A stretch of DNA of 64,000 nt from Kofleriaceae bacterium (GTDB lineage Bacteria > Myxococcota_A > Polyangia > Haliangiales > Haliangiaceae): the NCBI GenBank assembly GCA_018058095.1, contig JAGPCO010000003.1:32199-96198 (forward strand), in the 5' to 3' direction. A model generated the notes under the pieces. That model did no database searches. It saw nothing but the letters and a program-made list of their open reading frames with translations, and was not told the DNA's origin. Position numbers and translations under genes: made by a program. Within the stretch, counting starts at the first letter, position 1, and every line of letters starts with the position of its first letter. This document shows positions 1 to 64,000 of the stretch, piece by piece.

Positions 1-60
1 ACGCCGCGCAGCGGCGGTTCTCGCGCCCTGCTCCCGTGCCCGGCGAGAAGGGCCAGCCCG

Positions 61-2121
61 CTACTGCCCGTACGGCCGAGCCTGCTTGATGTACAGCGCC
101 GGCTCCTGGCCGGGTTCGCCGTCGAACTTCCACTCGATGTCCATGGCGTACCAGTCGACGCCGGTGCCGTAGGCGGCGCGGAAGTAGTCGTGGATCTTGT
201 CGAGCGCGGTCGCCAGCGCCAGCAGCTGGGTCCGGCTCAGCACGGTCGCGTTGGACGCCACCAGGTTGCTGTGGCCGATGTACACGATGGGCTGCCCGGG
301 TGAGTCCCAGTACACCAGCACCTGGTCAGTGGTGATGCCGGCCGGCGGCAGCACGACCGAGGCGTCGCCGAGCTGGGCGTTGATGTAGAACGCCGGGTCG
401 AGGCCGCTGGCGTCGAACGGGTTGTTGGTCACCGCGACGCCGCTGGCCTCCTCGTCGGTGAAGGCCCGGTGCGACAGCAGCGCCATGCCGACCGCCAGGT
501 GGTCGATGCCGCGGTAGCTGCGCTCCTCGAACGCCTTGAAGTTCCACACGCTGGCCCACACCTGGCGCACCGCGTCCTCGACCGGGTCGAGCGGATCGTT
601 GGTGGCCCCGCTCTCCGACGTGTACAGCCCGGCGCCGGTGAAGCCGTCGAGGTCCTCGGCGTTGGTGCTCGAGCGGAAGCGCATGCGCAGGCCCGGGTAC
701 TCGGCGTCGAGCTTGGCCCGCAGCGTGGCCAGGAACGCGGCGTCGACCGGCGCGGCCTCCATGTCGGTCCGCAGCTGGGCCAGCGCGGCGTCGCGGGTGG
801 CCGGGTCGTTCTGGAACGCCACATCGGCCAGCAGCGCGGTGACCCGGGCGTCGAAGCCGTTCTGCTCCATGAACTGGCGGTAGTAGTACAGCGGCACCGC
901 GAAGCCCTTGGGCATCGGCACGCCCTCGATCTCGGTCAGGGCGCCGAAGTGGGCCGCCTTGCCGCCGTAGGCGCGGGTGGTGGCCTTGACCAGGTCCTTG
1001 ATCGAGGCCACGCCGTCGAGGGTGATGAGGTCGACGTCGTCGCGCAGGTCGGTCGCGGTCAGGTCCATACCCGGCACCTGCACCACCGTCGGCCGGTTGG
1101 CCTCCCACCAGGCGTCGGCCTCGGCCTGGGTCACCTCGACCAGCTCGTAGGCGAGCAGGCCGACCGTGAGCTTGACCCACTTGCCCTCGAGCGCGCGCAG
1201 CGCCGCGTCGGCGAACGCCCCGCGCAGCGCCATGTTGGGCGTGCCCCGGTTCTTCGACAGCACGTTGACGTGCGACAGCGGGGTCTGGAACTGGTCGGTG
1301 ATGATGCCCATCGCCACCGAGATGTCGTTGGGCACCGCGTCGAGCACGACGATGTCGCGGAAGCTCAGGTAGGCCTGTCCGGTCGACAACGCGTCGGCGG
1401 TGTGGAAGCGGAGCTGGCCGTAGCTGGTGGCGACGTTGAGCGGCTGGTAGGTGATGCCGGCGAAGATCTCCTCGGTAGTGATGACCTTGACCGACGGCGG
1501 CAGCTGCGGCACCAGCGCCTCGATGGCGTCCGACGTCGGGTGGAAGTACAGGTCGTCACCAACGAAGGAGTGGGCGGCGACGGCGGCGTAGGCGGTGGTG
1601 ATCATCGCGACGTCGGCGGTGTCGTACGGCGACAGCTCGTACACCCACTTGTCGGGCTGCTCGTAGTGGGTCAGCGCGCCGAGGATGAAGCGCCGGCTCG
1701 GCGAGTAGTACTCGGTGGTGTTGAACTCGGCCAGGGTCGGCACCACCGGCAGCGCGCCGCCCGACAGGTGGGTCGACGCGAACTGGTAGTGGGTCTGGTA
1801 CAGGTTGCTGTTCTGGAAGTACTGGGCGTCGGTGTCGACCCGATCGATCACCACCTTGAGCGAACGCGCGCCCGGGATGGTCGAGTCGAGCGGCAGCGAG
1901 GCCAGCGCGGCGAAGTCGTCGGTGCAGCCGAGCTCGGTCGCGAATTCGCTGGCCGTGGTCAGGCCGAGGCAGGTCAGGCCCGGGTCGTCGTCGCCGCAGG
2001 CCGTGACCGGGGCCACGCCGGCGAGGACGGCGACGAGGGGCACGAGGCGCGCGGGCCTGGGGTGGGGCAGGGGCATGGGCATGGGGAGGGTCCTGGCTGG
2101 CCTGGCAGGTGACATCGGCAT
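61..2121 (-). CDS. PEP/pyruvate-binding domain lipoprotein
   Basis: Predicted exported protein of 686 residues. I chose the ATG at 2121 because an AGGA lies six bases upstream; a later ATG at 2082 has no clear ribosome site. The N-terminus has a hydrophobic run ending VAPVTAC, with Cys42 as probable lipid anchor. Around residues 285-305 SHVNVLSKNRGTPNMAL resembles the swivelling phosphohistidine segment of PEP-utilising enzymes. The C-terminal half resembles the PPDK-type ATP-grasp domain: MRFRSSTNAEDLDGFTGAG, then VTNNPFD, ending YIKQARPYG, the usual QxRP finish. Family members are normally cytoplasmic phosphotransferases or dikinases, so a lipoprotein form is odd and its substrate is unknown. 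It is divergent from the next gene. Confidence 0.8.
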   Translation of the reverse strand: MPMSPARPARTLPMPMPLPHPRPARLVPLVAVLAGVAPVTACGDDDPGLTCLGLTTASEFATELGCTDDFAALASLPLDSTIPGARSLKVVIDRVDTDAQYFQNSNLYQTHYQFASTHLSGGALPVVPTLAEFNTTEYYSPSRRFILGALTHYEQPDKWVYELSPYDTADVAMITTAYAAVAAHSFVGDDLYFHPTSDAIEALVPQLPPSVKVITTEEIFAGITYQPLNVATSYGQLRFHTADALSTGQAYLSFRDIVVLDAVPNDISVAMGIITDQFQTPLSHVNVLSKNRGTPNMALRGAFADAALRALEGKWVKLTVGLLAYELVEVTQAEADAWWEANRPTVVQVPGMDLTATDLRDDVDLITLDGVASIKDLVKATTRAYGGKAAHFGALTEIEGVPMPKGFAVPLYYYRQFMEQNGFDARVTALLADVAFQNDPATRDAALAQLRTDMEAAPVDAAFLATLRAKLDAEYPGLRMRFRSSTNAEDLDGFTGAGLYTSESGATNDPLDPVEDAVRQVWASVWNFKAFEERSYRGIDHLAVGMALLSHRAFTDEEASGVAVTNNPFDASGLDPAFYINAQLGDASVVLPPAGITTDQVLVYWDSPGQPIVYIGHSNLVASNATVLSRTQLLALATALDKIHDYFRAAYGTGVDWYAMDIEWKFDGEPGQEPALYIKQARPYGQ

Positions 2122-2226
2122 CGTATCCTGGTGACAGGCGTCGTAAGAGACTCTTAAGCTCGGCAGGAGAGGGTGGCTTTCGGACCGGACCCCCCCGGAC
2201 CCGCCCACGCCGATGAGGAGCCGACG

Positions 2227-3036
2227 ATGACCCGCGACCCAAGCCCGACGACGACCATGCTCCTGGCGGCCGTGGCCGCCGCGGCCGCGTGTGGCGGCAC
2301 CGAAGGCGGCGCGGGCGCGGTCGACGCCGGACCTCCCGACGCGGTGGCCACCGACGCCAACCTCGATCCGTTCAGCTTCTTCGTCACCAGCATGCAGACG
2401 ATGATCGACCAGTCGGGCAACCCGCAGGGGTTCGGCGGCGACCTCGGCGGGCTGGCCGGCGCCGACACCATCTGCCAGACCGCGGCGGCCGCCGTCGGGT
2501 TCGGTCACCGCACGTGGCGCGCCTTCCTCAGCACCGCCAACAACGGTTCGCCCGTCCACGCCATCGACCGCATTGGCGAGGGGCCCTGGTACGACCGCAA
2601 CGGCCGCCTCATCTCGATGACCAGGGCCGGCCTGCTCGCCGGCGGCCCACTCAATGGCGACCGCCCCGACGGCGACGCCCAGGCCGTCGACAACATGGCC
2701 GACGAGACCGGCCGGCCGCTCAAGGAGTACGGCGACTCGCACGACATCCTGACCGGCTCGAACGAGAGCGGTCAGCTCCTCGGCACCGCCGGCGACGTGA
2801 CGTGTAACGACTGGACCAACGCGACCACGGCGGTCGGCGACGGCGGCAACGAGAGCAACAGCCTGGGCCTGGGCCACGCCTGGTCGGCCATGAGCGGGCG
2901 CAACTGGATCCACGTCCACCAGGGCCACGGCTGCGCGCCCGGCATCAACCTGGTCCAGAACGGGCCGGGCACCGGCAACACCGTCGGCCAGGGCGGCGGC
3001 TGGGGCGCCATCTACTGCTTCGCGCTGGCGTTATGA
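2227..3036 (+). CDS. LGGLAGAD (DUF1554-like) lipoprotein, copy A
   Basis: Predicted lipoprotein of 269 residues, ATG preceded by GATGAGGAG. The signal ends AAAAACGG, followed by an Asp/Ala-rich linker (VDAGPPDAVATDAN). The body starts FFVTSMQTM and contains GGDLGGLAGADTICQ, TWRAFLST, WYDRNGRL, SHDILTGS and a conserved C-terminus GQGGGWGAIYCFAL with paired cysteines. This pattern matches the DUF1554/endostatin-like, C-type-lectin-fold lipoproteins; I infer an extracellular binding role but no ligand is visible. It is the first of three paralogues here, and its stop overlaps the start of copy B (ATGA). Confidence 0.82.
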   Translation: MTRDPSPTTTMLLAAVAAAAACGGTEGGAGAVDAGPPDAVATDANLDPFSFFVTSMQTMIDQSGNPQGFGGDLGGLAGADTICQTAAAAVGFGHRTWRAFLSTANNGSPVHAIDRIGEGPWYDRNGRLISMTRAGLLAGGPLNGDRPDGDAQAVDNMADETGRPLKEYGDSHDILTGSNESGQLLGTAGDVTCNDWTNATTAVGDGGNESNSLGLGHAWSAMSGRNWIHVHQGHGCAPGINLVQNGPGTGNTVGQGGGWGAIYCFALAL

Positions 3037-3839
3037 CCGGCCCACGGGGCTGGCTGCGTGTGGGCATGGTGCCGCTGGCCGCGGCGGCCTGCGGGGGTCA
3101 GGGCGTCGACGCCAACGCCATCGTCGATGGCGCGCCGGCGATCGACGCGGCCGCCGGTGGCGCCGACGCCGTGACCACCGACGCCAACCTGGCCCGGTTC
3201 AGCTTCTTCGTGACCAGCATGCAGACGATGATCGACCAGTCGGGTAACCCGCTCGGCTTCGGCGGCGACCTCGGCGGGCTGGCCGGAGCCGACAGCATCT
3301 GCCAGGTGGCGGCGACGGCGGTCGGCGCCGGTGACCGGACCTGGCGCGCGTTCCTCAGCACGTACAACGACGGCGCCCCGGTGCACGCCATCGACCGGGT
3401 CGGCGCCGGCCCCTGGTACGACCGCAACGACCGCCTGATCGCGCTCGACCGGGCCGGCCTCCTCGAGTATCGCCCGGCCGGCGAAGTGCAGGCGGTCAAC
3501 GACCTGGCCGACGAGCACGGCCGGCCGCTGTCGGACTACGGCGACTCGCACGACATCCTGACCGGGACCTACGCCGACGGCCAGCTGCTCGGCACCGGCG
3601 GCCACGAGAACTGCGACGACTGGACCAACGCCACCACCGCGGTGGGCCAGGGCAGCGCGACGCACGGCGGGCTCGGCCTCGGGCACGCGTGGCCGGCGCG
3701 CAGCGGCTTTGGCTGGATCTATGCCCACGAGGGGCACGGCTGCGCCCCGGGCATCAACCTGGTGCAGAACGGCGCGGGTGAGGGCAACACCGTCGGCCAG
3801 GGCGGCGGCTGGGGCGCCATCTACTGCTTCGCGCTGTAG
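3033..3839 (+). CDS. LGGLAGAD (DUF1554-like) lipoprotein, copy B
   Basis: A 268-residue paralogue of copy A. Its ATG overlaps the previous stop by four bases, so the two are probably translationally coupled. The leader is LAAAACGG followed by a D/A-rich linker. The body is nearly collinear with copy A: FFVTSMQTMIDQSGNP, GGLAGADSICQ, WYDRNDRL, SHDILTGT and GGGWGAIYCFAL. The two are a recent tandem duplication judging by long identical stretches in the core, while the leaders and linkers differ. Function unknown; probably a surface-exposed binding protein. Confidence 0.8.
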   Translation: MTGPRGWLRVGMVPLAAAACGGQGVDANAIVDGAPAIDAAAGGADAVTTDANLARFSFFVTSMQTMIDQSGNPLGFGGDLGGLAGADSICQVAATAVGAGDRTWRAFLSTYNDGAPVHAIDRVGAGPWYDRNDRLIALDRAGLLEYRPAGEVQAVNDLADEHGRPLSDYGDSHDILTGTYADGQLLGTGGHENCDDWTNATTAVGQGSATHGGLGLGHAWPARSGFGWIYAHEGHGCAPGINLVQNGAGEGNTVGQGGGWGAIYCFAL

Positions 3840-3876
3840 GCGTGACGTGACGAACCCCATGACGAGGACCCCTCCG

Positions 3877-4827
3877 ATGAAGCTCGCTTCGCTGTTCCTG
3901 GTCGTGGCCGTGGCGCCGCTGGGCGCCTGTGGCGACGACGGCTCGACCGGCGCCGACGCCGCGCCGATCGACACCTCGACCCTGACCTACGCGCCGTGCG
4001 CGAACGATCGCGCCGTCGGCGGCTTCGCCGTCGAGCTGGGTGACGGCTTCACCGCGGTCCAGGGCCAGGTGTTCGACGCCGTCAACCCGGGCAAGCTGCT
4101 GCAGACGGTGCAGACCGAGGGCACGTGTTCGTGGGTGCGCGCGCCGCAGTTCGTGTGTGACCCGGCCTGCGCCGGCGGCATGACCTGCGGCACCGGCAAC
4201 GTGTGTGTGGCCCAGCCGGTGGCGCAGGACGTGGGCGACGTCGTCGCCTTCGGCCTCAAGGCGGAGGTGACCATGCCGCCGCGGGCGCCGGCGTACTTCT
4301 ACAGCTTCACCGGCACGCTGCCGCACCCCGGGTTCGACCCGGGCGCCAGCCTGCGCCTCACCACCGCGGGGACCACCACCCTCGATCTGCTCGGCTGGGG
4401 CATCGAGCCGCTGGCCGGCGTGCCGGCGACCATGACCGTGCAGTCCGGCCAGGCCATGGCGGTGAGCTGGACCGCACCCACGGTGAGCCCACCCGCGTCC
4501 GATCCGGTCCGGGTCGAGATCACCCTCAACGTCAACGGCCACGGCCTGGTCGGCAGCCACGTCGACTGCGTCGCGCCCGACACCGGCAGCTTCACCATCC
4601 CCGAGCCGCTGGTGACCGCGCTGCTGGCCGACGGCCTGTCGGGCTTCCCGACCGCGACGGTGCGCCGGACCACGACCGACTCGGCCGACGTCGCCGCCGG
4701 CTGCGTCGAGCTCGACGTGCGCTCGCAGGTCACGATCGACCTGACCATCCCCGGCTTGACCTCGTGCAGCGGCAACGACGACTGCACGCCGCCCCAGACC
4801 TGCCAGGCCGATCTGACCTGCGGCTAG
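3877..4827 (+). CDS. Cys-rich hypothetical lipoprotein
   Basis: Predicted lipoprotein of 316 residues starting MKLASLFLVVAVAPLGACGDD; an in-frame ATG at 3859 is possible but would put charged residues before the signal. Two short cysteine-knot-like motifs flank the body: CDPACAGGMTCGTGNVC near residue 90 and CSGNDDCTPPQTC at the C-terminus, the type common in myxobacterial surface proteins. The middle is rich in Thr, Val and Pro and looks beta-rich. I recognise no enzyme motif. It sits between the second and third LGGLAGAD lipoproteins, same strand, with short gaps, so the four may be expressed together. Confidence 0.72.
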   Translation: MKLASLFLVVAVAPLGACGDDGSTGADAAPIDTSTLTYAPCANDRAVGGFAVELGDGFTAVQGQVFDAVNPGKLLQTVQTEGTCSWVRAPQFVCDPACAGGMTCGTGNVCVAQPVAQDVGDVVAFGLKAEVTMPPRAPAYFYSFTGTLPHPGFDPGASLRLTTAGTTTLDLLGWGIEPLAGVPATMTVQSGQAMAVSWTAPTVSPPASDPVRVEITLNVNGHGLVGSHVDCVAPDTGSFTIPEPLVTALLADGLSGFPTATVRRTTTDSADVAAGCVELDVRSQVTIDLTIPGLTSCSGNDDCTPPQTCQADLTCG

Positions 4828-4870
4828 GGCCGCGACCCCGCCTGCCACCGCCCGCCACCGAGGAGCACCC

Positions 4871-5695
4871 GTGACCCACCGCAACACCCTGGCCGCCGCC
4901 ATCCTGTCCCTCCTCGTCACCACCGCGTGCGGCGGTGACCCCGATGGGGCGGCGGTCGACGCCGACCCCAACGCGCCCGACGCCGACCCCAACGCCCCCG
5001 ACGCGGACACGAGCGCGCCCGATGGTGGTGGGGGCGGAGGCGCCGACGCCGACACCCGCCGCTTCAGCTTCTTCGTCACCAGCCTGGCCACCATGCGGCT
5101 GCAGTCGGGCAGTCAGGACGGCTTCGGCGGTGACCTCGGCGGCCTGGCCGGTGCCGACGCGATCTGCACGACCGCGGCGACCGCGGTCGGCTTCGGCCAC
5201 AAGACGTGGCGTGCCTTCCTGTCGGTCTACAACAACGGCACGCCGCTGCACGCCATCGACCGCATCGGCACCGGGCCCTGGTACGACGCCAACGAGCGCC
5301 TGGTGGCGATGGACCTGGCCGGCCTCACCAGCGGTGACCGCCCGGCCGGCGACGCCGCCTCGGTCAACGATCTGCCCGACGAGAACGGGGTGCCCGGCAC
5401 CACGCTCGGCGACACCCACGACATCCTGACCGCGTCGAACACGATGGGGCGGTTCGACGGCTCGTCGGCCGCGGCGAGCTGTCAGGACTGGACCGACGCC
5501 GGGGCGGGTTCGCCCAACACGGTTCGCCTCGGTCACTCCTGGCCGGCCCAGAGCGGACGCAACTGGATCCGGGCCCACCAGGCGCGCGGCTGCTCGCCCG
5601 GCGTCAACCTGGTGCAGAACGGACCCGGCACCGGCACCAGCGTCGGCGCTGGCGGCGGCTGGGGCGGCATCTACTGCTTCGCCCTCGAGCCCTGA
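4871..5695 (+). CDS. LGGLAGAD (DUF1554-like) lipoprotein, copy C
   Basis: A 274-residue paralogue of copies A and B. It starts with GTG, preceded by GAGGAG at the right distance. The leader ends LLVTTACGG and is followed by a repetitive acidic linker (DADPNAPDADPNAPDADT) and a glycine run. The core keeps SFFVTSLATM, GGLAGADAICTT, WYDANERL, THDILTAS and GAGGGWGGIYCFAL. It is more diverged than A is from B, so this duplication is older. The linker repeat also occurs in the CAP-domain lipoprotein at 29.5 kb, which suggests a shared export spacer. Confidence 0.8.
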   Translation: MTHRNTLAAAILSLLVTTACGGDPDGAAVDADPNAPDADPNAPDADTSAPDGGGGGGADADTRRFSFFVTSLATMRLQSGSQDGFGGDLGGLAGADAICTTAATAVGFGHKTWRAFLSVYNNGTPLHAIDRIGTGPWYDANERLVAMDLAGLTSGDRPAGDAASVNDLPDENGVPGTTLGDTHDILTASNTMGRFDGSSAAASCQDWTDAGAGSPNTVRLGHSWPAQSGRNWIRAHQARGCSPGVNLVQNGPGTGTSVGAGGGWGGIYCFALEP

Positions 5696-5761
5696 GCAGG
5701 GGCGGACGGCGCCACCTCATCAACACGCGGCGGAACCGTCGGGTTCCGGTAGAATGGTCCC

Positions 5762-6331
5762 ATGCTCGGCTCGGCGCCTCGCCACCAGTACACGTTCGCC
5801 GAGTACCTCGAGCTCGAGGAGATCTCCCGCGTCCGGCACGAGTACCTCGCCGGTGAGATCTACGCCATGGCCGGTGGAACTCCGGAACACGCGGCCATCG
5901 CCGCCGCCATCGTGGCCGAGCTGGGTGGGCAGCTGCGTGGACGCCCCTGCCAGGTGTACAGCTCGGACCTCCGGGTGCGGATCCTGGCGACCGGCCTCGC
6001 GACGTACCCCGACGTGACCGTGGTCTGCGGCCCGTCCGAGCGCGATCCGGATAGCCCCACCCACGTGGTCAATCCCAGCGTCGTGGTCGAGGTGATGAGC
6101 CCCAGCACCGAGGCCTACGATCGTGGCGAGAAGCGAGAGCACTACCAGCAGGTCCCATCCCTGCAGGCCGTGCTGCTGGTCGCCGCCGGTGGTGGGTCGG
6201 TGGAGCGCTGGACCCGGAGTGAAGCGGGCTGGGTCCGGGATGAGTACGGCCCGGGCGCGGTCGTGCCGCTCCCGCACCTGGCGGTCGAGCTGGCGGTCGA
6301 TGCCCTGGTCGCGGCGGCGCGCCGGGCCTGA
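5762..6331 (+). CDS. Uma2-family (DUF820) endonuclease-like protein
   Basis: Cytoplasmic protein of 189 residues. The order FAEYLELEE, RHEYLAGEIYAMAGG, SSDLRVRI, YPDVTVVCG and NPSVVVEVMSPSTEAYDRGEK is the Uma2 family signature. The Glu of GEIY, Asp of PDVTV and VEVMSPST correspond to the restriction-endonuclease-like core. These proteins are abundant in cyanobacteria and myxobacteria, but few have a known role. It stands alone and its stop is immediately followed by the stop of the convergent RCC1 gene. Confidence 0.85.
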   Translation: MLGSAPRHQYTFAEYLELEEISRVRHEYLAGEIYAMAGGTPEHAAIAAAIVAELGGQLRGRPCQVYSSDLRVRILATGLATYPDVTVVCGPSERDPDSPTHVVNPSVVVEVMSPSTEAYDRGEKREHYQQVPSLQAVLLVAAGGGSVERWTRSEAGWVRDEYGPGAVVPLPHLAVELAVDALVAAARRA

Positions 6332-8599
6332 TCACGGGCAGGGCACGGCGATCGGCGCCGGCGTGGTGCGGTCGGCCCGGGTCGGGCCGAGCTGGCCGTG
6401 GTCGGCCTGGCCCCAGCACCACAGGTTGTCGTCGGTGGACAGCGCACACAGGTGGTCGGCCTGGCTGCCGGCGACCAGCGCCTTGATCGACGGCAGGCCG
6501 GGGACGGGCCCGGGCGTGCTCCGGTTCATCGTGCTGCCGTCGCCCAGCTTGCCGTACTCGGCGCTGCCCCAGCACGACACGACGCCGGCGACCAGGGCGC
6601 AAGTGGTGTCGTGGCCGACGGCGACGTCGTCGACCGGGCCACCCACCATGATCGCGGTCGGCGCGGTGCGGTCGACCTCGTCGTCGTCGCCGATGACGTC
6701 CAGGGTGTCGTTCTCGCCCCAGCAGTACAGCGCATCGGTGCTGGTGATCGCGCACGACACGTCCTCGCCGACGGCCACGCGCCGGGCCGGCGAGAGCCCG
6801 GCGATGAGGGTGGGCGCCAGCCGCTGGTTGCCGGTGCCGTCGCCGATTCGGCCGCCGCCGCCGCTGCCCCAGCACAGGACCTCGCCGGCGTTCGACCGGG
6901 CGCACGCGTGCTGGTCGCCGCCGGCGATCTCGGCCATGGGGCCGGGCAACGACACGAGCGGTCCGCCGACGCTGCGCTGGGCGAGGGTGCCGTCGCCCAG
7001 CTCGCCGGCGTAGTTGCCGCCCCAGCACGACAGCTCGCCGGCGCCGTCGCGGGTGCAGGCGAAGGTGCCGCCGGTCGTGACCTCGACCGCGCCGGGCAGC
7101 GTCTGGGCCAGGGTCGGGGTCAGGCGTGGCCGGCGCGCGCCGTCGCCGAGATTGCCGGCCCCACCCGCGCCCCAGCAACGCACCGCGCCGTCGGCGTAGG
7201 CGGCGCACGTGAACCCGGCCGAGGCGTCGACGTCGACCACCCCGGCGGCGATCGGCACGGCCTCCTCGTGGTCGGTGACCGAGCCATCACCCAGCTCTCC
7301 GTCGGCGTTGCTGCCCCAGCACGCCAGCGAGCCGTCGCCCAGGCCGCGCACCGCGCAGGTGCGATAGCCGGCCATGGCCAGGTCGGTGGCGTCGTCGATC
7401 GCCGTCGCGGTGGCGGTGTTGACCTGGAAGAAGTCGCCGGAGCCGACCTCGCCAGCGTCATTCTGGCCCCAGCACGCGACCGTGCCGTTTGCTCGCCGCA
7501 CGCAGGTCGAGTCGGTACCGGCGGTCACCGCCGCGGCGCTGGCCACGCCGGTCGCGATCACCGGCGTCCACGCCGAGGTGACTCCGGCCTGTCCATCGCC
7601 GAGGCGGCCGTTGTGGCGGCCCCAGCAGCGCACGCTGCCGTCGAGGCGGACCGCGCAGGTGTGGACCGCGCCGGCGCCGATCGAGCTGGTCGTGCCCGGG
7701 CCGAGGCCGGCCACGGCCAGCGGCGTCGACGAGCGCGGGACCAGGACCGGATCGTTGCCGAGCTTGCCGTCGGAGTTGGCGCCCCAGCACCAGACCGAGT
7801 CATCGGTCCGGACCGCGCAGGTGAACTCACCACCGGCCACGACCTGGCGCGCGCGCTGGCCGGGCACCTGGACCGGCGTGGTGCGCCGGGTGAGGGAGCC
7901 GTCGCCGAGCTGGCCGTCGCTGTTGTCGCCCCAGCACCAGACCGAGGCGTCGACGCCGAGGGCGCACGCGTGGCTGTCGCCGGCGGTGATCGCCGAGAAC
8001 GCCGGCTGCCCGGCGTCGCCGACCGGGGCCGGCCTGGCGCGGGTCGTGGAGGTGCCGTCGCCGAGCTGGCCCTCGGTGCCGGCGCCCCAGCACCAGGCCG
8101 CCCCGCTCACGATCGCGCAGGTGAAGTCGTCGCCAGCGTCGCCAGCGGTGGGGGTGTCGAGCCCGGTCACCAGCGTCGGCGTGAGGCGATCGACCATGGC
8201 GCCGTCGCCGAGCTGGCCGTCGCGGCCGCGGCCCCAGCAGCGCAGGTCGGCGCCGACCGGCAGGGCGCAGCCGTGGTTGGTGCCGAGGAAGATCAGGGCC
8301 AGCGGGCCGGGCAGGATCGTGGTCGGGTCGGCCCGCGCCGCCTGCTCGCCGTTGCCGAGCTCGCCGTCGACGTTGCGGCCGACGCACCACAGCTCGCCGT
8401 CGGTCCGCACCACACAGGTGTGGCCGTAGCCGACCGCCGCCCGGGCCACGCAGCCGGGCCCGACCGCGTCGGGGCTGGCGTCGGCCGAGCCGGGCCCCAA
8501 GCGCGACCCGTCGAAGCCGACCAGGCCGCAGCCGAGCGTGCCGGCCGCGACCAGGGTCAGCGCGAGGACCGGTGGCCAGGTCGTTCGTTCCCGCCGCAC
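6332..8599 (-). CDS. RCC1-repeat lipoprotein
   Basis: A 755-residue predicted lipoprotein. The leader ends VAAGTLGCG, then comes a short D/A linker, and the rest is more than ten RCC1-type blades, each with a C-x-V/A-x...CWGxNxxGxLGDG pattern (CWGRGRDGQLGDG, CWGDNSDGQLGDG, CWGANSDGKLGND). RCC1 repeats fold as seven-bladed propellers; the number of repeats suggests two propellers in tandem. The paired Cys in each blade could form disulphides outside the cytoplasm. A second protein of this kind lies at 37123-38427. Its role is unknown; surface binding is an inference from fold and export. Confidence 0.85.
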   Translation of the reverse strand: MRRERTTWPPVLALTLVAAGTLGCGLVGFDGSRLGPGSADASPDAVGPGCVARAAVGYGHTCVVRTDGELWCVGRNVDGELGNGEQAARADPTTILPGPLALIFLGTNHGCALPVGADLRCWGRGRDGQLGDGAMVDRLTPTLVTGLDTPTAGDAGDDFTCAIVSGAAWCWGAGTEGQLGDGTSTTRARPAPVGDAGQPAFSAITAGDSHACALGVDASVWCWGDNSDGQLGDGSLTRRTTPVQVPGQRARQVVAGGEFTCAVRTDDSVWCWGANSDGKLGNDPVLVPRSSTPLAVAGLGPGTTSSIGAGAVHTCAVRLDGSVRCWGRHNGRLGDGQAGVTSAWTPVIATGVASAAAVTAGTDSTCVRRANGTVACWGQNDAGEVGSGDFFQVNTATATAIDDATDLAMAGYRTCAVRGLGDGSLACWGSNADGELGDGSVTDHEEAVPIAAGVVDVDASAGFTCAAYADGAVRCWGAGGAGNLGDGARRPRLTPTLAQTLPGAVEVTTGGTFACTRDGAGELSCWGGNYAGELGDGTLAQRSVGGPLVSLPGPMAEIAGGDQHACARSNAGEVLCWGSGGGGRIGDGTGNQRLAPTLIAGLSPARRVAVGEDVSCAITSTDALYCWGENDTLDVIGDDDEVDRTAPTAIMVGGPVDDVAVGHDTTCALVAGVVSCWGSAEYGKLGDGSTMNRSTPGPVPGLPSIKALVAGSQADHLCALSTDDNLWCWGQADHGQLGPTRADRTTPAPIAVPCP

Positions 8600-8715
8600 C
8601 TGCCCATGGTCGCACGGCCAGGGCGGCCCCGACCATGCCGACCCACAGCGCTCCGGCCGGGGGCCGCGCGACCGGTGTTAAGGTGCCCGTAGGGTGGCCG
8701 ACCCACCTTCCTGAC

Positions 8716-9378
8716 ATGGGCGAGCGGGTCCTCCTGATCGAAGACGATCGCGAGCTGGGTGGGCAGATCGTGACCACCCTCACGCGCGCGGGCTTCGCCG
8801 TGACATGGTGGAAGGAAGGGCGCGTGCCCGACCCCGAGCAGCTCGACCTGATGATCGTCGACCTCATGCTGCCGGGCATCTACGGGCTCGAGATCCTGCG
8901 CGCCGTGCGCGAGACCTCGGACGTCCCGGTCCTGGTGCTGTCGGCCCGCAACGACACCACCACCAAGGTCCGCTCGCTCAAGCTCGGCGCCGACGACTAC
9001 ATGACCAAGCCGTTCTGGCCGGAGGAGCTGGTCGAGCGGGTCCGGGCCCGGCTGCGCCGGCCGCTCCTGGCCCGGACCGAATTCCTCGAGCTCGGGCCCA
9101 TCCGCATCAGCCTGAGCGAACGCGTCGTCACCGTGGCCGGGGTGGCGGTCGAGCTGACGCGGGCCGAGTTCGAGCTGCTCAGCACGCTGGCGCGCCGCCG
9201 CGGCGCCGCGGTGACCCGGGCCGCGCTGGTCGAGGCCGCGCTCGACGCCGATCGGGACAACGCCGAGCGCACGCTCGACGTGCACATGTCGCGCCTGCGC
9301 AAGAAGCTGGGCGACCCCAACCTCATCCAGACGGTGTGGGGCATCGGCTACCGGCTGGCGGCCGGACCAGGCACGTAA
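8716..9378 (+). CDS. OmpR/PhoB-type response regulator
   Basis: Protein of 220 residues. The receiver domain (1-115) shows LLIEDD, phospho-acceptor Asp in LMIVDLMLPG, VLSARND and the conserved Lys in DDYMTKPFWPEEL. The C-terminal winged helix (125-218) has LTRAEFELLSTLARR, then RTLDVHMSRLRKKLGDP and VWGIGYRLA, typical of OmpR-class DNA binding. The cognate kinase is probably the convergent gene at 10076-11593; a scar with a dead mobile unit lies between them. Confidence 0.92.
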   Translation: MGERVLLIEDDRELGGQIVTTLTRAGFAVTWWKEGRVPDPEQLDLMIVDLMLPGIYGLEILRAVRETSDVPVLVLSARNDTTTKVRSLKLGADDYMTKPFWPEELVERVRARLRRPLLARTEFLELGPIRISLSERVVTVAGVAVELTRAEFELLSTLARRRGAAVTRAALVEAALDADRDNAERTLDVHMSRLRKKLGDPNLIQTVWGIGYRLAAGPGT

Positions 9379-9381
9379 GGC

Positions 9382-9531
9382 GCCGGGGCCCGGGCTGGCG
9401 TCAACGCCGGTGCCGGCCGAGTCGTCACCGGCGCAGGCGGCGTGCAGGAGCGGTAGCGCGGCCGCGCCGTAGGCCAGGCGGCGCAACAGCTCGCGCCGGT
9501 GCAGCCACGACGATGGCGTGGTGGGATGGAC
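9382..9531 (-). pseudogene. Remnant of a lipoprotein leader
   Basis: Read on the minus strand from about 9531, the frame gives HRRELLRRLAYGAAALP followed by LLHAACAGDDSAGTG: a twin-arginine-like or Sec leader, a lipobox (LHAAC) and the acidic linker typical of lipoproteins in this window. There is no start codon of its own; the hexamer array abuts its 5' side. It runs into antisense of the response regulator on the other side. I interpret it as the 5' fragment of a lipoprotein gene destroyed by the rearrangement that placed the repeats here. Confidence 0.4.
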
Positions 9532-9538
9532 CGTCGTG

Positions 9539-9600
9539 GTAGTCGTAGTCGTAGTCGTAGTCGTAGTCGTAGTCGTAGTCGTAGTCGTAGTCGTAGTCGT
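9539..9600. repeat. Tandem hexamer array (GTAGTC)n
   Basis: About ten uninterrupted copies of GTAGTC run from 9539 to 9600 and grade into GTCGTG units at both sides. It abuts the left arm of the 60-bp inverted repeat. Related GTC/GTG-rich sequence lies at 10021-10050 and 22080-22132, but only here has it expanded as a clean array. Slipped-strand length change is expected. Confidence 0.9.
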
Positions 9601-10035
9601 GGTCGTGGACCTTGACGGCGACGGCGACGTGGAGGTGGACGCCACCTTTGACGCAGCCCACCGCGACGCACGGCCGATGCACTTGGCATGCTCAGCTTCT
9701 AGCGTCTCGACGTCTATCAACGAGCCATCGAATTTCTTGCCTTGGGCTACGACCTCGTCGATGTCTTGCCGCGCGGTCATCCCGATCGCGTGGACCAGTT
9801 GACCCGAGCCGCCGAGTCCGTCGTGCGCAACATCGCCGAAGGTGCGGGCCGTTGGTCCGAAGCCGACAGCTCGACGTCATGAAGTTGCGCAAGCTCATCA
9901 CCGAGGAGCGCTTGGTACGTGGCGCCAAGCTGCTCGAAGGTGTCGTTGCAATGCGCACGAAGATGATCTGAGAGTTGCGTCAAAGGTGGCGACCACCTCC
10001 ACGTCGCCGTCGCCGTCAAGGTCCACGACCACGAC
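9596..10035. repeat. 60-bp inverted repeat enclosing a dead four-helix-bundle gene
   Basis: Arms at 9596-9655 and 9976-10035 are reverse complements of each other with one mismatch seen (GGTGGACGCC against GGTGGTCGCC). They enclose 320 bases containing the pseudogene at 9688-9971 almost exactly. The arrangement looks like a small mobile cassette or a duplicated end. No transposase is encoded inside. Confidence 0.85.
9688..9971 (+). pseudogene. Four-helix-bundle (23S rRNA IVS-type) protein, broken
   Basis: The reading starts MLSF, hits TAG at 9700-9702, and continues RLDVYQRAIEFLALGYD, LPRGHPDRVDQLTRAAES and VVRNIAEGAGRWSEAD. It then shifts frame and resumes as QLDVMKLRKLITEERL and GAKLLEGVVAMRTKMI with stop at 9971. 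This is the four-helix-bundle family found inside 23S rRNA intervening sequences and as stand-alone genes (usually about 120 residues). Two lesions are visible: a nonsense codon at position 5, where the family has Glu or Lys, and an internal deletion of roughly 20-25 codons with a frameshift. The total length of 284 bases is not a multiple of three. Confidence 0.8.
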
Positions 10036-10071
10036 GACGACCACGTCGACGTCAACGCCAATTAGGGACAC
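10027..10071. repeat. 45-bp repeat shared with the IS remnant at 22 kb
   Basis: These 45 bases are the exact reverse complement of 22056-22100. The shared block includes the sequence TGTCCCTAATTGGCG, which at 22 kb lies at the terminal inverted repeat of an insertion-sequence remnant. This marks 10071 as the end of a related, decayed element. Confidence 0.85.
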
Positions 10072-10075
10072 GCCC

Positions 10076-11593
10076 CTAGCCCGGCGGCAGCGCCGGTCCC
10101 ATCAGCGTCACCTCGAGCCCACCCTCGGCCCGGTTGTCGAAGGCCAGGGCGAACCCGTGCAGGCGCGCCACGGTGTGGGTGATGTGCAGGCCCAGGCCAT
10201 GGCCGCCGGTGCTGCGGCCGCGGGCGGCGTCGCCGCGGAAGCCACGCTCGACCAGGCGACCGAGCTCGGCCTCGGCGATACCGGGCCCATCGTCGAGGAC
10301 CCGGACCACGAAGCGGTCGCCGGCCAGGCGGTCGACCACGACCGCGACGTGGCCGCCGCGCCGGTTGTAGCGGATGGCGTTGTAGACCAGGTTGCTGACC
10401 GCCTGCTCGATCATCGTCAGGTCGGCGTCGATCCGCAGCGGCGCCTCCGGTACGCCGCTGTCGAGCTCGATGCCGCGCTCGCTGGCGATGGGGCGGTGCC
10501 GGGCCAGGACCCGGGCCACCAGGGCGCCGAGGTCGACCGGCGAGCGTTCGATCTGTGGCTCGGCCACGTCGACCCGCGCCGCCACGCCGAGGTTGTGGAT
10601 GAGCGCGCCGAGGTAGTGCGCCTCGTCCATCGCGCTGGCGACCTTGGCCTCGACCTGGGCCGGGTCGGCTCGCACCGCCGGGTCGCGCAGCGCCGCCAGG
10701 TGCTGACCGAGCACCGTCAGCGGGATCATCGTGTCGTGGGTGGTGTTGGCCAGGAACTCACGCAGCACCCGCTCGCGGTCGTCGCGAGCGGTGAGCTGGC
10801 GCCGGACCTCGCCGGTGGCGGCGGCGAAGGCTCGGCTCAGGTCGCCGACCTCGTCGCGGGCCGGATCGAGCGCCACGCCGGCGCCGGTGAACCCGGTGGC
10901 GGCGGCGGCCTGGACCTGCGCGGTCAGGCGGCGGATGCGCCGCACCACCGGGCCGATCGCCAGCATGACCATGGCCAGCACCGCGACCAGCGGCAGCAGC
11001 CAGATCGGGCTGGCCGGCAGCAGCGCGCCCAGGAAGCCCGGCGTGGTCGTGCCGCGGGTGACGATGATGGCGCACGGGCCGGCCGGCCAGTCGGTCCGGA
11101 CCGCGACGGTCACGTCGGCGGCGAAGGTCGACGGCGCGACCGCGACCCAGTCGCGGCTGGCCAGCGCGGCCCGCACCGAAGCCGGCAGCGGTGGCGCCGC
11201 TGGATCGACCGCGGACAGATCGCCGGCGTGGGCGTGGAACCGCGGCGGCGCCCCGCGCGGGCCGAGCGGTGGCGGCCGGGGTGGTCCCTCGTCCCGGTCC
11301 GGCCCGAGGGGCCCGAGCTCATCCGGTCCCGGGCCTTCGCCCACTGGCCCTGGTCCGCGTGACCCTGGCCCGTGTGGCCCTGGCCCGTGCCGGTGCGGCC
11401 CGCGGCTCCAGCCGACCGGATCGGCCTCGCACCGCGCCCGCGCGCCTGGCTCGTCGAGGCGAGCCCGGGTGATGCGCACCAGCGCGTCCTCGGCGGCGCG
11501 GTGGCGGCTGCGGGCGTCGAGCCAGATCAGGCCGATCACCATCGGCACCGCGACCGCGACGGTGGCCACCACCAGGCGCGCGCGTAGCCTCAC
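10076..11593 (-). CDS. Membrane sensor histidine kinase with Gly/Pro/His-rich sensor loop
   Basis: Predicted two-pass sensor kinase of 505 residues from a GTG at 11593 (GAGGA just upstream); an in-frame GTG at 11650 would add 19 residues without helping the membrane segment. Segments: TM1 LVVATVAVAVPMVIGLIWL; a periplasmic loop with a low-complexity stretch of GP/HGPG units (about residues 75-125); TM2 IWLLPLVAVLAMVMLAIG; HAMP-like region; H-box FLANTTHDTMIPLTVL; N-box NLVYNAIRYN; G1 DDGPGI; G2 GGHGLGLHI. The H-box Glu/Asp after His is Asp. Probably phosphorylates the convergent response regulator at 8716-9378. Confidence 0.88.
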   Translation of the reverse strand: MRLRARLVVATVAVAVPMVIGLIWLDARSRHRAAEDALVRITRARLDEPGARARCEADPVGWSRGPHRHGPGPHGPGSRGPGPVGEGPGPDELGPLGPDRDEGPPRPPPLGPRGAPPRFHAHAGDLSAVDPAAPPLPASVRAALASRDWVAVAPSTFAADVTVAVRTDWPAGPCAIIVTRGTTTPGFLGALLPASPIWLLPLVAVLAMVMLAIGPVVRRIRRLTAQVQAAAATGFTGAGVALDPARDEVGDLSRAFAAATGEVRRQLTARDDRERVLREFLANTTHDTMIPLTVLGQHLAALRDPAVRADPAQVEAKVASAMDEAHYLGALIHNLGVAARVDVAEPQIERSPVDLGALVARVLARHRPIASERGIELDSGVPEAPLRIDADLTMIEQAVSNLVYNAIRYNRRGGHVAVVVDRLAGDRFVVRVLDDGPGIAEAELGRLVERGFRGDAARGRSTGGHGLGLHITHTVARLHGFALAFDNRAEGGLEVTLMGPALPPG

Positions 11594-11773
11594 GCCGTCC
11601 TCGCCGTCGGCGCCGCCGCGTTCGCCATGCGCCGATCCTGGCGCGGGCACCTTACGCCGGTCCTACGCGGCCCCGACCGGAGCACGCGTGCCCCCGCACG
11701 GCCGCGCCTGCCCCGGGGGTTCATCGCGGCCCGAACTCGACCAGGTACGTCAGCCCGGCCCGGCCGGTCGCCG

Positions 11774-12718
11774 TCACGGGACGACGACGAACTCGCGCTT
11801 CATCAGGTTGATCAGGTTCTGGGCGGCGTCGAGGTCGGTGCCGGGATAGCTGTCGAGCACCTTCTGCAGCGAGCCGTGGTCGAGCACGAGCTGGAAGGTG
11901 TCGAGCTCGCCGTGCGACAGGTCGCGCAGCTTGCCGGCCAGCGGGGTGGGCACCGCCAGCGGCGAGCCCATCGGCGGCAGCTGGCGCTGCAGGTTGCGGA
12001 ACTCGTCGAGCTGGCGCATGCCCTCCATGAGCAGGCCCTCGGTCGACTCCTGGATCTCCTCGAGCACCTGCAGCTCGACCGACGGCTCCAGCTCGAAGGT
12101 GCCGGTCAGCCAGGTCAGCATCCGGTAGATCGCCTTCTGCGGGTTGACCGTGAAGTCGTCGTTGATGGCGGCGAAGTACAGCTGGCCCTTGCGCAGGTAG
12201 ATCTTGCCGACGCTGGTGCCGTTGTTGACCTGCAGCACGCCCGACTTGCGGCTGGTCGACAGCAGCTGCAACAGGTCGGGCAGCGGGATCTCCTCGATCG
12301 CGCCCGACATCGGCCGGCCCATGGTCTGCTGCCGGCCGGCGCCCTGCTTCTCGAGCTGCTCGCGCGCGGCCCGCTCGGTGTCGGCGGTGACCACCGCGGC
12401 GGCGCCACCCTCGGGCGCGACCACCTTGATGATCGAGGTGCCGACGAGGATGCGGTCGCCCTCGCTGAGGCGGGCTCGGCCGGCGATCTTCTCGCCGTTG
12501 ACGAACGTGCCGTTGGTCGAGCCGATGTCCTGGATGAAGATGTCGCCGTCGGTGGTGGTGATCTTCGCGTGCCGGCGCGACACCATGTCCTCGACCAGCA
12601 CCATGTCGAGGTCGCTCGACCGACCGATGATGATCTCCCGGTTCATGCGCAGCGGAAACTCGCCCCCCTGGTACTTGCCAGAGATGAAGCGAAGCGCGAA
12701 GCGGGGCCGATCAGTCAT
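11774..12718 (-). CDS. FHA and DUF4388 domain protein
   Basis: Cytoplasmic protein of 314 residues starting MTDRPRFALRF. Residues 1-95 form an FHA phosphothreonine-binding domain: IIIGRSSDLDMVL, SRRHAKI and DIGSTNGTFVNG carry the binding residues. After a short charged linker, residues 140-235 match DUF4388 (the PatA-like N-terminal domain): LPDLLQLLSTSRKSGVLQV, GKIYLRKGQLYFA and AIYRMLTWLTGTFEL. This pairing is common in myxobacterial signalling proteins. Kinases that could phosphorylate its partners are encoded nearby (19901-21493). Confidence 0.88.
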   Translation of the reverse strand: MTDRPRFALRFISGKYQGGEFPLRMNREIIIGRSSDLDMVLVEDMVSRRHAKITTTDGDIFIQDIGSTNGTFVNGEKIAGRARLSEGDRILVGTSIIKVVAPEGGAAAVVTADTERAAREQLEKQGAGRQQTMGRPMSGAIEEIPLPDLLQLLSTSRKSGVLQVNNGTSVGKIYLRKGQLYFAAINDDFTVNPQKAIYRMLTWLTGTFELEPSVELQVLEEIQESTEGLLMEGMRQLDEFRNLQRQLPPMGSPLAVPTPLAGKLRDLSHGELDTFQLVLDHGSLQKVLDSYPGTDLDAAQNLINLMKREFVVVP

Positions 12719-12920
12719 CGTCGGGGATTGGGCAGGCACACGAGTCGCTCGGGGCGAGGGAGAAAAAGCATAAGGCTGGCAGGACCTTGAGGCAAGAAGC
12801 TGAGCCGTCCGTAACACGCAGACCGACATCGGGCTGCTGGGCCGGGCTGGCGCCGCGGTCCAGGCCGGGCGGGTGGCGGCCCTGGCTGGCTGGCCGGTTG
12901 GCCGGGCATGGGCGGTAGGG

Positions 12921-13895
12921 CTATCCGGAGTGGTCCGGCCCGTCGTCGTCGTCGTCGGCCTGGCCCTGGTCGGCGGCCGGGCCCGCGGGGTCGGCCGGGG
13001 CCTCGGCCCGGGGTTCCCCGCCGGCTGGGCGCAGGATGGCCGCGAGCCGCCGGTACACGTCCTCCGACACCACCAGGCTGGAGTGGCCGAGGGGCACCGT
13101 CACCGTGCTGGCCCCTGGTAGGCGGGTCGTGGCCAGGGGGACCACCCAGTCGCGGGCGGCGGCGATGGTCGAGATCTCGACACCTTGCGGCAGGGGCCCC
13201 TGGGCCAGCTCATCCAGGAACCGGCTGCGCGGCAGCAGCTGCCACGACGACGTCGACAGGAGCCCGAGGGTGGCGATGCCGGCCATGGCGATCCAGGTGC
13301 CGCGCACCGGGGTGCCCATCATGACCAGCTTGCGGACCCGCAGGTGCCCTCCCAGCTTCTTGACGTAGTACAGGCCGATCAGGCCACCCATCGAGTGACC
13401 GATGATGTCGATCTTCTGGCCCCGGCTCTCGGCCAGGATGCGCTCGATCTTGCGGTGGATGAGGAAGGCCGACCGGCGGATGTCGCGGGTGTTGAGCGGG
13501 CCGATGTTGAACGACACGACGACGAAGCCGTCCTCGACCAGGCGGCGCTCGAGCAGGTACATCGAGCCGCGCGTGCCGAGGAAGCCGTGGATGAGCAGCA
13601 CGACGGGCGCGTCGGGGCTGGCGTGCTCGAAGCTGAGCTGGCGCTGGACCCGGTTGCCGCGGGCCAGGTGGCGCAGGTACGACAGGCCGTCGGCGCCGCC
13701 GGTGAGGTCCTGGCCGACCGAGCTGCGGCGGCCGAGCCAGCGCGCCGGCGCCTCGGCGGCCCAGCGCGCCAGCCAGCCGTAACGCGCCAGCGGCGCGGTG
13801 TGGCGTTCGTGCCGGTTGTGGGGCGAGTCGGGGTCGTCCGGATCGCCCGGATCGGGGCGATCCTCGCCGCCCTGGCGGCCGCGGCGGCGGCTCAT
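12921..13895 (-). CDS. Alpha/beta hydrolase, lipase/PGAP1-like
   Basis: Protein of 324 residues; start ATG at 13895 overlaps the stop of the gene before it. An arginine/aspartate-rich head is followed by the hydrolase core: oxyanion segment VVLLIHGFLGTRGSMY, nucleophile elbow IIGHSMGGLIGLYYV (Ser), probable acid in AARDWVVP and catalytic His in VPLGHSSLV. The C-terminus is low-complexity and acidic (DDDDDGPDHSG). Best read as an esterase or lipase of the PGAP1-like group; no signal peptide, so cytoplasmic or membrane-associated. Substrate unknown. Confidence 0.82.
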   Translation of the reverse strand: MSRRRGRQGGEDRPDPGDPDDPDSPHNRHERHTAPLARYGWLARWAAEAPARWLGRRSSVGQDLTGGADGLSYLRHLARGNRVQRQLSFEHASPDAPVVLLIHGFLGTRGSMYLLERRLVEDGFVVVSFNIGPLNTRDIRRSAFLIHRKIERILAESRGQKIDIIGHSMGGLIGLYYVKKLGGHLRVRKLVMMGTPVRGTWIAMAGIATLGLLSTSSWQLLPRSRFLDELAQGPLPQGVEISTIAAARDWVVPLATTRLPGASTVTVPLGHSSLVVSEDVYRRLAAILRPAGGEPRAEAPADPAGPAADQGQADDDDDGPDHSG

Positions 13896-14689
13896 GGGCC
13901 GCGGTAGTCGGAGAACCCTTCCGCCGTCCACCGCGAGCACTCCTTGGCGTACGCGTGGCTGGCCGCCGCGACGCTGGGGTACTCGACCACCCGCCATTGA
14001 CCCCGGCGCCCGACCGGGCCGAACCGGGTGATGACCACCGCGCTCTCGCGGTAGACCAGCGCAAACTCCTGGCCGGCACCACCGCCGCGCCGGAGCGAGC
14101 GTGAGTCGCCGGGCGGCACGAGGCCGGGTGGTGGCCACGGCTCGTCGGGGTGACCGTCGGGGATCTCGCGTGGACCCGGCATCAGCGGCGGCACCACCGC
14201 CGGCAGCGCCGGGGCGGACGCGACCGGCACGTCGGGCGCACCCAGGCCGGGCGGGAACTCGACCTCGCCGCTGGCCGACATCACCGGGCGCGGCATACGC
14301 CGGGTGGCGTGGCTGAGGTCCGCCTCGTGTTCGGTCGGCAGCCGGGACCGGCTGGCCGGCTCGTCGACGGTGTCGCCGTCGGCGCCGGTGCGGGGCAGGG
14401 CGGTCGGGCCGGTGTCGACGGTGGTGGCGTCGCGGATCGGGGCCGCGACGGCGGCGGCGGCGGCGACCTGGGTCGGGCCGGGCGCGGCAGCGGCGGCGGC
14501 GGCGGTGGCGGCAGCGGCGGCGGTGGCGGCTGGCTCGGCGGTGGCGGCCGGTGATGGCGGCGCGGCGGGGACCTCGGTCGGCTCGTCGTCCGTGGACGTG
14601 TCGTCGCTGGGCCCGGCCGGCCGGGTGCGCCGGGCGGGTGCGCGCAGCCGGGAGACCGTCAGGCGCGATCGGGTGGGCGGCTGGGCCAT
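13892..14689 (-). CDS. Protein with C-terminal WGR-like domain
   Basis: Protein of 265 residues starting MAQPPTRSRLTVSRL; an upstream GTG-type extension to 14737 is possible. Residues 1-205 are low complexity (Ala, Pro, Thr runs). The last 60 residues read FALVYRESAVVITRFGPVG, RRGQWRVVEYPS and ECSRWTAEGFSDYR, which follow the WGR pattern (aromatic-Gly-x-Val-Gly, Gly-Gln, Phe/Tyr, spaced Ala, final Gly-Tyr/Phe). WGR domains occur in PARPs and bacterial regulators and can bind nucleic acid. Its stop overlaps the hydrolase start by four bases, so the two are coupled. The domain match is by eye. Confidence 0.6.
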   Translation of the reverse strand: MAQPPTRSRLTVSRLRAPARRTRPAGPSDDTSTDDEPTEVPAAPPSPAATAEPAATAAAAATAAAAAAAPGPTQVAAAAAVAAPIRDATTVDTGPTALPRTGADGDTVDEPASRSRLPTEHEADLSHATRRMPRPVMSASGEVEFPPGLGAPDVPVASAPALPAVVPPLMPGPREIPDGHPDEPWPPPGLVPPGDSRSLRRGGGAGQEFALVYRESAVVITRFGPVGRRGQWRVVEYPSVAAASHAYAKECSRWTAEGFSDYRGP

Positions 14690-14786
14690 GGCCTGATGTT
14701 GACGAGCCCAGCCCCGCAGGGCAAGGGCCGGCGACATCGTGCGTCAGGTCCCCGCCCACCACAGGAGTTTCGGTAGAGTGGAGCTT

Positions 14787-17432
14787 GTGAGCGACGGCGG
14801 TCCATCGAACCGGCTCGGCCGGTACCACCTGATGGAGCCCATCGGTGGCGGGCCGTGCGGAGAGGTGTTCCGCGCCAAGGTGTACGGGGTGGCCGGCCTG
14901 GAGCGGCAGTTCGCGGTCAAGCGGCTGTTTCCGGCGGTGGTGGCGGCGGCCAAGGTGCCCGGCCAGCTGTCGACGGCGGCCCGGGCCTACGGCAGCCTCG
15001 ATCACCCGCGCATCGCCCGCCTGGCCGAGTTCGGCGTGTCGAGCGGGGTGACGTTCACCGCGACGGAGATGGCGCCCGGGCTCGACCTGGCCCGGCTCGC
15101 CGCCGACAGCCAGCTGGCCGGGCGACCGATCTTGCCTGGCTCGGCGCTGGCGCTGGTGGCCCAGGCGGCGCGCGCCGTCGGCTACGCCCACGGCCGCGGC
15201 ATCTCCCACCTCGGCGTCGCGCCGACCAACCTCATCATCAGCGCCGACGGCGACGTCAAGATCACCGACGTCGGCATCCTGCACGCGACGCTGCCGGACC
15301 GGCCGGGCCACGACCGCCGCTTCGCGGTGCGGGTGCAGTACCTCGCGCCCGAGCAGCTGACCGGCGAGGCGACCTCGGCGGCGACCGACGTGTTCGCGCT
15401 CGGGGTCATCGCCTACGAGCTGGTGTGTGGTCAGCGGGTGTTCCAGGGCGCGACCCAGGAGGACGTGGCGCAGGCGGTCATCGCCGGCCAGGTGCCGACG
15501 GTCGACCTGCCGCGGCCGCTGCTGCGTGTGCTGCAGCGCTGCGTCGCCCGCTCCCCGTTCGAGCGCTTCCCCGACGCGCGCGCCTTCGCCGACGCGCTCG
15601 ATGCCGCGCTGCGGGTGTCGCCGGTGGCCGGGACCCGGCGCGAGATCGGCGACGTCGTCGCCAGCGCGCTCGAGCGGCTCGCGGTCCTGCAGGACAGCGC
15701 GGCCTCGGGCGCGATCGCCCTCAACCTGCCGGCGCAGCTCGGCCTGGCGCCCGAGCCGGGCCGGGGCGGCGAGCCCGCGCCGGCGCACACCCTGCTCGGG
15801 GTGGCGGCGATCCCGCCGCCGTCGACGTTCACCCCGGGCGGCGTGGCCCAGCCGCCGGTGCCGGCGCCGGCGGCGGCGGCGCCGAAGGCGTTCCGCGCGC
15901 CCGCGGTGATCCCGGTCATCCCGGCCCGGCCCGGCGATCCACGCCCGGCGACGGACCCGAGCGGCACGGCGCCCGCAGCGGCGCCGCTGGCCGCGCCGCC
16001 GGCGCCGCTGGCCGTGCCGCCGGCGCTGACCCCGCCGGTGCCACTGGCGGCGCCGGTGTCATTGGCGCCGCTGACGGGCGGGTCCGCAACACCACCGGCG
16101 CCGCTGCCGCCGCCGGCCGCGCCGCCGCCACCGCCGTTGCGCGCTCCCTCGCCGGCGCTGACCCCACCGGGGGCGCCTGGGCGCGCGCCGTCGGGGGCCG
16201 CCACCCTCATCGGTGCGCCCATGGTCATCCCCTCGGTGGTCGGTTCGCCTCCTCGCGTCAGCCGTGAGGTCCGGCGCGATCCGCCGCCGTCGGCCGACAT
16301 CCCCAGCGTCGATGGCGCCGTGGCGCAGGCGTCGGAGACCCTCGACCTCGAGCCGCTGCCCCCGGTGATGAGCCTGCCGGCCGCGCCGACGCAGCCGACG
16401 GTGGTGCAAGGGCCGCCACAGGGCCCAGCGCTGTCGCCGACGCTCGCGCCGCCGCCGACGTTCGCACCACCACCTGGGCAGGGTCATGCGCCGGGGCAGG
16501 GCTACCCGCCGGGGCCGGGGCAGGGCTACCCGCCGGGGCCGGGGCAGGGCTACCCGCCGGGGCCAGGGCCGGGCTACCCGCCGGGGCCGCCTGGGCATTT
16601 CGGCGCGTCCATGCTCGGCGCGCAGCCGCGACGTTCGCGCCTGCTGTGGCCACTGATCGGCCTGGTCGTGGTGGGCGGCGCGGCCGGCGCGGGCTGGTGG
16701 TGGTCGCAACGTGGGCCGAGCGCGCCGGCCACCACGGGGCCGGTCGCCGGTGGCGACGCCGGACCGCGAGTGGCCGTGGGTGCGGATGCCGGGGTCGCGG
16801 TCGTCACCGCGGGTGAGGACGCTGGACGGCCGGGTGGATCCGACGCGGCGTCAGCGGTGGTGAGCGTGGCCGACGCGGCGCCGACGGTGGCGAGCGTGGC
16901 CGACGCGGCGCCGGTGGTGGCGAGCGCGGCCGACGCGGCGCCGGCGGTGGCGGCGGGCAACCCGCCCGACTCCGTCCCGGATCGCCCGACCGGCGCCTCG
17001 ACCGGGCCCGATGGCGACCTGATCCTCGACTCGACCCCGAGCCGGATCCGGGTCTTCCTCGACGGGGCCGACGTCGGCAAGACCCCCCTGACGCTGCCTG
17101 GCTCGGCCGACCGTCACTCGCTGGCGATGGCCGCGCCCGGCCACGAGCTGTACCTGGCCGAGGTCGATGGACGCGGCAAGTTCGCGATCACCCTGCGCGA
17201 GGTGGCGCCGGCCGAGGGCCCGGCTGGCATCAAGGTGCGCTGCAAGCAGAAGGATCGCTACTACGTGTTCCTCGACGGCAAGCCGACCGGCCAGCTATGC
17301 CCGAGCGAGCGGCTCGGGGTCGAGCTCGGCCCGCACGTGGTCGAGATCCACGATCTCGTCACCGAGACCCGTCGGCAGTTCCCGGTCACCGTCAAGGAGA
17401 CCCGCAACTCGCTGCGCGTGCGCGTCGACTGA
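14787..17432 (+). CDS. Ser/Thr kinase-like transmembrane protein, probable pseudokinase, with PEGA domain
   Basis: Protein of 881 residues from the GTG at 14787 (GGAG upstream; a GTG at 14778 is also possible). The kinase-like domain (10-280) keeps the Gly loop GGGPCGEVF and Lys in FAVKRLF, but the catalytic loop reads ISHLGVAPTNLII where active kinases have HRDxKPxN. The DFG is DVG and the APE is LAPEQ. With the HRD Asp absent, phosphotransfer is unlikely. A long Pro/Ala linker includes four YPPGPGQG-like repeats. A single membrane segment (LWPLIGLVVVGGAAGAGWWW) follows, then a D/A-rich spacer and a C-terminal PEGA-type domain (STPSRIRVFLDGADVGKTPL). Probably an inside-to-outside signalling or scaffold protein. 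Confidence 0.85.
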   Translation: MSDGGPSNRLGRYHLMEPIGGGPCGEVFRAKVYGVAGLERQFAVKRLFPAVVAAAKVPGQLSTAARAYGSLDHPRIARLAEFGVSSGVTFTATEMAPGLDLARLAADSQLAGRPILPGSALALVAQAARAVGYAHGRGISHLGVAPTNLIISADGDVKITDVGILHATLPDRPGHDRRFAVRVQYLAPEQLTGEATSAATDVFALGVIAYELVCGQRVFQGATQEDVAQAVIAGQVPTVDLPRPLLRVLQRCVARSPFERFPDARAFADALDAALRVSPVAGTRREIGDVVASALERLAVLQDSAASGAIALNLPAQLGLAPEPGRGGEPAPAHTLLGVAAIPPPSTFTPGGVAQPPVPAPAAAAPKAFRAPAVIPVIPARPGDPRPATDPSGTAPAAAPLAAPPAPLAVPPALTPPVPLAAPVSLAPLTGGSATPPAPLPPPAAPPPPPLRAPSPALTPPGAPGRAPSGAATLIGAPMVIPSVVGSPPRVSREVRRDPPPSADIPSVDGAVAQASETLDLEPLPPVMSLPAAPTQPTVVQGPPQGPALSPTLAPPPTFAPPPGQGHAPGQGYPPGPGQGYPPGPGQGYPPGPGPGYPPGPPGHFGASMLGAQPRRSRLLWPLIGLVVVGGAAGAGWWWSQRGPSAPATTGPVAGGDAGPRVAVGADAGVAVVTAGEDAGRPGGSDAASAVVSVADAAPTVASVADAAPVVASAADAAPAVAAGNPPDSVPDRPTGASTGPDGDLILDSTPSRIRVFLDGADVGKTPLTLPGSADRHSLAMAAPGHELYLAEVDGRGKFAITLREVAPAEGPAGIKVRCKQKDRYYVFLDGKPTGQLCPSERLGVELGPHVVEIHDLVTETRRQFPVTVKETRNSLRVRVD

Positions 17433-17446
17433 CCGCGACCGGCCCG

Positions 17447-18338
17447 CTACCGCGCCGCCGTCAGCGGCGAGGTCACGACCATCAACCAGTTGAAGCTGGC
17501 GTCGGCGCTGCGCGTGAACAGGCCGACCCGGTTGGGGGAGGTCGGCAGGGTCGAGCTGGCGCCGAGCGCGCTGGTCAGCGCCGGGCTGTCACACTGGTAC
17601 AGCGTGTCGGCCCGGTTCGAACGGAGGTCGGTGCGGGTGCCGACGGTGGCGACGCCGGGTTGGGACGCAAGCGCGGTGGTGGTGCGGTTGTCGGCGATGG
17701 CGTAGACCTGCGAGTTGAACGGATTGATGCCGAACACGCAGATCACGCCGTCACTGGAGGCCGCGCTGAAGCGGTGAACCAGGCCGACCGGCCGCGCCAC
17801 CAGGTCGCCGTGGAGGGCGTCGATCGTGACGTCGGTCGACACGGTCTCGGCCTGGCCCATGATCTCGACGGTGGCCGCGGCCAGCTCGTCGAGCGGGGCC
17901 CGGCCGTGGGCCTGGCCGCCCATGAAGGTCCACGACCCGACCAGGGTCAGCCCGGGCGGGGCGACCGTCGACGAGAAGCCGAAGAACGCGACCAGGGTGT
18001 CGCCCGCCACCAGCGGGAGCGGGTCACACGCGTCGCCGACCTCGTCGCCGTCGGCGTCGGCGTTGCCGCCGGCGGCGTGGGGCGGGCACAGGTCACACTC
18101 GTCGCCGGCGCCGTCCCCGTCCTCGTTGGCCTGGTCGGGGTTGCCGACGGCCGGGCAGTTGTCGACGCTGTCGACCACGCCATCCCCGTCGACGTCGAGC
18201 AAGGCCGAGCCGTCGACGGCGGCGTCGGCTCGAAGCGGGTCGGGGCCGTCGATGCCACGCCGCCCATCAGCGGCGTCGAAGCCGACCAACCCGCAGCCGG
18301 TGCCGGCCAGCGCGAGGAGCCACGCCGCAGGCCGCGAG

Positions 18339-18358
<20 letters not shown>
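17447..18358 (-). CDS. Lipoprotein with thrombospondin type-3-like calcium repeats
   Basis: Protein of 303 residues; the leader ends LALAGTGCG. Residues 50-110 carry Asp-rich repeats of the TSP3 kind (DVDGDGVVDSVDNCP, NEDGDGAGDECD, DADGDEVGDACD), known to bind calcium. The C-terminal 190 residues form a beta-rich domain of unknown function, resembling a lectin/LamG-size jelly roll. The start overlaps the 3' end of the FHA-sigma54 gene by 20 bases, so co-transcription is likely. Confidence 0.8.
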
Positions 18359-19703
<1,345 letters not shown>

Positions 19704-19790
19704 GGAGACAGCGTCGAACGATGGTAGCCCCGGCCCGTCGCCGATGTCCATCGAGCGGGCCCGGGTTCGTGCGCAGCGGATGCACCCTGG

Positions 19791-19813
19791 CAGGATGCTG
19801 AAGAAGCATCCTG
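19791..19813. other. Perfect hairpin with 9-bp stem
   Basis: CAGGATGCT, a 5-base loop, and AGCATCCTG form a perfect 9-bp stem. It is in the 197-bp gap between the kinase stop and the sigma54 activator start. No T-run follows, so an intrinsic terminator is doubtful; an attenuator or regulatory hairpin is possible. Two copies of a CAGCCTGCT-type motif lie further right in the same gap (about 19838 and 19892). Confidence 0.55.
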
Positions 19814-19900
19814 CTCGTCATTTCTGATCTCGCAGCCTGCTGAAAACACGGAGCCCGTCCCGTCGCCTGGAGCCGCCGGCACGGGTCTCTCAGCAGCCTG

Positions 19901-21493
<1,593 letters not shown>

Positions 21494-21595
21494 GGCCGGG
21501 CAGCATACACCGAGCGCTGGCGTCGGCGTCGTCGCTGGCGTCGTCGTCACCGGAGCGCCGTCGACACCGCGCCATCGATCTGGGACGCTGCGGTC

Positions 21596-22039
21596 ATGGC
21601 GCGGGACCGGGTGCAGCGGCTCGAGCCGGCGCGGGACGCGCGGGCGCGGGTGCGGGCGCGGACCACCACCAGCCTGGCCGAGGCGCTGCGGGCCGAAGGC
21701 GAGGCGCAGACGGCGCACGCCGCGCAGCAGGTGCGGCACGCCGGGCTGGTGGCTCGGCTGAGCGCGGCCCGGTCAGCGGCGATGGGGCAAGCCCGCGCGG
21801 GCTGCTGCGCGGCCGAGCTGGTGGCGGCCGAGCGGCACGTCCACCGGCTGGGAGGCCAGGTCGCCGCGGCGGCGCAGGCGGTGGCGGCGGCGGCGGCGGT
21901 GGTGACCGCGGCTGCGGCCGAGGTCGCCCGTCAGCGCCAGGCCCTGGCCGGGGCACGGGCCGACGAGCGGGTCATCGAGCGCGCGCAGGACCAGGCCCGG
22001 GCCGCGCTGCGTCGGGCCCGTGACCGCGCCGAGGACTAG
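21596..22039 (+). CDS. Small Ala/Arg-rich coiled-coil protein
   Basis: An open frame of 147 residues, ATG at 21596, divergent from the kinase. The whole sequence is predicted helical with heptad-like spacing (RARTTTSLAEALRAEGEA, VARQRQALAGARADERVIE). Size and composition resemble FliJ/YscO-type stalk proteins of secretion systems, but no such cluster is nearby and the Ala/Arg bias of this genome makes long helical frames easy. Reality as a gene is uncertain. Confidence 0.45.
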   Translation: MARDRVQRLEPARDARARVRARTTTSLAEALRAEGEAQTAHAAQQVRHAGLVARLSAARSAAMGQARAGCCAAELVAAERHVHRLGGQVAAAAQAVAAAAAVVTAAAAEVARQRQALAGARADERVIERAQDQARAALRRARDRAED

Positions 22040-22051
22040 CTAGCTAGTTTG

Positions 22052-22248
22052 GGGGGTGTCCCTAATTGGCGTTGACGTCGACGTGGTCGTCGTCGTGGTC
22101 CACGACTACGACCACGACCACGACTACGACTACGTCCCGGCGGCGAGCCATAGGCAAATGCACGCCACCTCGACGATCGCCAGGTAGCTCGCGCGCGTCT
22201 TGTCTCACAACCGATCGAAATGATCGGGCTCTAGACCGGGACACCCCC
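22052..22248 (-). mobile_element. 197-bp insertion-sequence remnant (IS5-like) with terminal inverted repeats
   Basis: The unit is bounded by 11-base perfect inverted repeats, GGGGGTGTCCC at 22052-22062 and its complement at 22238-22248. Inside are a transposase tail (22130-22234, minus strand) and GTC/GTG-rich sequence (22080-22132) between that tail and the left end. The left 45 bases (22056-22100) recur inverted at 10027-10071. It looks like an internally deleted, MITE-like derivative. No target duplication is obvious. Confidence 0.6.
22130..22234 (-). pseudogene. C-terminal fragment of a transposase
   Basis: Minus-strand translation from 22234 gives LEPDHFDRL, a stop, DKTRASYLAIVEVACICLWL, AAGT and a stop at 22132-22130. 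The spacing (F-D-R, then D-K-T, then a hydrophobic helix with VACICLWL) is like the C-terminal end of IS5-family DDE transposases (for example ...ENFLGFVHLACxxILLR). Only about 35 codons remain and one internal stop is present. Confidence 0.4.
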
Positions 22249-22272
22249 TGGTCCCCTGGATCCCTGATTTCT

Positions 22273-23814
22273 TCAGCGTCGGCGCGCCCGGCGCCGGCGC
22301 GCCGCGAACCACGTCGCGAGCAGCAGGGTGGATAGGCCACCGGCGCCGGCGCTTCCCTGGCAGCCGCAGCCATCGCCGGGGCGCAGGTCCCAGCGCACGA
22401 AGAAGTGCCCGCTGACCACCACCCGCTGACCGTCGAGGTTGACCTCGAGGCGGATCCGCTGCGGGACGTCGGACTCCACCGCCGGCACGAGCACGGTCTC
22501 GGTCCAGTCGTCGCTCGGCACCGGCACCACCAGGTCCTCGTCGCCGTCGCGCCAGATCGAGACGGTGCCGCCGGCGGCGCCGGTGAGGTGGACCTCGAGC
22601 TCGAGCGGACCCTGGGCGATCACGTCGTCGCCGAGGCGGGCCAGCAGGCCGTCACGGCCGCGGGCGGTGACGTCGAGCACCGGGTCGTCGGGGCCACGCA
22701 GCTGGACGATCGTGCGCCCGGCCCGCACCGCGGCCAGGAGCGACGCCTCGCTCAGGTCGTCGGCGTACACCATCGTCGTCGGCGAGCCGATGGGCGAGTC
22801 GGTCGCGCCGGTGCCGGCGCCGGCGCGGTGGTCGTCGCTGCCGCCGACCGCGGCCAGGCGGTGCCCGGCCGCCAGCTGCTCGTCCCACAGGGCGATCGCC
22901 TGCGGCGTGAACAGGTTGGCGGTCAGCTCGTACGGCCCGGTCTGGATCTCGATGGCGGCGACCTGGTCCCACGGCGTATCGGCGTGGGTCCAGCCGCAGC
23001 CGATGCAGATGTCGCCGACGCGCAGCGCGGGGTGGTTGACCACGAACAGCGCCCCCTGGGCCACGACCTCGCCGACGAGCGTGGTGGCGCTGACCGGCCC
23101 GGCGGCGCCGCCGCGATCGAACCCGACCCGGTGGTCGACGTACTGGCTCAGCCCGAGCGCGTTACCGTGCCCGGCGTAGGTGGTGACCTCGGCCGCGCGC
23201 AGGAAGAGCAGCGCGGGCTGGCCTGGCTGCGCCGCCGCCAGCCGCGGCAGGTGCGACACGGTGTTGTGGTCGGACACGGCGACGAAGTCGAGGCCGCGGC
23301 TGCGGGCCAGGGTGGCGATCTGGTCCAGGCTGGCGCTGGCGTCGCCGCTCTCCTCGGAGTGGACGTGGAAGTCACCGCGGTACCAGCGCGGGCCGGTCGC
23401 CAGCACGGTCGGCGTGTACCCGGCCCGCGCGGTCGGCGTCAGGGTGGCGGTCGGTCGGCAGGTGACGTCGACGACGTAGCGGCCGGCGCCCTGGGCCAGC
23501 TTGGCCTTGCCGATGACCAGCGACCAGGTCCCAGCCGGGATGGGCCCCTCGAGGTAGCCGCGCGACGACTCGTCGACGCCGATGATGGCGTCGTCGCCCA
23601 GGCCGCCGCCCCAGCCGCGGAAGCCGCCGTCGGGCTGCCACACGCCCCAGTCGAGGATGACCTCGGGCGAGCCGTCGCTGTGGGCGACCTGCACCTCGAC
23701 CATCCCGGCCGGGACGTCGAACGGGACGACGACGTAGTCGCCGCCGGCCTCGGCCACGTCGCCCTCGAGGTGGATCGGCGCCGTGTTGCAGAGCAGGAAG
23801 AGGAGGGGCAGCAC
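22273..23814 (-). CDS. CehA/McbA-type PHP metallohydrolase with MYXO-CTERM-like tail
   Basis: Exported protein of 513 residues with a short signal (MLPLLFLLCNTA). Residues 10-130 are beta-rich. The PHP phosphoesterase domain begins at YRGDFHVHSEESGD (metal-binding HxH) and continues with FVAVSDHNTVSHLP, RAAEVTTYAGHGNALG, FVVNHPAL and VGGSDDHR, the set of His/Asp ligands of CehA/McbA proteins. A second beta domain follows. The C-terminus has a Cys cluster (DGCGCQG), a hydrophobic stretch (GLSTLLLATWFA) and an Arg tail (ARRRRARRR), the three-part layout of MYXO-CTERM sorting signals. Acts outside or at the surface; substrate unknown. Confidence 0.82.
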   Translation of the reverse strand: MLPLLFLLCNTAPIHLEGDVAEAGGDYVVVPFDVPAGMVEVQVAHSDGSPEVILDWGVWQPDGGFRGWGGGLGDDAIIGVDESSRGYLEGPIPAGTWSLVIGKAKLAQGAGRYVVDVTCRPTATLTPTARAGYTPTVLATGPRWYRGDFHVHSEESGDASASLDQIATLARSRGLDFVAVSDHNTVSHLPRLAAAQPGQPALLFLRAAEVTTYAGHGNALGLSQYVDHRVGFDRGGAAGPVSATTLVGEVVAQGALFVVNHPALRVGDICIGCGWTHADTPWDQVAAIEIQTGPYELTANLFTPQAIALWDEQLAAGHRLAAVGGSDDHRAGAGTGATDSPIGSPTTMVYADDLSEASLLAAVRAGRTIVQLRGPDDPVLDVTARGRDGLLARLGDDVIAQGPLELEVHLTGAAGGTVSIWRDGDEDLVVPVPSDDWTETVLVPAVESDVPQRIRLEVNLDGQRVVVSGHFFVRWDLRPGDGCGCQGSAGAGGLSTLLLATWFAARRRRARRR

Positions 23815-23941
23815 CGGTCGATGCTACACGCTGGGCCCGGGGCCGCGCAGGGCGCGTGCGAAGGCCAGCAGGCTGGCAGCGGCCGTGGCCGCGGTCGTGG
23901 CCACGATCACGACCATGGCCGCGTGGCATCAGCGGTCGTCG

Positions 23942-25078
23942 CTACGGCGCGGTCCAGCGCACGTTCAGCGTGTAGGTCGACGCGGTGTACCCGTTGACCA
24001 TCACGTAGGCCTGGCTCTGGCCGGCCGGGACCGTGACCGTGCAGGTCTCGGTTGCGCTGCTCAGGTACGGCCGGCAGTCGAACCGCCGCGTCGTCGGCGC
24101 GGCGCCGAAGCGGACGTACAGGTCGGCGTCGCCGGTGCCGGTGATGGCCGCGGTGAAGAGCGTGCCGGCGCGGACCGCGTACGGCCCGGCGCCAGCGTTG
24201 GCGCCGCGCGCCAGCGTGCCCGACTGCGTCGCGGTCTGCTCCCCGGTCGGGGGCGGCGGCGGCGGCGGCGGCGGGTTGCCGCCGGGCGCGCCGTACAGGG
24301 CGGCTGCGCCCTGGGCATCGCGCGTGGTGAAGTCGAGGTCGTTCGACGAGCCGTTGCACTGCGGGTAGTGCATGACCGAGGCCGAGTCGTACGGGGTCAG
24401 CGGGCGCCACGCGGTGTCCTCGAAGCACGTGCCCGACTCGGGCCGGGTGTGCTCGTGGCGGAAGCCGAGGGCGTGCCCGAGCTCGTGGGCGAGGATGTTG
24501 CGGACGGGCCACCCGCCGGGCGAGAAGGAGCTGGTGTCGACCAACACCTCGCGCGCGCTGCGCGGGTTGTTGGGGAAGAACGCGCGGGCCAGGTAGGGCT
24601 GGCCGCTGACCTGGCGCACGTTGAAGACGACGTTGGGGTTGCTGGCGGTGCAGCTCGCGTCCTGGGCCGGGACGTAGACGAAGTTGACGTTGGCCATCGT
24701 CTCCCAGCCGAGGTCGGTGGCCTGGCGCAAGGCCTCGACGATGGCCGCCTTGTTGCCGGCGAAGTTGTTGTTCACGCAGTAGGTCAGGTTCAGCTTCTGG
24801 GTGTCGTTCCAGCGGGTGTCGAGCCCACCCGAGGTGTTGACGATGAGCCGGCGGTTCTGCAGCTCGTCCCAGAACTCGCGCAGCGCCTTCTCGTCGAGGA
24901 TCGGCGTGTCACCGTTGACGATGTACAGGCCGCCGTCCCACGTCTCGCGGTAGGTCTGGGCCGCGAACTCCTCGAACGTGGTCGGCACGTCCGGGTCGCT
25001 CCCGTCGAGCTCGTCACCCGCCGTCGCGCAAGCAAGCAGCCCACCGGCCGCCACCAGGGTCAATGCAGTGCGAATCAT
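23942..25078 (-). CDS. Astacin/matrixin-like zinc metalloprotease with PPC domain
   Basis: Predicted lipoprotein of 378 residues, leader ending GGLLACATA. The protease domain (90-260) carries the extended zinc site HELGHALGFRHEHTRPE (HExxHxxGxxH) and a Met-turn SVMHYP, the metzincin hallmark. A proline run (PPPPPPPPP) then joins a C-terminal domain with GTGDADLYVRFG, CRPYLSSATETC and ending YTLNVRW, typical of bacterial pre-peptidase C-terminal (PPC) domains that are often trimmed after secretion. Probably an extracellular predatory or nutritional protease, as is common in myxobacteria. Confidence 0.88.
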   Translation of the reverse strand: MIRTALTLVAAGGLLACATAGDELDGSDPDVPTTFEEFAAQTYRETWDGGLYIVNGDTPILDEKALREFWDELQNRRLIVNTSGGLDTRWNDTQKLNLTYCVNNNFAGNKAAIVEALRQATDLGWETMANVNFVYVPAQDASCTASNPNVVFNVRQVSGQPYLARAFFPNNPRSAREVLVDTSSFSPGGWPVRNILAHELGHALGFRHEHTRPESGTCFEDTAWRPLTPYDSASVMHYPQCNGSSNDLDFTTRDAQGAAALYGAPGGNPPPPPPPPPTGEQTATQSGTLARGANAGAGPYAVRAGTLFTAAITGTGDADLYVRFGAAPTTRRFDCRPYLSSATETCTVTVPAGQSQAYVMVNGYTASTYTLNVRWTAP

Positions 25079-25581
25079 CGTGGCCTCCCGAGATGGATGT
25101 CTTGGCCAGCCTCGTTTCACGGCTGATGCCAACGTCCGGTTGGCCGGACCGAATCACGCTCGGGTCCTGACAGGATCGGGGCCGTGTGCTGAGGCCTGTC
25201 ATGCGCAGGGGTGGAGAGCGCAGGCCTCCCTCGATGAAGCAAACGTAAGCGGTGGGACGACACACGTAGGTGCGTGTCGCGCCAACGTGCGCTCACCACC
25301 CACGCAGGCCCGCACCTGCCCACGCGGCGGCCGGAGCGCACCTGTCAGGCGCGGCGGTGGTCGCGCCCACCAGATCGTCAGCACCCGCGCAGACAGACCC
25401 TCATTCAGCGTGACAGCTCGTCGCGCTGACCGCGGCTCGCCAGCGACTTCTGCCACGGCGACGAGGTGCGACACCGGTGACGCATGTGCCGCGACCACGG
25501 CTTGGCACCCACGCTGGGCGGCGCCTGTTGTGCGGCCACGGCGGGGCTGGTGCCGAAGGCGCCTACATCGGCAGATGGTCG
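25079..25581. other. Non-coding gap of about 500 bases
   Basis: No frame here has a credible start, leader or family pattern on either strand. A weak stem around 25258-25279 (CGACAC...GTGTCG) is the only structure noticed. It is the longest gap without a gene apart from the riboswitch region and the scar at 9.4-10.1 kb; it may hold the promoter of the protease gene at its left side. Confidence 0.5.
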
Positions 25582-26742
25582 TCAGAAGCAGACGAGGTTG
25601 TTGCCGACGCCGGGTGGCATGCCGATGCCGAGCGGCGCGGTCGTCACCTCGGTGGTGCCACGGAAGATCCGGAGCCCGGACCCGGCCATGGCCTTGTCGC
25701 TCACCACCACGTAGTCGTCGGGGCAGGCGGCGAGATCGACGATGACCTGGCCAGGCTGGGACACCGGCTCGTCCCACAACGCGCCGGAGCCGAGGTCGAC
25801 CCCGCGCAGCGCGCCGAACGAGTCGAAGCCGGCGTCGAACCCGGTGGCGGCGATCCACAACACCCCGCCGCTGCCGGCCGGCTCGACGTGGTTGACGTAG
25901 CCGCCGAGCGCCGCGTTGCTGGTGGCGCAGGTCGCGGCCGGGCTGGCGCCGGTCGAGATCCGGACCAGGCAGCCGGTCGAGAAGTCCTGGTAGTCGGGCA
26001 CGGTGCCCAGGACCAGATCGCCGGCGAAGAAGCCGGCGCTCGGCGTGGCCTGGAGCAGGCCGACCGGGTTGCGCGCCGGCAGGTCGAAGGTGGAGGTGAC
26101 GGTCGCGGTGAGGGTGTCGATCACCGCGACCTTGCCGTTGCCGCGCGGCGCGAAGGTCTCGTCCAGCACGCCACACGCCACGAACAGCCGGGTCCCGACC
26201 GCCAGCACCGACACGCAGTCGGGGTGGCCGTCGACGGCGTCGAGGCTGGCCAGGCTGATGTTGGTCAGCGCGTTGCCGGCCGCGCGGTCGAACACCAGCA
26301 GGTCGGGCGAGGCCAGCGCGGCCACGTACAGCTTGGTGCCGACGACGGCGGCGTCCTGCGGGTTGCTGCCGGCGCCGGTGCCGAGCTGGTCGACCAGGGC
26401 CAGGGTGTCGAGGTCGAGGATCGTGACGTTGTCGCCGCTGGCGCGGTTGACCACGAGCAGCTCGGCGCCGGCCCGGCGCAGCACCGGGTCGCCGCCGGCC
26501 ACGCCGGCGACGGCGCCGACCTGGACCGTGCCGGCCACCACGTTGACGACCGACAGCACGCCGGTCGTGGCGAAGTCACCCGACACCGCGATCGCCCGGG
26601 GCGGCGCCGCAATCGGGGCGTCGCCGTCGCCGGGCGCGGCGTCGGCGCCATGGTCGTGGTCGTGGGTGTTGTCGCCGCAGGCGATCAGGGCGAGGCCCAG
26701 CGTGAGGGTGGCGGCAGGCAGGACGGGTAGCAGGCAGCGCAT
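25582..26742 (-). CDS. Predicted beta-propeller lipoprotein downstream of the B12 receptor (BtuG-like candidate)
   Basis: Protein of 386 residues. The leader ends ALIACGD, followed by a His/Asp motif NTHDHDHGADA and a D/A linker. The rest shows about seven repeats of the YVTN/NHL kind, each a surface-exposed beta strand set (VSVLAVGTRLFVACGV, GNGKVAVIDTLTATV, DDYVVVSDKAM). It lies 68 bases after the BtuB-like receptor, same strand, and so is probably under the same cobalamin riboswitch. In Bacteroides, the propeller lipoprotein BtuG captures B12 for BtuB; an equivalent role here is inference from fold and context. The His-rich stretch could bind metal. Confidence 0.78.
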   Translation of the reverse strand: MRCLLPVLPAATLTLGLALIACGDNTHDHDHGADAAPGDGDAPIAAPPRAIAVSGDFATTGVLSVVNVVAGTVQVGAVAGVAGGDPVLRRAGAELLVVNRASGDNVTILDLDTLALVDQLGTGAGSNPQDAAVVGTKLYVAALASPDLLVFDRAAGNALTNISLASLDAVDGHPDCVSVLAVGTRLFVACGVLDETFAPRGNGKVAVIDTLTATVTSTFDLPARNPVGLLQATPSAGFFAGDLVLGTVPDYQDFSTGCLVRISTGASPAATCATSNAALGGYVNHVEPAGSGGVLWIAATGFDAGFDSFGALRGVDLGSGALWDEPVSQPGQVIVDLAACPDDYVVVSDKAMAGSGLRIFRGTTEVTTAPLGIGMPPGVGNNLVCF

Positions 26743-26760
26743 CGGGAGCTCCAGGGCCAG

Positions 26761-26803
26761 GGATCGAGGTTCGGATCGCGGTCGGATCGAGGTTCGGATC
26801 GCG
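26761..26803. repeat. 20-bp direct repeat between receptor and propeller genes
   Basis: Two identical 20-base copies (26761-26780 and 26784-26803, starting GGATCGAGG) are separated by three bases in the 68-base gap after the receptor stop. They are rich in GATCG and partly self-complementary. A translational spacer or processing site is possible. Confidence 0.75.
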
Positions 26804-26810
26804 ATCCAGG

Positions 26811-28994
26811 TCACCGCCGCCAGGTCGCGCTCAGGTAGACGGCGCGGCCGGGGAGCGGGAAGCCAGCGACGTCGGCGATCGCGGTCGGCACGGTCGCCAG
26901 GTCGGGTCGGGGCGCGGGGTCGAGCGGCAGCGCGGCCTGGCGGGCGTCGAGCAGGTTGCTGACCTCGAGCCCGACCGACAGCGCCTCGGTCAGCCCGGCC
27001 TTGCCGCCGACGCTGAGCAGGGCCCGGCCGGGCACGCGCTGCAGGTTGGCCTGGTCGAGGTAGCTGCCAGCCTGCCAGTCGAGCCCGGCCCACAGATCGA
27101 CCAGGCGATCGATCAGCCGATCGGCCAGGTCGATCCGGACCGCGGCGGCGTGGCGCGGCCGGCGCGGCAGGTCGCGCCCGGCGTAGCTGGCCTCGCCGCC
27201 GTGCTGCGCGGTCCACATCGCGGTGTAGTTGCCGACGACGAGCAGCCGGCGCGCCAGCCGGGCCGACCCCGACAGCTCGAGCCCGGCGGTGCGCGCGCCG
27301 CCGACGTTGAGCGGGCGCGCCACCCCGCCCAGCGTGCTGGTGAGGACGATGGTGTCGGTCGAGCGGGTGGCGAAGCCGGCCGCCTCCAGGTACAGGCGAT
27401 CGAACCGACCGCGGCGGTCGGCCGGGGCCAGCGCCAGGCCGAGGTCGCCGCTCCAGCCGCGCTCCGGCCGCAGCTCGGGCGTGCCGACGATGAAGCCGCG
27501 GTCGCCGAACAGCTCGAGCAAGGTCGGGCTGCGCGCGTAACCACCGACGCTGCCCTTGACGGTGAGGGCGTCGGTCAGGCGGTGGCGCGCGCTCAGGCGC
27601 GGGCTCGGCAGGACGTCCCAGCGCGGCGGCGGCGCCATCGCCAGCGGTCGGTCGAGATCGACCGGCGCCGCGGTCCGGCCGACGTCGACACGCAGCGCCG
27701 GGGTCACGACCACGGCGCCGGTGCCCAGCTCGAGCGCCAGCGCCGGCGCGAGGCCGAGCCGGTGGCCGCTGGTGGCGACGCGGCTGCTGCGCAGGTCGCG
27801 GTCGGACATGAGGTCGGCGCGGAGCTCGCCGGCCGCGAGCAGGCGGTGGCGACCGAGCAGGCGGGCCCACGCCGTGGTCGCGCCGAGCCCGCCGGTGCGG
27901 TAGCGCCGGCGCTGTACGCCGACGCCGATCTCGTCGGCCGGGTCGTCGTAGCGCTGCTGCTCGCCGACCAGGTACAGGGCGTGGCGGGCCTCGGCCGCGC
28001 CCCAGCGCGAGGCGACGCCACCGTCGACCACCAGGCCCAGCGTCGACAGCTCGGCGTCGCGCACGGCCTGCCACATCGAGCCCGGCAGGCCCTGCCGGCG
28101 CCAGCCCAGGCGCAGGCCGAGCGCGCCGGCGCGGGTGTCGGTGCCGACGATCCGGGCGCTGGCGTCGAGCTGGTCGACCTGGTTGTTCTGCCGGGTCGGC
28201 CAGCTGTCGTCACCGGCGCTGAGCGGCGTCCCGCCGTCGGAGAAGTAGCCGAAGTCGCCGCGGCTGCCCTGGTACCCCAGCCACGCCGCGGCGCGGGCCC
28301 GGCCGCCGGCCAGCTCGTCGCCCAGGCCGAGCGCGAGGTGCCGCGCCGCGAACGAGCCGGCGCCGGCGCTCAGCGTCAGGCGCTCGCCGTCGGGGCCGCG
28401 GCCGACGCGCGACACCAGGTTGAGGGCGCCGCCGACGCCGGCCCCGCCCAGCTCGACCGGCACGGCGCCGCGGTACAGCTGGACCTCGGCCAGGCCGCCG
28501 AGCTGGAACCGGCCGAGGTCGGTGGTGATCGCGCCCAGCCGCGACAGCGGGATGCCGTCGACGAGCACGGTGGTGTGGCCGGGCGCGGCGCCGCGCACCG
28601 ACAGCGAGGCGTAGGCGCCGGCGCCGCCGACGGTGCGGATCTGGGTCCCGACCGCGCCGGCCAGCACCTCGGCCAGCGAGGTCGCCTCGCCCTCGAGCTC
28701 GTCGACGTGGATGATGGTGACGAACGGCGCCGCGCCGAGCGCGCGGCCGCGGTCGCGCACCGCCGCCTCGTCGCTGGTCCGCTCGGCCCGCCCGCCGCGT
28801 GGCCGATCGACGACGATGATGGTCTCCTCGCCGATGCTCGGTGGCGTGGTCGAGGCGGCCGGCGCGGTCGAGGCGGCCGGCGCGTCCACGCCGGTGGTGG
28901 TCGGCTCGGCGCCAGCGCGCGCACCCGGCCACGCCACCGCGGTCGCCGTTGCGACCACACCCGCGAACCAACATCGGAGCTGAGACGGAGACAT
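26811..28994 (-). CDS. TonB-dependent receptor, BtuB-like
   Basis: Outer-membrane receptor of 727 residues, start at 28994 (GGGG a few bases upstream), signal ending ARAGAEP. The plug domain (90-220) has FVTIIHVDELEGEA, LAEVLAGAVGTQIRTVGG, SVRGAAPGHTTVLVDG and GAGVGGALNLVSR. The beta barrel follows and ends AVYLSATWRR. A cobalamin riboswitch lies about 105 bases upstream on the same strand, which strongly supports a corrinoid substrate. The predicted propeller lipoprotein gene follows. Confidence 0.9.
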   Translation of the reverse strand: MSPSQLRCWFAGVVATATAVAWPGARAGAEPTTTGVDAPAASTAPAASTTPPSIGEETIIVVDRPRGGRAERTSDEAAVRDRGRALGAAPFVTIIHVDELEGEATSLAEVLAGAVGTQIRTVGGAGAYASLSVRGAAPGHTTVLVDGIPLSRLGAITTDLGRFQLGGLAEVQLYRGAVPVELGGAGVGGALNLVSRVGRGPDGERLTLSAGAGSFAARHLALGLGDELAGGRARAAAWLGYQGSRGDFGYFSDGGTPLSAGDDSWPTRQNNQVDQLDASARIVGTDTRAGALGLRLGWRRQGLPGSMWQAVRDAELSTLGLVVDGGVASRWGAAEARHALYLVGEQQRYDDPADEIGVGVQRRRYRTGGLGATTAWARLLGRHRLLAAGELRADLMSDRDLRSSRVATSGHRLGLAPALALELGTGAVVVTPALRVDVGRTAAPVDLDRPLAMAPPPRWDVLPSPRLSARHRLTDALTVKGSVGGYARSPTLLELFGDRGFIVGTPELRPERGWSGDLGLALAPADRRGRFDRLYLEAAGFATRSTDTIVLTSTLGGVARPLNVGGARTAGLELSGSARLARRLLVVGNYTAMWTAQHGGEASYAGRDLPRRPRHAAAVRIDLADRLIDRLVDLWAGLDWQAGSYLDQANLQRVPGRALLSVGGKAGLTEALSVGLEVSNLLDARQAALPLDPAPRPDLATVPTAIADVAGFPLPGRAVYLSATWRR

Positions 28995-29099
28995 CGTTAC
29001 CCCACGTAACGGCGGGCCCGAAGGCCGGACGGAGGGGTGTGGACGTCGTCGCCGACGCACCAGGACACGAGCGTGCCCTCACCCCGAGGAAGAATCGCG

Positions 29100-29255
29100 T
29101 GGGCCGGTCTCCTGGCTCCTGGTTCGTCCTCGGACGCTGCCTTCCCGGTCTCCCGGTGGCTGGCTCATCGCCTAGCGTCGTCGTCCCCAGTCACAGTAGC
29201 GGGGGCTGCGCCGGATTCATCACCGGCTTCCCGTGCACCCATGCGGTCGTTGTCG
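29100..29255 (-). promoter_or_regulatory. Cobalamin riboswitch
   Basis: On the minus strand the segment contains GGGAAGCCGGTGATGAATCC, then CGGCGCAGCCCCCGC and TACTGTGAC, then GCCAG...CCGGGAAGGC, and finally AGCCAGGAGACCGGCC, which is the B12 box. These are the conserved blocks of the AdoCbl-type riboswitch in the right order and spacing. It lies in the leader of the BtuB-like receptor and should turn the unit off when cobalamin is plentiful. The ends are approximate. Confidence 0.95.
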
Positions 29256-29454
29256 TGTGCGTGCTGCTTCGGTCGGGACCTCGGGCGCGGCGCCGCGCCC
29301 CTGCGTTGTACGAGCGGCGCCCCACCCAAGTCAACGCCCGCCACCCGCCCGTGCCGCAAGCGCGTGGGATGACACGAGAACACCCGCCCGTACAGCAAGC
29401 GTCACCCGCAGGATGGTTGACCGCCGTCGTCGGCCTGAGGGATCCTGGGCGGCG

Positions 29455-30093
29455 ATGAGGTCGAGGTGGGGATCGATCGTGACGAGCGTGGTGGCGATCG
29501 CCGCCTGCGACGATGGTGCGGGCGCGCCCGACGCAGATCCGACCGCGCCCGACGCCGACCCGACCGCACCCGACGCCGACCGGACCACGCCCGACGCCGC
29601 GGCGGCGCGGCCCGACGCGGCCGGTGGCGTCGGTGAGCCGCCCGAGCTGGCCGGCATCACGCTGCGCCACAACGAGGTCCGGGCCACCGTCGACGTGCCG
29701 GCGCTGACGTGGGATCCGGCGCTGGCCGCCATCGCCACCGCCTGGGTCACGCAGTGTATCGATCAGCAGCAGCCGATCGGCCTGGTCGACCACAACGCCG
29801 GCCGCAGCACCGGCTACCCGAGCTACGTCGGCGAGAACATCTTCGGCGCCGGCGGCAGCGCGACCGCGGCGGCGGCGGTCGATCTGTGGGCGAGCGAGGC
29901 GCAGTACTACGACGCCGGCACCAACACCTGCAACGCGCCGGTCGGCCGCAGCTGTGGTCACTACACCCAGGTGGTGTGGCGGACCACGACCAAGCTCGGC
30001 TGCGCGTTGCACGCCTGCGCCGGCCTGCAGTTTGGCAGCACGATCGTGTGCAACTACGGCCCCGGCGGCAACACCGGCGGGGCGCCGTTCTGA
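29455..30093 (+). CDS. CAP (SCP/PR-1) domain lipoprotein 1
   Basis: Predicted lipoprotein of 212 residues. The leader ends VAIAACDDG, followed by a repetitive linker (PDADPTAPDADPTAPDAD) as in the lipoprotein at 4.9 kb. The CAP domain begins LRHNEVRATVDVPALTWDP; it has YVGENIFG, CGHYTQVVWRTTTKLGCAL and VCNYGPGGN, the four family signatures with the conserved His and Glu. Bacterial CAP proteins are extracellular with unclear activity. A paralogue follows after 16 bases. Confidence 0.88.
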   Translation: MRSRWGSIVTSVVAIAACDDGAGAPDADPTAPDADPTAPDADRTTPDAAAARPDAAGGVGEPPELAGITLRHNEVRATVDVPALTWDPALAAIATAWVTQCIDQQQPIGLVDHNAGRSTGYPSYVGENIFGAGGSATAAAAVDLWASEAQYYDAGTNTCNAPVGRSCGHYTQVVWRTTTKLGCALHACAGLQFGSTIVCNYGPGGNTGGAPF

Positions 30094-30109
30094 GCAAGGA
30101 GCCGCGCCG

Positions 30110-30652
30110 ATGAAGCGACCGATGTGTGTCCTCGCCCTGATCCTGACCGCCGCGTGTGGCGGTGACGACGGCGGCGGTGGTGGTGGTGGTGGTGGCGACA
30201 GCGAACCGGCCGCGCTGAGCGGCACCCTGGCCGCGCACAACGCGGTCCGGGCCACCGTCGACGTGCCGGCCCTGGCCTGGGATGGCGCGCTGGCCGACAT
30301 CGCCCAGGCCTGGGCCGACCAGTGTGTCGACCAGGAGGCGCCGATCGGCCTGATCGATCACAACGAGGGGCGCAGCGAGGGGTACCCGAGCTACGTCGGC
30401 GAGAACGTTTATGGCTCGAGCGGCGCCGCGACCGGGCCCGACGCTGTCGCCGCGTGGGCCTCGGAGGAGGCCGACTACGACCACGCCAGCAACACCTGCA
30501 GCGGCGTGTGTGGCCACTACACCCAGCTGGTCTGGCGCGACACCACCCACGTCGGCTGCGCCATCGGCAACTGCGCCGGCTTGCGCTTCGGCAACGTCGT
30601 CGTGTGCAACTACGGCCCGGGCGGCAACGTGAACGGCGCGCGCCCGTACTAG
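30110..30652 (+). CDS. CAP (SCP/PR-1) domain lipoprotein 2
   Basis: A 180-residue paralogue of the preceding gene with AAGGAG upstream of the ATG. Leader ends LILTAACGG, followed by a Gly run. Core: LAAHNAVRATVDVPALAWD, YPSYVGENVYG, CGHYTQLVWRDTTHVGCAI, VCNYGPGGNVNG. The two are a tandem duplication. They probably form one transcript ending at the hairpin at 30705. Confidence 0.88.
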   Translation: MKRPMCVLALILTAACGGDDGGGGGGGGGDSEPAALSGTLAAHNAVRATVDVPALAWDGALADIAQAWADQCVDQEAPIGLIDHNEGRSEGYPSYVGENVYGSSGAATGPDAVAAWASEEADYDHASNTCSGVCGHYTQLVWRDTTHVGCAIGNCAGLRFGNVVVCNYGPGGNVNGARPY

Positions 30653-30704
30653 CAGGATCCTGCGCGGCGCCGCCTGGGCGCCGCGGACGGCCCGAAACGG
30701 CAAC

Positions 30705-30728
30705 GGGCCCGCCCTGGTGGGCGAGCCC
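30705..30728. terminator. Terminator-like hairpin between convergent genes
   Basis: GGGCCCGCCC, loop TGGT, GGGCGAGCCC: a 10-bp stem with one mismatch, GC-rich, between the CAP gene and the convergent globin gene. Position and symmetry suit a bidirectional terminator; no strong T-run is present on either side. Confidence 0.5.
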
Positions 30729-30766
30729 GCTCCTTCGTCGGTACGGTCAGCGCGCTGACCGCGTGA

Positions 30767-31234
30767 TCACTGACCGACGATGTCGCCCTTCATGCCGCCG
30801 AGCGCGCCGAGCAGCTCGTCCTTCTCGGCCTGCGGCACGCTGAACTTGTCGAGGGCCTTGACCAGGTCCTCGACCACCGCGCCGAACTGCTCCTCGGTGA
30901 TCTGCATGCCGGTGTGCGTCGTCTTCATGTCGCGCCCGGTGTAGGTGCAGCCGCCGCCGGTCGCCGCGCAGATCTGGTCGCGCAGGTGGCCCTTGAGCTT
31001 GTCGATGTCGGTGTTGGCGAAGAACGAGTTGACCCGCGCGTCGGCGGCGACGTTGGCGACGAACTCGTCGACCACGGCGCTGATCGCGTCGGCGCCGCCG
31101 AGGCGCTCGAACAGGGTCTTCTGGGTCTCGGCGGTGGTGTCGCCGCCGCCGGCCTCCTTGACGTCCTTCTTGCCACCACCACAAGCCATGAGCGAAGCGG
31201 CCGCGAGCGCGGCCAAGATCATCCGAAAGCGCAT
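30767..31234 (-). CDS. Exported truncated hemoglobin (group I-like) lipoprotein
   Basis: Protein of 155 residues. A lipoprotein leader ([15 protein letters not shown]) precedes a truncated globin domain: [35 protein letters not shown] and [15 protein letters not shown], where the His is the expected proximal haem ligand. A two-Cys insert ([14 protein letters not shown]) sits before the F helix. Truncated globins are usually cytoplasmic O2/NO proteins; an exported, probably lipid-anchored form is unusual and suggests a periplasmic or surface NO/O2 role. Confidence 0.85.
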
Positions 31235-31383
31235 CTTTGCTGTCCTTTGTTGCGTTGCGGCCAGTCCGGCCGTTGCCCGGAGGTCCGGTCGCCCCAGTAC
31301 GAGGCCCCGCCCCAAGCGGATCGACTGATACCAGAACGCGCAGGGGGTGCGCCGCTCGGGTGTGACGCGAAGATCGGGCCAGC

Positions 31384-31409
31384 CACTTGTGGCGTCCCGG
31401 TTACAAGTG
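31384..31409. promoter_or_regulatory. Inverted repeat, candidate operator
   Basis: CACTTGT and ACAAGTG are perfect 7-base complements with 12 bases between them, centred about 125 bases before the SDR start in the divergent gap with the globin gene. This layout suits a dimeric regulator. A TTGACA-like hexamer lies at about 31486, but no clear -10 follows. Confidence 0.4.
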
Positions 31410-31521
31410 TCGCTCAGGCCAGTACCCGGGCCATCAGGTGGTCGATGATGGCGCTTCTACACGAAGCACCACGGCGCGGGAGGCGATTGACATCCAACCA
31501 GGACTGGCCAAAGTGCCGCCC

Positions 31522-32385
31522 ATGTCACCTCCCGTGGGCCTCCGCCTCGACGGCCGCCGCTACATCGTCACCGGCGCCAACACGGGCATCGGCAAGGTCA
31601 CCGCGCTCGAGCTGGCGCGGGCCGGCGCGCAGGTCGACCTGGCGTGCCGCTCGGCCGCCAAGACCGCGCCCGTCGTCGACGAGATCAAGCGGGTCACCGG
31701 CAACGACGCGGTGCGCTTCTATCCGATCGACCTGACCGACCTCGGCAGCGTGCGCGCCTGCGCCGACGCGTTGCTGGCGGAACCGACGCCGATTCACACG
31801 CTGATCAACAATGCCGGCATGGCCGGCCTGCGCGGCCAGACCGCGGCCGGGTTCGAGCTGGCGTTCGCCGCCAACCACCTCGGGCACTACCTGCTGACTC
31901 GCCTGCTGCTGCCGCGCCTGACCGCGGCCGCGCCCGCGCGTGTCGTCAACGTGTCGAGCCGGTCGCACTACCAGGCCAAGGGCATCGACTGGGCCGCGCT
32001 GCGCCAGCCGAGCAAGAGCTACACCGGCATGACCGAGTACGCGGTGTCCAAGCTGTGCAACGTGCTCTTCGCCAAGGAGCTGGCCCGCCGCACCGAAGGC
32101 ACCGGCGTCACCACCTACGCCCTGCACCCCGGCGTGATCGCCAGCGACATCTGGGGCCGCCGCATGCCGCGCCCGCTGGCCTGGCTGGCGACCCGCTTCA
32201 TGATCACCACCGAGCAGGGCGCGCTCACCACCCTGCACTGCGCCACCGCGCTCGAGCTGGCCGGCGCCAGCGGCCGCTACTACGACGACCGCAAGGAGAA
32301 GCGTCCGAGCCGGCTGGCCGACGACGCCGCGCTGGCGACCGAGCTGTGGACGCGCAGCGCCGAGTGGGTCGGCCTGCCGGCGTGA
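31522..32385 (+). CDS. Short-chain dehydrogenase/reductase
   Basis: Protein of 287 residues, ATG at 31522. NAD(P)-binding motif YIVTGANTGIGKVTALELA, DLACRS after beta-2, LINNAGMAG, catalytic Ser in VVNVSSRSHY and YxxxK in YAVSKLCNVLFAKEL. The overall pattern is that of retinol-dehydrogenase-like SDRs. Substrate unknown; no adjacent pathway genes. Cytoplasmic. Confidence 0.9.
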   Translation: MSPPVGLRLDGRRYIVTGANTGIGKVTALELARAGAQVDLACRSAAKTAPVVDEIKRVTGNDAVRFYPIDLTDLGSVRACADALLAEPTPIHTLINNAGMAGLRGQTAAGFELAFAANHLGHYLLTRLLLPRLTAAAPARVVNVSSRSHYQAKGIDWAALRQPSKSYTGMTEYAVSKLCNVLFAKELARRTEGTGVTTYALHPGVIASDIWGRRMPRPLAWLATRFMITTEQGALTTLHCATALELAGASGRYYDDRKEKRPSRLADDAALATELWTRSAEWVGLPA

Positions 32386-32523
32386 CGTAGCAGCGGCGAC
32401 CGACCTCACGCCGCGAGCCCGGCACCTGGGTGGACCCCCGACCGGGCAGGTCGACGTTCGGCGTCGATCACGTCGACGGCGAGCGTTCCCGATCACGAGC
32501 GCGGCCACGGCCACGGGCTCGAC

Positions 32524-32559
32524 CACGATCACGGCCACGATCACGGCCACGATCACGGC
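32524..32559. repeat. Three tandem copies of a 12-mer
   Basis: CACGATCACGGC occurs three times without interruption at 32524-32559, with degenerate copies on both sides (32499-32523). It sits in the 238-base gap between the SDR and the convergent lipoprotein gene. Minor satellite; no coding role seen. Confidence 0.85.
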
Positions 32560-32623
32560 CACAGCCGTCGGCGGTCTTCGTTCTCGCCTCGAGGCGACCA
32601 CAACCATCGACGCCGAGGCGGTG

Positions 32624-33541
32624 CTACTGGCAGCCGAGGCGGGTCGGGCCGAGCGCGAGATCGTCGAGCCACACCTCGAACGTGCCGGGCGTCGGGTTGG
32701 CCTGGTACAGCCACCAGCCGAACCAGGCCCGATCCACCGCCGGCAACACCAGGTCGACCGGGTTGCCGCCGTGCCGTGTGCGCGACACGTCGAGGTCGGG
32801 CTGGGCCTCGCCGTCGAGCCACACGTGCACCTCGGCGGTGGATGAGACCAGCTCGAACTCGACGCAGACCCAGCGCCCGGCCTGGGCCGGCGCGCTGCGC
32901 CGCCAGTCGGTCCAGTCGCCGGTCGGGCCGCCGTCGCTGCCCACGCCCCAGAACGCGCCGGTCGGATCGGCCCCGCTGGCCGGCGCCTGCTGCCCGCCGA
33001 CCGGGCGCACCAGCGTGCCGTCGCCGGCACCGGCCAGCTCGACCAGCGTGAAGTGGGCGTAGGCCGGCGCGGTCGGGAACGCCGTGACCCACAGGTGCGC
33101 CACGCCGAACAGCGCGTCGCCCGCCGGGGCCAGGCCGTCGACGAGCAAGCGGCCGCGCCCGTTGCCGGTGGTGGTGACCCGCAGCGCGCGGGCGCCGCGG
33201 GCGTGGGTGGCGTCGATGCTGAGCTCGCCGGCGCTGGCCTCGGTGCGCCATGTGGTGCTGCTGGCCGGGCCGAGCGGGAGCTGCTCGAAGTCCTCGCAGA
33301 ACAGCAGGCCGGCGCCGGCGCACAGCGCGCCGGCGGCGTCGGCGCCGCCACCCATGCTGGCATCGGCGACGGCGCTGGGGTCGGCGTCGATGCCTCCCCT
33401 GGCGTCGGCGCCGGCGCCACCTCCGCCGCACCCGGGCGCGAGCAGCGCCGCCAGCAGCGCGCCGGCGGTGGTGATCGGCGCGACCGCAGGACGGAGGCAC
33501 GGGCGGCACGGCGCGTGCGGCAGCAAGGCGTGACGGGTCAT
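32624..33541 (-). CDS. Lipoprotein with concanavalin/LamG-like domain
   Basis: Protein of 305 residues; leader ends LLAPGCGGG, then a D/A linker (GGIDADPSAVADAS). The body starts LLFCEDFEQLPLG, has RALRVTTTGNGRG, WVCVEFELV and AEVHVWLDGEAQPDLDV, and ends LDDLALGPTRLGC. This beta-sandwich pattern (E-D-F-E at the start, the VWLDG strand, the L-DD-L end) is typical of exported lectin/glucanase-fold proteins without catalytic residues I can name. Probably carbohydrate binding. Confidence 0.75.
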   Translation of the reverse strand: MTRHALLPHAPCRPCLRPAVAPITTAGALLAALLAPGCGGGGAGADARGGIDADPSAVADASMGGGADAAGALCAGAGLLFCEDFEQLPLGPASSTTWRTEASAGELSIDATHARGARALRVTTTGNGRGRLLVDGLAPAGDALFGVAHLWVTAFPTAPAYAHFTLVELAGAGDGTLVRPVGGQQAPASGADPTGAFWGVGSDGGPTGDWTDWRRSAPAQAGRWVCVEFELVSSTAEVHVWLDGEAQPDLDVSRTRHGGNPVDLVLPAVDRAWFGWWLYQANPTPGTFEVWLDDLALGPTRLGCQ

Positions 33542-33568
33542 GGCGAGATCATCCCACGCGCGGGCTGG

Positions 33569-36052
33569 TCACGGGCAAGCGCCACAGTCGACCTCGCAGC
33601 TGGCGCAGGTCTCGAGCGGGTCACACGTGGCGTCGCCGCAGCGCGGTCGCGTCGCCGGGCAGCTGGTGCGCGGCGGGCACAGCGGATCGCAGCTCGGCCA
33701 GCAGTCGGGATCGGCGCAGCCAGCCAGGCCGTCGCCGTCGGCGTCGTCGCCGGTGGTGCAGCGCTCGGCCCGCCCACCGCTGCTCCACTCGAGCCGCCAG
33801 TGCTCCTCGTAGGTGTACTCGAGGTCGCCGGTGACACCGCCGAACAGGCGCGGCGCGCCGTCGCGGCCCGGCACCAGCGTCGTGCCCCAGCGCCCGAGCG
33901 GGACCTGGCCGCTGACCTCGATCAGCTCCCAGTCGGTCCCGGTCCACTCCCAGGTGTCGTCGAGCGGGCCGCCGGCGTTGAGCCCGCCGAACAGCACGAC
34001 GCGGCCGCGCCGCGGGTCGAACGTCATGGCCGGGAACACTCGCCGCGGCGGCACCTGGGTCGGCTGCAGCTGCTGCCAGGTCGTGCCGTCGAACTCCCAG
34101 GTGTCGTCGAGCGCGTACTGGTCGGCCGACTGACCCGCGAACAGCACCACGCGGTCGCGCACCGGGTCGTACGCCATGCCGGCGCCCCAGCGCGGCAGCG
34201 GCGCCTCCGCCGGCGCGAGGTCGGTCCAGCCGGCGCCGTCCCAGGCCCAGGTGTCGGCGGAGAACTCGCTGGCCGGGCGCGGCGGATCGGTCGGCTCGAT
34301 GAGCCACGCGCTCGGCACCCGACGGCCGCCGAACATCAGCGCGCGCCGGCGCTGGCTGTCCCACACCAGGCCGGCCCGGCTCCGCGCCGGCGGGCGCGTC
34401 GCCAGCGGCACCTCGCGCCAGCTGGTGCCGTCGACCAGCCAGGTGTCGTCGAGGTTGCTGCTGCCCGACACGCCGCCAAACAGCAGGACCGCGCCGCGCT
34501 CGGGGTCGAACACCGCGCTGGCCAGCTGGCGCGGGCGCGGCGGGACGGGGCCGCTCCGCCAGCCGGTGGGGTCGTGGATCCACACGTCGTCCCAGGCCGC
34601 GTCCCACGGCGGCGTGCCACCGACGACGAAGGCGGCACCCCGGGCCGGATCGTAGGCGGCGGCGTGGAGCGCGCGCGGCATCGGACGGACCGTGGCCAGG
34701 GTCGACCACAGGCCGTGCATCAGGCCGGGCACCGAGGCCGCGTCGGTGCGCATGCCGGCGCCGGTGTACCAGCCGCCGAGCAGCACCAGCTGCTGCCGGG
34801 CCTCGTCCCACACGGTGGTGTGGGCGCCAGTGCCAGGCGCGCCGCTGAGCGGTCGCCAGGTCACGCCGTCCCACTCGTCGCTGCTCTCGCGGTAGACGTC
34901 GGGGTTGCGCTGGGTCGCGCCGCCGACCAGCACGACGCGGCCGCGCGCCGGCACGAAGGTCATGCTGCCGAAGTAGCGGCCACCTTGTGGCGCCGCCGCC
35001 TCGACCAGGCTCCACGCCGTGCCGTCCCACTCCCAGGTGTCGGTCAGCACGGCGGTCGCGTCGAACTGTTCGAGGCCGCCGTGCAGCACGGCGCGGCCGC
35101 GCACCGGGTCGAACGCGAGCTGGGCCCAGAACCGGGGCGGGGGCGCGACGGCGCCGGTGCGATCGATCCACGTCTCGCCGTCCCAGGCCCAGGTGTCGGC
35201 CAGGGCCTTCGACATGCGATCGATGCCGCCAAACATGAGGATCTCGCCCCGGACCGCGTCGTACGTCATGCCGGCGTGGGTCCGCGCCGGCGGCTGGGTG
35301 GTGACCAGGCGGCGCTGCCAGGTCGCGCCGTCCCACTCCCAGGTGTCGCCGAGCCGGGCCGAGCTGTCGCCGCCGAACAGCACCATGCGGCGGCGGCGGG
35401 CGTCGTACGCGATGGCGCCGCCCTCGCGCGCCGACGGCGAGACCGGCGGCGTGGCCCGCCACCAGGCGGTGCCGTCCCAGCGCCAGGTGTCGCCGAACAG
35501 CTGGCCACCGTCGCCGCCGCCGAACACCAGCACCTCGCCGGCGGCCGCGTCGTAGCCGGCGTGGGCCCAGCGCCGGCCCTGCACGACCGGCACGCCCTGG
35601 ACCCAGCGCGGCTGCTCGTCCTGGCACGCCGACGAGCAGCCATCGCCGCTGACCGGGTTGCCGTCGTCGCACTGCTCGTCTTGCTCGCGGTCGATCAGCG
35701 CGTTGCCGCACTCCTGCGTCGACGTGCAGTCGGCCGAGCACCCGTCTCCGCCGACCTGGTTGCCGTCGTCGCAGCGCTCGCCGCGCGCCGGCTCGACCAG
35801 CTGGTTGCCGCAGCCGGCGTCGACGCAGGCGCCGAGGGTACACACGCCGTCGGTGATGAGGCCGGCGCTGCAGGTGTCGCCGTCGGCGCGGCCGGCGCAG
35901 GCGGCGGCCTGCTCGGCCGGCACGCAGCCGAGCGGGTGACACACCGTCTGGTCGGGGCAGATGCGGCCATCGGCGCAGCGGGTGGCCGGCTCGGGCAGGC
36001 AGGCCGCGCCCAGCACGAGGAGCGGCGCCACCAGGGCCGGCAGGGAGCGCAT
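33569..36052 (-). CDS. Kelch-repeat and DUF4215 surface protein
   Basis: Predicted lipoprotein of 827 residues, leader ending LVLGAACLP. Residues 20-155 are Cys-rich and contain two DUF4215 repeats (CDDGNQVGGDGCSADC, CDDGNPVSGDGCSSAC). Residues 160-790 hold around a dozen kelch-type blades with repeating GDTWEWDGxTW, MxYDxxRxxxxLFGG units. The C-terminus is Cys-rich again (CADPDCWPSCDPLC, CASCEVDCGAC). These are typical myxobacterial surface proteins, perhaps adhesins. The minus-strand frame is clean over its whole length. Confidence 0.88.
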   Translation of the reverse strand: MRSLPALVAPLLVLGAACLPEPATRCADGRICPDQTVCHPLGCVPAEQAAACAGRADGDTCSAGLITDGVCTLGACVDAGCGNQLVEPARGERCDDGNQVGGDGCSADCTSTQECGNALIDREQDEQCDDGNPVSGDGCSSACQDEQPRWVQGVPVVQGRRWAHAGYDAAAGEVLVFGGGDGGQLFGDTWRWDGTAWWRATPPVSPSAREGGAIAYDARRRRMVLFGGDSSARLGDTWEWDGATWQRRLVTTQPPARTHAGMTYDAVRGEILMFGGIDRMSKALADTWAWDGETWIDRTGAVAPPPRFWAQLAFDPVRGRAVLHGGLEQFDATAVLTDTWEWDGTAWSLVEAAAPQGGRYFGSMTFVPARGRVVLVGGATQRNPDVYRESSDEWDGVTWRPLSGAPGTGAHTTVWDEARQQLVLLGGWYTGAGMRTDAASVPGLMHGLWSTLATVRPMPRALHAAAYDPARGAAFVVGGTPPWDAAWDDVWIHDPTGWRSGPVPPRPRQLASAVFDPERGAVLLFGGVSGSSNLDDTWLVDGTSWREVPLATRPPARSRAGLVWDSQRRRALMFGGRRVPSAWLIEPTDPPRPASEFSADTWAWDGAGWTDLAPAEAPLPRWGAGMAYDPVRDRVVLFAGQSADQYALDDTWEFDGTTWQQLQPTQVPPRRVFPAMTFDPRRGRVVLFGGLNAGGPLDDTWEWTGTDWELIEVSGQVPLGRWGTTLVPGRDGAPRLFGGVTGDLEYTYEEHWRLEWSSGGRAERCTTGDDADGDGLAGCADPDCWPSCDPLCPPRTSCPATRPRCGDATCDPLETCASCEVDCGACP

Positions 36053-36201
36053 CGGGCCATTCTAGCAGGACGCTGACCAACGCTGCGCAGCCGCGTCTGC
36101 AGCGACCTCCCCGTGCCCGTGCCCGAATCTGGGCGGTCAGGCTCCGGCCAGGTGAGCCACCATGGCGGCCAGTCCGCTGGAAGCGAGATCGTTCGGCGCG
36201 C

Positions 36202-36951
36202 TCAGGGCGTCGACCGTCGCGCCGGGGGGAGGGTCCAGCGCGCCTCGTCGCCGGTGGCCAGCTCGATGCCGGTGCCGTCGGCGGGCCAGTCGAGCGGCGC
36301 GACCTGCTGCAGCGACCAGGCGCGGTGGCCGCACCCATGGTCGAGCCTGGCCGCCCGCAGGTGCAGGCCGGGTGTGCCGGCGAGCACGCGCGTGCGCACG
36401 TCGAGCTGGGTGATCACCCCGTCGGTGGTGGTGATGCGGAGGTCGGCGCCCGGCACCCGCACGCCGCCCAGGCAGGCCCACAGCCGGTCCGCCGGGGCGC
36501 CGCGCAGGACCTGGCGCGCGCCGCGCGGCAGGTGGCGGGCGCAGTCCTGGGACCGATCGGCGGCGCGGGTCGGCGCGGCGGCGAGCTGCGCGGTCAGCGT
36601 GACCAGCGTGGCGACCGCGTTCTGGTGGCGCGCGTAGGTCACGCAGACCGGCGCGCTCATGTCGCCGCGGGCGGCGGCGCGGCCGCAGTGGCGGCGGATG
36701 GCGGCGTCGGGCCAGGGCCGCCACGGCGCGATCTCGCCTGCCTCGTCTTCGCTCGGCAAGCTGCCGTGGGCGCTGGGCGCGGCGTCGATCGCCGCTGCCG
36801 ACAGCACCCGCTCGGCGTAGGCGGCGGCGGTCAGGAAGCGCGGGCCACGGACGCCTCGGGGATCACACTGCGCCAGGGCCACGTCGGGCGGCAGCAGCGA
36901 GACGGTGATGGCCGCGGCGGCCAGGAGCGTGCGCAGGGTACGAGCGGGCAT
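36202..36951 (-). CDS. Exported protein of unknown function
   Basis: Predicted 249-residue secreted protein starting MPARTLRTLLAAAAITVSLL with a signal cleaved after ALA. Six cysteines are spread over the mature part (CDPRG, RHCGRA, CVTYARHQ, CARHL, LWACLG, HGCGHRA). I see no family. The C-terminal part (LRITTTDGVITQLDVRTRV) looks beta-rich. It is divergent from the second RCC1 gene. Confidence 0.6.
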   Translation of the reverse strand: MPARTLRTLLAAAAITVSLLPPDVALAQCDPRGVRGPRFLTAAAYAERVLSAAAIDAAPSAHGSLPSEDEAGEIAPWRPWPDAAIRRHCGRAAARGDMSAPVCVTYARHQNAVATLVTLTAQLAAAPTRAADRSQDCARHLPRGARQVLRGAPADRLWACLGGVRVPGADLRITTTDGVITQLDVRTRVLAGTPGLHLRAARLDHGCGHRAWSLQQVAPLDWPADGTGIELATGDEARWTLPPARRSTP

Positions 36952-37122
36952 GTCGGCGGTTGGACGTACCACGATGGCGTTTGGTCTCATGTGGTGAGCG
37001 GCGGGGCCTGGCGTCACGACCAGGTGTGTCCTGGTGTTCACGACGCCGGCGCCGCCACCCCTGTGGGTGGTGGAGATCGCTGGCGGTGAGCACCTGGCCT
37101 GCCCCTTGCTGGTCGCGGCGGC

Positions 37123-38427
37123 GTGATGACCAGGAGCCTGTTCTTGTTCGCCGCGCTGGGCGCGGCCTGTACCAACGCCGATGCCGGCGGCGCCACCGAT
37201 GGCGCCACCGGCGGTGCCACCGATGGCGCCACCGGCATGGGCGCCGATGGCCCCGTCGGTGACGGGCCCACGGGCAGCGGCGCCGACGCGCAGCCGCTCG
37301 ACGGCGGGCCCGGCGGCGTCGACGCGGCGCCGTCCACCGTGGCTGGCCCGCGCCTCGCGCTCGGCGGCAACCACAGCTGCCTGCTCGACCCGGCCGGCAC
37401 GCTGCGCTGCTGGGGCCTGGGCACGTCCGGTCAGCTCGGCGACGGCGCGCTGGCCAACCACGCCAGCCCGACGGTGGTACCGGGCGGGCCGTACCTGGCG
37501 GTCGCCGCCGGTAGCTTCTACACCTGCGCGATCACCGCCGCTCGGCGCGTGGTGTGCTGGGGCCGGGGCACCGACGGCCAGCTCGGCGACGGCACCTCGA
37601 CCGATCGCGCCACCCCGACGCCGGTGATCGGGCTCGACGTCGACGTGGTCGGCCTCGACGCCGGCGGCGCCACCACCTGCGCGGTGCTGGCCAGCGGCGG
37701 GCTGCGCTGCTGGGGCAACAACGTCTACGGCCAGGTCGGCGACGGCACCCAGGTGGCGCGGCCGAGCCCGGTCGACGTGGTCGGCCTGACCGGCCCGATC
37801 GCCGCGGTCACGCTCGGCAGCGCGCACACCTGCGCCACCACCACCGCCGGCGCGCTGGCCTGCTGGGGCTGGGCCTACAGCGGTCGGCTCGGCAACGGCG
37901 AGAACGGCGTGAGCCAGGTCCACACCGCGCCGATCACGCTGACCACGCTGACCGGGCCGGCCGATCTGCCGCGCGCCGGCAACGCGTTCTCGTGTACGCG
38001 GGTCGGGGCGGCGCGAGTGTCGTGCTGGGGCGAGAACTCGTCGGGTCAGCTCGGCAACGGCGGACAGGTGCCGGCGTCCGAGCCCATCCTCGTCGCCGGC
38101 GTGCTCGGGGTGAACGCGCTGGCCACCGCGTTCGAGGCGACCTGCGCGGTGAGCGACCGCAGCGTGGTGCGATGCTGGGGCCGCAACCGCAGCGGCCAGA
38201 TCGGCAACGGCAACGGCGGCGTCGGCCAGGTGGTGACCGTGCCGACCCAGGTGATGGGGCTGGACGGCCTGGGGCCGACGCTCGACGAGCTGGCCAGCGG
38301 CAACGCCCACACCTGCGTCCGCACCAGCACCGAGCGGGTGTTCTGCTGGGGCAACAACACCTACGGCCAGGTCGGCGACGGCTCGGTCAACATCGATCGG
38401 ACCAGCGCGGTCGAGGTGCTGCTGTAG
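37123..38427 (+). CDS. RCC1-repeat lipoprotein, second
   Basis: Protein of 434 residues; starts MMTRSLFLFAALGAACTN, and either ATG could be used. A linker of GATDGATGGATDG repeats follows, then about seven RCC1 blades (CWGLGTSGQLGDG, CWGRGTDGQLGDG, CWGNNVYGQVGDG, CWGENSSGQLGNG), enough for one propeller. It is a shorter relative of the gene at 6332-8599. Confidence 0.85.
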   Translation: MMTRSLFLFAALGAACTNADAGGATDGATGGATDGATGMGADGPVGDGPTGSGADAQPLDGGPGGVDAAPSTVAGPRLALGGNHSCLLDPAGTLRCWGLGTSGQLGDGALANHASPTVVPGGPYLAVAAGSFYTCAITAARRVVCWGRGTDGQLGDGTSTDRATPTPVIGLDVDVVGLDAGGATTCAVLASGGLRCWGNNVYGQVGDGTQVARPSPVDVVGLTGPIAAVTLGSAHTCATTTAGALACWGWAYSGRLGNGENGVSQVHTAPITLTTLTGPADLPRAGNAFSCTRVGAARVSCWGENSSGQLGNGGQVPASEPILVAGVLGVNALATAFEATCAVSDRSVVRCWGRNRSGQIGNGNGGVGQVVTVPTQVMGLDGLGPTLDELASGNAHTCVRTSTERVFCWGNNTYGQVGDGSVNIDRTSAVEVLL

Positions 38428-38434
38428 CGGGCGA

Positions 38435-40048
38435 TCAACCAGCCGGCCCGGTGGGCGAGGCGGGGGTGGATCCTGCGGAGGTCGGCGGCGCGGGCGCGGG
38501 CGCCGCGATCCGCGGCAGCGCCGGCGCCGGCGGCGCGTCGAGCACGCGGTAGCTGGCGGCTTCGAGCAGGTCGTCGCCGCTGACGCGGTCGCGCCCGGCC
38601 AGGTCGGCCACGGTGCGCGCCACCTTGAGGATGCGATCGATGGCGCGGGCCGACAGGCCGTGCCGGGCCCGGTACAGCCCGGCCAGCACCTCCTCCTCGC
38701 GCGGGCCGAGCGCGCAGTGCTGGCGCACCAGCGCGCCGCTCATCTCGGCGTTGCAGCGGGCCGGCGTGCCGGCCAGGCGAGCCCGCTGTCGGTCGCGTGC
38801 GGCCTCGACCCGGGCCCGGATCGCCGCCGAGCCCTCGCCGCCGTCGGCCCGGCGCAGGTCGATCAGCTCCACCGGTGGCACGTACAGGTGGAGGTCGAGC
38901 CGGTCGGCGATGGGGCCCGACAGGCGGGCCCGGTAGCGCTCGACCGCGCCCGGGCTACACGTGCACTGGCGCCGACCCGAGCCGAGCCAGCCGCACGGGC
39001 ACGGGTTGGACGAGGCCACCAGCAGGAACGAGGCCGGGATACGCAGGCGACCACCGACGCGGGCGATGCTGACGAAGCGGTCCTCGAGCGGCTGCCGCAG
39101 CGACTCGAGGGCGGCGCGCGGGAACTCGGCCAGCTCGTCGAGGAACAACACGCCGTTGTGGGCCAGCGAGATCTCGCCCGGGCGCGGGCTGGCGCCGCCG
39201 CCGAGCAGCGCGGCCACGCTGATGGTGTGGTGCGGGGCGCGGAACGGCCGGGCCGACACCAGGCCGTCGCACAACCCGGCCGCCGACACGATGAGCGTGG
39301 TCTCGAGCGCCTCGTCGGCGCTCATCGACGGCAGGATGGTCGGGACCCGGCGCGCCAGCATGGTCTTGCCGATGCCGGGCGGGCCGATCATCGCCACGTT
39401 GTGGCCGCCGGCGACGGCGATCTCCAGCGCCGCCCGCGCGCACTCCTGGCCGCGCACCTCGGCAAAGTCGACCGCGCCGCTGGTGGCGGCCGCGCCGGGG
39501 CGCGTGCGCCCGCGCCCGTCGGCTGGCGGCAGCGCCGCCTCGCCGCGCAGCGCGGCGATCACCTCGGCCACGTGGGCGACGGCATACGTCTCGATGCCGT
39601 CGACGACCGCGACCTCGGCCGCGTTGACCGCCGGCACCACCACACCGCGGTGCCCGGCCCGGCGCGCCGCCAGCGTCGCCGCCAGCGCGCCGCGTACGCC
39701 CCGCACCGAGCCATCGAGCCCGAGCTCACCCAGCCACACCAGCCCGGCCAGCCCGTCGAGACGGGCCAGCTCCTCGGCCACCAGCAAGCCGACCGCGATG
39801 GGCAGGTCGAACCCGGTGCCGGCCTTGCGCAGGTCGGCCGGGGCCAGGTTGACCGAGACCCGGCTCGGCGGCAGCTCCTGCCCGGCCGCCTCCAGCGCCG
39901 ACCGCACGCGTACGCCGCCCTCGCGCACCGACGGCGCCGGCAGCCCGACCACGTGGTAGCCGGGCAACCCGCCCTGCACACACACCTCGACGTCGACCAG
40001 CGCCGCGTCGACCCCCACCAGCGTGGCCGAGACCAGTTGAGCGAGCAT
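38435..40048 (-). CDS. comM: YifB/ComM family Mg-chelatase-like ATPase
   Basis: Protein of 537 residues, start MLAQLVSATLVGVDA. The N-terminal Lon-like fold has GLPGYHVVGLP and SVREGGVRVRSAL, with SRVSVNLAPADLRKAG. The AAA+ core shows Walker A MIGPPGIGKTMLARRVP, RPFRAPHHTIS, Walker B GVLFLDELAEFP and ASSNPCPCG with a Cys cluster before RYRARLSGPIADRLDLH. The C-terminus is the Mg-chelatase C-domain (LSARAIDRILKVARTVADL). ComM is a hexameric helicase that promotes branch migration during natural transformation. An extra Pro/Ala tail of about 30 residues is specific to this protein. Confidence 0.93.
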   Translation of the reverse strand: MLAQLVSATLVGVDAALVDVEVCVQGGLPGYHVVGLPAPSVREGGVRVRSALEAAGQELPPSRVSVNLAPADLRKAGTGFDLPIAVGLLVAEELARLDGLAGLVWLGELGLDGSVRGVRGALAATLAARRAGHRGVVVPAVNAAEVAVVDGIETYAVAHVAEVIAALRGEAALPPADGRGRTRPGAAATSGAVDFAEVRGQECARAALEIAVAGGHNVAMIGPPGIGKTMLARRVPTILPSMSADEALETTLIVSAAGLCDGLVSARPFRAPHHTISVAALLGGGASPRPGEISLAHNGVLFLDELAEFPRAALESLRQPLEDRFVSIARVGGRLRIPASFLLVASSNPCPCGWLGSGRRQCTCSPGAVERYRARLSGPIADRLDLHLYVPPVELIDLRRADGGEGSAAIRARVEAARDRQRARLAGTPARCNAEMSGALVRQHCALGPREEEVLAGLYRARHGLSARAIDRILKVARTVADLAGRDRVSGDDLLEAASYRVLDAPPAPALPRIAAPAPAPPTSAGSTPASPTGPAG

Positions 40049-40192
40049 ACCCACGAGCTCAGCAAGCCGCGCGCCAGCACAGGCGCCGCCGCAACCCCGC
40101 GCCACGCCGTGGCCGCGCGCGCCGCGCCGTCCGCCCTCCGTCCGCGCCGTCCGCCCGCCGCCGCGCGGTGGCCGGGGCGCGGACAGTCGAGC

Positions 40193-40966
40193 CTAGAAGT
40201 CCGGAGACTCCAGCGCGTGAAGTGCAACACCATGCCTCGTCTCGAAGGTCTCGAGCAGAAAGGTCGCCATGGCACCGGCGAGGTTGACCGCGAGCTGTGC
40301 GTGCCGTGGTGCCGGCGCCACGGGATTCGCCCCTTGGCCATGGGCGTCACCCAGGCTGTTCCGCACCGACGCGAAGCCCTCGATCACGCTGGCGCAACCG
40401 GTGAGGATCTGCTTGAAGACCTGTTGATCGTGGTCGGAGGCTCCCAGCTTGAGCGTCCTGGCCGCCTGGCGATACAACTTGTTCAGATCCTGGCCGGCGT
40501 CGTATGTGATGGCCTGCGCGTCGAGGATGAGCTTACACACCGACTCCACCAGCGCCCGCGCCGAGGTGATCGCGCCATCCGGGTCGCCCTGAACACGGTC
40601 GAGCGTCTTCTTCCAGTGCCGCCGCACGTGTTCTGCATCGAGCTTGGCCAGCGCTTCGCTGGCCACCTCCTGCGCCGGTGATGCGAACCCGGCCTCCGCG
40701 GCATCGATTAGCGGCCGCATCGCATCCCACAGGAACGAGCGTCGCTCCCTGTATGTGCCGAGCTTCGGCTGGATGTAAGCCCAGAACTGCTCGATGTCAC
40801 GGCAGGCGACGACGAAGTCCGGCAGCAACGGCCGTGTCGCCGGGTCGGCCATGAAACGAGATCGAAGGCGCGAGTAGGCAAGCCCGTCCTTGTCATTCGT
40901 CGTCGCCGCGGCGATCAGCACCGCCTGCAGCATCTCGGCGTCGACGAGGGTCGGGTTGACGGTCAT
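40193..40966 (-). CDS. Abortive-infection C-terminal domain protein
   Basis: Protein of 257 residues starting MTVNPTLVDAEML; the ATG overlaps the brxHI stop as ATGA, which decides against an in-frame ATG at 40984. Residues 125-250 match the Abi_C domain (PF14355 type): GDPDGAITSARALVESVCK, DLNKLYRQAARTLKL, FKQILTGCASVIEGFASVRN and LGDAHGQG...PRHAQLAVNLAG. The N-terminal half is helical and unknown to me. The family is linked to phage abortive infection, with no known catalytic mechanism that I can point to. As last gene of the BREX operon, it is probably an accessory effector. Confidence 0.82.
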   Translation of the reverse strand: MTVNPTLVDAEMLQAVLIAAATTNDKDGLAYSRLRSRFMADPATRPLLPDFVVACRDIEQFWAYIQPKLGTYRERRSFLWDAMRPLIDAAEAGFASPAQEVASEALAKLDAEHVRRHWKKTLDRVQGDPDGAITSARALVESVCKLILDAQAITYDAGQDLNKLYRQAARTLKLGASDHDQQVFKQILTGCASVIEGFASVRNSLGDAHGQGANPVAPAPRHAQLAVNLAGAMATFLLETFETRHGVALHALESPDF

Positions 40967-43694
40967 GGGCTCGCCTCGCGCCATCCGGGCACCCGCGTCA
41001 GCGCGGCGTGCAGATCGAGCAGGACCTCGGCGTCGAGGGCCGCGTAGTCGAGCTGGGCAGAGGTAAGCGGCCGCCGAGTCCAGTCCGACTTCTGCTGCGA
41101 CTTGTCGAGCCGGAGGCCGAGCTCACGCCTGCTGGCGGCAGCGAGGCTGTGTCCCTCGGGTTGCCGGCCGCGAACGCGCCGTGACACCACCACCGTGTCG
41201 ACCACACCCAGGATCGAAATGCCAAGCTGGCTGAACACCTCACGCTCGAAGGTGGCGTTGTGGATGACCTTGGTCACCGCGGTGGTCTCGAGCACCGCGG
41301 CCAACGGCCCGAGGTCGACGATCGACCGCGCGTCGATGATGACCGTGTACTCTGGCACACCAATCTGGACCAGGCACAGCTCGTGGTCTCCCAGCGTGGT
41401 CTCGACGTCGAGGGCGATCAACGGCCGCGTGTGCAGGTCTGCGCACAGCGCACGCAGCTCGGCCTCGTCGCTGACCAGCCGCACCTCGCGGGTGGGGCGG
41501 GCGAAGGGCAGCTCCTCGACACGCCCGGCCGGAAGCTCCGCGACCACTCGCTGGAGTAGTCCGTGCGGCGACGCCTCGCTCCACTGCCGGGATGCCGACA
41601 GATAGGCGCGGGTACCGGCCAGTTCGAGCAACGACGAGCCGATCATCTCCAGCTGGTAGCGTTCGGGCAGCGCTGCCTGGAACTTGCTCAGGCGGTATGG
41701 GGGCACCTGCGCGATGACACGCTGCCAGAATGGCAGGTCGACCCAGCAAGCGGGACTGGCCAGCCGTGCCACCGCCTCGCGCACGGCGGACTCCGAGACT
41801 TGGTCCCCCTCGAAGCGGAGACGGAAGCTGTCGGCCACGATCTTCCAGCCGGTCAGGACGGAGAGCGCGTGCTTGAGCGTCTGGTTGATCGCACCGCCGG
41901 CGAAGGTCCACCACCGCCACGACTGCTGATCGCCCTGGAGCGCGGCCCCATCAGGCCCAAGTAGGCCGGCAAAGTCATCGCGGTACTGCGCGAGCGCGAC
42001 CGCAGCGGGCTCCGACAGATACCCGTAGGCGGGTTCCTCGATCAACACCCGCTTGATGCGCTGGCACACCGCGTAGCTCAGCGACTTCGGCGCGAACCCA
42101 CCCCAGGCCGGCTTCTTTCCGCGCGGGGCCGGGACAGCCGTGACGATGCGTTGCCGGTGGTCGATGGCCTGCACCAGCCACGCGCGCCCGCCAAGGAGGA
42201 AGCTGGTCATCGCCTCGACCAGGCCGTCGACGAAGGCCTGGTCGAGCGAGCCGATGTCGGCCCCACCCGTCGTCATCACCCGGTAGAACTGCGGGCTCGA
42301 GAACACCGCGTACAGCTCGAGGAAGTTCTTCTTGCCGTAGCTGCGCTCGGCGTTCTCTCCCATCGACAGTACGCCGCTGGCTTCGAACAGGTAGTCGGTC
42401 GCCACCATGTGGTCGACGACGCCGTCGAACTCGGCGCGCGAGATCCCGGCCAGGTCGGGCAGCCGCACCAGCTTGCGCCACGCCTCGTCCCGCGCCACGC
42501 CGCCCGCCTCGAGGGTGAAGGCCAGCAGCTGGTGCACGAACACGGCCCAGCATCGGCTCTGCGGCGGGATGGACTCGACGAACCCCTCGCGCGCCAGCTC
42601 CACCAGCGCGACCGCCTGGACGACCGCACCGACGGTGTCGCAGAAGAACGTGGTGTTCGGGTTCTTTCCCTCACGCCGACCGGTGCGGCCCATCCGCTGC
42701 AGAAACGACGACACCGTGGCCGGAGCGTTGGCCTGAAATACCAAGTCGAGATCGCCGACGTCAATGCCCAGCTCGAGGGTCGACGTACACACGATCGACG
42801 CGCTGCCTCCACCGTGAAACTTCTCCTCGGCCAGTCGCCGCTCGCTCAGCGACACCGAGCTGTGGTGGACGAACACGTCGGTGCCGCGGTCGCGCATGCG
42901 TTCGGCGATCGCCTCCGTCAGCGCTCGGCTCTCACAGAAGAACAGGCTCTTCTTGCCGGCGGCGATACCCGCCGCCTGACCAGCGAGCAGGAACGGGTCG
43001 GCCTCCAGCACGACGGCGAGGTCACGTGCACGGGGCACCTTGGGCGGGTCAACCACCTCGCCGCTTCGCTTCGACGTGCCGCGCAGCCAGTCGAGGATCG
43101 CCGCCGGGTTGCCGACGGTGGCCGACAGGCCGACCCGCTGCACGTCGTGTCGGCTGTGCTCGGCGATTCGCTCGATGACGCTGAGCATGTGGGCGCCACG
43201 GTCGGTGCCGGCCAGCGCGTGGACCTCGTCGACCACCACGACCCGCAGGTCGGCGAACAGTCGTGGCACGGGCACCTTGCCCGACGCCAGCATCACCTCG
43301 AGCGACTCGGGCGTCGTCATCAACAGCTCGGCCGGGTCGGCCAGGAACGCCCTGCGCTCGGGCGCGGTGACGTCGCCGTGCCACAGGAAGCGACGCAACC
43401 CGACCATCTCGGTGTACAGCCCCAGGCGATCGGCCTGGTTGTTGAGGAGTGCCTTGATCGGCGCCAGGTAGATCGCACCGACACCCGCCGGCTGGTGCTC
43501 GACCAGTATCGACAGGGTCGGGAACATCGCCGCCTCGGTCTTGCCACCGGCGGTGGGCGCCAGCACGACCACGTTCTTTCCATCGAGGATGGCAGTGCCA
43601 GCCAGCTCCTGGACCGGGCGCAACGAAGTGAACCCGAGCCGACCCGCGATGCCGTCTTGGAGCCGCGGCGCGAACCGCGCGAACACCGAGCGGG

Positions 43695-43698
<4 letters not shown>
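40963..43698 (-). CDS. brxHI: BrxHI: Lhr-like DEAD/DEAH helicase fused to a DEDD 3'-5' exonuclease domain
   Basis: Protein of 911 residues, GTG start overlapping the brxD stop. The SF2 helicase core has LAPTAGGKTEAAMFP (motif I), VVVVDEVHALAG (II), LSATVGNP (III) and QRMGRTGRREG (VI). Residues 730-905 form an RNase D-like exonuclease: LIALDVETT (Exo I), VIHNATFEREVF (Exo II) and LDYAALDAEVLLDL (Exo III, Tyr variant). BrxHI is the helicase of BREX types 2 and 6; the exonuclease tail would let one protein unwind and degrade. It is next to last in the operon. Confidence 0.88.
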
Positions 43699-45050
<1,352 letters not shown>

Positions 45051-45089
45051 GGACAGGCTCCGTGACGGTGGTTGTGGTCGTGCATGGCC

Positions 45090-47993
45090 TCAGCTTCGCT
45101 CCGGGTCACCGCGGACGTAACACTTGGTCCCGGTCGTCACCTCGACGCGGATGCCGAAGGGTGCCTGCACGCGGTAGGTGTCGAGGTCGCGGCTGAAGGC
45201 GCGGAACTGGCGAGGACCGCCGAGGAGGCGGGTCGCCTCCTCCTCGTTGATCGAGCCGTGATCGGCCAGGTGGCGGAACACCTCGCGCACACCCGGCGGC
45301 AGCGCGTCGAGCCAGGCCGCAGGCACCGGTGGGCGCGCCACGGCGGGCGCGACCCCAGCCTGCGCAGCGGCCGGCACCACCGGCCGGGCCCGCAGGATGA
45401 CCTGGAAGCGCTCACTGGTGACCGCCGGCGTGACCTCGGTGACCTGGCTGGCCGGCCGCACCCGCACCGCGGCCCGGGTCTCGACGTCGCCGGTCAGGCG
45501 GAAGAACACGGCGAACTCGGTGCCGACGGTGGCCACCACCCCGGCCCCGGTCCGCCGGGCGTGGTGCACGTCGCACAGCTCGACCTGCACGTCGGCCTCG
45601 TCGGCGCTCTCGAGCGCCAGCTCGACCTCGGCGCTGCTGCCATAGACGAGGTTGGTCTGTCGGGTCGGCTGCACCACAGCCACCAGGCTGTGCATCCCGG
45701 CCACCGCCAGGCCGCCGCGCGCCTCGACCTGGTACGACACCTTCTCCCCGCCGGCCGCGTGCCGGTGCCGAACGGTGACGACCGGGATCACACGCTCCTG
45801 CAGGCTGTTGCCACCGTGGACGAAGTCCTTGGCACGCGCGCCCCGGTCGAACGGCGCGATGCCCTCGGGGAACGCGGCGTGAAACTCGGCGCCCTCGTAG
45901 TCGAGCTCGCTGGCGCTGACGCAGACCTCGCCGGCCTGCTCGCGCCGGTGGTGGGTCAGGACGTGCCGCCGCTGTGGGTCGGTCTGCTTGCCGTGTCGCA
46001 ACGCATCGCGCGTGACTTCGTCGTGCAGCAGGAAGCCATGGTCGGCGGTGAACACGAACCGCTTCACGCCGGCCGCGTACAGCACGCCCCACGCCGCCCG
46101 CAGGAGCTGCAGCTCGCGCTCGAACACGGCCAGCCCCACGCCCTTCTCGCCTGCCTTGTCGATGCCTTCGCAGTGCACCACCACGGCCCGGGCGCGGGCC
46201 AGCGCCTTGCGCAGGCTGGTCGCGTCGCGCTGACCGACCTCCTCGAGCGACAGCCGGGGGCAGGCGTCGCCGCCGAGCCGGTCGTGGATCGCGCGTCGGC
46301 GGTCATCGGGTCCGTCGACCCGCAGCTCACCGGCCCGGAAGCCCAGGATCTTGTCGCCCTTGTAGTCGACGGTGAGCTTGCCGGCACGAACCACCGGCGC
46401 CAGCGCGTTCATCCCGACCTCGGTGATGGTGGGCAGCTCGGCCAGCCGCGCGCTGACCGTGACGTCGGCGGTCCGGGTCTCGCGCAGGCCTTCGGCGAGC
46501 TGCACCCCCATCTCGAACCGCAAGGCGTCGACCATGAAGTACGCGGTCAGGTCCTCGGCCACCGCCGGCACCACCACCTCATCGAACAGCGTGCGCTGCT
46601 GCAGCGCGGCCGGCGGCAGGAACCCCTCTCGCCGGCACAGCAGGTTGAACCCACGTGCGACCTCGTCGGCCCAGCCCCGGTACACGCCGCGCAGCTGGTC
46701 GAGCCGCGCCCGCAACAGCGACGCCTCCGGCAGGTCCAGCTGCGGCAGCTCCTCGCGCGCCTGCTCGAGCTGGCGGTGAGCGCGGTCGACCAGGTAGCCG
46801 TCGGCGGCGTAGCGCGCGACCGCGTCTGCCAGGCTGGTGCAGCCGGTGAGCAGGCCACCATGGGCCAGCACCTGGCAGCCGAGCTGGGCCGCGCGCTCGA
46901 CCAGGTTCCAGGCGATCCGCCGACGCAGGTCGTACGCGGTCCAGAAGCTCTTGCCCGAGGTCCGCGCCAGCGCGAGCTCCCGGGCGCGCTGGAACCGGGC
47001 ACCCAGCAGCGCGTCGAGGGCGGCCGCCATGACCTTGGTATCCTCGAACTGGAACGTGTCGATCTTGCCGAGGTCGTCGGCGGTGGCCTGCGCGACCTCG
47101 GTCGGCAGCAGCGGCTCCATGTCGACGGCGATGCGGGCGTAGTGGCGGTCGTGGCCGCGGCGGAGGTGGGTCGCGAGCTTCTGGCAGGTGGCGACCACCG
47201 GCTTGGCCAGGTGCTGGAGTGGGAGCAGCCACGCGTCGGTGGGAGGGCGTCGCAGGTCGTGCACGAACTCGACCGCCAGCACCCAGCGGGCCAGGGCGGT
47301 GGCGACGTCGTCGGCGACCTCGGCCGTGGAGCTGGCCCGCCCTGTCGGCTCGTCCTCGGCCTCCTCCAGCAGCCGGCGTCGATCGTCGTCGGTGATCCCG
47401 AGCAGCACTTCGGCCCGCCGCCACACGGCGCGGCTGACCTCGGGGCGGCCGAGCTTCTGCGCCAGCGGGCCACGCCCGGCCATGTCGTCGAACAGCGCCT
47501 CGGCCGAGTGCAGGCTCAGGTCGGGGCCATCGTTGGCCGCCGCCGGATCGTCCGGCCGCGCCAGCCAGGCGTCAGCGCCCTCGAGCGTCAGGCCCGCCTG
47601 GGCCAGGAACGCGTCGATGGCGGTCGGCGTGGCCCGGCCGTGGGCCGCCTCCCGCACCAGGGTAGCCAGCGAGCGCCGGTGCCGGCGCCCGGCCCGGTAC
47701 AGCTCGAACAGCGGGGTGTCGGCGATGCTGTCCTCGGTGTGCCCTGGCACGTGCAGGACCATGGGCGTCATGGTCACGCCGTCCTGTAGATCCTCGAGTG
47801 CGAGCATGGTCTCGAGGTAGCTGCCGCGAAACGTGCGCATCAGGACTGACCCGGTTGGCCCGGCCTTGGCCAGCGCGTCGGCGAACGTCACGAAGCTGCC
47901 CTCCTTGTCGAGCCACACCACGACCCCGTGTTGCCGCGCCAGCTCCCGTAGCTCGGCGGTCAGGCTGGCCGACACCAGGCCGACGGCGGTCAT
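45090..47993 (-). CDS. pglZ: PglZ: BREX alkaline-phosphatase-superfamily protein
   Basis: Protein of 967 residues. The PglZ core lies in residues 500-720: AYFMVDALRFEMG with the metal-binding Asp, LPTITEVGMNALAP with the nucleophile-region Thr, and RFVFTADHGFLLH with the DHG metal ligands. The N-terminal 480 residues are helical. The last 65 or so residues (from VFRHLADHG, through LLGGPRQFRAF and PFGIRVEV) form a small module that is also at the C-terminus of the giant protein at 52476-58742. PglZ is a core component of all BREX types. ATG overlaps the previous stop. Confidence 0.93.
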   Translation of the reverse strand: MTAVGLVSASLTAELRELARQHGVVVWLDKEGSFVTFADALAKAGPTGSVLMRTFRGSYLETMLALEDLQDGVTMTPMVLHVPGHTEDSIADTPLFELYRAGRRHRRSLATLVREAAHGRATPTAIDAFLAQAGLTLEGADAWLARPDDPAAANDGPDLSLHSAEALFDDMAGRGPLAQKLGRPEVSRAVWRRAEVLLGITDDDRRRLLEEAEDEPTGRASSTAEVADDVATALARWVLAVEFVHDLRRPPTDAWLLPLQHLAKPVVATCQKLATHLRRGHDRHYARIAVDMEPLLPTEVAQATADDLGKIDTFQFEDTKVMAAALDALLGARFQRARELALARTSGKSFWTAYDLRRRIAWNLVERAAQLGCQVLAHGGLLTGCTSLADAVARYAADGYLVDRAHRQLEQAREELPQLDLPEASLLRARLDQLRGVYRGWADEVARGFNLLCRREGFLPPAALQQRTLFDEVVVPAVAEDLTAYFMVDALRFEMGVQLAEGLRETRTADVTVSARLAELPTITEVGMNALAPVVRAGKLTVDYKGDKILGFRAGELRVDGPDDRRRAIHDRLGGDACPRLSLEEVGQRDATSLRKALARARAVVVHCEGIDKAGEKGVGLAVFERELQLLRAAWGVLYAAGVKRFVFTADHGFLLHDEVTRDALRHGKQTDPQRRHVLTHHRREQAGEVCVSASELDYEGAEFHAAFPEGIAPFDRGARAKDFVHGGNSLQERVIPVVTVRHRHAAGGEKVSYQVEARGGLAVAGMHSLVAVVQPTRQTNLVYGSSAEVELALESADEADVQVELCDVHHARRTGAGVVATVGTEFAVFFRLTGDVETRAAVRVRPASQVTEVTPAVTSERFQVILRARPVVPAAAQAGVAPAVARPPVPAAWLDALPPGVREVFRHLADHGSINEEEATRLLGGPRQFRAFSRDLDTYRVQAPFGIRVEVTTGTKCYVRGDPERS

Positions 47994-48421
47994 GTCGAGC
48001 CCCCTGCGTCGTCGGCACCGGTCAGGCGCGGCACCCGCTCGGCGGCGTCGCGTTCGCGCGTGAGCTCCTCCTGCAGCTCGGCCTCGGTCGGCAGGTGCAG
48101 CTGGTAGGTGGTCTGATCGGCCGCCGATTCACCAGACGCTGTCTGGTGAATCTGGCCGAGCGCCGAACCCATAGGAAAGGCTAGGCAAAACCGGCGCATC
48201 GAGCGCACGTTCTGGACCCCGAAGCCACGGCCGTAGCTGGCCCTGAGCCGGGCCGACAGTCGGGTGATGACCTCGCCGTATCCGGCCCGTGCCTGGCCGG
48301 CCTGCTCGACCTCGACGATCCAGTAGGCCTGGACCATCGCGGTGTTCACCGTACGCGCGAGCTGGCCCTGGGCCTGGTCCAGGATCTCAGCGACGCGCTG
48401 GTACAGGCCGTCGTCGCTCAC
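47990..48421 (-). CDS. DUF1016 N-terminal domain protein, internally deleted YhcG-like nuclease
   Basis: Protein of 143 residues, GTG start overlapping the pglX stop (GTGA). Residues 1-95 match the DUF1016 N-terminal domain: YQRVAEILDQAQGQLARTVN, MVQAYWIVEVEQAG, YGEVITRLSARLRASYGRGF and NVRSMRRFCLAFPMG. After a short linker comes YQLHLPTEAELQEELTRERD, which resembles the extreme C-terminus of full-length members (about 350 residues). The PD-(D/E)xK nuclease core between them is absent, so this is an N- plus C-terminal chimera created by internal deletion. It remains in frame and coupled to its neighbours, so it is probably expressed. Confidence 0.75.
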   Translation of the reverse strand: MSDDGLYQRVAEILDQAQGQLARTVNTAMVQAYWIVEVEQAGQARAGYGEVITRLSARLRASYGRGFGVQNVRSMRRFCLAFPMGSALGQIHQTASGESAADQTTYQLHLPTEAELQEELTRERDAAERVPRLTGADDAGGST

Positions 48422-51400
48422 GCGTCTGGCTCCCGGGCCTCGCCACTCTCGTCGTCCTCGTCTGCGTCGGCCAGGTCGAGCGAGGCCTGGGGCGCGTCGT
48501 CGTCCTCGGTCGAGGCGCCGTCCGCCTTGGCCTTCTTGCGGGCCCGGCGGGTGTGCTCCTTGCTGACCAGCTCTTCAGCCTGCTCGGCGTGGTCGCGCTC
48601 GAAGGCGGCCCGGGCGGCGTCCGAGGCGGCGCGGTCGAGCTCGTCGAGCCTGAAGTCAGGGCCGATCTCGTCCTGCAGCCGCAGCTCCCACTGGTAGGCG
48701 CTGGCTGGGTGGTAACGCCAGAAGCAGCCGTGAGCGACGGCCAGGCTGGGGTCGACCTTGCACTTGGCGTCGACCCGGTCGGGAAAGTAGCGCGCCGCCA
48801 GATGGCTCCAGTCGTAGTCCTTCTTGCCGTCGGCGCAGGCCAGCTCCTTCCACCACTTGCGCGGATCCTTCCACTGTGGCTCGAGCAGCGGCCACAGCGC
48901 CGCGCTGTTGATCATCACGCCGTCGTCGAGGTCGGGCGCGTAGCGGGCGTCGGCCGCGCGGGCCGGGGTCTTGCCGTCGGGTGGCGGCGGGCCACGCTCG
49001 GCGCACTGCTCGACCGCGGCGATGAAGCTCGCCAGCTCCTCGAGCCACGCCCCGACCTGGCCGAAGCGCTTCTCGGCCGCCCGGCTGGCCTTCTTGTCGG
49101 CGCCATCGCGGGCGGCGCGCAGGTCGGTGACCTCGCCCTCGAGCCGCTTGCGGGCCGGGTACAGGTGCTCGGCCAGCAGGTCGTTGAGCGTGCCCGGGCC
49201 CCAGCGGTGGATCGCGACGTAGGCGACGAAGGCCCGCTTCGCCGACGACAGCGGAAAGTAGATGGGCCGGTTCTCGTACATCTTGCGATGGACGTCGGAG
49301 AAGAAGCGGTCCTGCAGGTAACTCCTGAGCGTGCGCTTGTCGTCGATGGCCGCGCCGTGGCTGGCCCAGGCGGCGTGGATCGGCGCGGCCGCCGGGTGCG
49401 CCAGCGAGTCGTCGTCGCTGGCGTCGGACAGGAACAAGATGCCGTGTGGCAGCGCGCCGGCCGGCGCCTCGGTCAGGATGCCCTCGCCGGCCGCGCCGAA
49501 GCGACCGAGCGCGACGCCGACGGCGAAGGAGAGGTGATCGCTCGGCGGTTCGGGGTCGTACTTGGGCGTGTAGGGCGGCAGCGGCGCACCGTCGGGGCGG
49601 TCGACGGCGAGCTGGGCCCAGGCCTGAGCGGCGCGCCAGGGGGAGGGGCCGGGCCTGCGGAATTCTACCGAAGGCTCGCGGTGGGATTCGTGAGAGAGGA
49701 AGGCACGGTCGACTGTGGCAGAGATCTTTCGATGTTCGAGCACTTCGACTAGCGGCACCCGTTCGACATCGCCAACCTCGAACCCGATTCCAGGATTCAG
49801 CGACTGGAGGATACCGACCGCGAATGAAGAATTCATTGCGCAAACCACGAACGACAAGTCGTCGGAGAATACGGAAGACCCCTTGTTGCCAAAAACGCTT
49901 CGAAATCGATGAACACGAGCTCGTGCCTCGCTACCGATCATCGAAAATGCGACCCCGGGCACAAAGTAGTGGGCCGCGCTCTGGATCCGTTTCGTGAAAC
50001 TTCCGTGCTCGTGCTCGTGCTTGGCCTTGAGTTCGAGGCCTTGGGACGTCCACCGGATCACGTCTGTCAGCGGCTCAGCCCAGGCGCGGCCTTTGGCTCC
50101 CTTGATCGTCGGAGCCCAAGTCTCGATGAAGACCGCGAAGGAATCCTCGCACCTCGTCATATGGATGCTCGATGGCGACACCTCCCATGCGAAGCGATTG
50201 AACCGGACATCGTCTCCCGTAATGATGCCCTTGCGCACCGGTGCGTGCTCGCCGATCAGGTTCGAGTTTGCGTACTGGTTCAGGAGAGCGGACGACCACC
50301 AATACAACACAGGCTTCGACTGCACCTGCGCCAGAGTTCTCTGCTCAAACTCAAACCGCCCGACCTGCGCTAGCACCGCGGCGCGCTTGCGTAGCGTCTC
50401 GTTTGGCAACGTCACAGTAGTCTCGTCGAAAGCTCGTAGTGCGATCGATGCGCTCGTTGTCGGCGGTGCTCTTCGCACCACCGACATGCAGACCGTGACG
50501 ACGACCTGCGCCGGCGCGATCGACTCAAACGCACCAGACGATAGGTCACCGAGCATCCGCAGGTCGTACGTCGCCAGCAGCCACTCGCGCAGCGCGCTGA
50601 ACTGCTTGATGAACATCCAGCTGCGCATGGTCAGCAGCGCGGATACGCCACCGGGGCGCGCGAGCTGCAGCCCACGCTCGAGGAACGCCGCGTACAGGTC
50701 GGCCTTACCGCGCGGGTACATCTTCTCGACATAGGCCTTGTCGGCCATCTTGCTGGTGCCCTGGTACGGCGGGTTGCCGATGACGAGGTCGTACTGGCCC
50801 TCGCGCACCAGGCGCACGAAGCGCACGCCGGCCGCGAGCTGCTCGCCGCGCAGGCGCAGGCCGAGGTCGGCGCCGCCGGAGTGCCGGGCCAGGAACCCCT
50901 CGAGTCGCTCGAGCAGCGCGGCCCGGGCGTGTTCGGCGGTGATCGCCTTGCGCCGGCGTGGGCCAAAGCCGGTGAACAGCTCGCCCTGGTCGGGCACGCC
51001 CTTCGACAGCGGCGCGCGGTACTGCTCGATCGCCTGGTCGATGGCGCGATCGACCCGCAGCAGCGTGCCGAGGTGGTCGGCGCCGGCCAGGCCGGCCACG
51101 ATCTGCGCCGTCAGCTCGGGCGGGATGCCGGTCTCGGCCTGCACCGCGGCGTACAGCTCGCGCAGCGCCGGATCCCGTGGGTCCAGGCTGGCCAGGCTGA
51201 GCGCCGGTGCCACCAGGTTCACCACCCGCGGCTCGGCCCGGTCGGCCGGATCGGGGCACAGCTGGCGCGCCTTGAGCATGAGCGTCGCCGCCGCGATCTG
51301 CACCGCCCTGGGGTCGATGTCGAGGCCGTGCAGGTTGTGCTCTAGGATCGACTCGACGATCTCGCGGGCCGACCAGTGCTGGCCGCGGTGCCGGGCCTCC

Positions 51401-52479
51401 TCCTGGTACAGGTGGAACAGCAACTCGAAGGTGATCACCAGGAAGTGGCCCGAGCCACAGGCCGGGTCGAGCACCTTGAGCTCGCGCACGCTGGCCGGCG
51501 CCGCGGCCACCGCGTCGTCGGGCAGCGGCTGCGGCACCCAGTACTTCCAGCGGTCCTCCAGTCCCGGGTCGACCGGCATCAGCGCGTCGGCCGCGACCTC
51601 GCCGGCCTCGCGCCGGGCCCGCCACGCCACCCGGCGCGCCTCGAGCTGGTCGAGCACCCCGAGGCGCTCGGCATCGGCTACCCAGCCGTGGCGCTTGCAC
51701 ATGGCCAGCCAGAGCTGGCCGAGCGTGTTGTGCAGCATCCACTCGACCATGTAACGCTCGGTGAACATCTGCGTCTTCGACGCGATCTCGTGGTTCTCGA
51801 GCTTCTTGCTGGCCGCCAGCTTGGCGTCGAGCGCCTCGCGCTCCGGGTCGTTCCAGTACTGGTAGATCCACCCGAGCGTGGTGTCGTCGGTCCACACCGA
51901 CGCCAGCTCGTCGTCGTCGAGGGCGTCGACCACCGCACGAAGGGTCGCCGCTGGCACCGGCACCAGCGCCGTCATCCGCACCGGGCCGTACAACCCGGGC
52001 AGGTCGTGCGCCAGTTCGCCCCACATCAGGTCGAGCAGCGCGGCGTACCCTTCCGTCTCATCGGCTCGCACCAGCTCCGGCGCCGCCTCGCGAAAGTCCT
52101 TGTAGCCGCGGCTGTCCCACCCGCCCGTGACCACCCTGGGTGCGCTCAGCCCGCTGGCCTCGAGCAGCCGCAGGTACACCACCCGCACCAGCAGCGTCGC
52201 CGCGGCGTCCTTGACCACCTCACCGAGCAACCGTTGCGCCGCTCCGGCTCGTGCCTTGGCCGGAAGCGCCCGCACCTGCTCGTCGATCCAGCCCTCGAGC
52301 CGGGCCCGCCGGGCCCGTGCGGCCTCGCCAAGCTGCGCCTTGCGGGCGTCCGCCACCGACAGCCGGTAGGCCCGCTCGGTCGCATCGCCCAGCTCGGTGA
52401 TGAGTCGGGACCGCAGGCCGCGGATGGCCCGGGCCAGCGCCCGCTTGCCGTCGGACGTCATGGTCGTGGTCGTGGTCAT
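48418..52479 (-). CDS. pglX: PglX: BREX adenine-specific DNA methyltransferase
   Basis: Protein of 1353 residues. N-terminal helical region; SAM motif I VLDPACGSGHFLVITFE near residue 335; catalytic motif IV VIGNPPYQGTSKM near 570; then a methyltransferase tail, a target-recognition region (about 640-930) and a C-terminal coiled/acidic part. It should methylate host adenines in one strand of an asymmetric site, marking self DNA for the BREX system. The start is at ATG 52479 in a TCGTGG repeat; it overlaps the previous stop. The target-recognition stretch has clearly lower GC than the rest of the gene. Confidence 0.93.
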   Translation of the reverse strand: MTTTTTMTSDGKRALARAIRGLRSRLITELGDATERAYRLSVADARKAQLGEAARARRARLEGWIDEQVRALPAKARAGAAQRLLGEVVKDAAATLLVRVVYLRLLEASGLSAPRVVTGGWDSRGYKDFREAAPELVRADETEGYAALLDLMWGELAHDLPGLYGPVRMTALVPVPAATLRAVVDALDDDELASVWTDDTTLGWIYQYWNDPEREALDAKLAASKKLENHEIASKTQMFTERYMVEWMLHNTLGQLWLAMCKRHGWVADAERLGVLDQLEARRVAWRARREAGEVAADALMPVDPGLEDRWKYWVPQPLPDDAVAAAPASVRELKVLDPACGSGHFLVITFELLFHLYQEEARHRGQHWSAREIVESILEHNLHGLDIDPRAVQIAAATLMLKARQLCPDPADRAEPRVVNLVAPALSLASLDPRDPALRELYAAVQAETGIPPELTAQIVAGLAGADHLGTLLRVDRAIDQAIEQYRAPLSKGVPDQGELFTGFGPRRRKAITAEHARAALLERLEGFLARHSGGADLGLRLRGEQLAAGVRFVRLVREGQYDLVIGNPPYQGTSKMADKAYVEKMYPRGKADLYAAFLERGLQLARPGGVSALLTMRSWMFIKQFSALREWLLATYDLRMLGDLSSGAFESIAPAQVVVTVCMSVVRRAPPTTSASIALRAFDETTVTLPNETLRKRAAVLAQVGRFEFEQRTLAQVQSKPVLYWWSSALLNQYANSNLIGEHAPVRKGIITGDDVRFNRFAWEVSPSSIHMTRCEDSFAVFIETWAPTIKGAKGRAWAEPLTDVIRWTSQGLELKAKHEHEHGSFTKRIQSAAHYFVPGVAFSMIGSEARARVHRFRSVFGNKGSSVFSDDLSFVVCAMNSSFAVGILQSLNPGIGFEVGDVERVPLVEVLEHRKISATVDRAFLSHESHREPSVEFRRPGPSPWRAAQAWAQLAVDRPDGAPLPPYTPKYDPEPPSDHLSFAVGVALGRFGAAGEGILTEAPAGALPHGILFLSDASDDDSLAHPAAAPIHAAWASHGAAIDDKRTLRSYLQDRFFSDVHRKMYENRPIYFPLSSAKRAFVAYVAIHRWGPGTLNDLLAEHLYPARKRLEGEVTDLRAARDGADKKASRAAEKRFGQVGAWLEELASFIAAVEQCAERGPPPPDGKTPARAADARYAPDLDDGVMINSAALWPLLEPQWKDPRKWWKELACADGKKDYDWSHLAARYFPDRVDAKCKVDPSLAVAHGCFWRYHPASAYQWELRLQDEIGPDFRLDELDRAASDAARAAFERDHAEQAEELVSKEHTRRARKKAKADGASTEDDDAPQASLDLADADEDDESGEAREPDA

Positions 52480-55400
52480 GAGGGTCCCACCTTCCGGTAG
52501 ACCTTGCTGCCGCCGACGTCGGTCACTTCAACGCCGAACGGTAGCCCAGGGCGCATCCCATCGAGCTCGGCGGCGAACCTGCGGGCCCGACGTGGGCCGC
52601 CGACGATGCTGTTGAGATCGCCCTCGCCGAGCTCACCGTGGCGCTCGAGATGCAGGAGCGCCGCGCGGAACAGGTCATCGGGGATGGCGAGGGCCCAGGC
52701 CGGCTGGGACGGGACCGCGGCTGGCCGCGCTGCCGCGGTGGGCCCGCTATCGGCCGGCGCAGAGGCCGGAAACAGCGGGTTGCCGCCGGCAGCGTGAGTC
52801 CGTTGCGCTGGCAACGGGGTGGCGCTGAGTTCCGTCGTGGCGCCGACCGGGGTGGCCAGCGCGGCCCGATGGCGCTGGTAGACCTCGCCGTTGACGGCGC
52901 CGCGGCACCCTGGCACCAGGACCTCGAGCTCCTCGAGGAGCTCGGTCCGGCGGTGTCGCCAGGACGCGGCGCTGATGGAGAGCAGCCGCCACCCGCGCTG
53001 GGTCAGCACCCCAGGCCGGTGGACGTGGAGCTCGAACGGGTCGCTGGGGCCAGAGCCATCGTGCAGGAGCAGCGCGAGCGCGTAGCGGGAGGGGTCGGCC
53101 GGATCGAGCACGGCGAGCGGGATCCGGAAGCCGGAGGCGCCGACGTCGGGCTCGTACGGGATACCGGCGGCCTCGAGCGCCAGGGCCACCTGGGTCTGCA
53201 GCGGCACGAACCCGTCGATGGGCATGCGCGGCCGTGTCCCTGCGCTGGTGGTGGCGGGGCTGGTGCCACGGACCAGGTCGAGTACCCGCGCGGCCTCGAG
53301 GCGCCGACCGTGGTGGAGGAGGTGGGCGAACTCGAGGAAGTGCTTGAACAGCCTCGGGCCCTGGTGCCGGGACGTGGCGACGGTGAGCTGGGACGGATCG
53401 AACGAGGCGACCACGTAGCAGGCCGCCTTGGCGCGAGAGATGGCGACGTTGAGGCGACGCTCGCCACCGCGCTGGCCGAGCGGCCCGAAGCGCGCCGGGA
53501 CGTAGGTATCCTGGGTGGCGACGCCGCCCCGATAGCGCACCTGGGGCGCGTGGCCGAGGGAGAACACGATGACGTCGCGCTCGTCACCCTGGACCTGCTC
53601 GAGGTTCTTCACGAACGGGCGCTCGTCGAGGGCGCCGGCGGCGGCTTCGGTCCAGCGCTGACGGAACTCGGCGCTGGTGTCGCAGCGCGCCTCGATGGCG
53701 TCGAGCACGGCCTTGCGCTGCTTGAGGTTGAAGGTGACCACGCCGATGGTCGGCTGAGGCGTCCGCCCGAGCAGGTCGTCGACCACGTCGACCACGCGCC
53801 GGGCCTCCGGCAGGTTCTCACCGGCGTGGTAGGCGCCGTCCCGAACCGACACCCAGTGCAGTGCGCTGGGCGCGGCGGCGCCCGCCGTCGACGGGATGGT
53901 GAGCAGCTCGCCCTCGTACATGGCGTGGTTGGAGAACGCGATGAGCGCCTCGTCGCGGCAGCGATAGTGCCAGGCCAGGCCGGCGCGCGCGACCCGGGGC
54001 CGGGCCAGTGACAGCAGCGACTCGGCGGTTAGCAGATCGCGAAGCGCATCGTGGCGCTCGTCGGCCTCGACCGTGCCGGCCAGCGCGTCGTCATCCTCGT
54101 TGCCTCCCAGCGAGAAGTACGACGACGGCGGCATCTGCTTCTCGTCCCCGGCGATGACCACACGCCGGGCCCGCAGCAGCACCGGCAGGCCCGCCTCTAC
54201 CGTGCACTGCGACGCCTCATCGAAGACGACGAGGTCGAACAGCGGCAGGCGCGGGAACAGGATGGCCATGGTTTCGGGTGATAGGAGCCAGACCGGAGCG
54301 ACGTCGAGCAGGCCGGCCGGCGCGAACCGGCGAACGAACGTCCGCAGCGGCATCAGCATGCGCTGCTTGCGCGCTTCCTTGAGCAGCTCCTCACGCGCCT
54401 TCTGCGCCGGCGTCCGGCGCGCGTGTTTGGCAGCGGCTGGCATGGTCAGCAGCTCGGCGTCATCGAGGCGTGCCAGGGTGCGTTCGATCTCCAGCTCGCG
54501 GCGTTCGACCTCCAGCTCGCCGAAGCGAGCGGCCTGCCGGGCCACGTCACGGTCATCGGCACCACGGCCGAGCGCCGCCAGCCCCGGGTGCTCGCGCTCG
54601 AGCCGCGCCAGCCAGGCCGACGCCCACGCGCTCGCCACGCCGGCGCGCCAGGTCGACGCCGACCCGCCGGACCAGGTGGTTGCGGCGGTGTCGAACAGGC
54701 GGGGCGCGGCAGGCAAGATCGCGCAGGCGCGGGCTACCAGCGCGTCGACCTCGGCCAGCCGCTCGCCATCGCGTCGCCACGCCACCAGCAGCTCCTCGAG
54801 CACGGCGGCGGCCGGCAGCTCAGGGAGCGCGGGAAACCAGGCGCCCAGCGGATGGACGGCGGCGCGCAGCGTATCGCGCGCGGTGAGCACGGCGAGGCGC
54901 TGGTCGACAGTGAGGTCCCACGCGGCGAGGCTGGTTGCCGTCGGCGTGCCGTCAGGCAACCACGCACCGGCCCTGAGTAGCGCGGACCTCGCGGTGCCCA
55001 GCTCGCGCAGGTTGTCGGCCATGGAAGCCACTCGTTCGATCGTCGCCGGCAACTGCGGCGCCGTCGTGGGCAACACGTGGGCCAGACCGAGCCGCGTGAA
55101 GACCGCGCCGATGACGCGCCAGGCCCTGCTGGCGCTGAGCCGGTCGCGGACCTCGGCGAGGAGCGCCGGCGTCAGGGCGTCGCCAGCGCGCTCCGGCCAG
55201 AGCCGCGCCAGCTCGGCGCGAAACGTGCCGCGGGCCTTCCACCAGCCGAGGAGGAAGACCCTGTACCAGCTGCTACCCAGGCGGGTCAGCACGGCCAGCG
55301 ACGAGATCAGCGTCGGGCTGGGCTCGAGCGCGACCGGGTGCTCGAGGTGGAGCAGGGCGGTGCTGGCCTCGCGCCAGGCCTGCTGCGCCTGCGCGGTCTC

Positions 55401-58400
55401 GGCGAGTCGTTCGGGCTCGGCTGCGGCCAGGCTGGCGATGGCACCAAACATCGCCCGGTCGCGGTCGTCGCGCCTGGTGTCGCGGCTGGCGACCGCGGTG
55501 GACAGCGCGCCCCGGGCGTCGTCGATCTGGCTGACGTCCACACCCGGTGGTGCCGCGTCGCGGAGGGCCGCAAAGTCCCGCGCTGCGTGGGCCGCACGTG
55601 CGATCGCCGCCTCGAGCTCGCGAACGATCAGGGGGCCGGCGCCGGCCAGGGAGCGCCGCGGCGACGCGCCAGCCGGGGCGCGCCAGCGCGAGGACGGCGC
55701 CCACAGAGCGACGAGCGGGTGCAGCGCCGTCGTCACCTCGAGCAAGGTGCGCAGGTCCGCCTGCCGCAGCGTCTCGAGCCTGGCGCCGGTCCCCGTCGGC
55801 GGAGCGGCGTGCTGCGACACGAACGCGAGCAGCTCGCCGATCGTCAGGTCGAGCCCCGGCGGGGTGGTGGACAGGAGCTCGGCACGTTGCCCCAGGGCCC
55901 GGCCGAGCGCGGCGTGTTCGGCCCGGACCGCCGCCGCTTCGTCAGGCAGGAATGGGACGCGCCCGCTGGCCTCGAGCCGCCCGGCGATGTGGGCGTACAG
56001 CGCCTTGCGATCTTCGTGCACGTCGTGCACCACCGCCAGTGCCTTCCCCAGGCCGGTGGCGGTCATGCGCTGCCGCACCACGTCGAGCGCGGCCCGCTTT
56101 TCGCAGACGACCGCGACCCGCTCGCCCCGGCGCAAGGCCTCGGCCACGAGGTTGACGATGACCTGGCTTTTCCCGGTTCCGGGCGGGCCATCGACGACGG
56201 TGGCGCCGTGCCGACGCGCCTCGCAGATGACCGAGCGCTGCGAGGGATCGGCGACGATCACCGGGCTCCAGTCGTCGCTGACGCCCGCAGCGGGCGGCGC
56301 GACAGGTGCGAGTTCCCCCGGCAACAGCGTGGCCGCCGCGGCGAGCAACGCGCCGACATCAGCATCGGGCTTGCTCAGGTCGAGCAGGAGGCCATCATAG
56401 TCTTGCAGGAGGTCGGAGCTCGACTGCGGGAATAGCCCGAGCACGGCGATCTCCTCGATGGCGAGCCGTTCGGTCATCGCCGTCTCGTCGAGTTCGCTGC
56501 AGGCCTGGAGCTGGCCAGAGCCGTCGCTGGTGGCGAGGCCAACCTCGCCGAGTCGCCGACGTACCGCATCGGGGCCGCCGTCAGGGGCGCCGGCAAGCGC
56601 CTCCAGTTCGTCGGACAGCTCATCGGAGAACGCGAACCCGCGCTTGTTGAAGACCAGGCGGATGAGCGACTGGTTGGCAATGGGCAGCTCGTCGCGCCGC
56701 GGCTCGAGACGAAAGCCGTGGGCCCCGGCTCCATCCCGGGCCAGCTCGACCGGGTAGAGCACGAGGGGCGCGCGAACGAGGTAGCCGGCGACGACGCCGG
56801 TCACGAATGGGTAGCCGACGTACAGGTCGTGGGCCCCGGTCTCCTCGGCGCACGCCGCATCCTCGCGCGCGAGCGCGAGCAGCTCGCTCGCGACCGTGGC
56901 GGCCGGCCCGTGTTTGCCGGCGTCGGCGGCCTCGACGACACGCACTGCTTTGCGGGCGCGGACCTGCTCGAGCACCCGCTCGCCCTGGCCGACCGCGACC
57001 TTCTCGAGGGCCATCAGGTCGAAGGCGCGGCCGCGGCGCAGGCTGCGCAGGCGCACCGACGGACTGCGGCCATCCCCAGATACGAGCTGCTCGCGCAGGC
57101 GACGGAGGGCCGCGATCAGGGCCGTGCGTGACGCGGGCACGGCCGCGACGCTGACCCGGGCCGGTTCGGGCAGCGGCGGGGTGAGCACCACACGCTGGTC
57201 GAGCCCGACCTCGGTCAGCGCGGGCGCGGTGGAGATGCGGGCCCGGGCGAAGGCGTCGGCCAGCCTGGCAAGCAGCGGTGGGCTGCTCTTGTCGGCCCCC
57301 AGCAGGCGCAGCAGGCGTCGCAGCGTGATGACGCTCTCGCCGCGCCGGAGGACGCCCGACAGGAAGGTCTGGAACGCGTCGTCCACGTGCTGGCGACGTG
57401 GCGGCAGCGGAAGCTCGGGCTCCGGGCGCGGGTCGAGCTCGAGCGGAACACCCCGGCTGCGGAAGATCGCCAGCAGGCTGCGATCGAAGAAGTCGTGCAC
57501 CCCGAGCGCCGCTCCGATCGCTCGGATCGCCCGGACCTCGTCGGCATGAACGGCGCGATCGGCCAGCATGACGTCGACCAGCAGGCGCAGCACGTGAGTT
57601 GCAAGGTCAGTCGCGGCGGCGCGCAGCACGACCGCGGTGTCACCGAAGCGTTCGAGCGCGAGGTCGAGGTCGAGGTAGGTGCGCCAGTCCGGGATGACGT
57701 TGGCGAACCAGCGCTCGATGACGTCACGTTCGTCGTCGGAGAGCGCACCGTCCGCGTGGCCCACGATCACCGCCGCGGCGAGGGCGCACTCGGCCAGCTC
57801 ACCTGGGACCTCGCCAAGCTGGCGCTGGTCAAGCACCACCGCAGGGTGGCAGCTGAAGTACCGGGCGATGAAGTCGTCGACGTCGGCGAGGTCCCGGATC
57901 CCCGGCCCCTTGCCGGTCAGAGCCTGATAGGTCCTGGTCTCGCTGAACAGCCAGGCTGCATAGGCGCGCAGGCCGTGCGCCGGGTGGGTCCCTCCATACG
58001 CCCTCGCCCCGTGCTCGAGCTCGTACTCGACCAGCTCCCGGCATTGCGCCAGGTAGGCCTGGGTGTCCATCGTCAGCGCCCCCGCGCCGAGGCCCGAGAT
58101 GGTGATCATCTCCAGGCGCAAGGCCGCCTCGAGATCCTGGCAGGCCAGCAGGCCAACACGGTCTGCCGTGAGCTCGCACATCATGCTGTAGCGGGATGTC
58201 GCCAGGGTGAGTTCGGGGTCGTCGAGATCGGCGCCGTGTGTCGCGTGCTTCATCACCAGCGCGTCACGCGACGCGCTCGTCGGGCCATGCGCCAGGTAGT
58301 GGCCTAGCTCATGCCCAACCAGCGCGAGCAACGCGCCGGGGTCGAGCTGCGGCAGCACGGCTCCGTGGATCTCGAGCAAGATCGGCTCGACGACGAAGTG

Positions 58401-58742
58401 CATCGCGGCGTTCTCCGCACCGCGGCGCTGGTAGAGTTCGAGCGGGCCGCCGATCCCCAGCACGGCCTTGGCCTGGTGTGCGACCCGATACCCCTCGGGT
58501 GCCATCGACTCCGACAGCCGGAGCGTCTCCGCCATCAGGCTGCGACGGATGTCCTGCGGGTCAGGTAGGCCCCGCTGTGCCACGACGTGACGGGTCAGCG
58601 GATGTTGCTCGATGATCGTGGCGTAGGTGCGCTCGTGGGTGACCCGGACTTGCTCGATGTCGAAGCCCCGAAGGGCGAGCGGCACCGCGGCGGCCGGCGT
58701 CACTGGGGCCATCGCTGTGGGCGCTGGCTCGGCGTCGCTCAT
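52476..58742 (-). CDS. BREX-embedded giant fusion: M48 protease-TerB-DUF4011-SF1 helicase-degenerate Vsr-PglZ-like tail
   Basis: Protein of 2088 residues. In order: M48-type zinc metalloprotease (1-290; LVGHELGHYLAHG at 141-153 and CELTADRVG with Glu190); TerB-like helical domain (315-425; VIVGHADGALSDDERDVI, DVMLADRAVHADEV); DUF4011-like region (530-790); SF1 helicase with Walker A TVVDGPPGTGKSQVIVNLV (about 850), DEASQ box LVVFDEASQCTVEAGLP, HYRCRDEALIAFSNHAMY and motif VI NVAISRAKAACYVV; a Vsr/MTES_1575-like domain lacking its catalytic Asp (FRIPLAVLDP); and a C-terminal module like that of PglZ (HLERHGELGE, VGGPRRARRF, LPFGVEV). It overlaps brxC and pglX by four bases. Not part of standard BREX-6. 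Possible role: phage-DNA-sensing helicase that triggers proteolysis; this is inference. Confidence 0.88.
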   Translation of the reverse strand: MSDAEPAPTAMAPVTPAAAVPLALRGFDIEQVRVTHERTYATIIEQHPLTRHVVAQRGLPDPQDIRRSLMAETLRLSESMAPEGYRVAHQAKAVLGIGGPLELYQRRGAENAAMHFVVEPILLEIHGAVLPQLDPGALLALVGHELGHYLAHGPTSASRDALVMKHATHGADLDDPELTLATSRYSMMCELTADRVGLLACQDLEAALRLEMITISGLGAGALTMDTQAYLAQCRELVEYELEHGARAYGGTHPAHGLRAYAAWLFSETRTYQALTGKGPGIRDLADVDDFIARYFSCHPAVVLDQRQLGEVPGELAECALAAAVIVGHADGALSDDERDVIERWFANVIPDWRTYLDLDLALERFGDTAVVLRAAATDLATHVLRLLVDVMLADRAVHADEVRAIRAIGAALGVHDFFDRSLLAIFRSRGVPLELDPRPEPELPLPPRRQHVDDAFQTFLSGVLRRGESVITLRRLLRLLGADKSSPPLLARLADAFARARISTAPALTEVGLDQRVVLTPPLPEPARVSVAAVPASRTALIAALRRLREQLVSGDGRSPSVRLRSLRRGRAFDLMALEKVAVGQGERVLEQVRARKAVRVVEAADAGKHGPAATVASELLALAREDAACAEETGAHDLYVGYPFVTGVVAGYLVRAPLVLYPVELARDGAGAHGFRLEPRRDELPIANQSLIRLVFNKRGFAFSDELSDELEALAGAPDGGPDAVRRRLGEVGLATSDGSGQLQACSELDETAMTERLAIEEIAVLGLFPQSSSDLLQDYDGLLLDLSKPDADVGALLAAAATLLPGELAPVAPPAAGVSDDWSPVIVADPSQRSVICEARRHGATVVDGPPGTGKSQVIVNLVAEALRRGERVAVVCEKRAALDVVRQRMTATGLGKALAVVHDVHEDRKALYAHIAGRLEASGRVPFLPDEAAAVRAEHAALGRALGQRAELLSTTPPGLDLTIGELLAFVSQHAAPPTGTGARLETLRQADLRTLLEVTTALHPLVALWAPSSRWRAPAGASPRRSLAGAGPLIVRELEAAIARAAHAARDFAALRDAAPPGVDVSQIDDARGALSTAVASRDTRRDDRDRAMFGAIASLAAAEPERLAETAQAQQAWREASTALLHLEHPVALEPSPTLISSLAVLTRLGSSWYRVFLLGWWKARGTFRAELARLWPERAGDALTPALLAEVRDRLSASRAWRVIGAVFTRLGLAHVLPTTAPQLPATIERVASMADNLRELGTARSALLRAGAWLPDGTPTATSLAAWDLTVDQRLAVLTARDTLRAAVHPLGAWFPALPELPAAAVLEELLVAWRRDGERLAEVDALVARACAILPAAPRLFDTAATTWSGGSASTWRAGVASAWASAWLARLEREHPGLAALGRGADDRDVARQAARFGELEVERRELEIERTLARLDDAELLTMPAAAKHARRTPAQKAREELLKEARKQRMLMPLRTFVRRFAPAGLLDVAPVWLLSPETMAILFPRLPLFDLVVFDEASQCTVEAGLPVLLRARRVVIAGDEKQMPPSSYFSLGGNEDDDALAGTVEADERHDALRDLLTAESLLSLARPRVARAGLAWHYRCRDEALIAFSNHAMYEGELLTIPSTAGAAAPSALHWVSVRDGAYHAGENLPEARRVVDVVDDLLGRTPQPTIGVVTFNLKQRKAVLDAIEARCDTSAEFRQRWTEAAAGALDERPFVKNLEQVQGDERDVIVFSLGHAPQVRYRGGVATQDTYVPARFGPLGQRGGERRLNVAISRAKAACYVVASFDPSQLTVATSRHQGPRLFKHFLEFAHLLHHGRRLEAARVLDLVRGTSPATTSAGTRPRMPIDGFVPLQTQVALALEAAGIPYEPDVGASGFRIPLAVLDPADPSRYALALLLHDGSGPSDPFELHVHRPGVLTQRGWRLLSISAASWRHRRTELLEELEVLVPGCRGAVNGEVYQRHRAALATPVGATTELSATPLPAQRTHAAGGNPLFPASAPADSGPTAAARPAAVPSQPAWALAIPDDLFRAALLHLERHGELGEGDLNSIVGGPRRARRFAAELDGMRPGLPFGVEVTDVGGSKVYRKVGPS

Positions 58743-61700
58743 GTCAGGCGTACTCGTGCGCCGGCCGTCAGCTCCGGCACGATGCGGGCCCGCACGTCTG
58801 CCAGGACGCGGTCGAGCTCCTCCACGGTTCCGACCTCACGCCCGGCAAGGCCAACTGCGACCTTGCGAACCAGCGGGCGGTCACCTTCGCTCAGCAGCGC
58901 ATCGAGGCGGTCGCCGGCATCCTTCTCGGCCTGGGCCAGCGCACGCTCGAAGCCGTCGCGGAGCTGGTCCAGTGCAGGCGCGATGGCCGTGTCGTCGGTG
59001 GCGATGGCGGCCTCGGCGATCGGGCGCAGGACGTGGTTGCCCTGCTCGCCGGTGAGCGTGGCGAAGCCGACCCGGAGCTTGATGGTCTTGCGTGCGGCCT
59101 CGATGGCGGCGGCGTGGCTGGCCAGGATCGCTCGCCGCGTCTCACGGTAGGTGTCCTGCAGCAGCAGCAAGTCGGGCGCGAGGGCCTCGATGGTACGCCA
59201 CGGCGATTCGCTGGCGAGTTGTGCACGGATGCGTTCGCCAGCGGCGACGACGGCGGGCGACAGCTGGCCGACACGGGCGAGCTGAGCCAGCTGGTATCGC
59301 GCGACATCGTCGGCCTGGCGGACGGCGTCGACGGCGGTCTGGCTCAGCTCGGCGGCGTACAGCCCGAGCCGCGCCAGGCCGTCGCTCAGCACGTCGAGCT
59401 GCCGCAGCACCTCTTGTACCGTGGGCTCCGTCTGGCGCACCAGGCGGTAGCAGCTGTCGAGCGCGTCCTCGAGCGCAACCAGCGGGGGGGGTGGTGGCCG
59501 GTTTCCGGGCAGGTGCCGCAGGTGCTCGAACACCACCCGCAGGCGTGCCATCTGGCGTGGGAACTCGGTGCTGACCCGGTCGGCGATGGCGTCGTTCTCG
59601 CGATCGAGCTTGATGCCGAGCCGGTCCTCGAAGAACTTGCAGATGCGGGCGCGCCCCTTGAGGCCGACGGTGTCGTCGCCGACCGGGTAGATGGTCGCGG
59701 TCTTGAAGCCCCGCTCCTTCTCGAGCACGTCGCGCACACCGGCGTCCCGCACGGCCGAGATCTTGTCGCCGCCTTCGGACTGGATGCGGATCTTGCTACC
59801 GCGCAGCAGGCCAGCGACGCAGGCCCGCACGACCTCCGGCGCGTACCCATAGGGTGGCCCGCCGAAGTAGGCGTACAGGGTGGCGCCAGTCGCGCCACCT
59901 TCGCTGACGATGTGGTCGAGCACTCGCTGTGGCACCACGCCGCTGCATGACGGGACGTACTTGCCGCGCTCGGCCTCGAGCAGGCCCAGCTCGGCGATGA
60001 ACTTGGGCGACGGCGCATTGAGCTCGGGCTCGATGAGCTGCATGACTTCGGCGCTGGAGACCCGGGTCGCGGCGAAGTGCGGGAACAGGTCGCGCAGGAT
60101 GCTGGACGCGGCGAGCGACAGCACCTGGCCGGCCGCTCCGGCGAGCTCACGTGGCTCGATCGGCTTGCCGCGAAAGTACAGCCGGCCGCTCATCCACGCG
60201 GCGTCGACCGCGCGCCGCAGCCGGGTTTCGAGGTCCTCCTGGCGCGACTTTTCCTCGAACAGGAGCCGGCGTCGATCGGCCAGGAGTGACTCGGTCCGGT
60301 TCTCGTAGCGCTTGACCATCGCCGCAGAGCGGCCAAGCTCCCGGGCCGCGTTGTCGAGCTCGTCGGTGTCGCCAACCACCCACAGCAGGCGCTGGGCCAG
60401 CGCCTCCTCGCTCGAGCGGTTGACCCAGGTGGTGTGGTCGCGCTCGTCGGCCGTGGTCAGAAACCGGAAGTCGACGGTGATCGCGGCCGGGTCGCGCGGA
60501 TCCTCCAAGCGGGCGTCGACCACCCGACGGCCATCGGAGAACAGCGCGAGCCACGGGAAGGGCCGGCCCTCGAGGCGGGGCCGCTCGGGTTCGGCCACAA
60601 GCTGCCGGAGGGCGCCTTGCACCAGGTCGCCACGCTGCTCCGGAGGCACGACCAGGTCACGCCGCTCGCGTTCCCACTCTTCACCTGACGAGGATTGCAG
60701 CTTGTAGCCGAGCTTCTCGGAGTAGCCGAGGAGGTTGGCCCGGCGCAGCGCCTCGAGGGCCTCCTGCACCGCGAGCTGGTTGTTGCCAAGGTCGAGCTGG
60801 TCGTACAGACAGGCCGCGACCAGGCGGGCATCGGTCGGGACCTTCTCCTGGATCAGCTCCAGCAGCGCCACCGCACGGGCCGCGCGGGCGGCCAGCGGCA
60901 GCGCGTGCTTCGTGCAGTACTGGAGCACGCGATCCATGCTGGCCTGCACGTCAGCGTCGAGGGCGGTGTGCTGCACCTCGTAGACCTGGTCGAGCGTGAC
61001 CAGCGCGCCGAGTTCACGTTCGGCCAGGCGCTGGCCGCGGAACAGCTCACCGAGGAGCTGGAGCAGGCCACGGATGGCCTGATCGTCACCCTGGCTGCGA
61101 CTCGAGCGGATCCGCAGGGCACTGGTGATCTGCAGGATGAGGTCGATGTGGCCGGGCAGGAGCGGATAGACATCGACGAAGTCATCCTCGGCGATGGGGT
61201 CGGCGTCGTACGCGAACGCCCGCAGTAGGTTGCGGTGCTGCTGGAACAGCTCGCGCAGGCGCGCTGCGCCCTCAGGGGTCTTGGCCAGGAGCCGTTTGTG
61301 AACGACGTCGCGGATGTTGGTAACCGCGAGGTGCACGCGAAACTGGAGTGGAAACCGTTCCTTCAGCTTGCCGATCTCGCCGCCGTCCTCGAGCCGCTGC
61401 TGGCCGGTGGCGAGGATCCACACCTTCCCCTTGAGGCGATGCTTCAGGTCCGAGTTGAACGACTGGAGTTTGAGCATCCTGTCGCTGCTCTGGTGGACAT
61501 ACTGGGAGACCTCGTCGATGACGAGGAACACGGTCGCGTTCGGCGCCCGGAAGCGGAGCATGTCGGCGATGGCCTTGCCGGCCTCGTCGGCCGAGGCCGA
61601 ATACGAGAACGTCCCGGCCCGACTGGTCAGCCAGGTCATCGGATCCTGGTACTTGTCCGGGAACAAGACGGCCATCACCGTCGAGAAGTCGTCGTCTGCC

Positions 61701-62350
61701 ATCGCGGTGGCGCGGACCTCGGACCACGGCCGCCCCAGCGCGGTCAGCGCTGCCTGCTCGAACTTCTTCCAGTGGCCATCGCGCTCGAGCTTCAGCTCCA
61801 TCTCGGCGACGTGAGGATCGCTGCAGTAACCCAGGCGCTCCTGCAGCTTGCGGACCGCCGCGGTGTGGATGTGCTCGCCGTCGCGCGCGATGCCACCGAT
61901 GTCGAACACCACGGCGATAGGGTCGATCTTGGCGCGCAGGCCGGCGTAGGCATCGCGCAGGTCCTTGCCGAGCGGCGACGTGTCCCGGGCCAGCCAGGCG
62001 TCGGCGAGCGATCGTTGGCTCGGCAGCGATATGCCATCGAGGGCGAGGCCGAGCAGCTTGGCGAAGCTAGACTTGCCCGACCCGTAGAACCCCGAGATCC
62101 ACGAGGCGGGCTCGAGGTCCATGCCGTCTGGCTTGTCGAGGTAGCTGCTGATCGCGGTCAGGAGCTTGACGTACTGCTCGTGGATGCCGCTGGGTACGCG
62201 CTGGTAGTGCGGGTGCTCCGGGGGAAAGCCCCCGGTGATGATGTACTCCTTGACCTCGGCCTCGAGCTTGGCTGGCGACTGCTCGTGGAAGTACACCACC
62301 GGCGGGATGTCGCGAGTGATGTTGGATTGAAAGAGGTCGCGCAGCTTCAT
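58739..62350 (-). CDS. brxC: BrxC/PglY: BREX P-loop ATPase
   Basis: Protein of 1203 residues starting MKLRDLFQSNITRDIPPVVY at 62350; a longer open frame upstream is antisense to brxB and was not used. Walker A WISGFYGSGKSSFAKLLGLA near residue 75 and Walker B VFLVIDEVSQYVHQS near 280. Mid-region helical and C-terminal low-complexity helices. Size and motif spacing match BrxC of BREX systems, a large AAA+ ATPase essential for defence. Stop overlaps the giant fusion gene start. Confidence 0.92.
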   Translation of the reverse strand: MKLRDLFQSNITRDIPPVVYFHEQSPAKLEAEVKEYIITGGFPPEHPHYQRVPSGIHEQYVKLLTAISSYLDKPDGMDLEPASWISGFYGSGKSSFAKLLGLALDGISLPSQRSLADAWLARDTSPLGKDLRDAYAGLRAKIDPIAVVFDIGGIARDGEHIHTAAVRKLQERLGYCSDPHVAEMELKLERDGHWKKFEQAALTALGRPWSEVRATAMADDDFSTVMAVLFPDKYQDPMTWLTSRAGTFSYSASADEAGKAIADMLRFRAPNATVFLVIDEVSQYVHQSSDRMLKLQSFNSDLKHRLKGKVWILATGQQRLEDGGEIGKLKERFPLQFRVHLAVTNIRDVVHKRLLAKTPEGAARLRELFQQHRNLLRAFAYDADPIAEDDFVDVYPLLPGHIDLILQITSALRIRSSRSQGDDQAIRGLLQLLGELFRGQRLAERELGALVTLDQVYEVQHTALDADVQASMDRVLQYCTKHALPLAARAARAVALLELIQEKVPTDARLVAACLYDQLDLGNNQLAVQEALEALRRANLLGYSEKLGYKLQSSSGEEWERERRDLVVPPEQRGDLVQGALRQLVAEPERPRLEGRPFPWLALFSDGRRVVDARLEDPRDPAAITVDFRFLTTADERDHTTWVNRSSEEALAQRLLWVVGDTDELDNAARELGRSAAMVKRYENRTESLLADRRRLLFEEKSRQEDLETRLRRAVDAAWMSGRLYFRGKPIEPRELAGAAGQVLSLAASSILRDLFPHFAATRVSSAEVMQLIEPELNAPSPKFIAELGLLEAERGKYVPSCSGVVPQRVLDHIVSEGGATGATLYAYFGGPPYGYAPEVVRACVAGLLRGSKIRIQSEGGDKISAVRDAGVRDVLEKERGFKTATIYPVGDDTVGLKGRARICKFFEDRLGIKLDRENDAIADRVSTEFPRQMARLRVVFEHLRHLPGNRPPPPPLVALEDALDSCYRLVRQTEPTVQEVLRQLDVLSDGLARLGLYAAELSQTAVDAVRQADDVARYQLAQLARVGQLSPAVVAAGERIRAQLASESPWRTIEALAPDLLLLQDTYRETRRAILASHAAAIEAARKTIKLRVGFATLTGEQGNHVLRPIAEAAIATDDTAIAPALDQLRDGFERALAQAEKDAGDRLDALLSEGDRPLVRKVAVGLAGREVGTVEELDRVLADVRARIVPELTAGARVRLT

Positions 62351-62384
62351 GGTGGCCGACTCGGTGAAGTGGGAGGGCACGGCC

Positions 62385-63010
<626 letters not shown>

Positions 63011-63014
<4 letters not shown>

Positions 63015-63820
63015 GCACGCACCTGCGCGTGGCCGGTGATAGGCGGCGCCAGCCGGGGTGGCGGCGTCAACGGAAGCTCGGCGCCGGCCCAGGTCTCGAG
63101 GTCCTGGTACCGCCAGTCGAGCTCGTGAACGTCCCCGACCTGCCGGAACTCGATCGTCCCCAGCGCTCGCAGCCGGTCGGCGAGGAGGCCGCCGACGAGG
63201 CCGAGGCTGCCCAGGTACGGGTTGCTGATGAGGCTTCCCTCGAAGCGGAGCGCGCGCAGCGTATACAGGATGTACTCGAGCGCCTGATCGGGAACACGGG
63301 GCGTCGCGACCTGACGTGGGTCTCGGTTGCCGCTGACGAGTCCCGCCGCACCAGCGCACGACAGCAGCCGGCTGGCGAACTGCAGCTGGGTCTTCATGGC
63401 CCAGCGTGGCGGCCCGTGCTCGCTCGTCCACTGGATCACCGTCTGGCGGTGAATGTCGGGCCGGAGCGCCTCGCGGCGTGAAGGCAGGAACTCGCCGGTG
63501 AACGCCCGGTACAGGGGGTCGGTGAGCTGCAGATGGAAGTGGCAGATCACGCGGCGGATCTCGGGTGGCATCGTGCGCCAGCCCGCGAGCACCCGCAGGC
63601 TCGATGGGAAACGGTCGAACCGCACCCGCATGTTCGACAGCAGCTCGGTGGTCCAGGGCTCGCTCTTGGCGCCGAACCACGAAGCCGTGAACGCGACGCT
63701 GGCGCTGGTGCGCGGATCGTCTGGGTCGACGTGGGCCCAGTACGCACGTGACTCCTGGAGGCACAGCGAGCAGCGCAACAGGCGCGAGTGCGGTTCGGTG
63801 GTCTCGCCAGGGGGCATCAT
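63011..63820 (-). CDS. brxA: BrxA (DUF1819)-like protein
   Basis: Protein of 269 residues from the ATG at 63820, which overlaps the stop of the upstream frame. Features: LLRCSLCLQESRAYW at the N-terminus, EIRRVICHFHLQLTDPLYRAF, PDIHRQTVIQWTSEHGPP and LLSCAGAAGLVSGN. These are recognisable as the BrxA/DUF1819 helical pattern (ESRAYW; two winged-helix-like parts). BrxA proteins are small DNA-binding components in BREX types 1, 3, 5 and 6. Longer than the usual 200 residues. Confidence 0.75.
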
Positions 63821-64000
63821 CCGCGTGTGCCCTTGCTGGTCGTGTAGTGCGGCGCTGGGTACCGTTCGGTCAAGGGCGCCATCGCCGACGTCAACGCCTG
63901 TGCTGCGGCGACAGGGTCGTCGGGCGGTGCGCCTCGAAGTCGACGTCCGATCGAGGACGGCGCGTGGTCCGCCTGGCCGAGACCAGCCAGCCACGCCTTG
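63817..64000 (-). CDS. 3' end of the upstream operon gene, probably brxE (partial)
   Basis: In the frame read from 63999, 60 codons run without a stop to TGA at 63819-63817, ending ERYPAPHYTTSKGTRG. The stop overlaps the brxA ATG (ATGATG), matching the other operon junctions. In BREX type 6 the gene before brxA is brxE; position supports this, but the sequence is too short for me to recognise the family. The 5' part lies outside the window. Confidence 0.5.
   Translation of the reverse strand, partial: KAWLAGLGQADHAPSSIGRRLRGAPPDDPVAAAQALTSAMAPLTERYPAPHYTTSKGTRG

Follow-up and report, generated by a model that had tools for sequence, protein, structure and literature searches.

BtuG has been reported only from Bacteroidetes and stated to be exclusive to them (Wexler et al. 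2018, PMC6143338). BtuG1-3 of Bacteroides (PDB 3DSM, 8BMY, 8OKV, 8BLW) are lipoproteins with a seven-bladed propeller, are encoded next to btuB and stand under a cobalamin riboswitch. The same elements are found, in the order riboswitch, TonB-dependent receptor, lipoprotein, on the minus strand of a 64,000-nucleotide stretch (the window) from a Kofleriaceae (Myxococcota) genome, raising the question of whether a BtuB-BtuG type system for corrinoid capture exists in a different phylum. The trio fits the span 25582-29255 given in the preliminary description of this DNA, with the riboswitch reaching 29257 (Table 1).

Table 1 Features of the locus, with positions in the window
Feature	Position	Strand	Basis or remark
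Cobalamin riboswitch aptamer (RF00174)	29085..29257	(-)	cmscan 82.2 bits, E 1e-18
Aptamer loop L5 (AGCCCC)	29202..29207	(-)	Sequence and RF00174 structure line
Proposed P13/L13 hairpin GTTAC-GTGGG-GTAAC (GTYACGTGGGGTRAC)	28996..29010	(-)	Shine-Dalgarno in loop
BtuB-like TonB-dependent receptor, 727 aa	26811..28994	(-)	Pfam Plug and TonB_dep_Rec_b-barrel
Receptor-lipoprotein gap, 68 nt	26743..26810	(-)	GGAG Shine-Dalgarno at 26752-26749
BtuG-like lipoprotein, 386 aa	25582..26742	(-)	Lipobox, AlphaFold2 model
HDHDH, residues 27-31, in variable linker	26650..26664	(-)	Non-conserved

The riboswitch and its probable operon

A cobalamin riboswitch had been read on the minus strand, and cmscan bore this out with an RF00174 match that spans all 189 model positions and, at 82.2 bits, clears the gathering score of 31.5. 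No other Rfam family exceeded its threshold in the window, and RF00174 is present in a single copy in the 7.57-Mb, 97%-complete genome. Between the aptamer and the receptor gene, a hairpin carrying a Shine-Dalgarno in its loop ends 1 nt ahead of the receptor ATG (28994), its pattern occurring once in the window against 0.04 occurrences expected by chance. The same hairpin lies 5′ of a start codon at 13 other loci, among them both loci whose first gene encodes the lipoprotein; across these 13 loci the middle pair is T-A, C-G or T-G, one terminal change occurs, and the hairpin is otherwise invariant. Such a conserved, Shine-Dalgarno-bearing hairpin suggests that the operon is under translational control. 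Loop L5 of the aptamer is complementary to the GGGG of the hairpin loop, and we infer that the hairpin is P13/L13, forming a kissing loop with L5 that would mask the ribosome site upon cobamide binding.

This arrangement resembles the btuB type of RF00174 in having a complete aptamer 5′ of a btuB-like gene and a hairpin near the Shine-Dalgarno. In the E. coli btuB riboswitch, however, P13 acts together with an additional helix, P14, which governs access to the Shine-Dalgarno (PMC11162775), whereas here the putative P13 hairpin itself contains the Shine-Dalgarno in its loop. The folding energy of the leader RNA was indistinguishable from that of shuffled sequences, and a scan for sigma-70 promoters gave no match.

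Co-transcription of the two genes, a check proposed in the preliminary description, is favoured on the sequence side: a search of the minus strand between 25300 and 29600 gave no terminator-like site, the intergenic gap is short, and in relatives the receptor and lipoprotein genes are often only 3-24 nt apart or overlapping. Those relatives that carry a name are metagenome-assembled genomes of Kofleriaceae and other Myxococcota.

The BtuB-like receptor and the propeller lipoprotein

The gene following the riboswitch encodes a TonB receptor, as had been read from the sequence. Its profile matched BtuB1 of the Bacteroides BtuB1G1 complex (8blw_A) best in the PDB, over the whole length and with an E-value of 1.1e-46, with BtuB2, BtuB3 and E. 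coli BtuB among the other high-ranking matches; VIA likewise put BtuB1, a TonB-dependent receptor of the same kind, in first place (Z 39.0). Against TIGR01779, the equivalog model of proteobacterial BtuB, the receptor scored 82.4 bits, far under the cut-off of 599.7, and it is therefore BtuB-like but no member of TIGR01779.

The lipoprotein is predicted to comprise a signal peptide (residues 1-21), the lipid-anchor Cys22, a variable linker (residues 23-44) and a seven-bladed propeller (residues 45-386). The cysteine of its LIAC lipobox is invariant across 49 sequences and is followed by acidic residues in the family. An AlphaFold2 model, computed with 26 relatives in the alignment, folded as a propeller with a mean pLDDT of 89.6, in agreement with the earlier reading of a beta-propeller lipoprotein, and the structural comparison proposed at that time placed BtuG first by both methods used. 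The top 13 Foldseek matches in the PDB were all BtuG, mostly cobalamin-bound, with 8okv as the best (E 1.8e-12, TM 0.77 by target), and the top 11 VIA matches were all Bacteroides BtuG (Z 28.8-30.3), residues 45-386 of the model matching BtuG over its full length with the same blade order. BtuK1 (PDB 9S6C), a B12-binding lipoprotein of Bacteroides, also aligned to the propeller model, but less well than BtuG (Z 24.9).

At the level of sequence, the lipoprotein, known here from its sequence and model and belonging to another phylum, is only 12-15% identical to Bacteroides BtuG. A single-sequence phmmer search reached no BtuG chain, and similarity at the 1e-10 BLASTP level, by which Wexler et al. 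(2018, PMC6143338) defined BtuG homologues, was not found; a narrow family profile run on the PDB missed BtuG as well. A broad profile of 47 relatives matched BtuG chains in long co-linear alignments with E-values from 1e-6 to 4e-4, and a profile-profile comparison with BtuG2/BtuG3 gave a probability of 85 and an E-value of 6e-6. Sequence homology to BtuG therefore rests on the broad profile, and a link of this kind exists but is weak. No Pfam family was assigned to the lipoprotein, its score for PF16819 (DUF5074) falling below gathering; 6 of the 47 relatives match PF16819 weakly (best E 1.8e-4), and NCBIfam returned for the lipoprotein only a sub-threshold YVTN repeat. The lipoprotein had a short second match (C204, residues 13-59) in the same genome, but this disappeared when the family profile was used and was discarded.

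Much of the strongest conservation in the family falls on one face of the propeller, that of the D-A and B-C loops (Mann-Whitney p 5e-4 against the other face), the strongly conserved residues being D85, R100, N127-P128-Q129, D168, D171, G172, P174, N225, P226, G257 and L279-G280-G281. B12 is gripped in BtuG2 by Asp236-Pro249 and Lys266-Ser274, loops that correspond to these B-C and D-A loops (numbering as in PMC10404256). The alignment sets L279-G280-G281 of the family on the LGD that precedes Trp272 of BtuG, giving an LG[GD] motif common to both. This motif and mostly aromatic positions of the family coincide with the beta5B and beta5A loops (same numbering).

The likeness to BtuG could nevertheless be convergent, Myxococcota having independently recruited a propeller lipoprotein to BtuB for the same function, as the low identity and the narrow profile that misses BtuG might indicate. 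We regard this as unlikely, albeit deserving serious consideration, because it has to contend with the shared LG[GD] motif beside Trp272 and the full-length structural match, as well as with the broad-profile and profile-profile results. Given the weak profile homology, a blade order that agrees with that of BtuG and a partner receptor that is itself closest to Bacteroides BtuB1, common ancestry with the Bacteroidetes BtuG appears likelier than convergence, if not proven.

Gene order and neighbours in relatives

Among 95 relative genomes, a cobalamin riboswitch lies upstream of and on the same strand as 36 of 53 lipoprotein matches, nearly always with a gap of some 2.3 kb, the size of a receptor gene, and many of the remaining matches are located at contig ends or are short and partial. 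Of 48 loci, 45 have a receptor homologue next to the lipoprotein. The family profile matched 128 of the 284 genomes drawn from across the phylum, and the riboswitch was linked to the lipoprotein in at least 42; among the matches listed, the gap is receptor-sized in 31 of the linked genomes, and in 11 the lipoprotein lies less than 1 kb from the riboswitch. The order is the same in loci of Candidatus Eisenbacteria, whose riboswitches score 105-125 bits, and a Spirochaete locus contains the receptor-lipoprotein gene pair. The lipoprotein family is widespread in Myxococcota and also occurs in Candidatus Eisenbacteria and a Spirochaete. The pairing that the preliminary description proposed for a myxobacterium is thus upheld by fold and gene order, but not as the oddity of a single organism.

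In several distant Myxococcota, the neighbourhood continues with genes for BtuF, BtuC, an ABC ATPase, CobU, CobT and CobS, and the same operons also encode a CobB/CobQ-type amidotransferase, an aminotransferase and CbiB. The gene order in relatives, together with these Btu and Cob neighbours, links the pair to corrinoids without recourse to structure.

The same neighbourhoods bear on whether the locus instead takes up a siderophore or other metal chelate in the manner of XusA-XusB, with an incidental riboswitch. The highest-scoring NCBIfam model for the receptor, at a sub-cut-off score, is that of the myxochelin receptor MxcH, Foldseek placed XusA first and BtuB1 second, and XusB is likewise a propeller lipoprotein, one that binds siderophores (PMC13142918). 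XusA-XusB thus resembles our pair in combining a TonB-dependent receptor with a propeller lipoprotein lid, the lid being presumed in our case, but differs in its siderophore ligand, whereas our pair is accompanied by a cobalamin riboswitch, a linkage kept phylum-wide, and in relatives by operons with BtuFCD and Cob genes. Moreover, Foldseek ranked XusB (DUF4374) under all BtuG chains for the lipoprotein, and no siderophore receptor ranked as high as BtuB1 in the profile or VIA comparison, making siderophore uptake very improbable.

Just as improbable, in our judgement, is a generic YVTN/YncE-like surface propeller, adhesive or structural, whose position downstream of btuB would be incidental. 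The best PDB sequence match of the broad profile is indeed an archaeal surface-layer YVTN propeller (E 1e-14), and 15 of the 47 family members have YVTN-repeat matches. Structurally, however, BtuG ranked above the surface-layer protein by Foldseek and by VIA, in which this protein followed BtuG at Z 27.9 and unrelated propellers at 25.8 or below, and the gene order is kept throughout the phylum and beyond it. In two genomes (G019 and G022), the riboswitch and hairpin directly precede the lipoprotein gene at 76-80 nt, with the receptor on another contig and no riboswitch detected upstream of it; the separate receptor of G019 has kept as its neighbour the divergent CAP gene that stands beside the receptor in the window. 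With the riboswitch governing it alone in these genomes, the lipoprotein is itself a target of B12 control and therefore no passenger.

The HDHDH motif that had been singled out as an extra feature is present but confined to one protein, with freely varying linkers in the relatives examined; it is a lineage-specific linker without a conserved role, a functional role here being improbable, and its reading as a functional metal site was rejected for want of conservation. Cobalamin riboswitches are also known to regulate cobalt transporters, but that this locus takes up free cobalt or some other metal instead of corrinoids, with HDHDH as a metal-binding tail, is scarcely credible given the absence of the motif from those relatives, a receptor whose best solved-structure match by profile and VIA is BtuB, and operons in relatives that encode BtuFCD and nucleotide-loop assembly enzymes.

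A proposed capture cycle and its wider setting

Fold, profile comparison and conserved gene order agree in supporting a BtuG-like protein beside BtuB under a cobalamin riboswitch, and we consider it very probable that the locus is an outer-membrane operon for corrinoid capture and uptake of the BtuB-BtuG type, with corrinoid binding, surface exposure and complex formation presumed. At low cellular cobamide, the aptamer would be empty and the Shine-Dalgarno hairpin loop free, allowing the receptor and lipoprotein to be made from one mRNA, whereas with cobamide bound, the CCCC of aptamer loop L5 would kiss the GGGG loop of the hairpin, hiding the Shine-Dalgarno and turning the operon off. The lipoprotein, anchored in the outer membrane via Cys22 and assumed to be surface-exposed, would bind corrinoids where the D-A and B-C loops form one face of the propeller and, acting as a lid on the receptor, pass the ligand over to it for import with TonB energy.

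Competition in the gut has been proposed as a possible reason for the origin of BtuG (Wexler et al. 2018, PMC6143338). We lean, by a narrow measure, towards a different account, in which BtuG-type capture is an older outer-membrane system that crosses phyla (Myxococcota, Eisenbacteria and a Spirochaete) rather than a gut or Bacteroidetes invention, and is used by B12-scavenging bacteria of soil and water. A search of the open-access literature found no paper describing the present lipoprotein family. The broader idea is not far from published work, since a 2026 study reports the B12-binding family DUF4465 from Myxococcota as well as other phyla and notes its genes often adjoining PF16819 propellers (PMC13398666). 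A divergent but structurally clear BtuG counterpart that is widespread in uncultured Myxococcota and stands under the same RNA switch would change the Bacteroidetes-only account; the family would also supply new candidate corrinoid-binding proteins and point to a further means of competing for B12 among bacteria of soil and freshwater.

The host genome yielded no match for CbiC or CobU, making B12 scavenging probable. It encodes two BtuF-like proteins and one FecCD permease and has at least 8 matches to B12-binding domains, a gene content that fits a bacterium using cobamides without being able to make them.

Gene arrangement in relatives

In the relatives' genomes G019 (contig and locus, G019:C8 / L104) and G022 (G022:C39 / L102), the BtuB-like receptor lies apart from the riboswitch and the BtuG-like lipoprotein, and no riboswitch was detectable at the separated receptor in either case. 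Two lipoprotein copies share a single locus at L069, on contig C21 of genome G064 and at L125, possibly representing duplicated capture proteins that differ in corrinoid preference. In the window, the receptor-lipoprotein gap (26743-26810) contains two copies of the short direct repeat gcgatccgaacctcgatcc.

Genes around the operon

The tandem CAP-domain genes and the riboswitch operon are divergently oriented. At least nine relatives have a CAP gene close to the receptor; one of them is G019, whose receptor lacks a detected riboswitch. The truncated globin seems to have a lipoprotein signal peptide with the lipobox LMAC; a lipid anchor on a truncated haemoglobin, if true, would be unusual. The metalloprotease-like gene lies immediately downstream of the operon.

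Paired lipoprotein copies in relatives and neighbouring genes in the window
Feature	Position	Strand	Details
Two lipoprotein copies	L069:4461-5603 and 7270-8391		
Two lipoprotein copies	G064:C21:82359-84802		
Two lipoprotein copies	L125:5746-6891 and 9775-11052		
CehA/McbA-family PHP metallohydrolase	22273-23814	-	NF038032, 197.7 bits
Secreted zinc metalloprotease-like lipoprotein	23942-25081	-	M10/M12-type, PPC domain, proline run
Tandem CAP-domain proteins (two)	29233-30093 and 29954-30652	+	PF00188
Bacterial-like (truncated) globin	30767-31315	-	PF01152
Large kelch-repeat protein	33569-36052	-	cysteine-rich at ends
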